The position numbers were made by a program, and so were the translations under genes. Positions 1-52,278 of a stretch of 52,278 nucleotides of DNA are shown piece after piece (position 1 is the first letter of the stretch; each line of letters starts with the position of its first letter). The notes beneath the pieces are model-generated. The model was not told the DNA's origin. It searched no databases and was given only the letters and a program-made list of their open reading frames with translations. This stretch comes from Tepidanaerobacteraceae bacterium. Lineage in GTDB: Bacteria > Bacillota > Thermosediminibacteria > Thermosediminibacterales > Tepidanaerobacteraceae. Location of the stretch: the NCBI GenBank assembly GCA_029982615.1, contig JARRBK010000008.1, positions 1 through 52,278 of the forward strand. Reading direction: 5' to 3'.

Positions 1-58
1 CACCTCCATGGACTTTTGGCCCCGGTGGTCCGGAGCAGAGATGTTCGGATGTATTATA

Positions 59-274
59 TCATTTATCAAATGGTTTTTCAAGGTTATCCGTCTGGACACG
101 GCTCACTATTTTTCTGGCAGACTTTTCGAATTTGGCGCGCGGAATCATCACCTTCCTGCCACAGCCCAGGCATTTAATGCCAAAATCCATACCTACGCGC
201 CAGATCTCCCATTCGTCACTGCCGCAGGGATGCTTTTTTTTCATTTTTACCACATCGCCTATAAAATAATTCAA
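59..274 (-). CDS. yyzM: DUF951 family protein (YyzM-like)
   Basis: A 71-residue protein resembling the small DUF951/YyzM family found next to rpsF and the mscS-like gene near Firmicute origins. Visible hallmarks are the KKKHPCGSDEWEIWRVGMD stretch and a C-x2-C pair (KCLGCGR), which suggest a small metal-binding or nucleic-acid-binding fold; the function is not established. The start is TTG at 274, inside the last codons of the upstream mscS gene, with a GGAGAGG ribosome-binding site within the mscS coding end, so the two are probably translationally coupled. Just beyond its stop, the window edge shows GGAGGTG on this strand, consistent with another gene starting outside. Family assignment is confident; role unknown. 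Confidence 0.85.
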   Translation of the reverse strand: MNYFIGDVVKMKKKHPCGSDEWEIWRVGMDFGIKCLGCGRKVMIPRAKFEKSARKIVSRVQTDNLEKPFDK

Positions 275-1134
275 GAGCCATCATCCTCTCCTTTCGTGTC
301 CATTTTTAAATATACCATCCTTGGGTAAGGTATTTCAATGTTTTCCTTGTCAAATCTCTCCTTCACTGCTTTCCGGATTTCTCTTTCTACGCTCCACTGT
401 TGCATGGGAACGGTCCGGGCCAGAATGGTTATCACAACTTCGGATGAGCCCAAGTTTGTGACTCCCAACACCGTCGGGCCCTCTACTATATCTTCCCTCC
501 TACTTCTCACTTCCCTACATACGTCCTCCAGAACCTCCATAACCCTGTCCAGGTTTTCTTCGTATGCTACGCTAATTTCCACCAGTGCCCGCATGCTTCC
601 CCGGGAATGGTTTGTCACAAGGGTTATCTCCCCATTGGGGATTATGTGCAGCTGGCCGCCGAAATCCCTGAGCCTGGTGCTTCTTATCCCTATATCTTCC
701 ACCGTGCCAGCCACTCCTGCTGCCTCCACATAATCCCCCACGCCATACTGGTCTTCAAATATTATGAAAAACCCTGATATGACATCTCTGACCAGGTTCT
801 GGGCACCAAATCCCACTGCCAGGCCTCCGATGCCGGCCGCGGTCAGCAGAGATTTTGTATCAATGCCCACCAGCTGTAATAAGTTTATCAGAGCTACAAA
901 ATAGGTGACATAGCGGACTACGCTTTTTAAGAGGCTTGTAAGTGTCTTTCTCTTGTTTTCATTTACAGGCAGTTTATCGTAGTGTTTTATTGATAAAAGC
1001 CTGTCTATAAAACTTTCGCTGAATTTTATCACACAAAACGCAAGGATAAGGATAGTCGCGGCTTTTATCGCAGGCACAGCAAAAGGCGGTATGTCTTTTA
1101 TCACATTGTTGAAAGCACTAATTATATCAGCCAT
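271..1134 (-). CDS. Small-conductance mechanosensitive channel, MscS family
   Basis: A 287-residue MscS-type channel that opens under membrane tension to release osmolytes on hypo-osmotic shock. Two N-terminal hydrophobic helices (about residues 15-40 and 68-92) precede the pore-lining TM3 segment with its Gly/Ala-rich stretch (TAAGIGGLAVGFGAQNLVRD). The beta domain follows (GDYVEAAGVAGTVEDIGIRSTRLRD, then IIPNGE) and then a short C-terminal vestibule. Length suits the minimal MscS/YkuT class. The ATG start has an AAGGTGA site upstream. It overlaps the downstream DUF951 gene by 4 nt and lies 62 bp after cvpA, so it is probably in the same leftward transcript. The function is family-based and secure. 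Confidence 0.93.
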   Translation of the reverse strand: MADIISAFNNVIKDIPPFAVPAIKAATILILAFCVIKFSESFIDRLLSIKHYDKLPVNENKRKTLTSLLKSVVRYVTYFVALINLLQLVGIDTKSLLTAAGIGGLAVGFGAQNLVRDVISGFFIIFEDQYGVGDYVEAAGVAGTVEDIGIRSTRLRDFGGQLHIIPNGEITLVTNHSRGSMRALVEISVAYEENLDRVMEVLEDVCREVRSRREDIVEGPTVLGVTNLGSSEVVITILARTVPMQQWSVEREIRKAVKERFDKENIEIPYPRMVYLKMDTKGEDDGS

Positions 1135-1196
1135 AAAGCCATCACCTTATCTTTTCTAAATTATCAAGAACCAAGCCAATGGATGATATTTTAACC

Positions 1197-1769
1197 TCAA
1201 ATTAATTTTACCACAACAGGTGTTATGAAATCCAAAAACTTCAAGCGCATCAGTATATACGAGCTGTTAATGCCGCGCCAAATCCAGCTGGAAGGCCACG
1301 CCATTAAAAACGGCGAGAGCAGCGAGTACACCAGGGCAATCCCAACAGCCGATCTGGCCAGGCCAAAGGCTGCTCCCAGAAGTCGGTTGATAAAAGTGAG
1401 GTGGGTTAACCTTACGAGGCTGTTCAAAAAGAATGCCGGAATCAAAAATAGCATCTGGACTCCGATAAATATAATAAAAAATGCCAAGGCATTCATAGCC
1501 ATATCCGCAAAGGAAGCAAGGCTCACAGCCCCCACCGCTTTCACTCCTGCATCAGAAGCCTGGGGGATGTTCAACATAGCCATCAGGGCCGGCTCTATGT
1601 CGATGTGCGTTTTTAAAAACTCACTCGCTGCGTTGCGATAGAATACCCCAGCATAAAGGGCCATTATTACCCCAGCCATTTTAAAAGCAGAAAGTATGAG
1701 GCCTTTCGAAAAACCCTCTATAGCGCTCGATAAAAATATTATCAAAAGCAAAATATCTACCCAATTCAT
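1197..1769 (-). CDS. CvpA family membrane protein
   Basis: A 190-residue integral membrane protein with about four hydrophobic segments (roughly residues 5-25, 28-45, 84-112 and 138-158). It opens with the typical CvpA start, MNWVDILLLIIFLSSAIEGF, and carries the family's small-residue helix with K near position 24 (GFSKGLI). Homologues are linked to colicin V production and, in Gram-positives, to envelope homeostasis; the biochemical role is unclear. The ATG overlaps the stop of the upstream propeller gene (ATGA) with a GGAGGTAG ribosome-binding site, which shows tight coupling. Family call is confident, function not. Confidence 0.82.
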   Translation of the reverse strand: MNWVDILLLIIFLSSAIEGFSKGLILSAFKMAGVIMALYAGVFYRNAASEFLKTHIDIEPALMAMLNIPQASDAGVKAVGAVSLASFADMAMNALAFFIIFIGVQMLFLIPAFFLNSLVRLTHLTFINRLLGAAFGLARSAVGIALVYSLLSPFLMAWPSSWIWRGINSSYILMRLKFLDFITPVVVKLI

Positions 1770-2860
1770 AAATCGCTACCTCCATATATTTCCATAAGGC
1801 TGGAGTCTTCGTCCCTTTTTATTATTATGCGGGAATCGTCGACTGGCTCAATGCCCTTTGCATTGGCACAATATAGGTCGTAAGCCAATATGCCTTCCCG
1901 CGACAGAGCCAGTATTTTATCGCCGTAAATTATATGAACAAATTCCCCAGCTTTTTTAATGTTTACAGGGGGTATATCTACTGCATAAGACCATTTAATG
2001 CAGCACTCCGGGTCCAGCATAATAACATTGGCCTGCTGCTCTGAAGCCAGTTTTGTCTGTTTCTGATTCACCACTGCTGCAATGTAACCATCCTTGCCCA
2101 CATCTGCCCTCAAAACAGTATTTTCAAAAACGTGCTTGCTCACCACACTGCCCTGAAAATCAACTTTAAAAACTCTATCCTCTGCCACTGCTTCCACTCC
2201 GCCGGGCACAAACTCCATGCACAGCGTCATCACCGGCTGTTTTATCTCCCAAAGCAAATGCCCTGCAGAATTTATGAAAACCAATTTGCTAGAAAGGTCT
2301 TCTTCCAACACATTCAGCACCGTATAGGATCCGGATGTGGAAGTTCTTCCAGAAATGGCGCGGCCAGCAATAGGAATCTGCCAGATCAAAGCACCTCTTG
2401 TATTCATGAGAGCGGCGTATGGTTTTCCCTGAAGTTTGCCGGAAAAAAGTATGTAATCACCCTCCATGCACAAAATTTCAGGGTTCTCAATAAAAATATC
2501 CTTCTGAAATACTTGTTCTCCAGCCGCACTCCACATGGTTAGAGCGCCGCCTCCCACCGTTATAAAGCCCTTCGAACCCATCCACAGCAGCTCTTTTTGA
2601 GCAAGATCTTTTTGCCAAACAATCCTTCCACTGTCGTCCACCCTCCTTATGAGGTTGTCGTAATAGTTTAAAAAACCGCCGTCGTCAGTGCGGGCCAATA
2701 TTCCTGAAAGGCGGAATATTTCCCGAATTTTTTGAGTCCTAAAGATGGTGTTCTTTGATAGGTTGATAAGGTTTGGCTGTGTCACAATCATCATCAAAAT
2801 CACAAGAGCCAGCAAAATTCCTCCGACCATTGTATAACCCGCGGGAATCTCGCGCTTCAC
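1766..2860 (-). CDS. Membrane-anchored beta-propeller protein (DUF5711-like)
   Basis: About 364 residues. One N-terminal transmembrane helix (AGYTMVGGILLALVILMMIVT, within residues 6-26) is followed by an extracytoplasmic domain of repeating short strands with W/F-x-K/D turns (GRIVWQKDLAQ, GALIWQIPIAG, GHLLWEIKQP, CCIKWSYAVD). These look like PQQ/WD-type propeller blades and match what I know as DUF5711. Two GTG starts are possible: 2872, overlapping the TPR gene's stop, or 2860. I prefer 2860 because the GGGGAGGTGA site then lies about 8 nt away. It sits between a TPR gene and cvpA in a tight operon, suggesting an envelope-related role. Function unknown. Confidence 0.72.
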   Translation of the reverse strand: MKREIPAGYTMVGGILLALVILMMIVTQPNLINLSKNTIFRTQKIREIFRLSGILARTDDGGFLNYYDNLIRRVDDSGRIVWQKDLAQKELLWMGSKGFITVGGGALTMWSAAGEQVFQKDIFIENPEILCMEGDYILFSGKLQGKPYAALMNTRGALIWQIPIAGRAISGRTSTSGSYTVLNVLEEDLSSKLVFINSAGHLLWEIKQPVMTLCMEFVPGGVEAVAEDRVFKVDFQGSVVSKHVFENTVLRADVGKDGYIAAVVNQKQTKLASEQQANVIMLDPECCIKWSYAVDIPPVNIKKAGEFVHIIYGDKILALSREGILAYDLYCANAKGIEPVDDSRIIIKRDEDSSLMEIYGGSDL

Positions 2861-2868
2861 AGTTTTTT

Positions 2869-3453
2869 TCACCTCCCCGACATCAGGAAGTAAACTGCAG
2901 CTCCTATTATTATACTCATAACCCACCAGTATTTTCCATATCTTTGCCACTTGGCGTCCGCCATCCCCGCGTCATCGTAATATTCGCGCTGGCGGCGGTT
3001 CTCGAGGCTGATGGATTTTTTATAATAGGCTACATACTTATCTATTTTTTTCTTCTTTTTATATATTACAGCCAGATTGTTATAAGGCACAGGATTGTCA
3101 GGGTCCATTGCTGCAGCCTTTTTATAATATTCTTCCGCTTTATCCATGTCCCCGGCTTCAAAAAAAACATTCCCCAGATTACTTACAGCGGGCGAATAAT
3201 CAGGTTTTATCTCCAGAGCTTTTAAAAACATGCTTTTCGCCTCAGAAAAATCTCCGAGACGGACGTTTATTACACCCAATTTGTTGTATGCTTCTGCATT
3301 GTTGGGCTCACGGCTTATAAGCGCAAGAAAAACTTCCTTTGCCTTATCATATTCGCCAAGGTTCATAAGTTTTTTTCCCTGTAACATCAAGTCTTGTGCC
3401 ATACAGATGCCAGATACCGCGTTTTTACATGAAATTGTTATCTGGCCTTTCAC
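2869..3453 (-). CDS. Tetratricopeptide repeat protein with C-terminal membrane helix
   Basis: A 194-residue protein with about three to four TPR units: near residues 20-53 (GKKLMNLGEYDKAKEVFLAL), 54-87 (AYNKLGVINVRLGDFSEAKS), 88-121 (SNLGNVFFEAGDMDKAEEYY) and a shorter one at 122-145. A basic linker and one C-terminal helix (WWVMSIIIGAAVYFLM) follow, so it is a tail-anchored scaffold with TPRs probably facing the cytoplasm. The start at 3453 is GTG, overlapping a GAGATGAG-like site; ATG at codon 18 is a weaker alternative with no clear ribosome-binding site. It begins the leftward operon that runs through the propeller protein and CvpA. Partner proteins cannot be told from sequence. Confidence 0.78.
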   Translation of the reverse strand: MKGQITISCKNAVSGICMAQDLMLQGKKLMNLGEYDKAKEVFLALISREPNNAEAYNKLGVINVRLGDFSEAKSMFLKALEIKPDYSPAVSNLGNVFFEAGDMDKAEEYYKKAAAMDPDNPVPYNNLAVIYKKKKKIDKYVAYYKKSISLENRRQREYYDDAGMADAKWQRYGKYWWVMSIIIGAAVYFLMSGR

Positions 3454-3764
3454 CTCATCTCTTAAATCGCTTTATATTATTATATCATTCTATTCCTAAT
3501 CTGAAAAACCTTCTGCATATAAGAAGAAAAACAAAAAAAATCCCGGCAATTCAGAGCAACGGGTAAATAGGACATGTCATTCAGGAAAAGCTTAACGCGG
3601 TCAAAGGTATGCCAAAAAAGGGGCTGATAGAGTATTATGTAAATTTAAACATTCTAATATTAATGATTAAAACACCAACATATGACGCATAATTCTAAGG
3701 AATAGTAATTTATGGAATCACATATAATCATAAATAAAAACAAAAACCTTGCGGGAGGGAAATT
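3454..3764. other. Divergent intergenic region
   Basis: A 311-bp AT-rich spacer between the leftward TPR gene and rightward yyaC. It holds a forespore-type promoter (listed separately). On the minus strand, CCCG (560-563 side) and CGGG (542-545 side) pair weakly ahead of eight T residues (3533-3540), about 80 nt before the TPR start: a poor terminator or leader hairpin. A GC-richer patch at about 3541-3625 has no ORF or riboswitch motif that I recognise. Confidence 0.5.
3699..3728 (+). promoter_or_regulatory. Candidate forespore sigma (SigF/SigG) promoter for yyaC
   Basis: GGAATA at 3699-3704, a 16-bp spacer, then CATATAAT at 3721-3728. This resembles the forespore consensus (GnATA, 16-18 bp, CATAnTA) and lies 37 bp before the yyaC ATG. 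In B. subtilis yyaC is a forespore gene, which supports the reading. The motif is short and AT-rich, so chance is possible. Confidence 0.45.
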
Positions 3765-4331
3765 ATGCTTTTTGAAAATCCGCTGACAAAATCCAGGGAA
3801 CTCAGGGTTCATATTGATGCGCCCTGCGCTGTCGAAACCTTTTCGGAATATTTTAACATAATGCTCGACGAATGTTTCGTACCTTCGCCTATAATAATTC
3901 TGTGCATAGGAACAGACCGTTCAACAGGCGATTCCCTGGGGCCCCTTGTGGGAGAAAAATTGAAAAAATCATGCACTCATGCCAAAGTAATGGGCACCCT
4001 CTCCGAACCGGTTCATGCCGGAAATCTTTCAAAAGTGCTGGAACAAATACACAAATTATATCCGAATCCCTTCATTATAGCCATAGACGCATCCCTGGGA
4101 TGCTTTGAAAATGTTGGAACTATAAAGCTCGCCAGAGGTTCTATAAAGCCCGGAGCAGGCGTCAACAAAGATTTGCCGCCGGTGGGCGATTTCCACATTA
4201 CTGGCATAGTAAACGTTGGGGGTTTTATGGAATACTTCGTGCTGCAAAATACCCGACTTTATGTGGTAATGAAAATGGCTGAAATCATTTCTGAAGGCAT
4301 AAACAAAGGGTTTTCAAAATTTTTCAGTTGA
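3765..4331 (+). CDS. yyaC: Spore protein YyaC (DUF1256, Gpr-like peptidase fold)
   Basis: A 188-residue protein of the sporulation YyaC family, structurally related to hydrogenase-maturation and germination (Gpr) proteases. Diagnostic pieces are IILCIGTDRSTGDSLGPLVG (about residues 44-63), GTLSEPVHAGNL, IAIDASLGCFENVGTI and KPGAGVNKDLPPVGDFHITG. The substrate is unknown; it is thought to act in the forespore. The ATG at 3765 has a strong GGGAGGG site 6 nt upstream. It is one of only two plus-strand genes left of oriC, with its own forespore-like promoter, so it appears to be an isolated developmental gene. In B. subtilis yyaC also lies beside parB. Family call is firm. Confidence 0.9.
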   Translation: MLFENPLTKSRELRVHIDAPCAVETFSEYFNIMLDECFVPSPIIILCIGTDRSTGDSLGPLVGEKLKKSCTHAKVMGTLSEPVHAGNLSKVLEQIHKLYPNPFIIAIDASLGCFENVGTIKLARGSIKPGAGVNKDLPPVGDFHITGIVNVGGFMEYFVLQNTRLYVVMKMAEIISEGINKGFSKFFS

Positions 4332-4351
4332 GGTCAGCTCATAAAAAAATT

Positions 4352-4373
4352 GGAATAGCCATAACGCTATTCC
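4352..4373 (-). terminator. Intrinsic terminator, minus strand
   Basis: GGAATAGC and GCTATTCC form a perfect 8-bp stem with a 6-nt loop. On the minus strand it is followed by AA and seven T residues (4343-4351), so it terminates the UPF0180 transcript. It may also stop yyaC read-through from the other side, where the tail (CTCTT) is poor. Confidence 0.75.
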
Positions 4374-4454
4374 CTCTTAACCGAAACCTAACTTTGACCG
4401 TGTGAAATTAAGTTTTGCCTTTAATTCTTCCGAAATATGAAAAGCAAGTTTGTT

Positions 4455-4751
4455 TTAAATGAAACGCTCATACACCCTGCTTTTTATTATTTCATAAACT
4501 TCTTCGGGGGTCATGTCCTGAGCATTGACCAGCAAAACACCATAGGAATTTTCGTTCCCTGTTTCATCTAACAGCGGGGCCACTGCCCTGTTGAAAATTG
4601 CCGTGTTAATATCGTCTAGCTTTCTGGACTTATATACGACTGCATCGGCTGCCACGTGGGAATTGCCCCACAACACCGTCGTATACCCTTTTTTTCTGAG
4701 ATATTCTCCTATATCCTCCAGGCCTTCTTCCAGGGCAATGACCCGGGTCAT
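4455..4751 (-). CDS. UPF0180 family protein (YkuS-like)
   Basis: A 98-residue cytoplasmic protein matching UPF0180/YkuS: MTRVIALEEGLEDIGEYLRK at the start, then GYTTVLWGN, ADAVVYKSRKLDDIN, and a C-terminal LLVNAQDMTPEEVYEII. Family function is unknown. The reading frame runs 15 codons further upstream, but ATG at 4751 is preceded by GGAGGTGG with a 4-nt gap and matches the family N-terminus, so the shorter form is chosen. It stands alone between a terminator and a 300-bp structured spacer. Confidence 0.85.
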   Translation of the reverse strand: MTRVIALEEGLEDIGEYLRKKGYTTVLWGNSHVAADAVVYKSRKLDDINTAIFNRAVAPLLDETGNENSYGVLLVNAQDMTPEEVYEIIKSRVYERFI

Positions 4752-4832
4752 TTTACCACCTCCGCCATTTTTATTATTTGCAATAGAGTGCAGCATTATT
4801 CCTTATTACCTTGAGAGCGCGGGGAACTATCG

Positions 4833-4855
4833 AAAAACTTGCAAGAGCAGCTTGC
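4833..4855 (-). terminator. Weak terminator-like hairpin
   Basis: On the minus strand GCAAG, a 5-nt loop and CTTGC (4841-4855) are followed by AAG and five T residues. The stem is short (5 bp). Position and orientation suit termination of the bactofilin-containing transcript. Confidence 0.3.
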
Positions 4856-4901
4856 GGCTATAAAGAAACCCAACTTTCGTTATACCGGCTTGTAGACAAA
4901 A

Positions 4902-5003
4902 CCCGCATTGTATTATTCCGCTACGGACACGCTCGCACGCCGTTAACGGCAAAAGCTTGCGACGGCTGAGCGAAACTAGTCCCGCTCCATAATACAATGC
5001 GGG
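4902..5003. repeat. Structured inverted-repeat element, 15-bp arms
   Basis: CCCGCATTGTATTAT (4902-4916) and its exact reverse complement (4989-5003) enclose 72 nt. Inside are CGCTC/GAGCG (4930-4934 and 4968-4972) and the perfect 12-bp palindrome GCCGTTAACGGC (4939-4950). The interior is GC-rich against AT-rich flanks and has no convincing ORF. The sequence ACCCAACTTTCGTT occurs on both sides of the element (near 4869 and 5028). It could be a MITE-like element, a structured RNA or a regulatory hairpin. Confidence 0.6.
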
Positions 5004-5028
5004 CTAAGTGAGTATATCAACGGTCTGA

Positions 5029-5044
5029 CCCAACTTTCGTTGGG
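5029..5044. terminator. Short hairpin after bactofilin gene
   Basis: CCCAAC-TTTC-GTTGGG gives a 6-bp perfect stem, 13 bp beyond the bactofilin stop. Neither side has a good T tract, so termination is weak or the hairpin serves as 3-prime-end protection. Confidence 0.35.
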
Positions 5045-5056
5045 CTTTCGTCGTGT

Positions 5057-5464
5057 TCATTTTGCAGCTTGCTCAGTCTTTACAAGTTTAAAATTTCGTT
5101 CCTGAGAAATGTTTTGCATCTCACATCTTCCTTCAAGCAAGCCCCCATCTTCTATTACTATGCTGGCAACCTTTATGTCACCTATGACCTTTCCTGTAGC
5201 CCTAATCTCCATTTTCCCTTCCAGCTCGGCGTTCCCATTAAACGAACCGGCAATTACCGCATTTCGGGCTTTAATATCAGCCTTTACCGAGCCGCTTTCT
5301 GTGATGATTACATCGCCGGTGCTTTCTATCTCCCCTTCGACCTTTCCTTCAATTCTTAGAATGCCTGCAGCTCTTATTTTCCCGACGAATTCTGTGCCGG
5401 ATCCCAAAATAGTATCAACTTTGTCCGCGCTAACCGCTATGCCCTCAGTTTTTTTGCCGAACAT
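5057..5464 (-). CDS. Bactofilin (polymer-forming cytoskeletal protein)
   Basis: A 135-residue bactofilin (DUF583). A short disordered N-terminus leads to a right-handed beta-helix with hydrophobic and glycine periodicity: FVGKIRAAGILRIEGKVEGE, VIITESGSVKADIKARNAVI, GKMEIRATGKVIGDIKVASI and ending LLEGRCEM. Bactofilins polymerise without nucleotide and scaffold cell-wall or morphogenetic enzymes. The upstream gene (12 bp away, same strand) encodes an M23 peptidase, the classic bactofilin partner pairing for cell shape. The ATG has an AAAGGAGG site. Confident. Confidence 0.93.
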   Translation of the reverse strand: MFGKKTEGIAVSADKVDTILGSGTEFVGKIRAAGILRIEGKVEGEIESTGDVIITESGSVKADIKARNAVIAGSFNGNAELEGKMEIRATGKVIGDIKVASIVIEDGGLLEGRCEMQNISQERNFKLVKTEQAAK

Positions 5465-5476
5465 GTCTTTCCTCCT

Positions 5477-6391
5477 TTATTGTAAATAGCTGGCGGGGTC
5501 CTTCACTTCTCCGTTAAGTCTGACCATATAATGAACATGCGGGCCTGTGCTTCGTCCGCTGTTTCCCACCTGGGCGATAATCTGTCCCTTTTTAACCTTC
5601 TGCCCTTTTTTCACCATCACTCGGGAAGTATGGCCATAGGAAGTCTCAAAGCCGTAACCATGGCTTATGGTTACCATGTTTCCGTATCCGCTTTTATACC
5701 CCACAAACACCACTACGCCGTCCGCCGTCGCGCGTATGGAAGTGCCGTAGGGAGCTGCTACATCCAGGCCGTCATGGAATTCCTTCCGGTATCCAAAGGG
5801 CGATCTCCTGTAACCGAACCCGGAAGTTATCCTGCCGTCCACAGGCCATATGTTGGGAGTTGAAGCCATGCGCTGATTTCTCTGTATTATCGCATTTTTT
5901 AATTCTTTCAGGCTTTGTTCTTGCTCAGGAAGCCTGGATTCCATAACCCGCAGTTCCTCAATAGCTTTCTCCCGGTCTATGCCGCTCCTGGACGCAAGTA
6001 TGTATACTTCTTTACTGTCATCCGTCTGTTTCAGGTCAATGTTTTTTTTTAAAGCAGGGTCGTTTTTAAGAAGGTCTCTTAAATCCTTATCCAGCTTTTC
6101 AAGGCCCTGCATTTTCTCTTCCAGGGTCTGCGTCTTTTTCACAAAATAATCCAGCTGCTGCTGCAGTTTATTATAATCCATGGTTTTTGCTGCCAGTTCC
6201 CGGTTGCTCGCCTGGATCTGTCTGTAGGAAATGGAAAAATTCACCGCATAAATCAAAACAGCAGCTATGATCCCCACCAATAGGACGCCGAAAATTTTGA
6301 GAATGACAGCTGAAAATGAAATGGAAATTGTGGATCTGCCGGAATGGGGGACGATCATTATTGTGAACGCTTCTTCCTTCTTTTTTTTCAC
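5477..6391 (-). CDS. M23 family membrane-anchored peptidoglycan endopeptidase
   Basis: A 304-residue protein with an N-terminal membrane helix (about residues 28-52), a coiled coil (about 55-170, with runs such as KLQQQLDYFVKKTQTLEEKM) and a C-terminal LytM/M23 domain. Zinc-site motifs are visible: HDGLD (first His and Asp), GHTSRV, and HVHYMVRLNG (H-x-H). It should cleave peptide cross-bridges outside the membrane. The start is GTG at 6391 after GGGGAG; no better ATG exists. It is paired with the downstream bactofilin, implying spatially directed wall remodelling. All metal ligands appear intact, so an active enzyme is likely. Confidence 0.92.
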   Translation of the reverse strand: MKKKKEEAFTIMIVPHSGRSTISISFSAVILKIFGVLLVGIIAAVLIYAVNFSISYRQIQASNRELAAKTMDYNKLQQQLDYFVKKTQTLEEKMQGLEKLDKDLRDLLKNDPALKKNIDLKQTDDSKEVYILASRSGIDREKAIEELRVMESRLPEQEQSLKELKNAIIQRNQRMASTPNIWPVDGRITSGFGYRRSPFGYRKEFHDGLDVAAPYGTSIRATADGVVVFVGYKSGYGNMVTISHGYGFETSYGHTSRVMVKKGQKVKKGQIIAQVGNSGRSTGPHVHYMVRLNGEVKDPASYLQ

Positions 6392-6473
6392 TCCTGCTCC
6401 CCACCACCTCTTGGAAAAAATATATTTATAATTCGACGCAAAATATCGAAAATCCTTCCAGAAAAAATTAAAT

Positions 6474-6989
6474 TTATCCCCTCAATGCCTCATCAAGGAT
6501 TTCTCTCTCTTCAGGGGAAAGAGTGTAGCTTGCATTTCCATTTACTATGGGCTTGAGATAGATTCTGTTTTCGTCCCGAGCATAAATGCTAGTTATCATT
6601 ACGCCGGTGTTGTATTCGTTCAATAAAACTAGGGAAAAACTCAAGTCACCGCCCATGTCAAAAAAAGCATTGTACCTTTTAAATTTTATTTTTTTTATCG
6701 ATAATTTTCCTTGTCTTTCTAATTCTTTAACTTTGTCTTTTAACAGGCTTAAATCTCTTTTTATTTCCATTACCTCGGAAAGGTTGTTTTCCAGCATTTG
6801 TTCCAGATTTTTGCCATCCACACCGCGCATCAGCTGATAATGCCTTCGGGCAGCCGATGCCAGTTTAACATTTGATAATACAAAAACTATCAGGGTCAGC
6901 AGAAAAACAAAGATTAGTGCCAGCAGAACATCGCCCACATGGGCTTGCAAATAGTTTTTTACAATCGTGTAAAAATCCGATGATGCCAT
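6474..6989 (-). CDS. DUF4446 family membrane protein
   Basis: A 171-residue protein with one N-terminal transmembrane segment (VLLALIFVFLLTLIVFVL, about residues 20-38), a short coiled coil (about 60-92), and a conserved beta-rich domain with the DUF4446 signature KRYNAFFDMGGDLSFSLVLL followed by GVMITSIYARDENRIYLKPI. This family commonly lies near parB/yyaC at clostridial origins; its function is unknown. The ATG at 6989 has a clear GGAGG site. It may be in the same transcript as the M23 gene 82 bp downstream. Confidence 0.85.
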   Translation of the reverse strand: MASSDFYTIVKNYLQAHVGDVLLALIFVFLLTLIVFVLSNVKLASAARRHYQLMRGVDGKNLEQMLENNLSEVMEIKRDLSLLKDKVKELERQGKLSIKKIKFKRYNAFFDMGGDLSFSLVLLNEYNTGVMITSIYARDENRIYLKPIVNGNASYTLSPEEREILDEALRG

Positions 6990-7061
6990 GATTACTCCTC
7001 CAGCAAACTATGATTGCTAAATATTAAAAAATCCTACCCTCCGAGCGGTTATTATCTTTGC

Positions 7062-7754
7062 TCAGCCCGGCATATGAGAAAAAGCAGCGGCCAAGAAAAC
7101 TGCAACAAAAATGGCTGGAAGTAAATTGCCCACTTTTATATCCACATCTATTCCCAGCATATTTATGCCTATGGCAAAAATTAAAAGCCCTCCTGTGGCG
7201 GTCATTTCCCTGATTATTGTGTCGGTCAGAAAAACCTTTATATATGAAGCTGCCAAGGTAATGCTCCCTTGATATAAAAATACCGGCAATGCCGAAAAGG
7301 CTACACCAAGTCCCAGGCTTGAAGAAAAAACCACTGCTGAAACGCCATCAAGGATGGATTTTATAAAGAGCGTGGTGTGATTGCCGGTAAGGCCGCTCTC
7401 CAACGAACCCATTATAGCCATCGCGCCCACACAGTAAAGAAGGCTGGCAGAAACAAAAGCCCTGGTGAAATCTCCGTCCCCGTTTCCGAAGCGTCTTTCC
7501 ATACTCTGCCCCAACTGTTTGAGCCGATGTTCTATGCGCAAAACCTCCCCCAACACCGCACCTATTACTATGCTGAGAGTGACCACCAGCAGGTTCTGGC
7601 TCTTTAAAGCCATGGAAAGCCCGATGAGCATGACTGTAATACTCAAGCCCTGCATGATGGTGCTCTTTATGTTCTCAGGAAAGCCTCCTTTCAAAAAATT
7701 GCCCATTATGGCTCCTATGATTATAGACGCTGCATTTACTATAGTCCCCAGCAT
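7062..7754 (-). CDS. DUF554 family membrane protein (YdfK/YqgA type)
   Basis: A 230-residue polytopic protein with about six to seven hydrophobic segments. It starts with the family pattern MLGTIVNAASIIIGAIMGNF and has the hallmark stretches LSIVIGAVLGEVLRIEHRL, FVSASLLYCVGAMAIMGSLE and ILDGVSAVVFSSSLGLGVAF. Members are putative transporters of unknown substrate. The ATG lies 4 nt after GGAGG. It is 72 bp upstream of the DUF4446 gene on the same strand. Family call is firm, transported compound unknown. Confidence 0.88.
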   Translation of the reverse strand: MLGTIVNAASIIIGAIMGNFLKGGFPENIKSTIMQGLSITVMLIGLSMALKSQNLLVVTLSIVIGAVLGEVLRIEHRLKQLGQSMERRFGNGDGDFTRAFVSASLLYCVGAMAIMGSLESGLTGNHTTLFIKSILDGVSAVVFSSSLGLGVAFSALPVFLYQGSITLAASYIKVFLTDTIIREMTATGGLLIFAIGINMLGIDVDIKVGNLLPAIFVAVFLAAAFSHMPG

Positions 7755-7923
7755 TTTTCCTCCCCCGAACCCTTATACTTATTCTGGCCCGCATCACAAC
7801 CATAACTTTATCACAAATCACATATTGTTTCCAGTGGCAAACTTTTTTTTGGTGAAGAAAATTGATTCCCTGCTGCTTTTAAAAAACAATATTTTAACAA
7901 ATCGAATTGATTGAATAGCAAAT

Positions 7924-7955
7924 GCCGGAAACCAAAAATAAATCTGGTTTCCGGC
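7924..7955 (-). terminator. Hairpin downstream of hydG
   Basis: GCCGGAAACCA and TGGTTTCCGGC form a perfect 11-bp stem with a 10-nt loop, 11 bp past the hydG stop. The minus-strand tail (ATTTGCTATT) is only moderately T-rich, yet placement suits a terminator for hydG. Confidence 0.65.
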
Positions 7956-7966
7956 AGCCTCTTTTG

Positions 7967-9397
7967 TTAAAAATAAAGATCTCGCTCGCCCTGTTCTATC
8001 CTCGCTAGCCTTTCAATGGTCTTTTGCTTTATTACCGGATTTTCAATGTCTTCAAGGCTTTTTCTTATAACATCCTCTCCCACCTGGCGAGTCTTGGGCT
8101 CGGCATAGTCCATCAGGAATTCTTTGAACGTTAGGATAGCATTGGGCAGGCAGCAGTTCTGAATATTGCCCGTTTTCGCCAGCTGCATGAAACGGTCACC
8201 GGTACGGCCCTGCCTATAGCAGGCGGTACAATAGCTCGGAAGGTAGCCCCTGGTGCACAGTGACAGCAGCACTTCGTTGGGGGTCCTGCGGTCTTCCACC
8301 AAAAACTGGGGAGCATGTTCGCCGCCTTCAGACTTTCTGGATATTTCCTCGTGATATCCGCCCACACCGGTGCATGAACCAGCACTAATCTGAGATATGC
8401 CCACATCTATGACCTCGTCTCTGAAATCCGGTCTCTCTCTAGTAGACAGAATCATTCCAGTATAAGGCACCGCCAGGCGCACGATGGCTACTATTTTTTT
8501 GAATACTCTATCAGGTACCAGATAGGGAAAATTTTCAATATTTATGCCAAAGGCGGGCCTTATCCTCGGAAAAGATATGGTATGGGGGCCCACGCCATAT
8601 GTCTCATCCAAATGGCGGACGTGCTGCATCAAGGCTAAAACTTCATACTTGTAATCATAAAGGCCGAAGAGCACGCCCAGGCCCACATCGTCTATTCCAC
8701 CCGCCATCGCCCGGTCCATAGCCGTGGTGTGGTAATCGTAATCGCTCTTGGGCCCCGAAGGGTGCATATACTTGTACGTGGGCCTGTGATAAGTTTCCTG
8801 GAAAAGCACGTAGGTGCCGATGCCTGCATCTTTCAGTTTGCGGTAGTTTTCCACCGTCGTCGCAGCTATGTTTACGTTAACCCGACGGATGCTTCCATTT
8901 TTGAGTTTAGTATCGTATACGGTTTTTATCACTTCCAGAGTGTAATCTATCGGGCAGTTAACCGGATCTTCCCCGGCTTCCAGAGCCAGCCGCTTGTGCC
9001 CCATATCTTCCAGTATCCTTACTTCCTCCCGCACTTCATCCATGGTCAGCCTTCGCCTTGAGGTCTTATTATCCCTCCTGTAGCCGCAATAGCGGCAGTT
9101 GTTTACGCAAAAGTCGCTAAAATAGAGGGGGGCAAAAAGAACTATCCTGTTGCCGTAGATTTTCTTTTTGAGCTCATGGGCTATGGAATACATTTCAGCC
9201 AAGAGTTCTTCGTCCTCGCAGTAAAGCAAAGAAGCCACATCCAACAGGTCCAGTCCCTGGGCCTGTTTTGCTTTTTCCAATATCTCCCTTATAGCCTCAG
9301 AACTTGCTCCTTTCCCTTTTTCCATAGCTTCCCCTATGGCTTTATCGTCTATAAAATCTGCCTTCATGCTTTCCAAATCGGTTTTCGAATGAAACAC
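7967..9397 (-). CDS. hydG: [FeFe]-hydrogenase maturase HydG (tyrosine lyase, radical SAM)
   Basis: A 476-residue radical SAM enzyme that cleaves tyrosine to p-cresol and dehydroglycine and makes the CO/CN-bearing iron synthon for the H-cluster. The SAM cluster motif is C97-x3-C101-x2-C104 in FCVNNCRYCGYRR; GEDP and GLGVLFGLYDY lie in the barrel. The C-terminal auxiliary cluster cysteines are in CTACYRQGRTGDRF and IQNCCLPNA, which separate HydG from ThiH. The start is GTG at 9397, six nt after GGGGAG, fitting the N-terminus better than later ATGs. HydE, HydF and the hydrogenase itself are not in this window, so hydG stands alone here. Its leader carries a small ORF and a terminator. Confidence 0.95.
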   Translation of the reverse strand: MFHSKTDLESMKADFIDDKAIGEAMEKGKGASSEAIREILEKAKQAQGLDLLDVASLLYCEDEELLAEMYSIAHELKKKIYGNRIVLFAPLYFSDFCVNNCRYCGYRRDNKTSRRRLTMDEVREEVRILEDMGHKRLALEAGEDPVNCPIDYTLEVIKTVYDTKLKNGSIRRVNVNIAATTVENYRKLKDAGIGTYVLFQETYHRPTYKYMHPSGPKSDYDYHTTAMDRAMAGGIDDVGLGVLFGLYDYKYEVLALMQHVRHLDETYGVGPHTISFPRIRPAFGINIENFPYLVPDRVFKKIVAIVRLAVPYTGMILSTRERPDFRDEVIDVGISQISAGSCTGVGGYHEEISRKSEGGEHAPQFLVEDRRTPNEVLLSLCTRGYLPSYCTACYRQGRTGDRFMQLAKTGNIQNCCLPNAILTFKEFLMDYAEPKTRQVGEDVIRKSLEDIENPVIKQKTIERLARIEQGERDLYF

Positions 9398-9491
9398 AAA
9401 AATCTCCCCTTTACTTAATTTAAAACAAAATTTTCAAAAAGTGATTATGCTTTCGGGATCTTCCATTATTCTGTTCATATTTGCACAAATC

Positions 9492-9523
9492 AAAAAAGGC
9501 TTTATCCTTCGGGAGGAAAAGCC
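9492..9523 (-). terminator. Intrinsic terminator in the hydG leader
   Basis: On the minus strand GGCTTT-T-CCT loops back onto AGG-ATA-AAGCC (9498-9523), followed immediately by six T residues (9492-9497). It lies about 95 nt upstream of the hydG start with no other gene before it, so it would stop any transcript started further upstream unless it is read through. This arrangement suggests attenuation. Confidence 0.55.
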
Positions 9524-9546
9524 ACAAACACACCGTATTTTGCCAT
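9502..9546 (-). CDS. Putative 14-residue leader peptide before hydG
   Basis: MAKYGVFVAFPPEG, with ATG at 9546 six nt after a GGGGGGAG ribosome-binding site. Its stop codon lies within the descending arm of the leader terminator hairpin, so a translating ribosome would overlap the hairpin. No homologue is known to me; chance cannot be excluded. It could instead be the remnant N-terminus of a lost gene. Confidence 0.35.
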   Translation of the reverse strand: MAKYGVFVAFPPEG

Positions 9547-9846
9547 ATTTTCTCCCCCCTTCGCTCAGGATTCCCCTCACGTCAGGAATATTTGTTTATT
9601 TAATTATATTCCACATATTTCTAAAATGCAACGCTTTTTTTTGCGCTCAGAACCAGCAGAGCGGGCGCTGAGTAAGCGAGCACTGCGGCCAACACGCAAT
9701 GCACATGCCGAATTGACGGCTACATTAAAATCAAATTTACATTCAGTAACCAAATTTTAGATTGGAGAATATTTTAAAGTGATATCTGTTTTAAAAACAC
9801 CAATTTATTATTTCACAGCAAATTTTATTTGAAAGGAAGGTCTATT

Positions 9847-11691
9847 ATGTGTGGAATCACAGGCTGGATAGATTTTGAAGGCGACTTGACACAAAAAAAA
9901 CCCCTCCTTGAAAAAATGACCATGACTCTTTCAAGGAGGGGGCCCGATGATGTGGGATATGCCTTGTTCCCCCATGCAGCCTTCGGCCACAGGAGGCTTA
10001 TAGTGGTGGACCCCGCTGGGGGAGCGCAGCCCATGTTGCGTAAAATCGGCGGCCGCATCTACTGTATAACATACAACGGAGAACTTTACAATACTGAAGA
10101 AGTGCGAAAAGAGCTTTTAAGCCTGGGATATAACTTTACCTCCCGCTCGGATACAGAAGTGCTGCTGGTTTCATATATTGCTTGGGGAGAAAGCTGTGTA
10201 GACCGTTTAAACGGCATATTCGCCTTTGGCATATGGGATGAAGCCGGACAGAAGCTCTTCATGGCTCGGGACCGCCTGGGCGTAAAACCTCTGTTTTATG
10301 CGAAAAGAGCAACTTCCTTCATCTTAGGTTCGGAACTCAAAGCGCTTCTGGCCCACCCTATGGTGAAGCCGGAACTGGATACCACTGGCCTTGCGGAAAT
10401 ATTCGCTCTTGGGCCCGCCAGAACCCCCGGCTGCGGGGTTTTCAAGGGTATTGAAGAACTAAAGCCAGGATTTGCATTGTCTCACACTAAATCAGGCACC
10501 CGCACCTGGCAGTATTGGTTGCTGGAAAGCCGGCCTCATGAGGATGATATGGATACTACCGTCCAAAAAGTATCTTTCCTTATAAAAGATACTGTCCGAA
10601 GGCAGCTGGTATCCGATGTGCCGGTGTGCACCCTGCTGTCTGGAGGCCTGGACTCCAGTGCCGTTACAGCCATGGTTCCCCATGCATTCAGCCACAATGG
10701 TGAAAACACAGTAAAGACTTTTTCAGTGGACTACGCCGGTAACGACATGTATTTCAAGGCGACCGAATTTCAGCCAAACAGCGATTCATATTTCGTGCAA
10801 AAAGTATCCTCTTATCTCGGAACTGAGCATCATCAAGTAATAATAAGAAACGAAGATCTTGCCGATGCCCTGGAGGATGCGGTGCTGGCAAGAGACCTGC
10901 CGGGTATGGCTGATGTGGACTCGTCGTTATATCTTTTTTGCCGGGAAGTAAAAAGAGATGCCACCGTAGCCCTGTCCGGCGAGGGTGCCGACGAGATTTT
11001 CGGTGGATATCCCTGGTTCCGCCGTCCCGACGATTTCAACTCCGACACCTTCCCCTGGACCCGCGTGATGAATTTGAAAACTAGTATTCTTTCTAGGGAT
11101 TTGGTCAATTTGATAAAACCGGAAGAATATGTAAAAAACCGATACCGCGAAGCTCTGGACGAAGTGCCCCGGTTTGCGGAAGAAAGCCCTTTCGACCGGC
11201 GCATACGGGAAATCACCTACCTCAGCATCACCCGCTTTATGCCGACGCTTCTGGATAGAAAAGACCGCATGAGCATGTTTACCGGCCTTGAAGTAAGAGT
11301 GCCTTACTGTGATCACCGCCTTGTACAGTATGTATGGAACATCCCGTGGCACATGAGAAATTGTGGAGGCATGGAAAAAGGAGTGCTTAGAAAAGCCATG
11401 GAAGGTTTTTTGCCACAGGAAGTGCTTAACCGCAAAAAAAGCCCTTACCCCAAAACTCACAACCCGGAATATGCTGCCATGGTCAGGGATAAGCTGCTGG
11501 AAATTTTAAGCGACGCTGCTTCCCCCCTGCTGCCGTTTATAAACAAAGAAGCAATAATTGAACTGGCCCGGGCAGATACATCCCGCTTCGATATCCCATG
11601 GTTTGGGCAGCTCATGACCGTCCCTCAGCTTTTCGCGTATTTAATCCAGACGGATTTCTGGATGAGAAATTACAGTGTCACAGTTCTATAG
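9847..11691 (+). CDS. asnB: Asparagine synthetase B (glutamine-hydrolysing)
   Basis: A 614-residue AsnB. The N-terminal class II glutaminase domain starts MCGITGWI with Cys2 as nucleophile and includes RRGPDDVGY, YNGELYN and RSDTEVLL. The synthetase domain has the pyrophosphate loop SGGLDSSAVT, SGEGADEIFGGYPW and RKDRMSMFTGLEVRVPY. It converts aspartate, glutamine and ATP to asparagine. The frame extends six codons upstream, but ATG at 9847 is chosen because Cys must follow the removed Met and GAAAGGAAGG lies 6 nt before it. It is on the plus strand left of oriC, so head-on to replication, and ends 1 bp from the convergent GH10-like gene. All catalytic motifs are intact. Confidence 0.95.
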   Translation: MCGITGWIDFEGDLTQKKPLLEKMTMTLSRRGPDDVGYALFPHAAFGHRRLIVVDPAGGAQPMLRKIGGRIYCITYNGELYNTEEVRKELLSLGYNFTSRSDTEVLLVSYIAWGESCVDRLNGIFAFGIWDEAGQKLFMARDRLGVKPLFYAKRATSFILGSELKALLAHPMVKPELDTTGLAEIFALGPARTPGCGVFKGIEELKPGFALSHTKSGTRTWQYWLLESRPHEDDMDTTVQKVSFLIKDTVRRQLVSDVPVCTLLSGGLDSSAVTAMVPHAFSHNGENTVKTFSVDYAGNDMYFKATEFQPNSDSYFVQKVSSYLGTEHHQVIIRNEDLADALEDAVLARDLPGMADVDSSLYLFCREVKRDATVALSGEGADEIFGGYPWFRRPDDFNSDTFPWTRVMNLKTSILSRDLVNLIKPEEYVKNRYREALDEVPRFAEESPFDRRIREITYLSITRFMPTLLDRKDRMSMFTGLEVRVPYCDHRLVQYVWNIPWHMRNCGGMEKGVLRKAMEGFLPQEVLNRKKSPYPKTHNPEYAAMVRDKLLEILSDAASPLLPFINKEAIIELARADTSRFDIPWFGQLMTVPQLFAYLIQTDFWMRNYSVTVL

Positions 11692-11692
11692 A

Positions 11693-14600
11693 TTAATGAA
11701 AATATTTTATTTTTGTTTTTACTATTTGCTCTCTGCTCCTGAATACAATTCTGCCTGACGCATCAAACCCATATACTTTGTAAAAATATACAGAATCCGG
11801 CCGCAAATCACTGTCACAAAACATTGTCCCGGAAATCCTCGCTATTTCACTGCCGTTTCTATAAAGGATGAATCCGGCGATGTCAGAATCCATTACAGGC
11901 CCCGACCAGTCCAGTATAACTTTTGTATCGCTCACTTCCTGTACAGTTAAGTTGGCGTACGCCGGGTTCACTATGTCTTCTTTATGTGGATTTACTTCAA
12001 ATTCGATTTTCTTATTTACACCATCAGCAGTATTAAATTTAAAAGCATCGAGAATTTCCACTGTAACTTTCGCCGTTTTTTTCGAGGATTTTATTTGCAG
12101 CACATTTTTTGTTATTTCAGCCACATCCGTATAGCTGGATTTTATTATATATTGAGTGCTGTCAAGATACATGAGCGCAGAAGTATCATCGTCAAAAACG
12201 GCTTTTACTTTCATCGGCACCGCCTTTTCGCTTCTTAAAGCTTTCAGGGATATTTCTACTTGGAAATATTTTACTTTATGATTCGCCAAAAACCTGTTAG
12301 CAGAAATGTTTTCATCAATTATATTCATAATTGAATACAGGTCAAATCCAATTCTTTTTGCTACCTCTTTATTCAGGCTCTCGTCATGGCTCAACCTGTC
12401 CAGCAAATCTTGGACTTCATTTTTGAAAAAGCCAGCTTCTTCTATTTTATCCCTATCGCAGTTAAAATCCGCCATGAGGGCTTTAATTAATTTTCTGTAT
12501 TTTTCTGCCTGTAGAATGTTTAATCCGCCGTATTTGATATAAATGGTATCTATTTTTCTCAAAACATCTTCAAGCACTGCTTTTATGGATTGCTGCGGGT
12601 CAGAATCAGTCGTTATAGCAGGCTTGCTAAAAACCCCTAACTTAAGCGCGCTGTCAAAACCTCCATCAAAAAGAGATTCAAATTCAAATATTCCGATACC
12701 GTTCGTATTCGCATCCCTTACGGCGCATATCTGTTTTACAAGCATTTTTTTATCAATTTTTGTGAAAGTAGCAATACCGACTGTCACCTGGGAGTGGCCT
12801 CTTGCAAAGGCCCAGGTGTTTTTTACGTCTTCCTCTACCGGAAAGTCATAAAGATAATAGCACATAGGTATCAGATTGTTGATATAATCTTTTGTTGTCC
12901 AATCCCTGGCATCTTGGTACGTGTCTACTACCGCCTTATCATAGTCAGGCCGAACATCGGCTGAGATTTTCATATTAGGCTTTACGGATTTTATTTCCGA
13001 AACTATCCTATAGACAAAGGAACTGATTATATTTCTTCTAAATTCACACCACCTATCCCACAATTCATCGCCTGGATGCAGCGTCGATGGGTCGCAGCCG
13101 TTATAGGTCTCAAAAAGTTTCCTCGTATATGAATCATATCCAAAATCATCGGTGTAATCCCCCGAAGCAGGATATCTCATGTAATCCAATTGAATACCAT
13201 CCAAATCATATTTTTTGACAAGCTCTAAATAAAGCCCGGACAGAAAATCGCGCACTTCGGGCAGAGCAGGGTTTAGGTGGTAATAAATATTTTTATTGCT
13301 GTCCTGGAAATACGTTTTGCCTGTCCTGCTTACAGCCATCCATTCAGGCTTTTTTGCTGCCACATCAGGCCCTACCAGAAAATCTTCAACCCATGCATGT
13401 AATTTAATGCCTCTGGCGTGGGCCTGTTTAATGTATGCATCGAGCACATCAAAACCGCGATAAATTGGATTTTGATTCATAATATCATTTTTTGTCGGAT
13501 ATATGGAATATCCGTTCCAGTACGTTTCAAGGTATACAGTGTTTATGTTGATATTTTTCAACATGTCAAGGTGCTTTTTTACTTCATCAGCATTCGTTTC
13601 TCTGGGCCGGAGCCATACTGCCCTATTTTCCACTTTAATGGATTCAAAACTCATAAAATATGCGTTGTCCGCATCGTTTTGAATTTGTTTTACGGTATTT
13701 ATTAAATCTCTATACTTCTCTTGATTTAGCAATGCCTGGGCGTTTTTCAATTTGCTTTTGGCTGAGTCGATTACTTTTTGCACTTTGTTATAATCAATAT
13801 CCAAAAATTGGGTTTTTGCATTTTTTAGAGTTTCTTCTGCTGATTTTATACTGGCTTCAGCCATAAAAAGATATGAATTGGGATTAAAAATTATCCTTAC
13901 TTCTCTTTTGCTTTTATTCAGTACAACAGTTGAGCCCAAAAGGGCATATTTTTGAAGCAATTTCCCTTTATCGCCATGTGCTGAAAGAATGTATCCTTCA
14001 TCAGGAATTTCCAAGTCATTTCCGCCGGTCTTTATTATTTTGCCTCCTTTCCCAACGACAACTTCATATCCATAAGGGTTTGTACCTGTACGGCTCCCGT
14101 AATTTTCGTCATAAATAATCATCTGATCAGGGCCTCTATAGCCATCAAAAGGCTTTTGCTTGTCTTCATCCCATGCAGCAGGATTGTCTTCCAGTGAAAC
14201 CGGATTGTAAGCGTCATAGGCTATTCTGCCTGCACTGTAAAGTTTTATATTGTCTGCAAAAATCTCAACCTCATCGCCAATTTTCGCCCTTTCATGCAAC
14301 AGATCGTAATACGGGCTTCCCCGGTGTACTGATATCACGGCACCGTCCGAGGGTATAGGCGAATCGTTATTAATCCAAACAGAGCCGCTTTTTCTCATAT
14401 CCACTATATTGCTGACGACATTATTTGTTACTGTGAGTTCCATTCCCCAGCCGTTTGTCTCGGTTGAATCGCCGTAAGATGAATCATATAATATCACTTG
14501 GTTGGCACCTCTGACCGAATTAACGTTATCTATCGGTATTACCATATCACCCAATTTGAAATACATCTGGGGATATTCAGGGGTTTTGAGATTTGACAGA

Positions 14601-14977
14601 GTTACTTCTTCACCGATAAAAAGATTTTTTACAAATTCCGCACCACTCTTTGTGCACGATACCACATATCCATCTGTAGGAATGTATGTACCCCTTTCCC
14701 CACGAGTATTAATATAAGTAATCAGGTTGTTTACCACAACAAATTCGATTGTGTTATCAGAAAAGGGCGGAGTGATTTCACCGTAGTTTCGGGTATAAAT
14801 TGCGATTTTCCCTTCCCGTCTTTTGCTGTCCACCAAATCAACGGAATATGCAGAGCCGTTCTCAAAAACAATCTCAGGAGGGCTTTGCATTTCAGTTGAC
14901 GCTAAAGCTTTTACACTGACTTGCGACATGAAAATTAAAGTGAATATAAAAAATAAACAATCTCTGATAAACCTCAC
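11693..14977 (-). CDS. Secreted GH10-like (GHL10/DUF187) glycoside hydrolase with N-terminal repeats and FN3 domain
   Basis: A 1094-residue exported protein. A signal peptide (about residues 1-27, ending VKALAS) is followed by three diverged repeats of 70-80 residues (about 57-127, 160-240 and 285-352), each opening with an IxxYDxxYG-like motif and ending IGxEVxL/I. Then come a coiled coil (about 370-445) and a TIM-barrel GHL10 domain (about 451-780) with VWLRPRETNADEVKKHLDML, HAWVEDF and DGIQLDYMRYP. A helical region and a C-terminal fibronectin type III domain (about 1000-1085) follow. The start is GTG with a weak upstream AGGGG. It probably acts on extracellular or cell-wall polysaccharide; the substrate is not predictable. 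Confidence 0.87.
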   Translation of the reverse strand: MRFIRDCLFFIFTLIFMSQVSVKALASTEMQSPPEIVFENGSAYSVDLVDSKRREGKIAIYTRNYGEITPPFSDNTIEFVVVNNLITYINTRGERGTYIPTDGYVVSCTKSGAEFVKNLFIGEEVTLSNLKTPEYPQMYFKLGDMVIPIDNVNSVRGANQVILYDSSYGDSTETNGWGMELTVTNNVVSNIVDMRKSGSVWINNDSPIPSDGAVISVHRGSPYYDLLHERAKIGDEVEIFADNIKLYSAGRIAYDAYNPVSLEDNPAAWDEDKQKPFDGYRGPDQMIIYDENYGSRTGTNPYGYEVVVGKGGKIIKTGGNDLEIPDEGYILSAHGDKGKLLQKYALLGSTVVLNKSKREVRIIFNPNSYLFMAEASIKSAEETLKNAKTQFLDIDYNKVQKVIDSAKSKLKNAQALLNQEKYRDLINTVKQIQNDADNAYFMSFESIKVENRAVWLRPRETNADEVKKHLDMLKNININTVYLETYWNGYSIYPTKNDIMNQNPIYRGFDVLDAYIKQAHARGIKLHAWVEDFLVGPDVAAKKPEWMAVSRTGKTYFQDSNKNIYYHLNPALPEVRDFLSGLYLELVKKYDLDGIQLDYMRYPASGDYTDDFGYDSYTRKLFETYNGCDPSTLHPGDELWDRWCEFRRNIISSFVYRIVSEIKSVKPNMKISADVRPDYDKAVVDTYQDARDWTTKDYINNLIPMCYYLYDFPVEEDVKNTWAFARGHSQVTVGIATFTKIDKKMLVKQICAVRDANTNGIGIFEFESLFDGGFDSALKLGVFSKPAITTDSDPQQSIKAVLEDVLRKIDTIYIKYGGLNILQAEKYRKLIKALMADFNCDRDKIEEAGFFKNEVQDLLDRLSHDESLNKEVAKRIGFDLYSIMNIIDENISANRFLANHKVKYFQVEISLKALRSEKAVPMKVKAVFDDDTSALMYLDSTQYIIKSSYTDVAEITKNVLQIKSSKKTAKVTVEILDAFKFNTADGVNKKIEFEVNPHKEDIVNPAYANLTVQEVSDTKVILDWSGPVMDSDIAGFILYRNGSEIARISGTMFCDSDLRPDSVYFYKVYGFDASGRIVFRSREQIVKTKIKYFH

Positions 14978-15038
14978 TATTATGCAGACCCCTTTTATTT
15001 ATAAAATGATAATGTGTTTTCATTGGCATTCATCGGCT

Positions 15039-15881
15039 TTACCATGATTTGTTCCAAGGCCCTGGAAGCGAAAGGTATCTTGCTATAGCCCACGCAACGC
15101 CTTTGTCCTGAAACCCTTCAGGAGTGACTTCCACATGAGGTGAAAGCTTAGGCAAATTCTTTGAATGCCTGACGAAAACCGCATGGCCTGCATAGGCCAG
15201 CATGGGAACATCGGTCTCGCCGTCTCCCACCGCCAGCACCTCTTTTGGCCGTATCCCCAGTTTGTTGCAAACAAATTTGAGGCTTTCCCCTTTATCGCAC
15301 TGCCCGCTGTTTATCTCACATATGTATGGATATGAACGGCTGCAGTTGAGATGCGAAAGGTTTTCCGGCCACATATCTAGAATTTTTCTGGCATAATCTT
15401 GCGAACCCGTTATGAGCATTACTTTAGTGACATGCTCCCTGGGGATTTCGCCTGGGTTTTCAGCTTCCCTAACTCTATTCATGTCAAAGACATCGAATTT
15501 CTTCATTACATATTGCCTGTCCACACAAGAGTTAATATGACAATAAATAATATCCGGTTGAAACACAGCGACTACTACTCCAGGAAGTTTTGTGCTAAAT
15601 CTTATTACGCCATCGGCGTCATCCACAGCAAAAAATTTTTCCCGCAAGAGTTGATTTCCCGCGTATATCAGGGCACCATTGTTTGCAATAACAATGGGTT
15701 CGGAACACAGCCCCAAAACTTCAAGGAGTCTTTTCACCCCATCGCGATGCCTACCGGTGGCAAGCACAACCTCTATACCGAGTGAAAACGCTTTTTTCAC
15801 CGCGATTTCATTTTCATGCGATAAGGCATTTTCTGAATCCACCAGCGTCCCATCCACATCCAGAGCAATTAATTTAATCAT
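15039..15881 (-). CDS. HAD superfamily phosphatase, Cof/YwpJ type
   Basis: A 280-residue HAD-IIB phosphatase. Motif I is DVDGTLVDS (Asp8 nucleophile, Asp10), motif II is ATGRH, motif III is the Lys of QCDKGESL, and motif IV is GDGETDVPML. A C2 cap lies between motifs II and III. These enzymes dephosphorylate sugar phosphates, nucleotides or flavin precursors; specificity cannot be read from sequence. The ATG at 15881 has a GTGGTGAG site. It is transcribed in the same direction as the GH gene 61 bp downstream, perhaps together. Confidence 0.88.
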   Translation of the reverse strand: MIKLIALDVDGTLVDSENALSHENEIAVKKAFSLGIEVVLATGRHRDGVKRLLEVLGLCSEPIVIANNGALIYAGNQLLREKFFAVDDADGVIRFSTKLPGVVVAVFQPDIIYCHINSCVDRQYVMKKFDVFDMNRVREAENPGEIPREHVTKVMLITGSQDYARKILDMWPENLSHLNCSRSYPYICEINSGQCDKGESLKFVCNKLGIRPKEVLAVGDGETDVPMLAYAGHAVFVRHSKNLPKLSPHVEVTPEGFQDKGVAWAIARYLSLPGPWNKSW

Positions 15882-15928
15882 ATTCGCTCACCACTTTTGA
15901 AGTAATTTTCTTTATTAATACCCCGCGC

Positions 15929-16265
15929 TCACTTTCCACATTTTCCTGTTAAATGTTCTATTCCGATTTTAAAAACCGAAACCCGGTTTTTGTTTTTTTC
16001 TATATATTGTCTGCCTTCCTCCATATATTCTTTTGAATATTTTTCTATCAGAAGCATCAGTGCATGTTTTTTTCCGTTTCTTGTCTTACACGGCTTGCTT
16101 TGCCAAAAACCACAATACTTTCATAATTCGTATCGAATTTTTCAGGTGTGATCCTGAACGTCCCAACCACGCTAAAGCAAACTTTGCTGTTGTATTTGAT
16201 ATTATCGAGCTTATGGCTCTTCTCTCATACATAGGGCTTTCTTTTCGCCTTATCTCTCTGAACAT
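15929..16265 (-). pseudogene. Degenerate NimA-like pyridoxamine 5-phosphate oxidase family gene
   Basis: On the minus strand an intact N-terminus MFREIRRKESPMYERRAISS gives way, after an apparent deletion of about 40 codons, to a conserved core in another frame (KVCFSVVGTFRITPEKFDTN, then YESIVVFGKASRVRQETEK). That frame stops at TGA, and the C-terminus continues in a third frame (ALMLLIEKYSKEYMEEGRQY ... GKCGK). All parts are collinear with NimA-type flavoproteins (nitroimidazole resistance / FMN-binding split barrel). A deletion plus a frameshift make it inactive. A start-like ATG with GGGTGA upstream remains at 16265. Confidence 0.75.
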
Positions 16266-16328
16266 CTGCTGTTCACCCTTTTTATAATGTTTCTGTTAAA
16301 GTATCATGTTGAGTTTTCACAATTTTTT

Positions 16329-16366
16329 AGCCTCTCCTATTTATTTACAATGGAAAGGCTTTTTTT
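16329..16366 (+). terminator. Terminator-like hairpin, plus strand
   Basis: AGCCTCTCC (16329-16337) pairs with GGAAAGGCT (16352-16360) with one mismatch, followed by six T residues. No plus-strand gene precedes it; read on the minus strand the stem is complete with a wobble pair but lacks a T tail. It may be a leftover of an inverted or lost gene. Confidence 0.35.
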
Positions 16367-16443
16367 CACAATCTTACTACACATTTTCTTACTGATACAT
16401 AACACATAAATATTGTAAAGATTGCATCATTATCTATGAGTTT

Positions 16444-16734
16444 TTAGTTTTTAGTTTTTAAAGTTAAAGCTATCAACAAAAGAATAAGAGCAGATATGGC
16501 AAGTATTATTATAAATACCATATCAGTAATGTTACTATATCCTGCTCTAAAGAAAGTTGCTTTAATGTAGAAAATTGCCATAGCTATCAAACAAAGCGAT
16601 GACGGGATATATTTGCTGAGTTTGTTTTTTCTAAATCTATCTGTCAAAAAATATGGTACAAAAAAGAATATACAAGTGACAATAACAGTTGCTATTATGG
16701 CATATTTTACATTAATTTTTATTTTCCCCCTCAA
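16444..16734 (-). CDS. Small hypothetical membrane protein (three TM segments)
   Basis: About 90-96 residues with three hydrophobic segments: YAIIATVIVTCIFFFVPYFL, a middle helix around CLIAMAIFYIKATFF, and FIIILAISALILLLIALTL. I do not recognise the family. No ATG or GTG fits the frame. TTG at 16734 has no ribosome-binding site upstream, while AGGGGG at 16726-16731 is well spaced only for a rare ATT at 16716. It lies between two pseudogenes in a decaying segment, so it may itself be a relic or have lost its start. Existence as an expressed gene is uncertain. Confidence 0.45.
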   Translation of the reverse strand: MRGKIKINVKYAIIATVIVTCIFFFVPYFLTDRFRKNKLSKYIPSSLCLIAMAIFYIKATFFRAGYSNITDMVFIIILAISALILLLIALTLKTKN

Positions 16735-16761
16735 TCTAATTTATTTGTCTCAATATTAACT

Positions 16762-16996
16762 TTATTTATCTTTCTTTGCGCGGCTTACCACCAGTTCCTC
16801 TATGAATGCCGAATCAGCTCCGTGAAAAAGTACCGGCCAACAGAACCCCGCATCCGGGATAAGATAGAAACTTTCCAGCAGCTTCCTTCGTAACATTGCT
16901 AGTACAATTCACTGTATCGGCCAGTTCCCGGATCAATTCGACTATGTACGGCTCATCTTTATGAACCGCATCTCAGATTACCATATTCATAAACAT
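16762..16996 (-). pseudogene. Degenerate GNAT-type N-acetyltransferase gene
   Basis: On the minus strand the frame from ATG 16996 has an early TGA (MFMNMVI-stop), then reads DAVHKDEPYIVELIRELADT and, after a gap, AAGKFLSYPGCGVLLAG. A frame change leads to FHGADSAFIEELVVSRAKKD and a stop. The order (N-terminal helix, strand, then IEELVV before the acetyl-CoA loop) matches GNAT acetyltransferases, but the middle is shortened and the RGxG/A cofactor loop is lost. Nonfunctional by stop, frameshift and truncation. Confidence 0.65.
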
Positions 16997-17002
16997 TTCC
17001 CT

Positions 17003-17470
17003 TTAATCATCTAATTTTATAAACTCCACCTCCATCGATTTACCCTTTACTCGCAGCTTAGCCGCACTGATGGGAAGAGTAAACCTTTTAGGACCAGCGC
17101 TACCCGGGTTTAAATAAAGCACCCCGTTGCGGTATTCTGATAAAGGCCTGTGAGTGTGTCCGTTTATTACCGCATCAAAACCTGCAGCTTTCGGGTCAAG
17201 ATCCAACCAATTTAAGTCGTGAAGAAGGTAAAGGCATATCTCCCCAATCTTCACACTCTCCGACCGAGGAAATTTATATACCCATCCGTCTCTGTCGCAG
17301 TTGCCCCTTACGGCCGTAACAGGAGCTATTTTGTTGAGGGCATCGATGATATGTGCATCTCCAATATCTCCTGCATGTAATATGTGTTCACAATCTTTAA
17401 GAGCTTTTAATATCTCCGGCCTTAGAAGGCCGTGGGTATCAGAAATAACACCTATTATATGTTCCGTCAT
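17003..17470 (-). CDS. YfcE/MJ0936-family metallophosphoesterase
   Basis: A 155-residue calcineurin-like phosphodiesterase. Metal ligands are visible: GVISDTHGLL (DxH), HAGDIGD (GDxxD-like), GNCDRD (GNCD), LLHDLNW and GHTHRPL (GHTH). The family hydrolyses phosphodiesters such as bis-pNPP in vitro; the physiological substrate is unclear. Start ATG 17470 sits 6 nt after AGGAGG; TTG one codon upstream is less likely. Intact, unlike its neighbours on both sides. Confidence 0.9.
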   Translation of the reverse strand: MTEHIIGVISDTHGLLRPEILKALKDCEHILHAGDIGDAHIIDALNKIAPVTAVRGNCDRDGWVYKFPRSESVKIGEICLYLLHDLNWLDLDPKAAGFDAVINGHTHRPLSEYRNGVLYLNPGSAGPKRFTLPISAAKLRVKGKSMEVEFIKLDD

Positions 17471-17542
17471 CAATATCCTCCTGATGCATCAAATTAATAT
17501 GATTTTGTCCGCAACTCAAATTACCCCTTAAATCCCTAAGCG

Positions 17543-17720
17543 TTATTTGCCATATTTTCTTTTATACTCCAGCTCGAAGTCAAAGTCAACGTTCATAAGC
17601 CGCCTCCTGGGCCTCTCCTGTTTCATCAGAATAAACTGCTTTACCTTTGATAAATTTAATCATCTAAAATCTTCCTTTAGTTTTTTTAAGATTATTTTCG
17701 GCTAATTTAATATTCTTCAA
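17543..17720 (-). pseudogene. Possible broken small gene of unknown family
   Basis: Three tiny pieces lie head to tail on the minus strand. TTG 17720 (after AGGAGGAG) reads MKNIKLAENNLKKTKGRF to TAG. Immediately in the same frame ATG 17663 (after GGAAG) reads MIKFIKGKAVYSDETGEAQE to TGA at 17586. Overlapping in another frame, ATG 17596 (after GGAGG) reads MNVDFDFELEYKRKYGK to 17543. They may be one gene of about 60 codons broken by a nonsense codon and a frameshift, or three coupled micropeptides. No homologue is known to me. The rest of the 430-bp spacer (17471-17902) shows nothing else clear. Confidence 0.3.
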
Positions 17721-17902
17721 ACACCAAACTCCTCCTCTTGTTTCCAACCAAATTTTATTATCCAATACCATTTTTTACCGCTTGATGCCTTGTACGACCC
17801 ATTTTCTTTAGTCTCGATACAAAATTACTAAGGCATTTGCAAAAATGCATCCTTATCAAGTTTTACACAACCAGGCAACAACGTTATTATTTAAACCGCA
17901 GC

Positions 17903-18730
17903 TTAATTCCCTTTGTTTTCAGTCCATCTGGAAGCCGTGAACAACGCTTCGACCCATGAGATTTTTTCAAATGCTTTTGCCAGAAACTTTTCGGGCCCTA
18001 GCTTTTTTTCCTCTTCGGATGGAACCGTCTCCAGCGTGAAAAACCCTTTGTAATCTTCGGGGAAAAGAGCCCCCAGGCCCTCCCAGTTTATTTTTCCATT
18101 TCCAGGGAGCCAATGCCGGTCAAAACAGCCGTCATTATCTGATAGATGAGTGGCAAAAAGCCTGCAACCATAATCTTTTAGCAGAATCTCATTTCTGTGT
18201 TTCCTCAGCATAGCGTGGGAACTATCATAGCAAAAACCCATATAACTGGATTTTATCCGCGATAATAGAAATATTACACTATCATCTCTATGGGTGTTTT
18301 CAATGGCTATTTTAACTTTAAAATGTTCCGCGGCTTCCACAATGCGCGTCATGCTCTTAAGGCCATATTCGTTTGGCGCCGGAGGTTCTCCTCCCTCAAT
18401 AATATGCATAACCATTAAAGGAATATCAAATCTTGAGCAGTCATGCAGCCACTCGATATGTTTCCGCACAACATCTTCACGGTCTTGCTTTTTTTCACTC
18501 CATAAATCATTTGAATTATTATACGGCACATGAATATTTTCCAGTACCAATCCTGCTTTTTTCACCATCTCAGGCATATCCTGTTTGTGTATAACAAAGG
18601 GTTCCTGCTCATCTTCCCACCATATAGAGGTCGCATTAAAGCCTGCGCCTTTTATCAGTCTTAATCTCTCCGGCAGAGGTAGCACAAAGCCGAACCAAGA
18701 AAATATTCCCCGTTTTATTTCATGCGCCAA
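17903..18730 (-). CDS. Sugar phosphate isomerase/epimerase family TIM-barrel protein
   Basis: A 275-residue xylose-isomerase-like TIM barrel (AP endonuclease 2 family). Metal-site features are MVMHIIEGG (His), KIAIENTHRDD (Glu), GFCYDSSHAML (D-x2-H), FATHLSDNDG (His, Asp), RHWLPGNGKINW and a final TLETVP (Glu). The full divalent metal set suggests an active isomerase or epimerase; the sugar is unknown. The start is TTG 18730 after AGGTGTG, encoding MAHEIKRG. It lies 67 bp beyond the parS site, downstream of parB, and may be read from the parAB transcript. Confidence 0.85.
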   Translation of the reverse strand: MAHEIKRGIFSWFGFVLPLPERLRLIKGAGFNATSIWWEDEQEPFVIHKQDMPEMVKKAGLVLENIHVPYNNSNDLWSEKKQDREDVVRKHIEWLHDCSRFDIPLMVMHIIEGGEPPAPNEYGLKSMTRIVEAAEHFKVKIAIENTHRDDSVIFLLSRIKSSYMGFCYDSSHAMLRKHRNEILLKDYGCRLFATHLSDNDGCFDRHWLPGNGKINWEGLGALFPEDYKGFFTLETVPSEEEKKLGPEKFLAKAFEKISWVEALFTASRWTENKGN

Positions 18731-18796
18731 TTTTCACACCTCATATTTTCAGTCTTTTAACAAATTACGTTATTTCTCATGAATTCCTTATCCGCA

Positions 18797-18812
18797 TGTT
18801 TCACGTGAAACA
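18797..18812. promoter_or_regulatory. parS: parS centromere site
   Basis: TGTTTCACGTGAAACA is a perfect 16-bp palindrome identical to the parS consensus; the symmetry extends two more bases each side. It is the nucleation site for ParB (Spo0J) CTP-clamp loading and spreading. It starts 3 bp beyond the parB stop codon and is the only match I found in the window. Confidence 0.96.
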
Positions 18813-18815
18813 TGT

Positions 18816-19655
18816 TTACTTTACTATTGCTTCCAAAATTCTTTCCAGTTCATCTTCGGAATAAAATTCTATTTCAATCTTTCCCTTTTTTTCAGTCCCT
18901 TTTATTTTTACCCTTGTCCCAAGGGCTGTCTGTAATTGTTCTGAAATATGTATGAATGCCGGGTTTATATCATCTTTTTTTCTTTCTTTTAGTTTTTTGC
19001 TTAAATTGTGTTTTACTGCTTCCTCTATCTGCCTTACCGACATATTCTCCTCACTAATTCTGTTGGCGAGTTTAAGTCTTTCTTTTTTATCTTCAATAGA
19101 TAGAAGCGCTCTCGCATGGCCTGCTGTTAATTTTTCTTCCATTATCAGTTTTTTTATTTCATCGTCCAGGTTTAACAGCCTGACGGTGTTTGCTATTTGT
19201 GACCGGCTCTTCCCCACTCTTTTCGAAAGTTCTTCCTGGGTCATTCCGAATTCTTCTATGAGTTTCTTGTAAGCTTCTGCTTCCTCTAAAGGGTTTAGGT
19301 CTTCTCTCTGCAAATTCTCAATTAGCGCTATTTCCATTACGTTCAGGTCCGATAACTCTTTTATTATTGCAGGCACCTTTTCTATGCCCGCCTTTCTTGC
19401 AGCTCTCCACCTTCTTTCCCCTGCCACAAGTTCATAACCGCCGTCCGCATTTTTTCTTAATATTACCGGTTGCAAAACCCCGTGCTGTTTTATTGAATCC
19501 GCCAGTTCCTCGAGCTTTTTTTCGTCGAAATGTTTTCTCGGCTGATTTTTATTTATTTTTATTTCTTTTATCGATATTTCTTGTATGTTCTCTTCATCTT
19601 TTGTTAATTCGGGTATCAATGCACCCAAGCCCTTTCCAAGTCCTTTCTTACTCAA
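18816..19655 (-). CDS. parB: Chromosome partitioning protein ParB (Spo0J)
   Basis: A 279-residue CTPase clamp that loads at parS and organises the origin. The N-terminus is [15 protein letters not shown]. The CTP-binding domain (about residues 25-120) has [42 protein letters not shown] and [14 protein letters not shown]. The HTH (about 125-160, [20 protein letters not shown]) follows, then a C-terminal dimerisation domain. The longer frame from 19715 is rejected: TTG at 19655 lies after GGAGG inside the end of parA and reproduces the usual N-terminus. It overlaps parA by 8 nt, so the two are coupled. Confidence 0.96.
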
Positions 19656-20409
19656 TTCCCAGCACCTCCTCTGCCAGTTCCATATATACTTGAGACCCTT
19701 TCGATTTTGCATCATATGTGATTATGGGTTTCCCATGGCTCGGAGCTTCACTCAGCCTCACATTTCTTGGTATTATGGTCTTGTATACCTTGTTTTTGAA
19801 ATACTTCTTTACTTCCTCCACTACCTGAATCGATAAATTCGTCCTGGCATCAAACATTGTCAGCAGCACGCCCTCTACTTGAAGATTCTTGTTCAAATGC
19901 TTCTGAACCAAATTAATGGTATTCATCAGCTGCCCTAAACCTTCGAGTGCATAATACTCGCATTGTATGGGCACCAACACTGTTCCTGCTGCAGTAAGAG
20001 CGTTTAAAGTGAGAAGTCCCAGCGAAGGAGGGCAGTCAATTATTATAAAATCATATTCCTCTTTTATTTCGTCTATGGCATTTTTAAGTTTGTATTCCCT
20101 GGAAATTGCAGGCACCAGCTCTATTTCTGCTCCTGCCAGTTGTATGTTTGACGGCAACAAAAAAAGGTTTTCATATTTTGTTTTTACTATGTTATCTTTT
20201 ATAGGTTCCTCATTGATAATTACATTGTATATGGATTTTTCAATATTTTTCTTATCTATTCCTATACCGCTGGTGGTATTTCCCTGAGGGTCTATGTCTA
20301 CCAGCAATACCTTCTTTCCTAAAGCAGCAAGGCATGCCGCAAGATTTACCGCCGTAGTGGTCTTACCCACTCCTCCTTTTTGATTTGCTATTGCCATTAT
20401 CCTCGACAT
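19648..20409 (-). CDS. parA: Chromosome partitioning ATPase ParA (Soj)
   Basis: A 253-residue deviant Walker ATPase. [14 protein letters not shown] forms the P-loop with the signature lysine, [11 protein letters not shown] is the A-prime motif, and [18 protein letters not shown] is Walker B. It works with ParB to position origins and, in Bacillus, modulates DnaA. The frame extends to a TTG at 20442 with a badly spaced ribosome-binding site; I choose ATG 20409 because [13 protein letters not shown] aligns with the Soj N-terminus, although its own site is weak. It overlaps parB; noc lies 203 bp upstream on the same strand. Confidence 0.95.
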
Positions 20410-20612
20410 AATCCTGAAACAAAGGCTTCTGCCCCGTTTCAAATCCTCCCTTCAAATATCCTGCTGCGAATAAATTACAACATGCTTTTTTCTGCAATAT
20501 ATTTTTATTATATTAACTTTCTTCTTAATTTCTATTTTTCCTCCCTGTTTCTTTATATTTTTAAAAAAATATGTTAAAATCTTTTTCTGTTTATCATAAA
20601 AAAAATGGTTCA

Positions 20613-21419
20613 TTACCTTTTCGGTATTTGAACCACCACTTCTATGAAATCTCCTTTGTCTATTTCCTTGTAACCGGCTTTAATTCCTGTTTCTTTTATG
20701 CTTTTTACCAGCTTTTTTACCGAATTGACAAATATTCTCACATCTTTAATTGCTATTTTTAATGATTTTTTACCTTTTTTTTCCTTGTTATTTTCGATTT
20801 CTGAAATAATCCTTTCAACCAAATCCTCTGTTTGCCTTACATTCATCTTTTTTTCCAATATCTGGCTTATTGCTTTTTTTTGCAGGCTTTCGTCCGGAAG
20901 CTTTAACAGCGCCCTTGCATGCCTTTCACTCAATTTTTCCCGGGAAATAATTTTTATTACTTCCGGTGACATTTTTAAAATTCTCAATTTATTTGCTATG
21001 GTGGATTGGCTCTTCCCCAGTTTCATAGCTAGCTGCTCTTGGGTTAGCCCATAATCCTGCATCAATTGCATATATCCTTCGGCTTCTTCTAGAAAGTTCA
21101 GATTTTCTCTTTGAAGGTTTTCGATCAAAGCCATAATTGCCGTTTCAGAATCTCCTGCATCCTTTATTATTGCCGGTATCTCTTTTATGCCGGCTTTTTT
21201 ACACGCTCTCCACCGTCTCTCGCCTGCTATAATTTCATAGCTGTTTTTTCCACTTTTTCTCACCACTATGGGTTGTAACACACCGTATGTCTTAATTGAA
21301 TTTGTCAAATCATTTAATGATTCTTCATCGAATTCTTTTCTTGGTTGATAAGGGTTTGGTTTTATCTCTTCTACTGGTATTTTTGTCACGCTTAAATCAT
21401 TTTTGCGGTCCCCCCACAT
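20613..21419 (-). CDS. noc: Nucleoid occlusion protein Noc (ParB paralogue)
   Basis: A 268-residue ParB-family protein located next to rsmG, the usual noc position. It has [63 protein letters not shown] and a HTH (LTQEQLAMKLGKSQSTIANK). The C-terminal domain differs from the neighbouring ParB. Noc binds dispersed NBS sites and blocks division over the nucleoid. I saw no NBS (ATTTCCCGGGAAAT) in the window. The start is ATG 21419 after GGTGGGGG; GTG 21428 is an alternative. Calling it Noc rather than a second ParB rests on position. Confidence 0.85.
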   Translation of the reverse strand: MWGDRKNDLSVTKIPVEEIKPNPYQPRKEFDEESLNDLTNSIKTYGVLQPIVVRKSGKNSYEIIAGERRWRACKKAGIKEIPAIIKDAGDSETAIMALIENLQRENLNFLEEAEGYMQLMQDYGLTQEQLAMKLGKSQSTIANKLRILKMSPEVIKIISREKLSERHARALLKLPDESLQKKAISQILEKKMNVRQTEDLVERIISEIENNKEKKGKKSLKIAIKDVRIFVNSVKKLVKSIKETGIKAGYKEIDKGDFIEVVVQIPKR

Positions 21420-21500
21420 TGCCCCCACCGCCTTTCGTTTTTTATATATAATTCTATAAAAATACAGTTTCTCCTTCCTATTTTTGCTAAATTTCTATTT

Positions 21501-22217
21501 TTATAACGGATTTTTTTCTGGAATTCCAGGCCTTCTGGGGTATTTTTCCGGTGTGTTATCTATTTTTCCTATTATAACCAATTTGTGTTTCGCATCTCCT
21601 GCCGCATATTCAATTACCTCGCTTATTTTTCCTCCCATAGTTTTTATTGAATTTTGTGCTTCTTCTATTTCCGTCTCGGTTTTTTCACCTTTCATTGCTA
21701 TAAACATTCCGCCTTTTTTAACAAATGGTAGACATATTTCCGCCAGAACTCTTAAAGAGGAAACTGCCCTTGCTATAGCCACATCCTGAGTTTGTCTGTA
21801 CTTCAAATTTTTTGCGGCAGTTTCTGCTCTTTCATTTACTATTTCTACGCTTTTTAATTCCAAACGGCTTACTGCCTCATACAAAAAATTCGCCTTTTTT
21901 CTAATAGCTTCTAATAATATCATTTTCACATCTGGCCTTGCTATTTTAATGATTATTCCTGGTATTCCTGCTCCTGTGCCGATGTCTACTATTTTTGATT
22001 CATTCATTATATTTATATGCTTTATAATCATTAGCGAATCAATAACGTGTTTTTCAATAAAATCTTTTTCCTCTGTTATCCTTGTGAGATTCATTTTTTT
22101 GTTCCATGATAATATTAATTCTCTGTATTTTATTATTTTATTTAATTGGTGGTCGTCAATATATAAACCGTTTTTTTGTAATTGTTCATTTAAATAATCT
22201 TTAAACTCGCTGTTCAT
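21501..22217 (-). CDS. rsmG: 16S rRNA (guanine527-N7)-methyltransferase RsmG
   Basis: A 238-residue SAM-dependent methyltransferase (GidB). Key stretches are [20 protein letters not shown], the SAM site [20 protein letters not shown], and [20 protein letters not shown] with GGMFIAMKG. It makes m7G527 in 16S rRNA, and loss gives low-level streptomycin resistance in other bacteria. Its ATG overlaps the mnmG stop (ATGA), so it is translationally coupled in the mnmE-mnmG-rsmG operon. Length is normal and all motifs are present. Confidence 0.95.
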
Positions 22218-24097
22218 TTCTCTCTTATCCTTTTTTGCTGTTCGAGATATATCAACAATATCGAAATATCTGCAGGGTTTACCCCTGAAATTCTTGAGGC
22301 TTGGCCTACAGATTCCGGCATTACCTCTTTTAATCTCTGCCTAGCTTCTGTCCTCAAACCATAAACTTCATCATAATTAATATCTTTTGGTATTTTTTTG
22401 TTCTCCATTTTTTTAAAGCTTTCCACTTGGGCAATTTGCCTTTTTATATAACCGCTATAAGAAATCATTATTTCAACCTGCTCTATAACTTCTTTTGGCA
22501 GATCAGGCCTCATTTTGTCAAATACTTTTATTTTTTCGTAATCCAATTCTGGCCTTTTTATTAATTCTTCTAGCGTAAAGGGTGTATTTATTTTTGCAGA
22601 TCCCATTTCTTCAAGTATTTTGTTGTTTTCTTCAGTCGGGGTTATTTTTATCGATTTCAATCTTTCTATTTCTTCTTGAATCATGTTCCTTTTTTTTATG
22701 GTTTTTTTGTATCTTTCATCATCAATTAAACCCACTTTGTGGCCTATTTCCGTAAGCCTTAAATCTGCATTGTCATGCCTTAAAAGCAATCTGTACTCTG
22801 CTCTCGATGTGAGCATTCTGTATGGCTCTTCTATTCCTTTTGTTATGATATCATCTATTAATACCCCTATATACGCATCTGACCTTTTTAGAATCAACGG
22901 GTCCTTGCCTTTTATTGAAAGGGCTGCATTTATTCCAGCCACAAGCCCTTGGGCTGCTGCTTCTTCATATCCAGATGTCCCGTTTATTTGGCCTGCCATA
23001 AAAAGCCCCTTGATTTTTCTTGTCTCAAGTGTTAAGCTTAATTGTGTTGGTATTACGTAATCATATTCTATGGCATATCCATACCTCATGATTTTTGCGT
23101 TTTCCAGCCCCGGAATAGTCCTTATCATTTTTATCTGCACATCTGCCGGAAGGCTTGTAGACATACCCTGTATGTACATTTCATTTGTATTAATTCCTTC
23201 TGGTTCCACGAATACCTGGTGGCTTTCCTTTTCTCTAAAATTAACTACTTTTACCTCTATACTCGGACAGTAACGCGGCCCTACACCTTGTATCTGCCCC
23301 GTATACAGAGGTGCTCTGTGCAAATTCTCCATAATAATTTCATGGGTCTTTTTGTTCGAATACGTGAGCCAACACGATACTTGTTCTCTTTCTATCTTTC
23401 TCGATGTATAAGAAAAAGGTATTATTATTTTATCACCGGGTTGTTCAATCATTTTTGAAAAGTCAATGGAATTCTTGTGGACTCTAGGTGGCGTTCCTGT
23501 TTTAAATCTCCCCAGTTCAAATCCTAATTCCAGCAGGCTTTCCGACAGTTTGTTGGCGGGAAAAAGCCCATTAGGCCCCCCGTTATAATTCACATCTCCT
23601 ATTATAATTTTTCCTCTTAAATATACTCCTGTGGTGAGTATAACCGCTTTGGAATAAAATACGCCTCCTGTTCGGGTTACCACGCCTTTTACTTTTCCGC
23701 CACTTTCAAGAATTTTTACCACTTCTTCCTGAACCACATCCAGATTATTTTGTTTTTCCAGCGTATATTTCATTGAAAATTGATATGCCTTTTTGTCCGC
23801 CTGAGCCCTCAAAGCCCTTACTGCTGGTCCTTTTCCCGTATTCAGCATTCTCATCTGTATGAATGTTTTATCGATATTAATACCCATTTGTCCGCCGAGG
23901 GCATCAATTTCTCTTACTAGATGCCCTTTTGCCGGTCCCCCAATGGAAGGATTGCACGGCATAAGTGCGATGCTGTCCAAATTTATGGCGAAAACCACTG
24001 TTTTCATCCCTAACCTTGCTGAGGCCAGTGCCGCTTCGCACCCAGCATGCCCTGCTCCTACCACTGCTACATCGTAATATCCTGCTGTATATTCCAT
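22214..24097 (-). CDS. mnmG: tRNA uridine 5-carboxymethylaminomethyl modification enzyme MnmG
   Basis: A 627-residue FAD/NADH enzyme (GidA) that with MnmE installs the (c)mnm5 group on U34 of tRNAs. The FAD site is [20 protein letters not shown] near the start. [31 protein letters not shown], the CPSIEVK cysteine region and [17 protein letters not shown] are typical; the C-terminal helical domain ends near [17 protein letters not shown]. The open frame begins at 24124, but ATG 24097 has GAAGGTGA 5 nt before it and fits the family start. It lies 11 bp after mnmE and overlaps rsmG by 4 nt. Confidence 0.96.
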
Positions 24098-24108
24098 AAA
24101 TATCACCT

Positions 24109-25488
24109 TCATTTCCCGATACAAAAGTTTTCAAATATGGCATTTATTATGTCTTCACTCACCGTATCCCCCGTTATTTCACCCAGCTTTTCCCACGCTT
24201 CTCTTATGTCTATTACAATTATTTCAACAGGCATTTTCTCGCTCAATGCCTTCAGCGCTCTATCTATGCAAATTTTTGCATCCTCCAGCGCCTTTTTCTG
24301 CCTCTGCGATGCAAGGATTGCGTTTTCATCTATAGGGCCTAGGTTTTCAATTATTGAATCATATATTTCTTTCATCAATTCATCAATACCCTGTTCTCTT
24401 AAAGCCGATATCCTGATTATTTTTTTTCCCGGCATTATTTTCTTTATTTCTTCTTCATCTATTTTTGATGGAATATCTGATTTGTTCACCACTATTATTG
24501 TAAATTTGTTTTTTACCATATCCATAATTTTTCTATCTTCCTCAGTAATTTCCATGGAAGCATCCATTACCAACAGGACCATTTCTGCATCCTTCAGGTA
24601 TTTTTTTGCCCTCTCTACACCTATCTTTTCAACTTCATCTGTTGTTTCCCTGATGCCTGCAGTATCTATTAACTTTATCGGGATACCATTAATATTTATG
24701 TATTCTTCTATAATATCCCTTGTGGTACCTGGGATATCTGTTACGATTGCCCTTTCTTCTTTCAAAAGTGCATTCAAAAGAGATGATTTTCCCACATTTG
24801 TCCTCCCGACTATAAGCGTTGACAGCCCTTCTCTCAACATTTTTCCCGTTTCCAGGTTTTTTATCATCTGTTCTATCCTGGTTTTTGTTTTTTGAATTTC
24901 ATTTCTTATCTGAACAGGATCTGCCTCTGGTATGTCTTCTTCGGGAAAATCAATGTTCGCCTCTATATGCGCCATTATTTGAATTAAATCTGAACGGGCT
25001 TCCTTAACCCTTTGCGCAAATTCACCCTCTAGCTGTCTATTTGCCTGTATAAGAGCCCTTTCTGTCTTTGATCTTATTATGTCAATTACCGCTTCTGCCT
25101 GAGATAAATCTATTCTTCCGTTTAAAAATGCTCTTTTTGTAAATTCTCCGGGCTCTGCAATTCTAGCCCCGTATTTTACAACGAGCTCCAGTATTTTTTT
25201 TTGCGCTGCCACTCCGCCATGGCAGTTTATCTCCACCATGTCTTCCCTGGTATATGTATGTGGTGACTTGAAAAAAGCCGTCAATACTTCATCTATTTTG
25301 TATCCTTTTTCCGGGTCTATTATGTGCCCAAGGTAAAGGTGGCGGCTTTTTATATCCTTTATTTCTTTTGCGGGCACAAATATTTTTTTTGTAATCTCAA
25401 AGGATTTATCACCGCTCATCCTCACTATTCCTATACCCCCTTCTCCCAAGGGGGTTGAAATAGCAACTATAGTCTCATTATTTTTCAT
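24109..25488 (-). CDS. mnmE: tRNA modification GTPase MnmE
   Basis: A 459-residue MnmE (TrmE/ThdF). The N-terminal formyl-THF-binding domain begins with [19 protein letters not shown]; a helical domain holds an inserted G domain with [15 protein letters not shown] (G1), DIPGTTRD (G2), DTAGIRET (G3) and NKSD (G4). The C-terminus is the essential CIGK. It partners MnmG in wobble uridine modification. Start ATG 25488 follows GAGAGG. It is first of the mnmE-mnmG-rsmG run, 65 bp after jag. All motifs are intact. Confidence 0.96.
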
Positions 25489-25511
25489 ATTTCTTACCTC
25501 TCATGTAAATC

Positions 25512-25538
25512 AAGCCCCAAAGCTTTGCTCCGGGGCTT
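25512..25538. terminator. Hairpin between jag and mnmE
   Basis: AAGCCCC and GGGGCTT form a 7-bp stem with a 13-nt loop. The T tract (six T) lies on the plus-strand side; the minus-strand tail is GATTTAC. As leftward transcription is expected here it may be a partial terminator or a processing site. Confidence 0.45.
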
Positions 25539-25553
25539 TTTTAATTTCTATTT

Positions 25554-26171
25554 TTAATGGTTTAATGAAATAACTACCCTTCTGTGGGGTTCTTCTCCTA
25601 TACTTTTTGTATTTATCATCGCATCTCCCTGCAGCGCTGTATGTATTATCCTTCTTTCATTTGGAAGCATTGGTTCCAGTACTACGCTTTTTTTTGTCTC
25701 TTTTACCTTTTTTGCTATGTTTTTTGCAAGTTTTTCCAGCGCTTCTTCTCTTTTCTTTCTGTAATTTTGTGCATCCAGTATTATTCTCTTATGGTTTTCT
25801 ATACCGCGGTTTGCCACCAGTGAAGTCAAATACTGAATCGCATCCAATGTGCTTCCGCGCTTTCCTATGAGCACACCCACGTCCTTGCCTTCAAAATTTA
25901 TTTTTATCGCATCTTCCTCTTCTTTGACTTCTATTTTCGGTTCTATTTTAAAATGTTTTGTAAGTCCTTTTATAAATTCCAATGCTCTTTCTCCCGGATT
26001 ATCTTTTACAGTAACTTTTACTCTTGCTGCTTTTGATAGAAATCCCAATATTCCGCGGTTTCCTTCTTCCAACACCTCAATTTCTGCTTGTTCCCTTTTT
26101 ATTTTCAATTCTTTTAATGCCATCTCTATTGCTTCTTCTACCGTTCTTGCCTGTTTTTCCACCCATTTCAT
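25554..26171 (-). CDS. jag: RNA-binding protein Jag (KhpB, SpoIIIJ-associated)
   Basis: A 205-residue protein with three domains: N-terminal Jag_N (KWVEKQARTVEEAIEMALKE ... GILGFLSKAARVKV), a KH domain (about residues 85-140, with VGVLIGKRGSTLDAIQYLTS) and C-terminal R3H (about 145-205, RRIIHTALQGD ... EEPHRRVVISL). KhpB binds many RNAs and affects division and sporulation. The frame runs 40 codons upstream into yidC, but ATG 26171 follows AAGGAGG and overlaps the yidC stop (ATGA), so the short form is chosen. Confident. Confidence 0.95.
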   Translation of the reverse strand: MKWVEKQARTVEEAIEMALKELKIKREQAEIEVLEEGNRGILGFLSKAARVKVTVKDNPGERALEFIKGLTKHFKIEPKIEVKEEEDAIKINFEGKDVGVLIGKRGSTLDAIQYLTSLVANRGIENHKRIILDAQNYRKKREEALEKLAKNIAKKVKETKKSVVLEPMLPNERRIIHTALQGDAMINTKSIGEEPHRRVVISLNH

Positions 26172-26797
26172 TTTACATCCTCCTTGACTGGAGCAGGGGA
26201 GCGCATAACAATAAGCTGTTGTATTATCTGAAGTATATTGCTTACAACCCAGTATAAAGCCAGTCCCGATGCAAATTTTATCGCCATCCAACCTATAAAA
26301 ATCGACATAACGATGTTCATGGAATTATTGGGGTTTTCTGTATTTGTCGGTGTTGCAATTTTTGATGACAGGTATGTGGTAACGGCTGCGAGTATCGGAA
26401 GAATATATGTGGTATCCGGTGCGCCCAAATCTTTTATCCACAAAAATCCCGCCTGGCCGAAATTATAAGACTGAAGCAGCCTGAATAAACCGATTATAAA
26501 AGGAAATTGAATGAGCAAGGGAAGGCACCCTCCCATGGGATTAACTTTATTATCTTGATACAGTTTCATTATTTCCCTGTTCAATTTCTCTTTATCGTTT
26601 TTATACTTTTCCTGAAGTTTTTTCTGCAAAGGCGCTATTTCCTGCATTTTTTTCATGGAATGAAACTGTTGAAAACTGAAAGGAAGTAATATTATTTTAA
26701 TTATAACTGTTATTCCTATTATTGCCAGGCCGTAGCTTTTTGTATATGCGAATATAAAATCCATCAGCTGCTTCATTACGCTTTCAAGATATGCCAT
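26168..26797 (-). CDS. yidC: Membrane protein insertase YidC/Oxa1 (SpoIIIJ type)
   Basis: A 209-residue insertase with the five-TM Oxa1 core: an N-terminal helix, then SYGLAIIGITVIIKIILLPF with the positively charged groove residue (Lys in place of the more common Arg), a charged coiled hairpin (MQEIAPLQKKLQEKYKNDKE), VNPMGGCLPLLIQFPFIIGL, and the C-terminal helices ending ALYWVVSNILQIIQQLI. It inserts small membrane proteins and, in spore-formers, supports SpoIIIA channel assembly. There is no lipobox or long N-terminal region, so it is a compact Gram-positive form. ATG 26797 follows GGGGGAG; coupled to jag. Confidence 0.94.
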   Translation of the reverse strand: MAYLESVMKQLMDFIFAYTKSYGLAIIGITVIIKIILLPFSFQQFHSMKKMQEIAPLQKKLQEKYKNDKEKLNREIMKLYQDNKVNPMGGCLPLLIQFPFIIGLFRLLQSYNFGQAGFLWIKDLGAPDTTYILPILAAVTTYLSSKIATPTNTENPNNSMNIVMSIFIGWMAIKFASGLALYWVVSNILQIIQQLIVMRSPAPVKEDVK

Positions 26798-26843
26798 TAA
26801 ATTTGCTCCCCCTTGAACTTTATTTTTCCATTATTTTCATTTT

Positions 26844-27053
26844 CTATACAGGATCATAACCGCCCGGGTTAAAGGGATGGCATTTTAATATTCTTTTGGC
26901 GGCTTTTGCCCCTCCTTTTATAACACCGTACTTTTTTATTGATTCCAGTGCATATTCTGAACACGTGGGATAAAATCTGCATGTCTTCGGTTTTAGAGGC
27001 GAAATATATTTTCTATAAAATGTTATCATCGCTATTATCATTGTCTTTATCAT
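26844..27053 (-). CDS. yidD: Membrane protein insertion efficiency factor YidD
   Basis: A 69-residue YidD with the diagnostic [20 protein letters not shown] cysteine motif, [12 protein letters not shown] and the end [12 protein letters not shown]. It is a small membrane-associated protein that helps YidC-dependent insertion. Starts at 27062, 27053 or 27041 are possible; 27053 gives the usual family N-terminus and spacing to GAGG. Every choice overlaps the end of rnpA in another frame, so translation is coupled. Its place between rnpA and yidC is the conserved order. Confidence 0.92.
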
Positions 27054-27384
27054 TCCATACATGGCCTCTTTTCAGTATGTTTTTTATTTCCCTCTTTAAA
27101 TCTTTATAATCCATTTTGGATATATCCTTTTTTATTGATATTATTATATCTATACCTTTTTTAATATTTTCAATATTGTGTCTGAACAACTCTTTTATTC
27201 TTCTTTTAATCCTATTTCTTACTACGCTTTTACCAATTTTCTTTGAAATAGAAACTCCCAGCCTGGCGGTTTTAAGGTCATTTTCTTTGATGTACACATT
27301 AAAATAAGGGCATGACAACCGCTTTCCCGCCCTGTATACATTTTTAAATTCAAAATTTTTCGTTAATCTTAAATACCTTTGCAA
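27013..27384 (-). CDS. rnpA: Ribonuclease P protein component
   Basis: A 123-residue RnpA, protein subunit of the tRNA 5-prime maturation ribozyme. Visible are [20 protein letters not shown], the FNVYIKEND strand, and the signature [20 protein letters not shown] with the RNR core. The start is TTG 27384, 9 nt after GGAGG, the only good start. The C-terminal tail (about 10 acidic and Asn-rich residues) lies in the region shared with yidD. It is downstream of rpmH, from which it is separated by two hairpins. Confident. Confidence 0.95.
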
Positions 27385-27411
27385 TATATATTTCCTCCAG
27401 CGCGGGAGCTC

Positions 27412-27439
27412 AAAGGCCGTTTTATTATTAACGGCCTTT
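27412..27439. terminator. 10-bp hairpin between rpmH and rnpA
   Basis: AAAGGCCGTT and AACGGCCTTT with an 8-nt loop. On the minus strand no T run follows (GAGCTC), so rpmH transcripts probably read through. It may be a partial terminator or processing site that sets the high rpmH to low rnpA ratio. Confidence 0.5.
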
Positions 27440-27442
27440 TTA

Positions 27443-27462
27443 TACCGCTTTGTTATGCGGTA
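27443..27462. repeat. Hairpin enclosing the rpmH stop codon
   Basis: TACCGC and GCGGTA form a 6-bp stem with an 8-nt loop. The rpmH TAA (27453-27455) lies in the loop, so terminating ribosomes would melt it. It stacks 3 nt from the larger intergenic hairpin. Confidence 0.4.
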
Positions 27463-27587
27463 AGTCTTTTTCTCCCTTTTTGTCTTCTTCTTTTGATAAT
27501 ATTTCTTCCGCTTTTATTCATCATTCTTTTTCTGAAGCCGTGTACTTTTTTTCTGTACCTTTTACTCGGCTGGTATGTCTGTTTCAT
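27453..27587 (-). CDS. rpmH: 50S ribosomal protein L34
   Basis: A 44-residue L34: [20 protein letters not shown], then [20 protein letters not shown] and RLTA. It is strongly basic and of normal length. ATG 27587 has GGAGGTG 5 nt upstream; the longer frame is rejected on both size and homology. It is first gene of the leftward rpmH-rnpA-yidD-yidC-jag operon and has a near-perfect promoter. Confidence 0.97.
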
Positions 27588-27617
27588 CTTTGCACCTCCG
27601 CCTTTTAAACTATATAG

Positions 27618-27647
27618 ATTATAGCCTATAATATTAATAATTGTCAA
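27618..27647 (-). promoter_or_regulatory. SigA promoter of the rpmH operon
   Basis: Minus-strand TTGACA (27642-27647), 18-bp AT-rich spacer, TATAAT (27618-27623): both hexamers are perfect consensus. It lies 30 bp before the rpmH ATG. This is one of the strongest-looking promoters in the window, as expected for a ribosomal protein gene. Confidence 0.9.
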
Positions 27648-27799
27648 GAAAATATGAGATACCTTTAAATCAGTTAACCCAACTTTCAATTACTAAAATC
27701 ATCAGTTTCAAGTTTATATTGAATATGATTTTTTATTTTGTTATTATTGTATTGTCGTAAACTGTATAGTTATCTGCTCTTTTCGGGAGGTTTTTTATT

Positions 27800-29170
27800 A
27801 TGGCTTCTGTCGATCTTTCTTCACTATGGCATCAGGTTTTAAAAATACTAGGGAATGAACTCAACAATGACGTTTCTTTCAATACTATGTTAAAACCCTC
27901 GAAACTCGTCAGGATTGACAACAATAATGCGTTCGTGGAAGTCCCGAATGATTTTTTAAAACAAGTTATTGAAAAAAGATATATCAATCTTTTGAAAGAT
28001 ATTTTAAATTCGATTCTAAAGCAGGACTTGAATATTGTTATTGAAGTCAATAATGAAAACGATTCTCCATCTGCTCCATCGGAATACAGTTCTTATATCC
28101 TTCATGACAATCACGAATCAAAATCCTTTTCTGAGGAGCCCGGGTCGTTTTTAAACCAAAAATACACGTTTGATACCTTTGTTGTGGGCAACAGCAACCG
28201 GTTCGCCCATGCGGCATCCCTTGCTGTGGCCCAATCCCCCGCAAAAGCTTATAACCCTTTTTTTATCTACGGTGGGGTGGGCCTTGGGAAAACTCACCTC
28301 ATGCATGCCATAGGCCATTACATTTTATCTCAGAATCCAAATTGCAAAGTTATGTATATATCTTCTGAAAGATTCACGAATGAACTTATAAATTCCATTA
28401 AAGACGACAAAAACGTGGAATTTAGAAATAAATACAGGACCATTGACGTTCTTTTAATAGACGATATACAGTTCATTGCTGGAAAAGAGAGGACGCAGGA
28501 AGAGTTTTTCCACACTTTTAATGCCCTTCATGAAGCAAATAAACAGCTGGTTATTTCCAGCGATCGGCCTCCAAAAGAAATTCCTACTTTGGAAGAACGT
28601 CTCAGGTCGCGTTTCGAGTGGGGCCTTATTACCGATATCCAGCCACCGGATTTTGAAACGCGAATAGCCATACTTTTAAAGAAAGCTTCAATGGAAAATC
28701 TAACTGTTCCTATTGATGTAATAAATTTTATTGCCACCAAAATCGAAACTAACATCAGAGAGCTAGAAGGCGCCTTAATCAGGATTGTAGCTTATTCTTC
28801 ACTTACCAACTGCCCTATTGATGTAAATCTTGCTGAACATGTTTTGAAAGATATTTTACCTGAACAAAAAACAAAAACCGTCTCTGTAGCCGATATTTTT
28901 AGAGAAGTTGGGCGTCAATTTTCATTAAAACCAGAAGATTTCAAAGCTAAGAAAAGAACTAAAGACTTGGCTTTTGCGCGGCAGATAGCCATGTATCTTT
29001 GCAGCGAACTCACCGATCTGTCCCTTCCAAAAATAGGCGAGGAATTTGGCGGCCGGGACCACACCACAGTCATACACGCAAGAAATAAAATAGCGGAAGA
29101 TATAACTCGCGACCCTCAACTTGCCTTGCTTATAGACGGCCTGAAGAAAAAAATCGTTCAGGGGGGATAA
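27800..29170 (+). CDS. dnaA: Chromosomal replication initiator DnaA
   Basis: A 456-residue DnaA. Domain I (about residues 1-85) begins [15 protein letters not shown]. After a short linker, domain III AAA+ starts near [20 protein letters not shown], with Walker [16 protein letters not shown], Walker [21 protein letters not shown] and the sensor/arginine-finger stretch [13 protein letters not shown]. Domain IV has the DnaA-box [25 protein letters not shown] 27800 follows GGGAGG. First plus-strand gene at the strand switch; DnaA boxes lie directly downstream. No DnaA box was seen in its own 210-bp upstream gap with rpmH. Confidence 0.98.
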
Positions 29171-29235
29171 ACTGTTAAAAACCCGTTAATATCTTGTTTA
29201 TAAAAAGTGGACAAATTTCGACTGGAAACTTCATC

Positions 29236-29360
29236 TGTGGAAAATGTTTATAAAGTTATATACATTTTCCACAGGTTATCCACAGGGACAGAAGCGAAAA
29301 AACACTTATTCACATGATTTATCCACATATCCACAGCCCTTACTACTACTCTTACTATTT
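29236..29360. other. oriC: Replication origin oriC: DnaA boxes, DnaA-trios and AT-rich unwinding element
   Basis: Six box-like sites lie in the dnaA-dnaN gap. Two are perfect TTATCCACA (29276-29284, 29319-29327). The others are TTATTCACA (29306-29314), ATATCCACA (29327-29335), TTTTCCACA (29265-29273) and one on the opposite strand (29236-29244). The two 3-prime boxes abut a CAGCCC spacer and then TACTACTACTCTTACTA (29341-29357), which matches the DnaA-trio pattern, followed by an AT-rich tract to about 29410. This is the order of a basal unwinding system. Confidence 0.93.
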
Positions 29361-29425
29361 TATAATTTTATGACTCATAGTTTTTTTTATTACTGTTTTT
29401 AAAAATTTCTTTGGAGGTGTTGTTT

Positions 29426-30577
29426 TTGAAATTTTATATTGATAAAGACATCCTTCTTTCCTCTCTATCTCTTGTTGAAAAATTTGTACCTCTTCGCTCT
29501 CCTGTGACGCTTCTTTCAGGTATAAGATTTACTGCTTCCCATGATTTTTTATCTTTTTCAGCAACTGACCTGGAAATGGGGATAGAACATAAAATAGAAT
29601 TAAATGATGTGGACGAAAATATATTAAAAATTATAGAACACGGCTCTTATGTAGTTCCGGTGAAAATTTTTTCAGAAATTGTAAGAAAGCTACCGGCAGG
29701 CGAAGTAATGTTTTTGTTTTCAGATAACCGTGTTGAGATATGTTCCAAAAGTTTTAAAATGAACCTTCCCTGCTATGATGCTCAGGATTTTCCCGAAATA
29801 ACACATCAGGAACTTTTGCCCACCATGAGTTTTTCTCAAAAATTATTCAAAAACATGATAAAACAGACGATTTATGCCAGAGCTGAAGAATCCACCTCAA
29901 GGCCGCAGCTGACCGGAATTTTGGTTGAAAGCCGGCAAAACATGCTCCACATGGTGGCTTTGGACGGTTTTCGGATTGCATGGAGAAAAGAAATTATCGA
30001 TGAAGACTCTAACCATGAGCAAAAAGATTTCAGTTTAATTATTCCGGGCAAAACCCTTCTTGAAATCAATAGAATTTTTGGAGATGGCGAAGAAACTTTT
30101 GATTTATATGTGGGAAAAAATAGAGTTGAATTCAGAACCAAAAATACGGTCATATCATCTAGATTGTTGGAAGGCAGCTTTATTGACTATGAGCAGGTCA
30201 CAAAGGTTGATGCAAAAACTGTAGTAAATATAAATTCAGAAATTATCTTCTCGGCCATAGACAGAGGATTAATAATGGCAAGGGAAGCAGGTAAAAACAA
30301 TCTCGTTAAGTTTAAAATAAATTCTGATAATTTTGAAGTCAATGTGGAAAATGAAACAGGAAGCCTTGTAGATAAACTTCCTTGCAAAACCCAGGGAGAA
30401 GAGCTCCTCATAGCGTTTAATGCCAGATTCATCATGGATGCCCTGCGCTCTATTGAAACTCCTGAGGTGAAATTTTCATTTTCAGGGGAATCAGGGCCTT
30501 GTATTATAGAACCTGTGGGAGAAGAGAATCAGCTGAATTTGGTTTTGCCTGTGAAAATGAGGGGTGAAGATTATTGA
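29426..30577 (+). CDS. dnaN: DNA polymerase III beta sliding clamp
   Basis: A 383-residue beta clamp made of three similar domains. The N-terminus KFYIDKDILLSSLSLVEKFV and later ARAEESTSRPQLTGILVESR, MVALDGFRIAW and LPVKMRGEDY are typical. It is the processivity ring for Pol III. The open frame starts at 29411, but that TTG overlaps the GGAGGTG ribosome-binding site; TTG 29426 is 6 nt past it and restores the family N-terminus. It ends 4 nt into the next gene. Confidence 0.96.
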   Translation: MKFYIDKDILLSSLSLVEKFVPLRSPVTLLSGIRFTASHDFLSFSATDLEMGIEHKIELNDVDENILKIIEHGSYVVPVKIFSEIVRKLPAGEVMFLFSDNRVEICSKSFKMNLPCYDAQDFPEITHQELLPTMSFSQKLFKNMIKQTIYARAEESTSRPQLTGILVESRQNMLHMVALDGFRIAWRKEIIDEDSNHEQKDFSLIIPGKTLLEINRIFGDGEETFDLYVGKNRVEFRTKNTVISSRLLEGSFIDYEQVTKVDAKTVVNINSEIIFSAIDRGLIMAREAGKNNLVKFKINSDNFEVNVENETGSLVDKLPCKTQGEELLIAFNARFIMDALRSIETPEVKFSFSGESGPCIIEPVGEENQLNLVLPVKMRGEDY

Positions 30578-30795
30578 AAAAAGTTGTTATTAAAACTCAG
30601 AGTATAAACCTTGATCAATTTTTAAAATGGGCTGGAGCGGTATCTACAGGCGGTGAAGCCAAGTTATTGATAAATGATGGAAAAGTGAAAGTGAACGGGC
30701 AGGTGGAAACCCATAGATCGAGAAAGCTTTTTTTCGGCGATGTGGTAGAGCTTGAAGGCCGCATGTTTGAAGTGGCCAGAGGACGTGAAATTTAA
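30574..30795 (+). CDS. yaaA: S4 domain protein YaaA (RlbA)
   Basis: A 73-residue S4 RNA-binding protein with the signature INLDQFLKWAGAVSTGGEAK, LLINDGKVKVNGQVETHRSR and KLFFGDVVELEG. It sits between dnaN and recF exactly as in Bacillus, where it is linked to ribosome function. Start TTG 30574 overlaps the dnaN stop and has GGGGTGA 6 nt upstream; its TAA overlaps the recF ATG. The tight packing implies one coupled operon. Confidence 0.92.
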   Translation: MKKVVIKTQSINLDQFLKWAGAVSTGGEAKLLINDGKVKVNGQVETHRSRKLFFGDVVELEGRMFEVARGREI

Positions 30796-31892
30796 TGTTT
30801 CTCAGCAGCCTCAGGCTCGTAGATTTTCGAAATTTTAAAGAACTGGAAGTTTCTTTTTCTAAAGGGATAAATATATTTTATGGCGACAACGCCCAGGGCA
30901 AGACAAACCTGTTGGAATCGATTTTTTTTCTGTCTAATCTGAGATCTGAAAAAGCCGTCAGAGAACATCAACTCATAATGCATAACAAACCGCTTGCGTA
31001 TATAAAGGGCATATTTAACACCGGTTCAGGGCCGGTGGAAAGGGAAATTATCTTATACTCTGACAGAAAAAAAGTAGTAAAGGAGGGTGGGGAACAGAAA
31101 AGCCGCTGGTCAGACTTGTGTGAAGATCTGAGTGCCGTATTTTTTTCCCCCGATGATCTGAACCTTATAAAAGGCAGCCCTTCTCTCAGAAGAAAATATC
31201 TTGACTATCTAATTTACCAGCTAAAACCTGTTTATATGAAATATCTCCACACGTACTACAGGGTGGTTTCCCAGAGGAATGTATTGCTCAAATCCATCAA
31301 AAAAAATCCTTCGCTTTCCGACAGCATTGAACTGTGGGATGTGCAGCTTTGCGATGCAGGCTCCAGGATATTGGAAGAAAGATTGAAGTTAATCGAGGTT
31401 GTAAACGATTATATGAGAAAACTTTTCAACGGATTTTGCGGTGAGAATCCGGTTTTGAATGTAAAATACATCAGCAGTGTTAGCATCGAGAGCAGGGATA
31501 CCATAAAGCGGGATTTTTTAAAGGCGCTGAAACAGGAAAGAGAAAAAGATATTTCAAGAGCTTTTACTGCGAACGGTCCTCACAGAGATGATGTGATATT
31601 TTTATTGGATGGCCATGATGCCAGATTTTTCGGATCCCAGGGTCAGCAGAGGCTGCTTGCACTTTGCTTAAAAAAGGTTCAGGCAGGCATCCTCGCCCGG
31701 GAAAAAGGAGAATTTCCCATTATGTTGCTGGACGATGTGATGTCAGAACTGGATTCTTCAAAAAGGAAGCTGATCCTCGGAAATACCGATTCTCAAGTTT
31801 TTATTACTACCACTGATTTAAGTTTCATACCCCAAGATATGAAATTAAAAAGCAAACTTTTTAAAGTAAAAGACGGTTCTCTGGAGTGGTAA
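30795..31892 (+). CDS. recF: DNA replication and repair protein RecF
   Basis: A 365-residue SMC-like ATPase. Walker A is YGDNAQGKTNLLESIFFLSN, the signature is GSQGQQRLLALCLK and Walker B is IMLLDDVMSELDSSK. It binds gapped DNA and helps load RecA with RecO and RecR. ATG 30795 overlaps the yaaA stop (TAATG). Length is normal and all ATPase motifs are present. Confidence 0.96.
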   Translation: MFLSSLRLVDFRNFKELEVSFSKGINIFYGDNAQGKTNLLESIFFLSNLRSEKAVREHQLIMHNKPLAYIKGIFNTGSGPVEREIILYSDRKKVVKEGGEQKSRWSDLCEDLSAVFFSPDDLNLIKGSPSLRRKYLDYLIYQLKPVYMKYLHTYYRVVSQRNVLLKSIKKNPSLSDSIELWDVQLCDAGSRILEERLKLIEVVNDYMRKLFNGFCGENPVLNVKYISSVSIESRDTIKRDFLKALKQEREKDISRAFTANGPHRDDVIFLLDGHDARFFGSQGQQRLLALCLKKVQAGILAREKGEFPIMLLDDVMSELDSSKRKLILGNTDSQVFITTTDLSFIPQDMKLKSKLFKVKDGSLEW

Positions 31893-31894
31893 TT

Positions 31895-32377
31895 ATGGAA
31901 AAAATAGGTATAATATTAAGGGAAACTATTAAAAAAAGCGGTTTAGAAAAGAAATTGATGCAGTTTCAGATTTTTTTGAGATACGAAAATCTGGTAGGAG
32001 AACACATTGCAAAGGTGTCAAAGCCGGTAGTTTTCAGAAACAATACCCTGTTTATAGGCGTGGAAAACCCCATATGGTCTCACCAACTTCACTTTTTAAA
32101 AAGGGAAATAATTGAAAAATTGAACTCTATTTTTGATGAACCGCTGGTATGTGATATAAAGTTTCAAATATGTAGCTTAGAAAAACACAAGCAGGACTTT
32201 TCCTCAGGGGTAAAAAAAGACAATATCGTTGAATTGCCTGACAAAATAATTAAAATGATATATAATATAAGTTCGGAAATAAAAGACCCGGAACTACGAA
32301 AAAAATTTTCAGAACTCATGATTAAAGACTTTAAGTACAGGAAGAAAAAGGAGGAGCGCAGGTGTTCATCCATATAG
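31895..32377 (+). CDS. DUF721 (DciA-like) protein
   Basis: A 160-residue protein with a DUF721 domain: ARs such as FLRYENLVGEHIAKVSKPVV and FRNNTLFIGVENPIWSHQLH form the KH-like fold, followed by a variable helical tail. DciA proteins load the replicative helicase in many bacteria lacking DnaC/DnaI; Firmicutes often retain a DUF721 protein near recF whose role is unclear. ATG 31895 lies 8 nt after GGAG; the upstream GTG 31886 is inside the recF end without a good site. Overlaps remB by 16 nt. Confidence 0.8.
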   Translation: MEKIGIILRETIKKSGLEKKLMQFQIFLRYENLVGEHIAKVSKPVVFRNNTLFIGVENPIWSHQLHFLKREIIEKLNSIFDEPLVCDIKFQICSLEKHKQDFSSGVKKDNIVELPDKIIKMIYNISSEIKDPELRKKFSELMIKDFKYRKKKEERRCSSI

Positions 32378-32616
32378 GAAGCGACGAAGTAGTGCTTAAG
32401 AAAGATGTAATAATGATACTGGACAAGTACGCCGTAGTTTCCAAAGCTACTTCTGAGTTTTTGCAAGTGGCACGAGAGGAAGGTTTTTTTCAAGGTGAAG
32501 ACGGCAGGGATAAAAAATCCATAATAATATGCGATAAAAAGATATTTTTCTCTCCCATATCCTCCGTCACTCTACTAAAAAGGTCAAATTTCTTAAAAAA
32601 CTTTAATAAATATTAG
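32362..32616 (+). CDS. remB: Extracellular matrix regulator RemB family (DUF370, YaaB)
   Basis: An 84-residue DUF370 protein: MFIHIGSDEVVLKKDVIMIL, FLQVAREEGFF and KSIIICDKKIFFSPISSVTL. RemA/RemB proteins form DNA-binding rings that activate biofilm matrix genes in Bacillus. It lies between recF and gyrB as yaaB does. The start is GTG 32362, 7 nt after AGGAGG, within the end of the DUF721 gene. Confidence 0.9.
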   Translation: MFIHIGSDEVVLKKDVIMILDKYAVVSKATSEFLQVAREEGFFQGEDGRDKKSIIICDKKIFFSPISSVTLLKRSNFLKNFNKY

Positions 32617-32629
32617 TTACAGGTCTTAA

Positions 32630-34558
<1,929 letters not shown>

Positions 34559-34701
34559 CGCTTGATTAATGCTGCTGTCCAGCATGTAGCATCGGTGCAG
34601 AGGTTTTCGCTCGCTCCGAGTTCGCACCGGCCTGTGGCAGCTGCTGAACGACTGCATGCCAATTACTAAAATGTCAATTTTAAATTTTTGGAGGTTTTGG
34701 A
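34559..34701. other. Structured gyrB-gyrA spacer
   Basis: A 143-bp gap, GC-rich in its middle. CGGTGC (about 34593) can pair with GCACCG (about 34625), enclosing repeated GCTC/GAG blocks, but no T tract follows, so read-through into gyrA is likely. No ORF. GGAGG 8 nt before the gyrA ATG closes it. Confidence 0.4.
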
Positions 34702-37131
34702 ATGGCTGAATCAGCGGAAAAGATAGTGCCTGTAAATATAGAAGATGAGATGAAGAAATCATACATAGATTACTCCATGAGTGTCATAGTAGGCAGGGCC
34801 TTGCCGGATGTAAGGGACGGCCTCAAGCCGATTCACCGCCGGATTCTTTTTGCCATGAACGACATAGGGCTTACCCCGGACAAGCCCTTCAGAAAATCCG
34901 CCACTATAGTGGGAGAAGTCATGGGCAAATATCATCCTCATGGGGATGCGGCCATTTATGACGCCATGGTGCGAATGGCACAGGATTTTTCCATGCGCTA
35001 TATGCTGGTGGACAGCCATGGAAATTTTGGTTCCATTGACGGCGATCCTCCAGCGGCCATGAGGTACACTGAAGCCAGGCTTTCGAAAATAGCCATGGAG
35101 ATGCTGTCGGATATAAATAAAGATACGGTGGATTTTGTGCCCAATTTCGACGAGAGGTTAAAAGAGCCCAGTGTTCTGCCGTCGCGATTTCCAAATCTGC
35201 TCGTCAATGGTTCCTCGGGCATTGCCGTGGGCATGGCCACCAATATACCTCCGCATAATCTTTCGGAAGTCATAGACGGCGTTGTGATGATGATAGATAA
35301 CCCGGATGTGACTGTGGACGAATTGATGCAGGTAATAAAAGGTCCTGATTTTCCGACAGGAGCTTCTATCCTCGGCAGAGACGGCATAAAAAACATGTAC
35401 AGGACCGGAAGGGGATCTTTGACCGTCAGGGCTAAAACTGCGATAGAGCCAATGGAGGGCGGCCGCCAGAGAATAGTTGTGACAGAAATCCCTTACATGG
35501 TCAACAAAGCTCGCCTGATGGAAAAGATTGCGGAACTGGTGAGGGAAAAGAATATAGAAGGCGTCTCGGACTTGAGGGATGAGAGCGACAGGTCCGGAAT
35601 CCGAATAGTCATTGAATTAAAAAGGGATGCCAACCCTCATGTAATATTGAACCAGCTTTACAAACACACGCAGCTTCAAGACACTTTCGGAGCCATAATG
35701 CTGGCGCTGGTGGACAACAAACCCAGGGTGTTGAACCTTAGGGATTTGATATATTACTATCTTGAGCATCAAAAGCAAATCATCATCCGCAGGACGAAAT
35801 TCGACCTAGCAAGGGCTGAAGAAAGGTGCCATATTTTAGAAGGCCTCAGGATAGCGCTTTCTCACCTGGATGAAGTTATAAACCTGATCAGGAAATCCAA
35901 AGATGTGCCTACAGCTCGGGAAGGCCTCATGGCATCGTTTAATCTGTCCGAAAAACAGGCTCAGGTAATACTGGATATGAGGCTTCAGAGGCTTACCGCC
36001 TTAGAGCGCCAGAAAATAGAGGATGAGTACAAAGATATTCTTGAGAAAATAGAATACTTTAAAAAGGTGCTTGCCGATGAAAAAATGGTGCTGGCTATCA
36101 TAAAACAGGAAATTCTGGATATTAAACAAAAATTTGGGGATGAACGCCGAACAAAAATCGTTGCTGCAGTGGATGATATAGAGGCGGAGGATTTAATCGC
36201 AGAGGAGGATGTGGTTATAACCCTGACCCATTTCGGCTATATCAAACGCCTTCCTCTTTCCACTTATAAAAATCAAAAGCGCGGCGGTAAAGGCATTACA
36301 GGCGTTACAACAAGGGAAGAGGACTTTGTGGAGCGCATATTTGTGGCTACAACCCATCATGTGGTGCTTTTTTTCACAAACCATGGGAATGTATACAAGC
36401 TTAAAGCCCATGAAATCCCTGAAGCCGGCAGGACTGCTAAAGGTACTGCTATAGTAAACCTTTTGCCACTGAAACCGGGGGAAAAGGTAAATGCAGTAAT
36501 TCCAATAAAGGATTTTAGCGAAGCAAAATATTTGCTGTTTGCCACTCGAAACGGTTTGGTTAAGAAAACCCTGCTTTCCGAGTATAAAAGCTCGAGAAAA
36601 ACTGGCCTTATAGCAATCAACCTAAAAGACCAGGACGAGCTTATAGCGGTCAGGCTTGTGGATAAAAATGATCAGGTGCTGCTGGGGACAATGAAAGGAA
36701 TGGGCATAAGATTTTCTGTGGATGATGTGGCAGCCGTGGGGCGTACCGCTCAAGGAGTAAAAGGAATATCGTTAAAAGAAGAGGACAAAGTGGCTTCGGT
36801 GGATATAGTCAGGCCCGGCTGTGATGTGCTGGTGGTGACTAGAAAGGGTTTCGGAAAGCGGACGAGCGAGGAAGAATTTCGCTTGCAGGCCCGCGGCGGC
36901 AAGGGTATCATTATTCAGAAGGTCACTGAAAAGACCGGGGCGCTGGAGGCTGTAAGGGTAGTTGGTGAAAAAGACGATGTGATGCTGTGTACCGCATCAG
37001 GCGTGATGATACGCATGGAAGTTTCCGGAATATCCAGGATGAGTCGCAACACCCGCGGGGTAACTTTGATAAAACTGGAAAAAGACGATCAGCTGGCATC
37101 AGTGGCGGTAATATGTGAAGAAGAAAAATAA
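34702..37131 (+). CDS. gyrA: DNA gyrase subunit A
   Basis: An 809-residue GyrA. The winged-helix/tower part contains the quinolone region [20 protein letters not shown] and the catalytic tyrosine in [12 protein letters not shown] long coiled tower includes [20 protein letters not shown]. The C-terminal beta-pinwheel has the GyrA box QKRGGKG (gyrase rather than topoisomerase IV) and repeats such as [26 protein letters not shown] and [16 protein letters not shown] 34702 follows GGAGG. In the quinolone region the residue after GD is Ala and the usual Ser83 position is also Ala-like (DAAI), which should be compared with sensitive relatives before any resistance claim. Confidence 0.97.
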
Positions 37132-37146
37132 TGAAGAGGTATTTTT

Positions 37147-37383
37147 TCAATGGGGAATCTGATTTACCACTATGCGCGTGTCATACCCACACCGGGGGCA
37201 TGAAAACAAATGGACGCATCCATGGGAGGTTTCTCCCATGGAAATGTAGTCTTTATCGAGATACGGATTGTAAGGATCGAAATAATCATCAACCCTTCCC
37301 CAGTCCTCCATATCGCCTCCACATTTGGGACACTTTTCTTTTACATTTATCAGGGCATTGCACAGCGGGCATTCAAAATCCAT
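37147..37383 (-). CDS. Small zinc-ribbon protein
   Basis: A 78-residue acidic protein with three CxxC pairs: ECPLCNA, KCPKCGGD and SCPRCGYD. It looks like a double zinc-ribbon or rubredoxin-like fold; the middle (DDYFDPYNPYLDKDYISMGE) is not a domain I can name. ATG 37383 has a GAGGTGG site. It faces gyrA, ending 15 bp from the gyrA stop, and is the only minus-strand gene in the right arm. Function unknown. Confidence 0.75.
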   Translation of the reverse strand: MDFECPLCNALINVKEKCPKCGGDMEDWGRVDDYFDPYNPYLDKDYISMGETSHGCVHLFSCPRCGYDTRIVVNQIPH

Positions 37384-37578
37384 AAAACCACCTCATTATT
37401 AGCATGCCTTATTTGAAGGACAAAATACAAATATGCCTTAAAAAATTTATGCCTTAAAAAAATTGCGTTGAAGTTTAAAGGGTTTTAAACATACCATGAG
37501 GACTTGTTCAGTTTCGTTTTTTTTATATTACACTCTTTTTATTCGGGAAAATTAAGAGTTAGCATATTGATGGGGTTT

Positions 37579-37588
37579 ATGATATAAT
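37579..37588 (+). promoter_or_regulatory. Extended -10 promoter before the decarboxylase gene
   Basis: TGATATAAT is a TGnTATAAT extended -10 with a perfect hexamer at 37583-37588, 38 bp before the next start. No good -35 is present 17 bp upstream, which extended -10 promoters tolerate. The flanking spacer also has a short tandem repeat (ATGCCTTAAAAAA twice, about 37433-37462). Confidence 0.6.
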
Positions 37589-37625
37589 GTAAAAAAACAA
37601 AAAAGACAAATAAAATAATGGATGG

Positions 37626-39119
37626 ATGACTTTGAATAAAAAGCTGGATATGCCTCTTGTTAAGGCGCTCATACGCTATGCGCGAAAGGGTTCGGTCAGG
37701 TTTCATATGCCGGGGCACAAAGGCGGAGGAAATTTTCTTTCGGTTTTTAACAGGCGTTTTGGGAGGAGCATCTTAAAATGGGATGTGACAGAGCTGCCCG
37801 GCCTGGATAATCTTCATAATCCCGGCGGAGTTATTAAAGAGGCGGAAGCGAGGCTGGCAAAACTTTACAGGGCGGACCAATCCTTTTTTCTGGTGAACGG
37901 GTCAACCTCAGGGGTGCTGGCTATGATGGGGGCGACTCTGAATCCCAAAGATACAGTGATATTATCCAGGGCCAGCCACAGCTCTGTGCTGTCGGGCTTG
38001 ATTTTAACCAAGGCAAAGCCGGTTTATGTGATGCCGGAATGGCATGAAGGTTTGGGAGTGCACACGCAAATCACTCCCGAAGCGCTGCAGAGGGCTGTAA
38101 ACCAAACTCCCGAAGCCAAATCCGTTCTCATTACCAATCCCACATATCAAGGTTTCTGCCCGGATTTAAAAAAGATTTGTGAAATTGCCCGGCAAAACCG
38201 CATGCTGGTTCTGGTGGATGAAGCCCACGGGCCGCATCTTTCATTCAGTCTCCATCTGCCGCCTTCGGCAGGAGACTTCGGCGCTGATGCGTGGGTGCAG
38301 AGCCCTCATAAGATGCTATTTTCTCTTACTCAAAGCGCATGGCTGCATGTTAAAGGCAGCAGAATAGACAGAGAAAGGCTTCGTTCATATCTTAGCATAG
38401 TGACCAGCACCAGCCCGTCTTATATTCTCATGGCTTCACTGGACTATACGGCATCGATTATGCAAAGCCGGGGCAAGTTATTGGTGGAAAAAGCCCTTTA
38501 TATGGCTGAAAGGGCCAGGAAAGTCATAAACAGATACACCGCCTTTCATTGTGTTGGGGATGAACTTAAGGGCAGGGCGGGAATATCAGATATTGATCTT
38601 ACCCGGCTCATGGTGAATGTGTCGATAGCGGGCTTCACCGGTTTTGAGGTGGAGAAACTGCTGAGGCAAAAATATAATATATATGCTGAATATGCAGATG
38701 CATATAACGTTTATTTTTTGGTAACGGCAGCTAATACAAAACAAGATATCAGAAGCCTCGTAAAAGCTTTAATGGATATTTCGAAGGATAAATACAAATA
38801 CAATAATTCCATCTGCGGCAAAAAACATAAAGATGCAGATGGAATGTTAAAGGTAATTTCCGATGTCTTTAAAAGACTTCCAATAAAAGCTATGGAGCCC
38901 CATGAAGCATTTTATTCCAAAGGAGAATGGATTCCCTTAAAGTATGCTGCAGGCCGGATAGCGAAAAAAGCCCTAATACCTTATCCTCCAGGAGTGCCCA
39001 TTCTCATGCCGGGAGAGGTTATAGAAAAAGAACACATTGAAATTATTAGAAAACTGCTGGAAGCAGGCTGTTTCGTTCATGGAGTAGATGATAACCGAAT
39101 ATATGCGATCTGTAGTTGA
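37626..39119 (+). CDS. Orn/Lys/Arg decarboxylase family PLP enzyme (YaaO-like)
   Basis: A 497-residue fold-I PLP enzyme. FHMPGHKGG marks the family N-terminus; FLVNGSTSGVLAMMGA, LVDEAHGPHLSF and the cofactor lysine in SPHKMLFSLTQSAWLHV are intact. A C-terminal domain ends PPGVPILMPGE and HGVDD. Such enzymes decarboxylate arginine, lysine or ornithine to polyamines; substrate is not assignable here. ATG 37626 has only a weak site (GGATGG). Its place before tmk matches B. subtilis yaaO-tmk. It begins the rightward yaaO-to-ricT run. Confidence 0.9.
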   Translation: MTLNKKLDMPLVKALIRYARKGSVRFHMPGHKGGGNFLSVFNRRFGRSILKWDVTELPGLDNLHNPGGVIKEAEARLAKLYRADQSFFLVNGSTSGVLAMMGATLNPKDTVILSRASHSSVLSGLILTKAKPVYVMPEWHEGLGVHTQITPEALQRAVNQTPEAKSVLITNPTYQGFCPDLKKICEIARQNRMLVLVDEAHGPHLSFSLHLPPSAGDFGADAWVQSPHKMLFSLTQSAWLHVKGSRIDRERLRSYLSIVTSTSPSYILMASLDYTASIMQSRGKLLVEKALYMAERARKVINRYTAFHCVGDELKGRAGISDIDLTRLMVNVSIAGFTGFEVEKLLRQKYNIYAEYADAYNVYFLVTAANTKQDIRSLVKALMDISKDKYKYNNSICGKKHKDADGMLKVISDVFKRLPIKAMEPHEAFYSKGEWIPLKYAAGRIAKKALIPYPPGVPILMPGEVIEKEHIEIIRKLLEAGCFVHGVDDNRIYAICS

Positions 39120-39189
39120 CTCAGTGTCTAACCCCGGCATTAGGTGAGTTTCTACACATAAAATCAATTTAATTTAAAAGAGGTATTAT

Positions 39190-39801
39190 ATGAAGGGAAA
39201 ATTCATAACAATTGAAGGGCCCGATGGTGCAGGAAAAACCACTCAGGTTAGAAAAATCGCGCAGTATCTTAAATCAGCAGGAAAAAATGTGCTGATCACC
39301 CGAGAACCTGGCGGTACTGCCTTCGGGGAAAAACTGAGGGATACGCTGCTTTCGCCTGGCATCGAAAGCCCGGTTCCCGAGGCTGAAGCTCTAATATATG
39401 CCGCATCTAGAGCACAACTCATAAAGAAGGTAATTGCCCCAGCCCTATTGGGAGGAACTCATGTGCTCTGCGATCGCTTCGTGGATTCCAGCCTGGCCTA
39501 TCAGGGGTGGGCCAGAGGGTTGGGAATCCAGACGATAATGGAAATAAACAGCTGGTTTATACAGGATTGGTGGCCAGACATTACCATACTTCTTGACGTT
39601 GACCCTGCACTGAGCATTTCAAGGCTTAATAGGGCGAGGGACCGCCTCGAAAGAGAGACGATGGATTTTCACAAAAGAGTGCGGGAGGGGTTCCTCAAGG
39701 TTCGGGATATGTTCCCCGAAAGGATTGTAACTGTAGACGCATCTGAAAGTCCTGAAAAAGTTTTTAATGCAATAATTGGTGTTATTAAAAATATATTGTA
39801 A
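39190..39801 (+). CDS. tmk: Thymidylate kinase
   Basis: A 203-residue dTMP kinase. P-loop GPDGAGKTTQ, the DRX motif in CDRFVDSSLAYQGWARGLG, TREPGGT and the lid RLNRARDRLERETMDF are visible. It makes dTDP for DNA synthesis. ATG 39190 follows AAGAGG. It precedes yaaQ, yaaR and holB as in Bacillus. Confidence 0.96.
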   Translation: MKGKFITIEGPDGAGKTTQVRKIAQYLKSAGKNVLITREPGGTAFGEKLRDTLLSPGIESPVPEAEALIYAASRAQLIKKVIAPALLGGTHVLCDRFVDSSLAYQGWARGLGIQTIMEINSWFIQDWWPDITILLDVDPALSISRLNRARDRLERETMDFHKRVREGFLKVRDMFPERIVTVDASESPEKVFNAIIGVIKNIL

Positions 39802-39852
39802 AATCATATACTAATAGAAACTCAACCCGCGATTTGGAAGGGGGATATTAGT

Positions 39853-40176
39853 ATGAAGATGGTTATGGCTGTGGTTCAAGACAGCGATGCGGCAAGACTC
39901 ATAGAAGAGCTTAACGACAACAAATTCGGGGTTACAAAATTAGCCAGCACGGGAGGATTTTTAAAAAACGGCAATACTACTTTGATGATAGGTGTTGAAG
40001 AAGAACGCATCGAAGCGCTCATAAACATCATTAAAAAAGTATGCCAGCCCAGAAAGCAGATAATAACGCCCTTTCCGGGAGGCACAGTGGACCCCTATGT
40101 GCCCAACCCCATTGAAGTGACAGTGGGGGGAGCAGCCGTATTTGTACTGAATATAGAAAGGTTTGAGAAAATATGA
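39853..40176 (+). CDS. darA: Cyclic-di-AMP receptor DarA (PstA, YaaQ)
   Basis: A 107-residue PII-like protein. The N-terminus KMVMAVVQDSDAARLIEEL, the ligand-loop LASTGGFLKNGNTTLMIGVE and the C-terminal EVTVGGAAVFVLNIERFEKI match DarA/PstA, a trimer that binds c-di-AMP between subunits. Downstream partners are unknown. ATG 39853 has GGAAGGGGG upstream. It overlaps yaaR by 4 nt. Confidence 0.93.
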   Translation: MKMVMAVVQDSDAARLIEELNDNKFGVTKLASTGGFLKNGNTTLMIGVEEERIEALINIIKKVCQPRKQIITPFPGGTVDPYVPNPIEVTVGGAAVFVLNIERFEKI

Positions 40177-40607
40177 AAGTGAGCCTTTCTCCGGAATTTG
40201 CCCTGCCCAGGGATGTTTTATCAGCGACCAAAGGCGCTTCGCGTTCTTTTGAGGAACATCTGCTGCAATTTTCGGAATCTTATTTAAAAGAAAAGCTGGA
40301 TGGGCAGCTGGCTGCCATACTGGAACAAGGCAGAAGGATTACGAAAAGCATGAGCCTTTCCGACTTGAAAAAATATCGCAATATGGTGGCTGACTTTTTA
40401 AAACTTTGCATATCGCAAGGTTTGAATTGCAGGCAAGAAAGGCTTTCAACGCGTTTGGGCAGATCAAAAGTGCTCACTATTATAAAAACAGTAGATCAGA
40501 AATTGATAGAATTGGCCGAAGCTCTTCTTTCAGAAAATAAAGACCCCATTAAGATTCTGGCCCTGACGGATGAAATCCGCGGGCTTTTGCTGGATCTTTA
40601 TGCATGA
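40173..40607 (+). CDS. yaaR: DUF327 family protein YaaR
   Basis: A 144-residue, mainly helical protein matching YaaR/DUF327: FEEHLLQFSESYLKEKLDGQ, ITKSMSLSDLKKYRNMVADF and KVLTIIKTVDQKLIELAEAL. Function is unknown; the gene is conserved between the c-di-AMP receptor and holB. ATG 40173 overlaps the darA stop (ATGA), so it is coupled. Confidence 0.9.
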   Translation: MKVSLSPEFALPRDVLSATKGASRSFEEHLLQFSESYLKEKLDGQLAAILEQGRRITKSMSLSDLKKYRNMVADFLKLCISQGLNCRQERLSTRLGRSKVLTIIKTVDQKLIELAEALLSENKDPIKILALTDEIRGLLLDLYA

Positions 40608-40616
40608 GGTGGTATT

Positions 40617-41456
40617 TTGGACAATTTTATTAACGCGGTAAAAGCTGGATTTGTATCTCACGCCTATATATTTCTTGGTTCGGATGAAGTTGGATGCGCA
40701 AAAGCAAAAATTTTCGCTCAAACGGTCAATTGTGAAAACCCCGAGCTTGCTCCTTGCGGATTTTGCAAAAACTGCCGGAAGATATCGAACGGTACCCATC
40801 CGGATTTTATGGAGATATCTGCTGAAGGAGCTTCTATTAAAATCGATCAAGTGCGGACATTGATACAAATTCTCGCTGGCATGCCCATGGAAGCTGCCAT
40901 CAGGGTATGTATAGTCCGCGAAGCTCATAAGATGACTCCGGAGGCACAAAATGCTCTGCTAAAGACCTTGGAAGAGCCTTCCTCCCGGAGCACGGTGGTA
41001 TTGGTGACCGATAATCTAAAGCTGCTTTTGCCCACAATAGTATCTAGATGCCAGGTAATGGATTTTGGTTCCGGTAAGGATGGTATAGACGTTTCTTTCG
41101 ATACCAGGAAAATGTTGTCTCAAATAATGCTTCGTGCAATGAAAGACCCTGACTTTGAGCCAGGCACCAGCTCAGCTCAGGTTGCCGGTTTGGACGAGGA
41201 GTGTGAGAGGCTGCTGGGGTTTCTGGCGAGCATGTATAGAGACATTCTGGTGGTAAAAACTAAAAGCAGCGCACAACTGATAAACGATGATTTGGCTGAC
41301 ATCATAGGGCAATGTGCTGAGAGAATTTGCACAAAGTCGGCGGCAAAAATGCTAGAAAAAATTTTATATCAAACTGTTGTAGCAAAATCAAAGGGCAACC
41401 AGAACTTAATATGGTATAATGTATTCCGTGATTTCCAAGAGGTGGTAAGATGGTAA
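40617..41456 (+). CDS. holB: DNA polymerase III delta-prime subunit
   Basis: A 279-residue clamp-loader subunit. The zinc module is C-x8-C-x2-C-x2-C (NCENPELAPCGFCKNC). AAA+ features are SIKIDQVRTLI, VREAHKMTPEAQNALLKTLE and the SRC sensor in PTIVSRCQVMDF. The P-loop position (FLGSDEVGCAKAK) lacks the normal Lys-Thr, as expected for a non-hydrolysing delta-prime. Start TTG 40617 follows GAGGTGG. It overlaps ricT by 7 nt. Confidence 0.92.
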   Translation: MDNFINAVKAGFVSHAYIFLGSDEVGCAKAKIFAQTVNCENPELAPCGFCKNCRKISNGTHPDFMEISAEGASIKIDQVRTLIQILAGMPMEAAIRVCIVREAHKMTPEAQNALLKTLEEPSSRSTVVLVTDNLKLLLPTIVSRCQVMDFGSGKDGIDVSFDTRKMLSQIMLRAMKDPDFEPGTSSAQVAGLDEECERLLGFLASMYRDILVVKTKSSAQLINDDLADIIGQCAERICTKSAAKMLEKILYQTVVAKSKGNQNLIWYNVFRDFQEVVRW

Positions 41457-42256
41457 CAGTAGTCGGAGTAAGGTTCAAAAAAGCAGGGAAAGTGTACTAT
41501 TTTAATCCTGGCGGGCTGGAACTGGCGCCTTCGGATAAGGTTATCGTAGAGACAAGTCGAGGGATTGAATATGGAGAAGTGGTTACAAAGCCGAAGGATG
41601 TAAAGGAAGAGGATTTGGTATCTCCTTTAAAAGATGTGATCCGAAAGGCGACACCGGAAGATGATGCCCGGGTGGAGGAAAACAAGAAAAAGGCAAAAGA
41701 GGCGGAAGAAATAGCGCTGAAAAAGATAGAAAAGCACGGCCTTGACATGAAGTTAATCGATGTGGAATACACCTTTGATAACAGCAAGCTTATATTTTAC
41801 TTTACTGCTGAAGGCCGGGTGGATTTCAGGGAACTGGTGAAAGATCTTGCATCCGTCTTTCGGACCAGAATAGAGCTTCGTCAGATAGGAGTGAGAGATG
41901 AGGCGAAGATGCTGGGCGGCATAGGCCCGTGCGGCAGGATTGCGTGCTGCAATACTTTCCTCGGCGAATTCGATCCCGTTTCCATAAAAATGGCAAAACA
42001 GCAAAACCTTTCTTTAAACCCTGTGAAAATATCTGGCCTTTGCGGAAGATTGATGTGTTGCTTGAAATTCGAAAGCGATTCTTATGAAGAAATGGAAATG
42101 AAATTCCCGGATATCGGTACCAGGGTAATAGCTCCGGGAGGCGAAGGAGTAGTAGTAGCTGTGTTCAAACCCAAAGGTACGGTAAAAGTACAGTTGGATG
42201 AAAATAAAGAGGTGGAGGAATATCCTGTGGAGGAAGTGGAAAATAAAGAATCTTGA
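41450..42256 (+). CDS. ricT: PSP1 domain protein RicT (YaaT)
   Basis: A 268-residue protein with a PSP1 C-terminal-like domain (about residues 55-140) and the cysteine region GPCGRIACCNTFLGEFDPVS followed by ISGLCGRLMCCLKFE. In B. subtilis, YaaT joins YlbF and YmcA in an Fe-S-bearing Y-complex that directs RNase Y and promotes sporulation and biofilm; the conserved cysteines here support the same cofactor. ATG 41450 has AAGAGGTGG upstream, inside holB. A basic helical stretch and acidic C-terminal tail end it. Confidence 0.92.
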   Translation: MVTVVGVRFKKAGKVYYFNPGGLELAPSDKVIVETSRGIEYGEVVTKPKDVKEEDLVSPLKDVIRKATPEDDARVEENKKKAKEAEEIALKKIEKHGLDMKLIDVEYTFDNSKLIFYFTAEGRVDFRELVKDLASVFRTRIELRQIGVRDEAKMLGGIGPCGRIACCNTFLGEFDPVSIKMAKQQNLSLNPVKISGLCGRLMCCLKFESDSYEEMEMKFPDIGTRVIAPGGEGVVVAVFKPKGTVKVQLDENKEVEEYPVEEVENKES

Positions 42257-42301
42257 CTTAAAAACATGCCAAGATTATCATGTTGTTAAGAGGTGATGGT
42301 A

Positions 42302-42997
42302 ATGTTTCCATTTTTCTGGGATCCGACAATGATTTTGCTTCTGCCAGCTCTGGTACTGGCTTTTTATGCTCAGGCGAAAGTAAACTCTACTTTCGAAAGA
42401 TATCTGCGGGTGCCCGCCCGAAATGGCCTTACCGGTGCGGAGGTAGCAAGGGAGATACTGAGGCTTAGCGGTATCCACGACGTTACGGTGGAGGTGCAGG
42501 GAGGAAGGCTGTCGGACTATTACGACCCCAGAAGGAAAGTATTGAAGCTTTCTTCTGATGTTTACCACGGCCGGTCTCTTGCTGCTCAGGGCGTGGCAGC
42601 TCACGAGTGCGGCCATGCCATCCAGCACGATGTGGGATATGCTCCCCTGGCGCTTAGGAACTCCATTGTGCCGGTGGCAAACTTCGGCTCTCAATTGGCG
42701 TTTCCGCTGTTTTTCCTAGGGCTATTTCTGAGAGGGGAGTTCCTGATGACCCTTGGAATATTACTTTTTAGTGCAGCCGTTCTGTTTCAGTTAATAACCC
42801 TGCCGGTGGAATACAACGCCAGCAACAGGGCAGTGGCGGTACTGGAAAGCCACGGCTTTATAGGAAGGGACGAGGCTGTTCCCGTGCGGCGGGTGCTGGG
42901 CGCTGCGGCCCTCACCTACGTGGCAGCTACTCTCATGGCCGTAATGCAGCTTTTGAGACTTCTGGCCCTAATGGGGATTTACCGGGACGATAGATAG
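42302..42997 (+). CDS. Membrane zinc metallopeptidase, YugP family
   Basis: A 231-residue protein with an N-terminal TM helix, the zinc motif HECGHAIQHD near residue 100 (HExxH-like) and two to three more C-terminal helices. The segment VEYNASNRAVAVLE carries the third, Glu-type ligand region typical of the family. The substrate is unknown. ATG 42302 follows AAGAGGTGA; upstream GTG and ATG codons in frame are less well spaced. Last of the tight run after ricT. Confidence 0.88.
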   Translation: MFPFFWDPTMILLLPALVLAFYAQAKVNSTFERYLRVPARNGLTGAEVAREILRLSGIHDVTVEVQGGRLSDYYDPRRKVLKLSSDVYHGRSLAAQGVAAHECGHAIQHDVGYAPLALRNSIVPVANFGSQLAFPLFFLGLFLRGEFLMTLGILLFSAAVLFQLITLPVEYNASNRAVAVLESHGFIGRDEAVPVRRVLGAAALTYVAATLMAVMQLLRLLALMGIYRDDR

Positions 42998-43017
42998 AAA
43001 GCGAGAGGAGGGAAGCA

Positions 43018-43053
43018 CCCGGCAAGACTAAACCATAAAAAAGTTTTGCCGGG
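43018..43053. terminator. 12-bp hairpin between yugP-like gene and lipoprotein gene
   Basis: CCCGGCAAGACT pairs with AGTTTTGCCGGG (one G-U pair) with a 12-nt A-rich loop. No T tail follows on the plus strand. It separates a strong ribosome-binding site (43006-43012) from the only start codon (43062). Confidence 0.6.
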
Positions 43054-43061
43054 CCACGCTG

Positions 43062-44927
43062 TTGAAAGTATTTTTAAAAAATGCACTTATTTTTATCATG
43101 ATTATTTTGCTGGCAACAGGGTGCTTTCACAAAAAATCTTCCGATGCCGTAAAACCGGGGGCTGGCACTCCCAATCAGCAGGCAGATCAAGATTTACAAA
43201 CGCCTGGAAAAACTCCTCCGAATTTAGCTGAAAAGCCTTTTGTCCGTCTGGCTATAAAGGGAATAAAGGATGACAGTTTGGGGCTGCCCGTTTCGGTATA
43301 CCAGGACAAAGATGGAAACACATACGTTCTGGATTTATATTCCACTGACGGCCTTGTGAAAGTTTTCGATTATCAGGGAAAATACCGATTCAAGCTTGCC
43401 CCCCTTAAGGCTGCAGAGTCGCAACCGGTGGATGTGGCTGTGGATGGTGAAGGCTGCGTGTATGTGGCGGACTTAGGCCTGAGAGCCGTGTTTAAGTATG
43501 ATACGGAAAACCGGGTGGAAAAAATACAGCCTCAGGAGGAATTTTATCCCAGGAGCATTGCTGTGGATTCTAAAGGGAATTTAGTGGTATTAAGCTTTGA
43601 CAGGGTATATAAATTCTCGCCTTCAGGTCGGGTTTTTTCTTTTGGAGAAAGCGGTGAAAAGGAAGGGCAATTCGGTGCTGCTGGGTCTGAATTTTATACC
43701 GGCCCCAGCGGGATTTGTGTGGATGAAGAAGGCAATATTTATGTTGCGGATACGCTGAACAGCCGTATCCAAAAATTCAGCCCCGAAGGAAAATTCAGGA
43801 AAGAATTTCCCCTTCACGATGCGGCAAGCCCCCAGGATGTGGCGGTGGGAACGGATGGAAGCGTATTCACTTTAACTTCTTCCGGCAGCCTCGTTACAAT
43901 GGGCTCTGATGGCAGAATCCTGAACACAAAGGAACTTTCGTTATCTTCCCAGAATGGATGGGGAGTTGGCGGTATCGCCATAGGGCGAGAAAACACCCTT
44001 CTCGTAGCTGCAACGGACCAGCACATGGTAAAGGTGATGTCTGGAGGAAAACAGGTATATGCCATAAAAAAGGATATGTCGAATGGTTTTATCTGCTCTC
44101 ATAATATAGCCTTGGATAACGGCCGTCTGGTAATAATCGGCGGAGACCCGTTTTCTTCCGATGATTTAAACAACAGGGTATTGATGTTTGATGCCAAAGG
44201 AAATTTTTTAAACGAAATCGTTCCGGGGTACAGCCAGGGCAGATACTTTGGGCCCAGAGATGCGGTTTTTGCAGGGGATAATATTTACCTGTTGGACCTC
44301 GATATTATATCTGTGTTTGACAGGAAGGGCAATTTCATCACAAGCTTTGGAGGAAGGGGCGAAGAACCCGGAGATTTCGGGGTATACGATAATTACGGCC
44401 AGGAACAAGGTCCCGCGGGCATTGCTGTAGATAACAGAGGGAATATAGTGGTGAGCGACACTTATAACGACCGTATTCAAAAAATTTCAGTACAAGGCAG
44501 ATATAAAGGCGGTTTTGAAGTGAGCGCCCCTGGCCCGGTTACCACCGATTCCGAAGGCAATATTTACATTTTGCTGCCGGAACAGGCAAAAGTTGTAAAA
44601 TTTTCTGGCGAAGGGGAAAAGGTACTGGAATTCGGAAAACCGGGAACTGGCAACGGCGAATTTTTTCTGGAAAACGGAGAGGGAGAAATGCAGGGGCCTG
44701 ACGGCATAGCAGTGGATGAGCAAAGCGGCAGGATATACGTGTCCGACACAGCGGCTCACCGCATACAAGTTTTTGACAGCAGCGGAATTTTTATAAAATC
44801 CATAGGTAGGTTTGGCACGGATGAAAACGGGTTGTACTATCCCAGAGACTTAGCTGTGGACAAAGACGGATTTCTTTGGGTAGCGGATTCGGGCAACCAC
44901 CGAGTGGTTTGCTTGGATGTAAAGTAG
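43062..44927 (+). CDS. NHL-repeat beta-propeller lipoprotein
   Basis: A 621-residue exported lipoprotein. A signal peptide ends at the lipobox LATGC (Cys21). A low-complexity linker (to about residue 55) leads to many NHL blades: GEGCVYVADLGLRAVFKYD, EEGNIYVADTLNSRIQKFSP, RGNIVVSDTYNDRIQKIS, GRIYVSDTAAHRIQVFD and FLWVADSGNHRVVCLD. Probably two propellers. Likely a surface scaffold or binding protein; ligand unknown. TTG 43062 is the only normal start in frame (in-frame stop at 43029), but no ribosome-binding site is adjacent. Confidence 0.88.
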   Translation: MKVFLKNALIFIMIILLATGCFHKKSSDAVKPGAGTPNQQADQDLQTPGKTPPNLAEKPFVRLAIKGIKDDSLGLPVSVYQDKDGNTYVLDLYSTDGLVKVFDYQGKYRFKLAPLKAAESQPVDVAVDGEGCVYVADLGLRAVFKYDTENRVEKIQPQEEFYPRSIAVDSKGNLVVLSFDRVYKFSPSGRVFSFGESGEKEGQFGAAGSEFYTGPSGICVDEEGNIYVADTLNSRIQKFSPEGKFRKEFPLHDAASPQDVAVGTDGSVFTLTSSGSLVTMGSDGRILNTKELSLSSQNGWGVGGIAIGRENTLLVAATDQHMVKVMSGGKQVYAIKKDMSNGFICSHNIALDNGRLVIIGGDPFSSDDLNNRVLMFDAKGNFLNEIVPGYSQGRYFGPRDAVFAGDNIYLLDLDIISVFDRKGNFITSFGGRGEEPGDFGVYDNYGQEQGPAGIAVDNRGNIVVSDTYNDRIQKISVQGRYKGGFEVSAPGPVTTDSEGNIYILLPEQAKVVKFSGEGEKVLEFGKPGTGNGEFFLENGEGEMQGPDGIAVDEQSGRIYVSDTAAHRIQVFDSSGIFIKSIGRFGTDENGLYYPRDLAVDKDGFLWVADSGNHRVVCLDVK

Positions 44928-44932
44928 CTCGC

Positions 44933-44964
44933 AAGAGGAGGCAAAAACCTCCTCTTAATTTTTA
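44933..44964 (+). terminator. Intrinsic terminator after the lipoprotein gene
   Basis: AAGAGGAGG and CCTCCTCTT, a perfect 9-bp stem with a 6-nt loop, followed by AATTTTTA. It lies 5 bp past the stop codon. Confidence 0.88.
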
Positions 44965-45102
44965 ATACAAAGGGACTTGCGAGAATGAATTTTCAACGTA
45001 AGAAAACTTCATACTGTGCAAAATTTAAACGTTAAAGAAGGATTTATTAAAATTGTACAGAATAATTTATATTTAATATTCTTTTTTTTGTCGGAGGGGC
45101 AT

Positions 45103-46800
45103 ATGCATAAGATTAAAGTAGGAATTATTGGTGCAGGCAAAGGCGGTAGCGCGCTCCTTGAAACTCTGAGGGATTTTGACAACATTCATGTGGTGGGAGT
45201 AGCGGACATAGACATGAACGCTGCAGGCATAAAAACAGCTGAGAAACGGGGGATACGGTGCTTTTCAAGCGCTGAAGACCTGTTGAGAGAATGTCCGCTG
45301 GATGTGGTTTTCGAAGTTACCGGAGACAGCAATCTGGTAAAGAAGTTGCGGGATATGGTTCCGGAAAGCACCACACTGGTGGAATCCCGGGCTGTCAACG
45401 TAATGCTCACAATAATTAGAGAGAGGAAGGAACTGCTGGAGATAAAGGAAATAAAAGAGCAGCTTTCCGTAATACTCAATTCTGCCCAGGAAGGCATTCA
45501 GATGGTGGACCGCAATGGCATCATAAAATATGTGAATCAGGGATATACAAGGATTACCGGCATACCTGCCGATCAGCGCATAGGCACCAGTGTTTTTGAT
45601 GTGTCCCCCGATGGAGCTCTGGTGGAGGTGCTGAGGACCGGCAAGCCCTGCATCGGAAAGAGAAACAGGGCTGTGGGCTCCAATGCAGAAGTAATTTCAA
45701 ATGCTTCACCCATAATTGTAAACGGAGAGATGGTGGGGGCCATGGTGGTATTTCAGGACATCACCGAAATAATCCGGCTCACCGAGGAACTAAAGCGTTC
45801 CAACTCCGTTATCAACGGCCTCAAGGCGGAAATAAAAAAATTGAGTGAGGGCCAGGGGAAATTTGAAGATATTGTGTGTCAGAGTCAGAAGATGAAGAAT
45901 ATTATAAATCTGGCACAAAAAGCTGCCCGAGAGGATACCACCATACTGATTACCGGAGAAAGCGGTACTGGCAAAGAAATTTTTGCCAATGCCATACACG
46001 CCGCCAGCCCCAGGAACGGTAAACCCTTCATAAAGGTAAATTGTGCCGCTATACCCGAAAACCTTCTCGAAAGCGAACTATTCGGCCATGAGGCCGGAGC
46101 TTTCACCGGAGCAGGAAAACTCAAGCTGGGGAAATTCGAACTTGCTTCCGGTGGCAGCATATTTTTAGATGAAATCGGAGATATGAGCCCGGTGCTCCAG
46201 GCAAAGCTCCTTAGGGTCCTGCAAGGCCAGGAAATCGAACGCATCGGCGGCACACACCCAATTAAAATCGATGTAAGGATTATCTCAGCCACAAATCGGG
46301 ATTTGGTAGACCTCATCCGCCGCGGCCGCTTTCGGGAAGACCTGTACTTTCGGCTGAATGTAATCAATATTCATATACCCCCTCTCCGAGAAAGAAAGGA
46401 GGATATTCTGCCCCTTACAGAGGTATATATTAATTATTTCAACCGCAAGTTTTACAAAAATATTAAGGGCATAACCAATAAAGCAAAAGAACTGCTGATG
46501 TCTTACCACTGGCCCGGCAATGTGAGAGAGCTAATGAATATTCTCGAGAGGACCATACTGATGGCGGAAGGAGAGTGGATTACAGAGGAGCTTTTAATGC
46601 CATATTTTGAGCAGTTCAAGGGCAGGGAAAAGTCCCGGACAGGCATTATGCCTCTGGAGGAGATGGAAAAGCGTATGATAAAAAAGGCGCTGGAGGAATA
46701 CGGTACCAGCGTTGAAGGGAAGCGGAAAGCTGCAAAGGCGTTAAAAATATCTCTGGCGACTCTTTACAACAAACTGAAAAAGTACAAAATACAGATGTAA
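45103..46800 (+). CDS. Sigma-54-dependent activator with N-terminal NAD(P)-binding domain and PAS domain
   Basis: A 565-residue bacterial enhancer-binding protein. Residues 1-105 form a Rossmann domain (VGIIGAGKGGSALLETL; DVVFEVTGDSN), like the NAD-binding part of homoserine or aspartate dehydrogenases. A linker helix and PAS domain (about 118-225) follow. The AAA+ domain (about 256-480) has Walker A GESGTGKE, the sigma-54 loop GAFTGA, Walker B GSIFLDEIGD and RFREDLYFRLNV. A Fis-type HTH ends it (AAKALKISLATLYNKLKKY). ATG 45103 follows GGAGGGG; the longer frame is rejected. It probably drives the -24/-12 promoter immediately downstream, responding to a dinucleotide and/or PAS ligand. Confidence 0.92.
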   Translation: MHKIKVGIIGAGKGGSALLETLRDFDNIHVVGVADIDMNAAGIKTAEKRGIRCFSSAEDLLRECPLDVVFEVTGDSNLVKKLRDMVPESTTLVESRAVNVMLTIIRERKELLEIKEIKEQLSVILNSAQEGIQMVDRNGIIKYVNQGYTRITGIPADQRIGTSVFDVSPDGALVEVLRTGKPCIGKRNRAVGSNAEVISNASPIIVNGEMVGAMVVFQDITEIIRLTEELKRSNSVINGLKAEIKKLSEGQGKFEDIVCQSQKMKNIINLAQKAAREDTTILITGESGTGKEIFANAIHAASPRNGKPFIKVNCAAIPENLLESELFGHEAGAFTGAGKLKLGKFELASGGSIFLDEIGDMSPVLQAKLLRVLQGQEIERIGGTHPIKIDVRIISATNRDLVDLIRRGRFREDLYFRLNVINIHIPPLRERKEDILPLTEVYINYFNRKFYKNIKGITNKAKELLMSYHWPGNVRELMNILERTILMAEGEWITEELLMPYFEQFKGREKSRTGIMPLEEMEKRMIKKALEEYGTSVEGKRKAAKALKISLATLYNKLKKYKIQM

Positions 46801-46815
46801 TCATCAAAAAAGCTA

Positions 46816-46835
46816 TATAATTTTTAGAAATTATA
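46816..46835. repeat. AT-rich 8-bp inverted repeat after the activator gene
   Basis: TATAATTT-TTAG-AAATTATA, 16 bp after the activator stop and followed by ATTTTAATTTTTT. It could be a weak terminator or, being 135 bp before the sigma-54 promoter, an enhancer site for the activator. Confidence 0.4.
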
Positions 46836-46968
46836 ATTTTAATTTTTTGAAACCCCTCGGCCTTTATTTTGCTAAATATTCCACTGCAACTGCTTGGTAT
46901 TGATTATAAAACATAGAAATAATGACTTTTTTTGTTCCCCTTAAGGCTTTAAAATTCCGCACATTTTT

Positions 46969-46984
46969 TGGCATTGTATTTGCA
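46969..46984 (+). promoter_or_regulatory. Sigma-54 (-24/-12) promoter
   Basis: TGGCATTGTATTTGCA: GG (46970-46971), exactly 10 bp, GC (46982-46983), matching TGGCAC-N5-TTGCA at nearly all positions. It lies 92 bp before the FAD oxidoreductase start and 169 bp after a sigma-54 activator gene, so function is very likely. Confidence 0.88.
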
Positions 46985-47075
46985 ATAAACATTTACAAAA
47001 AAATGATATAAGTGGATTTTTGTAATTAATTTATGTATTAATGGCAGCTTTTAAGTCAGAGAGAGGAGCTTTTCA

Positions 47076-48293
47076 ATGAAATCTACTGATGTAGTGGTGA
47101 TTGGGGGAGGGGTTATAGGCTGTTCCGCAGCTTACCATCTCGCAAAAAGGGGAGTCGATGTAATCCTTGTGGAAAAGGATGACATAGCTTCGGGAACCTC
47201 CGGAGCATGTGACAAAGCGGTTTTGCTGCAATCAAAAAACCCGGGCCTGCATCTTAAGATGGCCCTTGAGAGCATAAAGCTATTTCCGGAAATTCAAAAG
47301 GATCTGGATACTGATATAGAATTTAAAAACAACGGCGGCATGATTGTCATTAAAACCGAAGAACAATGGCAAGTCATGAAAGGATTTGTGCAAAGGCAGA
47401 AAAAAGCAGGACTTAAAGTAGAACTTCTGGGTCGGGACCATGCCCTTCAAAGACAGCCGGCCTTTTCCAGGGATATCCTGGGTGCCACATATAGCCCTAT
47501 GGATGGAGAAGTAAACCCTATTAACCTGACGCTGGGATTTTTCCGCGGCGCCAAAAAATATGGTGCAAAATCCATGCTTTCTACGGAAGTTAAGGGCATA
47601 AGAGTGGAGAAAGGCAGAGTAAGCTCGGTTTTGACCACCGGCGGAGAGATATTGACAAGATTTGTGGTGAATGCCTGCGGTGTATACGCTCCTGTGGTGG
47701 GAAGAATGGTGGGCATAGATATTCCCATTATTCCGCGAAGAGGGCAGATAATAGTTAGCGAGCCTGTGCCCCCCATCATCCACGGGGATGTGAACTGTGC
47801 AAGATATATAACGGCTAAATTTAAGCCGGAACTTCTGGGAGACGACGAGTATGCCAGGTTGGGCATAGGGCTTTCCCTTGGTCAGACCGAAAACGGCAAC
47901 CTGCTCATAGGAGGCACCAGAGAATTTGTTGGCTATGATAAGAGGACTACTCACAGGGCGCTCAGGGCAATATTGAAACATGCGGCAAGCCTGGTGCCTG
48001 TTCTGAAAGACGTCAGCATAATACGCAGCTTTGCTGGGCTCAGGCCCTATACCCCCGATGGCCTGCCCATACTGGGAGAGGTTGAAAACCTGAGAGGCTT
48101 TATAATGTCCGCGGGCCATGAAGGAGACGGTATAGCTCTATCGGCTATTACCGGCAAAATAATATCCGAAATAATAGTAGATGGCCGTACATCGCTGAAT
48201 ATTGACATGGAGAAACTGTCCCTTTCAAGATTTAAAAAGGAGGATGTATATGGATTTCGGGAAAGTCATAACTGCTATGGTAACGCCGTTTGA
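47076..48293 (+). CDS. FAD-dependent amino-acid oxidase/dehydrogenase (DAO family)
   Basis: A 405-residue DAO-fold flavoprotein. FAD motif VVVIGGGVIGCSAAYHLAKR with VEKDDIASGTSG; C-terminal FAD contact GLRPYTPDGLPILGE and SAGHEGDGIALS. It resembles sarcosine oxidase beta, D-amino acid dehydrogenase and D-hydroxyproline dehydrogenase subunits, so the substrate is probably an imino or D-amino acid. ATG 47076 follows AGAGAGGAG. First gene behind the sigma-54 promoter. Its last 44 nt overlap the next gene; the C-terminal tail encoded there (about 14 residues) is not a conserved element I recognise. Confidence 0.85.
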   Translation: MKSTDVVVIGGGVIGCSAAYHLAKRGVDVILVEKDDIASGTSGACDKAVLLQSKNPGLHLKMALESIKLFPEIQKDLDTDIEFKNNGGMIVIKTEEQWQVMKGFVQRQKKAGLKVELLGRDHALQRQPAFSRDILGATYSPMDGEVNPINLTLGFFRGAKKYGAKSMLSTEVKGIRVEKGRVSSVLTTGGEILTRFVVNACGVYAPVVGRMVGIDIPIIPRRGQIIVSEPVPPIIHGDVNCARYITAKFKPELLGDDEYARLGIGLSLGQTENGNLLIGGTREFVGYDKRTTHRALRAILKHAASLVPVLKDVSIIRSFAGLRPYTPDGLPILGEVENLRGFIMSAGHEGDGIALSAITGKIISEIIVDGRTSLNIDMEKLSLSRFKKEDVYGFRESHNCYGNAV

Positions 48294-49125
48294 CGACAAT
48301 CTGGAAGTGGATTTTAAAGCTTTTGAAAATCTAATAGAGCACCTCATAAAAACTGGCACCGACACACTGCTGGTCACCGGCACCACTGGAGAATCGCCCA
48401 CCCTTTCCGATGAAGAGAAACTGGAGCTCTTCAAGGCAGCAAAGAGCATAGCAGGAAAAAGGGCAAAGGTTATAGCGGGCACGGGCTCCAATTCTACGCG
48501 GCACAGCATAGAGCTTTCCGAGAAAGCTCAAGAAATTGGAGTAGATGGACTGCTGCTGGTGGCGCCCTATTACAATAAGCCAACCCAAGAAGGGCTTTAT
48601 CAGCATTTTAAAATGATAGCCGAGTCGGTGGATATTCCGGTGATTTTATACAACGTGCCCGGCAGGACCGCTGTGACCATAGAACCGGAGACTCTGGCCA
48701 GGCTTTCGGAGGTCAAAAACATAACGGCAGTGAAAGATGCAGGGGGAAATCTTGACAAAACCAGCAAGACCAGAATCTTGGCTCCGAACCTAACCGTATA
48801 CAGCGGTGACGACAGCCTGACGCTCCCCATGCTCACCCTGGGAGCCAGAGGTGTCATTAGTGTGGCCTCTCACATAGCGGGTCAGGAAATAAAAGAAATG
48901 ATAGAGGCCTTCGAGCAAGGGAATCATAAGAAAGCTGAAGAAATTCATTTGAAGCTGTTTGATCTTTTCAAGGCGCTGTTTGTCATTACAAACCCCATCC
49001 CCGTCAAAGAAGCCCTCAACATGGTGGGAATAAAAGTGGGCGGTTTGCGTCCGCCTCTCAGCCCGGCAGATGATAAGACAAAAAAAGTGCTGGAAAAAGT
49101 ATTGGGCGAATTAAAGCTTTGTTGA
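48250..49125 (+). CDS. DapA-family synthase/lyase (4-hydroxy-tetrahydrodipicolinate synthase-like)
   Basis: A 291-residue class I aldolase. Signatures are TGTTGESPTLSDEEK (Thr pair), YNVPGRTAV (catalytic Tyr and the Arg that binds the semialdehyde carboxylate in true DapA), the Schiff-base Lys in AVKDAGG and GARGVISV. The Arg favours genuine dihydrodipicolinate synthase, but the catabolic context fits pyrroline-hydroxycarboxylate deaminase-like relatives. ATG 48250 lies 6 nt after AAGGAGG; the longer frame is rejected. It starts 44 nt before the oxidase gene ends, so the two are coupled. Confidence 0.88.
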   Translation: MDFGKVITAMVTPFDDNLEVDFKAFENLIEHLIKTGTDTLLVTGTTGESPTLSDEEKLELFKAAKSIAGKRAKVIAGTGSNSTRHSIELSEKAQEIGVDGLLLVAPYYNKPTQEGLYQHFKMIAESVDIPVILYNVPGRTAVTIEPETLARLSEVKNITAVKDAGGNLDKTSKTRILAPNLTVYSGDDSLTLPMLTLGARGVISVASHIAGQEIKEMIEAFEQGNHKKAEEIHLKLFDLFKALFVITNPIPVKEALNMVGIKVGGLRPPLSPADDKTKKVLEKVLGELKLC

Positions 49126-49202
49126 AAACATTTCGGTATAACCGTTAATATCTCAGGCATTAAGCCATAATTTATAAATCCATGCTGAAAGCAATTCCAA
49201 AA

Positions 49203-49302
49203 CCGGGAAGGCAGAGTGCTCTTTCTATTGACGCGGCTCTTTTGAACTTTTATATAAAGAGCAAGGCGCGGCAAGGCTTGCGGACGCTCTGCCCCTTCCG
49301 GG
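49203..49302. repeat. Long structured intergenic element after dapA-like gene
   Basis: Outer arms CCGGGAAGGCAGAG (49203-49216) and CTCTGCCCCTTCCGGG (49287-49302) pair with small bulges. Inside, GCTCTTT and AAAGAGC (49236-49242, 49256-49262) pair perfectly, and GCAAG-G-CTTGC (49271-49281) is a tight palindrome. No T tail. It lies between the dapA-like and symporter genes and could be a processing or partial termination structure. The remaining 293-bp spacer has a second palindrome AATTTTC-TT-GAAAATT (49384-49399) just before the symporter ribosome-binding site. Confidence 0.55.
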
Positions 49303-49418
49303 ATAATAACACTAATTAATAAAATTAAATAAAGCAAAAGGAGGGATGTATTAAGGATATAATAGAATATATTTTCGTATTTTAATTTTCTTGAAAATTA
49401 CAAAAAGGAGGAATTTTC

Positions 49419-50858
49419 ATGAGTCTCACCGCCATTGTCTGGATCATCACTGTTGTCTTTTGCGGTATATTCCTGTGGATTTCTTTCAGGGTCCAGGACT
49501 CCGCCAGCCAGAGTTTTTCCAATTACGCCATAGCGGGCGGAACGCTGCCATTATACCTCATCCTTTTCACGGACATAGCCACCATCATGGGAGCCGGAAA
49601 CTTCATAGGCCACGCCGCTCAGGGATATAAGATAGGGCTTGTGGACATACCCTTCGTGTTCGGCGAGCAGGGGTCCAAGATAATCTTTGCCCTGGTTTTT
49701 GCGGGCCTTGCCGGCAGGTTCACCTATAATACCCTTTCGGAGATGATGGATGACCTTCTGGTCCGGGATAAAGCCACGAGAGCCATAGTCGGGGTGCTTA
49801 CCGCGTGCATAATGATTGCCTGGGTAGGAGGGCAGGGCAAGGGGCTGGGAGATATTTTCGCCACTTTCACCGGTGCCAACCCCATCCCCATCATCATGCT
49901 TTTTAATGCAGTGTTTATAATTTACACCTTTCTGGGCGGCATTTACTCCGTGGTCTGGACGGACCTGCTGCAGGGCATCATCGTCGTTGTATTCGCCTTT
50001 ATATTTTACGGATATGCCTTTGCTCCGGTAAACTTTTCCCTGGGAGTTCTCCAGCAGAAGCTCGCCGAGGTGGGGGCTGCAGACCTTGGAACCTTAAGCA
50101 ACGTGCCCTTTACCGTCATTCTTAAAAACTTTGTCACGGGCTGTTTCGGCATCCTGGCGGCCCAGATATACTGGCAAAGGTGTTTTGCCGCAAAGGATTC
50201 CGGCACAGCAAGAAACGGCATGCTGGTAAGCGGCATTGCTGCTGTCGTATTCGTGAGCATGACTGCCATGGTGGGCCTTGTGACCAAAGCGCTGAATCCA
50301 AACCTGGAAAATCCCAACCAGGCCATGCCGTGGCTCATGATGCACTATGTTCCCACATGGGTGCTGGCAGTGGTGTTCACGCTTATACTGGCCGCAGCTA
50401 TGTCCAGCGCCGACTCCAATTTGAACTCCGCGGCAGTGATACTGGTAAACGACCTTATAAAACCGTTTGCTCCGAATAAAACCGATAAAGAACTGGTAAA
50501 TTACGCCAAAATATTGACCATTGTGGTTGGCATATTCTCCACGCTGGCAGCCATTTATGCTTCCAGCATCATAAGTCTTTTCTCCAAGGCGTACACCATG
50601 GCCGGTGGAGGCATAGTGCCGGTGCTGCTGGTAGGACTCCTTTGGAAGAAGACCGGTGAACCCTTCACCATGGGCGTAAAGAACAGCCGCATTACTCCAT
50701 GGGGTGCCCGCCTGGGCATTATAGCGGGTTCCATTATATCTCTGTCAAAATATGGCATACTCTGGGGCGTGGTTATTTCAGCTGTAGTGACCATCGTGGT
50801 TTCGTTGATAACTCCCGATGTGTCGGAGCCGGTATCCCCCAATACTAAATTGGCTTAG
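49419..50858 (+). CDS. Sodium:solute symporter family transporter
   Basis: A 479-residue SSF (LeuT-fold) permease with about 12-13 hydrophobic segments. Typical features are the N-terminal SFSNYAIAGGTLPLYLILFT, ATIMGAGNFIGHAAQGY with the Na-site helix, WVGGQGKGLGDIFATF, FLGGIYSVVWTDLLQGIIVV, and the late helix ILAAAMSSADSNLNSAAVIL with the SSADS Na2 motif. It probably imports the amino acid or related compound handled by the oxidase and DapA-like proteins. ATG 49419 is 5 nt after AAGGAGG. The 293-bp gap upstream may host extra control. Confidence 0.9.
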   Translation: MSLTAIVWIITVVFCGIFLWISFRVQDSASQSFSNYAIAGGTLPLYLILFTDIATIMGAGNFIGHAAQGYKIGLVDIPFVFGEQGSKIIFALVFAGLAGRFTYNTLSEMMDDLLVRDKATRAIVGVLTACIMIAWVGGQGKGLGDIFATFTGANPIPIIMLFNAVFIIYTFLGGIYSVVWTDLLQGIIVVVFAFIFYGYAFAPVNFSLGVLQQKLAEVGAADLGTLSNVPFTVILKNFVTGCFGILAAQIYWQRCFAAKDSGTARNGMLVSGIAAVVFVSMTAMVGLVTKALNPNLENPNQAMPWLMMHYVPTWVLAVVFTLILAAAMSSADSNLNSAAVILVNDLIKPFAPNKTDKELVNYAKILTIVVGIFSTLAAIYASSIISLFSKAYTMAGGGIVPVLLVGLLWKKTGEPFTMGVKNSRITPWGARLGIIAGSIISLSKYGILWGVVISAVVTIVVSLITPDVSEPVSPNTKLA

Positions 50859-50927
50859 TACTTAAAATAAGAGTGTCACGATGGGGCATGTAGTTTTACG
50901 TCAAAAAAAATTTATGTGCGAAAAGCA

Positions 50928-50953
50928 AGCCGGAGGAGAAATTTCCTCCGGCT
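50928..50953 (+). terminator. Intrinsic terminator after the symporter gene
   Basis: AGCCGGAGGA and TCCTCCGGCT, a perfect 10-bp stem with a 6-nt loop, then CATTAATTTG. It closes the sigma-54 operon. Confidence 0.8.
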
Positions 50954-51050
50954 CATTAATTTGCCTGTAATTTTGTATAAACTATGTTAATATTTGTTAA
51001 AGTATATAGTACGAAAAGTGTAACCGTAATACTCCCCGGGAGGAGAAAGA

Positions 51051-51173
51051 ATGCAAGAACTGGCTCTCGCGGCGGATATTCTGGAAATTGTGTGTAAATC
51101 GGCAAAATACTGCCCCCGGTGTTCTCATCTGGGAGGAGAAATAATTCAGGGAAAGGTTGAGAAAGCGTATTGA
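51051..51173 (+). CDS. Putative 40-residue small protein with CPRC motif
   Basis: An ORF of 40 codons: MQELALAADILEIVCKSAKY, then CPRCSHLGGEIIQGKVEKAY. ATG 51051 lies 7 nt after a strong GGGAGGAG site. An amphipathic N-terminal helix, one isolated Cys and a CPRC pair suggest metal or redox binding. Its TGA stop lies inside the -35 hexamer of the blaI promoter. I recognise no family. The good ribosome-binding site and coherent codons favour a real gene. Confidence 0.5.
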   Translation: MQELALAADILEIVCKSAKYCPRCSHLGGEIIQGKVEKAY

Positions 51174-51198
51174 CATATTCACTTACACAATGTAGAAT
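51170..51198 (+). promoter_or_regulatory. SigA promoter of blaI-blaR1-like operon
   Basis: TTGACA (51170-51175), 17-bp spacer, TAGAAT (51193-51198). A perfect -35, one mismatch in -10, 41 bp before the blaI-like start. Confidence 0.85.
51184..51194. promoter_or_regulatory. BlaI/MecI-type operator 1
   Basis: TACA-CAA-TGTA, a dyad of the TACA/TGTA class bound by BlaI and MecI, lying in the spacer and touching the -10 of the promoter. Occupancy would block RNA polymerase. Confidence 0.75.
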
Positions 51199-51207
51199 AT
51201 TACTAAC

Positions 51208-51220
51208 CTACATTATGTAG
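51208..51220. promoter_or_regulatory. BlaI/MecI-type operator 2
   Basis: CTACA-TTA-TGTAG, a perfect dyad 25 bp centre to centre from operator 1, just downstream of the -10 and before the ribosome-binding site. Two sites indicate autorepression. Confidence 0.8.
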
Positions 51221-51238
51221 ATAATAGAGGGGATTTGT

Positions 51239-51607
51239 ATGAAAAAACTGCAACGCATATCCGACGCGGAAAAACAGATTATGGAGTATATTTGGGCAGC
51301 CGGACGCCCGGTGACGACTTCGGAAATAATTCGGCATTTGCCGGAGGGAAAAGCATGGAAACAAAATACGGTGGTCACATTTTTGGCCCGCTTGATGAAA
51401 AAAGGGATACTTAAGGCAACCAGAATAGGAAAAGCCAATTATTACGAGCCTTGCATAACGGAACAGGAATACCGGAATTTTGAAACAAAGCAATTCATAA
51501 AGGATGTCCATAAAGGCTCCGTATTGGGCTTTATAACTGCATTGTGCGACAATGGCGACCTGACAAAAGAAGATATTGAAAACCTTATGAAACGGTTGAA
51601 AGAGTAG
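51239..51607 (+). CDS. BlaI/MecI/CopY family transcriptional repressor
   Basis: A 122-residue winged-helix repressor: ISDAEKQIMEYIWAAGRPVT, SEIIRHLPEGKAWKQNTVVT (recognition helix), FLARLMKKGILKATRIGKAN and a C-terminal dimerisation helix pair. BlaI-type proteins are inactivated by cleavage when their partner BlaR1/MecR1 senses a cell-wall signal. ATG 51239 follows GAGGGG. The next gene (8 bp on) encodes the M56 partner. No beta-lactamase or penicillin-binding protein gene is in the window, so the regulated target is unknown. Confidence 0.93.
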   Translation: MKKLQRISDAEKQIMEYIWAAGRPVTTSEIIRHLPEGKAWKQNTVVTFLARLMKKGILKATRIGKANYYEPCITEQEYRNFETKQFIKDVHKGSVLGFITALCDNGDLTKEDIENLMKRLKE

Positions 51608-51615
51608 GTGGGCAC

Positions 51616-52278
51616 ATGTTGATAAACATTTATTATCAGCTCTTTGTCATGTCGTTTGTGGCCGGAGGTCTATACCTTATTCTGAAACTTTTGAGCGCGG
51701 TAACCCTTAAATATTTCACTGCGGCCTGGCATTATTACACCAATATGGCAATATGTATGTTTTTCCTGCTGCCGTATCACAAGTGGATGTCATGGCTTGA
51801 TCTGAGCTTTATAAAGATGCCCGATAAAGGCTTCGGACTACCCTCTATCGCGGGATTAAACCCACTCACCGCTCTTACCCTCGCTGCCGGCGGCTTTTCA
51901 ATACCACAGCAAGAAAGTCACGCAGGAGCCTCCGTTTACTTTGAACTATTGCCCTATCTCCTGATGGCCGGAACTCTGATATTCATATCCGTAATTCTCA
52001 TCCAAAACTATAATCTGAACTGCCGCATTTTCAGAATGTGCCGGCTGACTGATGAAATGCAGATTTTGGAGGTGCTTTCCAAGTGTAAACAACAAATGGG
52101 CATAATAAAACAAATTCCTGTATACATTTCGCCCTGCATAATGACACCCTTTGTGTACGGCATCTTCAAGCCCCGCATCGTCTTGCCGGATATTAAACTT
52201 TCTGCGGACGAATTGCAATGCGTTTTTCTTCATGAACTGACCCACTGGAAACGCCGTGATGCATTGTTGAAATATCTG
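51616..52278 (+). CDS. BlaR1-like M56 family sensor peptidase (partial, cut by window end)
   Basis: The first 221 codons are present and in frame to the window edge. Several TM segments (about residues 5-30, 38-58, 112-132) precede the cytoplasmic zinc peptidase, with HELTHWKRRD (HExxH) near residue 210. It starts at ATG 51616 after GGTGGG. As a BlaR1-type protein it would sense an extracellular ligand and trigger cleavage of the BlaI-like repressor encoded 8 bp upstream. Whether a penicillin-binding sensor domain follows cannot be seen. Confidence 0.88.
   Translation, partial: MLINIYYQLFVMSFVAGGLYLILKLLSAVTLKYFTAAWHYYTNMAICMFFLLPYHKWMSWLDLSFIKMPDKGFGLPSIAGLNPLTALTLAAGGFSIPQQESHAGASVYFELLPYLLMAGTLIFISVILIQNYNLNCRIFRMCRLTDEMQILEVLSKCKQQMGIIKQIPVYISPCIMTPFVYGIFKPRIVLPDIKLSADELQCVFLHELTHWKRRDALLKYL

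Follow-up and report, generated by a model that had tools for sequence, protein, structure and literature searches.

What controls hydG in the window (the whole 52,278-nucleotide stretch of DNA that was analysed), and what part does the short ORF in front of it play? The preliminary description had proposed that hydG may be controlled by attenuation coupled to translation of this ORF, or that the ORF is the stub of a lost gene. Its letters and coordinates for a 14-codon ORF, a hairpin and six T (9492-9546) are correct on the minus strand; the distance to hydG, put at about 95 nt, is 94 nt from the last T of the U6 tract to the GTG start, with the gene identified by TIGR03955; and the "strong ribosome-binding site" of the ORF is the purine run GGGGGGAGAA at 9550-9559. 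Downstream of TATAAT the minus strand reads UUCCUGACGUGAGGGGAAUCCUGAGCGAAGGGGGGAGAAAAUAUG..., then come the 14-codon ORF, the hairpin, U6 and hydG:

9626..9631, minus strand: probable -35 box TTGCAT, inferred from reading the sequence; like stretches precede TATAAT in three relatives (L003-L005), by eye
9603..9608, minus strand: probable -10 box TATAAT after a 17-nt spacer, from reading the sequence; TATAAT also lies 5′ of the element in L003-L005
9555..9588, minus strand: conserved RNA core P2; matched at 9553-9590 by model R2 (53.2 bits, the window itself being in the R2 training set) and by model R3 (47 bits)
9550..9559, minus strand: purine run GGGGGGAGAA, proposed 5′ strand of an antiterminator and Shine-Dalgarno (SD)-like run before the ORF
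9502..9546, minus strand: 14-codon ORF MAKYGVFVAFPPEG, ATG at 9546, TAA at 9502-9504 in the terminator stem
9511..9520, minus strand: UUUUCCUCCC, part of both the 5′ arm of the terminator and the proposed antiterminator; pairs with 9550..9559
9498..9523, minus strand: terminator hairpin GGCUUUUCCUCCCGAAGGAUAAAGCC
9492..9497, minus strand: U6 tract of the terminator (six T in DNA); hairpin and tract together span 9492-9523
9403..9412, minus strand: SD-like AAAGGGGAGA of hydG
7967..9397, minus strand: hydG, GTG start at 9397 (TIGR03955, 666.8 bits, E 1.3e-200)

From comparison of these sequences with those of relatives, we consider it likely that the leader is a conserved cis-regulatory RNA of an unmatched class, which marks the H-cluster maturation regulon and acts by attenuation, with a small molecule as its most likely effector. 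The transcript is predicted to start at about 9595 (minus strand), from TTGCAT-17-TATAAT at 9603-9631; the TATAAT at 9603..9608 is absent from the list of a consensus promoter scan of the window. The region 9390-9600 is not more stable than its shuffles (z -0.16). Upstream of the leader lies a divergent ORF, asnB-like by eye; at its start there is a 17-bp inverted repeat with eight T (window 9901-9941, minus strand), directed toward the hydG promoter.

The conserved part, which the preliminary description does not mention, has the pattern 5′-CCUGA-[3 bp]-RAGGG-loop-CCUGA-[3 bp]-RAGGG-3′ (window 9555-9588), and its core, CCUGACG..AGGG...CCUGA.CG, is kept in 13 hydG leaders of the family-level groups f1 and f2 and in L029 (14 sequences, 21 invariant columns). 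In the window it reads UUCCU-GA-CGU-GA-GGG-GAAU-CCU-GA-GCG-AA-GGGGG, drawn as one nested hairpin, P2, whose minimum-energy fold when taken alone has -12.8 kcal/mol (UUCCU..CGU..GGG-GAAU-CCU..GCG..GGGGG). P2 is pseudo-symmetric, with two CCUGA/RAGGG motifs, and contains two like tandem-GA internal loops (GA/GA and GA/AA in the window). In A3, a MAFFT alignment built without structure (36 rows, 33 distinct), 92.3% of 297 cells pair under the nested fold, and covariation is 0.224, against 0.156 in shuffles (0 of 500 reach the observed value) and 0.025-0.088 when the structure is slid along the alignment. Changes on both sides of a pair all fall in helix b, where they affect all three pairs; in A5, which was fitted to R2, 87.4% of cells pair and covariation is 0.255. 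Unpaired cells in helix b number 19 of 99 in A3 and 42 of 123 in A5, partly through one-base shifts, and neither the count of pairs changed on both sides nor that of "further types" exceeds shuffles in either alignment. Our regular expression places no constraint on the loops, so their pairing can be tested independently: the mean energy of the loop duplexes is -2.46 against -1.85 in permutations (reached in 1272 of 100,000; p 0.013; 32 distinct copies), strict Watson-Crick runs occur in 12 of 32 copies against 7.6 (p 0.046), and complementarity by 3-bp runs (20 of 32 against 16.4) is not significant (p 0.08). A3 thus points to a covarying secondary structure of the kind expected of a riboswitch, the permutation tests being weaker. 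Tandem kissing hairpins, under which 86.2% of A3 cells pair, were dropped in favor of the nested fold, because the inner helix lengthens in long-loop copies (L083, L141, L167) and more cells pair. The outer and inner registers of R2 are off by one base from this final drawing, and R3 mends the inner one. In 16 of 54 copies, where 0.2 would be expected, the element is preceded by an extra 5′ hairpin of the CUGA-helix-RAGG type, which is absent from the window.

We searched 398 genomes of the window's phylum with three successive models. R1 (f1/f2 plus G067) gave matches in 219 of the 398 genomes at E<=0.1, mostly noise, and first pointed to the leader of TM1266-hydE in f18, of hydG in G207 and of hydE in f53; outside the training lineages it had 22 matches at E<1e-4, eight of them before hyd genes (f18, f26, f53), while some of the other 14, among those read, lie in coding-like DNA. 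R2 (36 sequences) had 29 matches at E<=5e-4 in 24 of the 398 genomes, and all 29 have a hyd maturase, TM1266 or ECF transporter gene downstream on the same strand; its training sequences cover 19 of the 24 genomes, and the matches outside training (G121, G154, G255, G338, G342) are in a fitting context in five of five cases. The covariance model R3 had 61 matches in 54 genomes at E<=0.005, of which 59 precede hyd, TM1266, aspA or ECF genes and two (G259, G311) look like chance; where the context of R3 loci was read in one round only, 13 of 15 fit. The element is thus found as a same-strand leader before a coherent gene set, as riboswitches are. With the expression that leaves the loops free, 32 of 130 TM1266 upstream regions have at least one sense hit, 36 in all, and there are five antisense hits; at least two of the sense hits (L194, L214) look coding, and another expression, the one listing loop sequences, missed L082. 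The loop, antiterminator, terminator, 5′-hairpin and ATG counts leave aside L132, L153 and a coding hit in L080. By our count the element occurs in about 29 family-level groups, 21 plus eight from R3 (f4, f25, f26, f37, f49, f60, f118, f132), including f6, f44, f68, f88 and f114, where it is seen by regular expression alone or with weak R2 scores; in 32 of 57 HydG genomes no copy was found by these searches. A pattern scan of a collection of 84,980 species returned 17 stretches, 13 of them in Clostridia-type contigs, with Fervidicola, Thermovorax, Thermosediminibacter and Tepidanaerobacteraceae among the named carriers, from which the phylum is taken to be Bacillota; the other four (Boseongicola, Bacteroidales, Streptomyces, Thermoplasmata) were taken as chance.

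Sorted by first gene, the 61 R3 matches precede TM1266 (29), hydG (14), hydE (9), hydF (1), aspA-hydF (1) and an ECF transporter (5), besides the two chance-like ones. TM1266 is a small protein with the NCBIfam name of a putative hydrogenase-system regulator and is the first gene of many such operons; in 27 of the 29 it starts within 500 nt on the same strand, and L297 and L298 were added by tblastn. TM1266 has hydE or hydG behind it where the reading was extended, and hydE is followed by hydG in L294, L299, L300 and L304. The order is element, hydF, aspA in L296 and element, aspA, hydF in L301; one genome has two copies, before hydE and before aspA-hydF (G200), and another has them before hydE and before hydG (G294). 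In vitro, aspartate together with its ammonia-lyase can serve as the nitrogen source for the H-cluster bridge, and ammonia-lyases are associated with hyd operons, according to the available part of PMC11736057; in Pelobacter, aspA lies between hydG and hydF (PMC3543383, in the part available). The ECF gene behind the element in f2 is a PF12822 S-component downstream of a TrpS-like ORF (named by eye), for which the substrate search gave a Pfam ECF_trnsprt match only, with no NCBIfam name above cut-off. At L120, L121, L122, L066, L067 and L075 the RNA and ECF S-component stand right behind the TrpS-like ORF, and a LivJ-like ABC operon follows at several of these loci. In L297 and L298 the element and TM1266 are followed by an NMT1/SsuA-like ABC transporter (families named on L298), with no hyd gene within the stretch read; the nearest solved protein for L298 is 3hn0. 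Judged by these contexts, the element marks the H-cluster maturation regulon of the phylum (hydE, hydF, hydG, aspA and TM1266, and in a few lineages a transporter).

Terminator hairpins are conserved beyond chance: one lies within 180 nt past the element in 40 of 48 hyd-type copies, against 4.5 in shuffles, and behind one of six ECF-type copies. By eye, among hydG leaders carrying the element, a hairpin with a U-tract is present in the other three of f1 and in eight of the nine of f2; the U-tract is absent from L014 (f2). In the window, GGGGGGAGAA and UUUUCCUCCC can form an antiterminator of 10 bp (duplex -14.2 kcal/mol) that has five nucleotides in common with the outer strand of P2. The leader folds at -29.8 kcal/mol when free, -29.1 with the antiterminator forced and -27.0 with P2 plus terminator, so that the alternatives differ by less than 3 kcal/mol. 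Since the outer helix and the antiterminator share those five nucleotides, it is possible, by this modeling, that the window leader is bistable. The antiterminator is clear in f1 and f2 only; elsewhere, pairing of the purine run with the 5′ arm is mostly no better than with shuffled arms. In the ECF leaders the purine run of the RNA stands at SD distance from the start codon and is the gene's own Shine-Dalgarno run. The copies in L292 and L293 end just a few bases short of the hydE and hydG start codons.

Taken together, the element probably switches the genes for assembly of the [FeFe]-hydrogenase active site on and off in many anaerobic bacteria, as far as gene context and leader sequence suggest. 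In the window, RNA polymerase would make P2 first. With P2 loose, the purine run GGGGGGAGAA would pair with UUUUCCUCCC and hydG would be transcribed; with P2 held closed by an effector, the five purines would be locked in the outer helix, the terminator would form and transcription would stop, so we infer that the effector turns the gene off. Where the copy lies at the start codon (the f2 ECF gene; hydE and hydG in G294), control by P2 would be at translation, through masking of the ribosome-binding run. The effector is most likely a small molecule of the pathway or of its import, as in a riboswitch, with the TM1266 protein as the chief alternative; we lean toward a metabolite over TM1266, since two different transporters carry the RNA. 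The signal might be a HydG/HydE intermediate, or a precursor imported by the ECF and ABC transporters. Going further, and tentatively, a candidate phylum-wide riboswitch (or TM1266-bound RNA) might measure the state of H-cluster assembly and set the three maturases and the ammonia source together. If so, one RNA across hydE, hydF, hydG, aspA and TM1266 would define the regulon, the ECF and ABC transporters would be likely partners of the H-cluster pathway, and there would be a short RNA ready for probing with candidate ligands and a handle for the expression of active hydrogenases.

The alternative that survives best, although we think it unlikely, is autorepression of the operon by TM1266, a dimer of which would bind both symmetric CCUGA/RAGGG motifs and keep P2 closed. 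The pseudo-symmetry of P2 would suit such binding, as would the position of TM1266 as first gene at 29 of the 61 R3 matches and the two copies behind which the stretch read contains TM1266 and an ABC transporter but no hyd gene. Of the 54 genomes matched by R3, 52 have TM1266 (E<=1e-20), the exceptions being the window genome, which is 68.5% complete, and the chance hit G311; the gene is common anyway (198 of 398 genomes), and 98 of 130 TM1266 upstream regions have no hit to the regular expression. Among 57 HydG genomes it occurs in 24 of 25 with the element and 23 of 32 without (p 0.018), and when families are counted instead the figures are 14 of 14 and 15 of 23 (p 0.013), but these p values are inflated by relatedness, the element list was set by hand with two weak cases (G026, G060), and the hydG upstream DNA of G023, G043, G068 and G072 lies outside the data. 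In f1 and f2, moreover, TM1266 sits away from hydG. A solved relative, 2nzc, is named as hypothetical.

We regard it as improbable that progress of a ribosome through MAKYGVFVAFPPEG decides whether the terminator forms. Attenuators of the trp/his type have a short ORF, a hairpin and a U-tract, and the ORF carries a run of regulatory codons. In some genomes the element leaders resemble this arrangement, but they have no such run and the ORF is kept in few lineages; no conserved peptide ORF with regulatory codons was found in the leaders compared. We searched for HydG in 101 relatives and read the upstream DNA of 30 loci. The alignment with related hydG leaders that had been proposed shows that the hairpin is kept and the ORF is not, outside f1 and L014. 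A 14-codon ORF is present in each of the four element-bearing f1 leaders (G000, G001, G005, G009), and one of 12 codons in L014; in all five an ATG follows the purine run and the stop TAA lies in the terminator stem, which speaks for a leader peptide. The peptides differ, however (MERQLTSKAFPPGG in L003, MERLCTSKAFPPGG in L004, MERLCTLKAFPPGG in L005, MSILKAAFPPGG in L014), and in f2 the RNA is without an ATG 4-14 nt past it in six of nine hydG leaders; in L006 and L007 an ATG is there but the ORFs are different, and L009-L012 have no start codon within the stretch scanned. Over all lineages, 17 of 48 hyd-type copies have an ATG at this distance, against 9.3 expected, and given this mild excess translation coupling may operate in some lineages. 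The window ORF is not beyond chance expectation: when the intergenic strand is shuffled by dinucleotides, 134 of 1000 shuffles contain at least one SD-preceded ATG ORF of 8-40 codons, and 355 of 1000 do so if GTG/TTG starts are allowed. A peptide as the conserved part was rejected, and the ORF is probably incidental to the conserved folded RNA. Of the two proposals in the preliminary description, attenuation of hydG gains from the conserved terminator, the possibly bistable leader and the conserved upstream RNA, while a peptide sensor loses by the f2 leaders that lack the ATG; the stub of a lost gene is unsupported, since conservation falls upstream of the ORF and in the terminator arm, with diverging codons in between. 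The single Tyr, offered as a hint of the HydG substrate, is not kept in the relatives' peptides, so that argument falls.

A reading of the conserved sequence as a transcription-factor operator in DNA, rather than as an RNA, is very improbable: the sequence is short, near-symmetric and near the predicted promoter, but it lies downstream of the predicted start, is strand-specific (36 sense against 5 antisense), covaries in A3, and comes with a terminator behind 40 of 48 hyd-type copies and the extra 5′ hairpin (16 of 54 against 0.2).

Returning to the conserved RNA, comparison with Rfam 15 placed no family above its gathering score on the element, either in the window or at the loci of 34 relatives (20 + 14), and gave no T-box match in the window. 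Histone3, snoRNA models and VR-RNA had window hits below threshold, which were taken as chance. No hyd leader RNA was among the literature matches listed, with a 2017 survey, reportedly of 224 motifs, outside the comparison. The available parts of PMC2864571, PMC11109978, PMC8632094 and PMC6429828 have no mention of hydrogenase, hydG, hydE or Moorella, and that of PMC10043782 none of hydrogenase or hydG; a Moco riboswitch candidate precedes cofactor genes (PMC2408646, in the part available). Within Rfam 15 and the literature covered, the best reading of the sequences is a new class of leader RNA of a known kind, a candidate riboswitch. Like metabolite riboswitches with intrinsic-terminator platforms, it is a conserved RNA before biosynthesis and transport genes, with a terminator and antiterminator that may be mutually exclusive, or with possible SD occlusion, but it differs in having no Rfam match. 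The Guanidine-II riboswitch (mini-ykkC) is small, with two related half-motifs, and lends itself to a drawing as tandem hairpins whose loops are complementary; the element is alike in size and in its two half-motifs, but it has no Rfam hit, its loop triplets covary, and more cells pair in the nested fold (92.3%) than in the tandem one (86.2%). ANTAR target RNAs, which are protein-bound attenuators, consist of two tandem hairpins with hexaloops A1..G4, and share with the element two repeated units before a terminator; they were rejected, since the window loops GACGTG and GAGCGA begin with G rather than fitting A1/G4, and the nested fold is favored. Two related genomes (L026, L027) have in common a stretch CCTCCTCCCCACCC...CAGGGTTT within about 250 nt before hydG, whose 6S-like look, by eye, is below the Rfam threshold and unconfirmed. 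Just past the TM1266 gene, L147:1841-1906 has a partial match to the Rfam TwoAYGGAY family, at 46 bits (cut-off 43).
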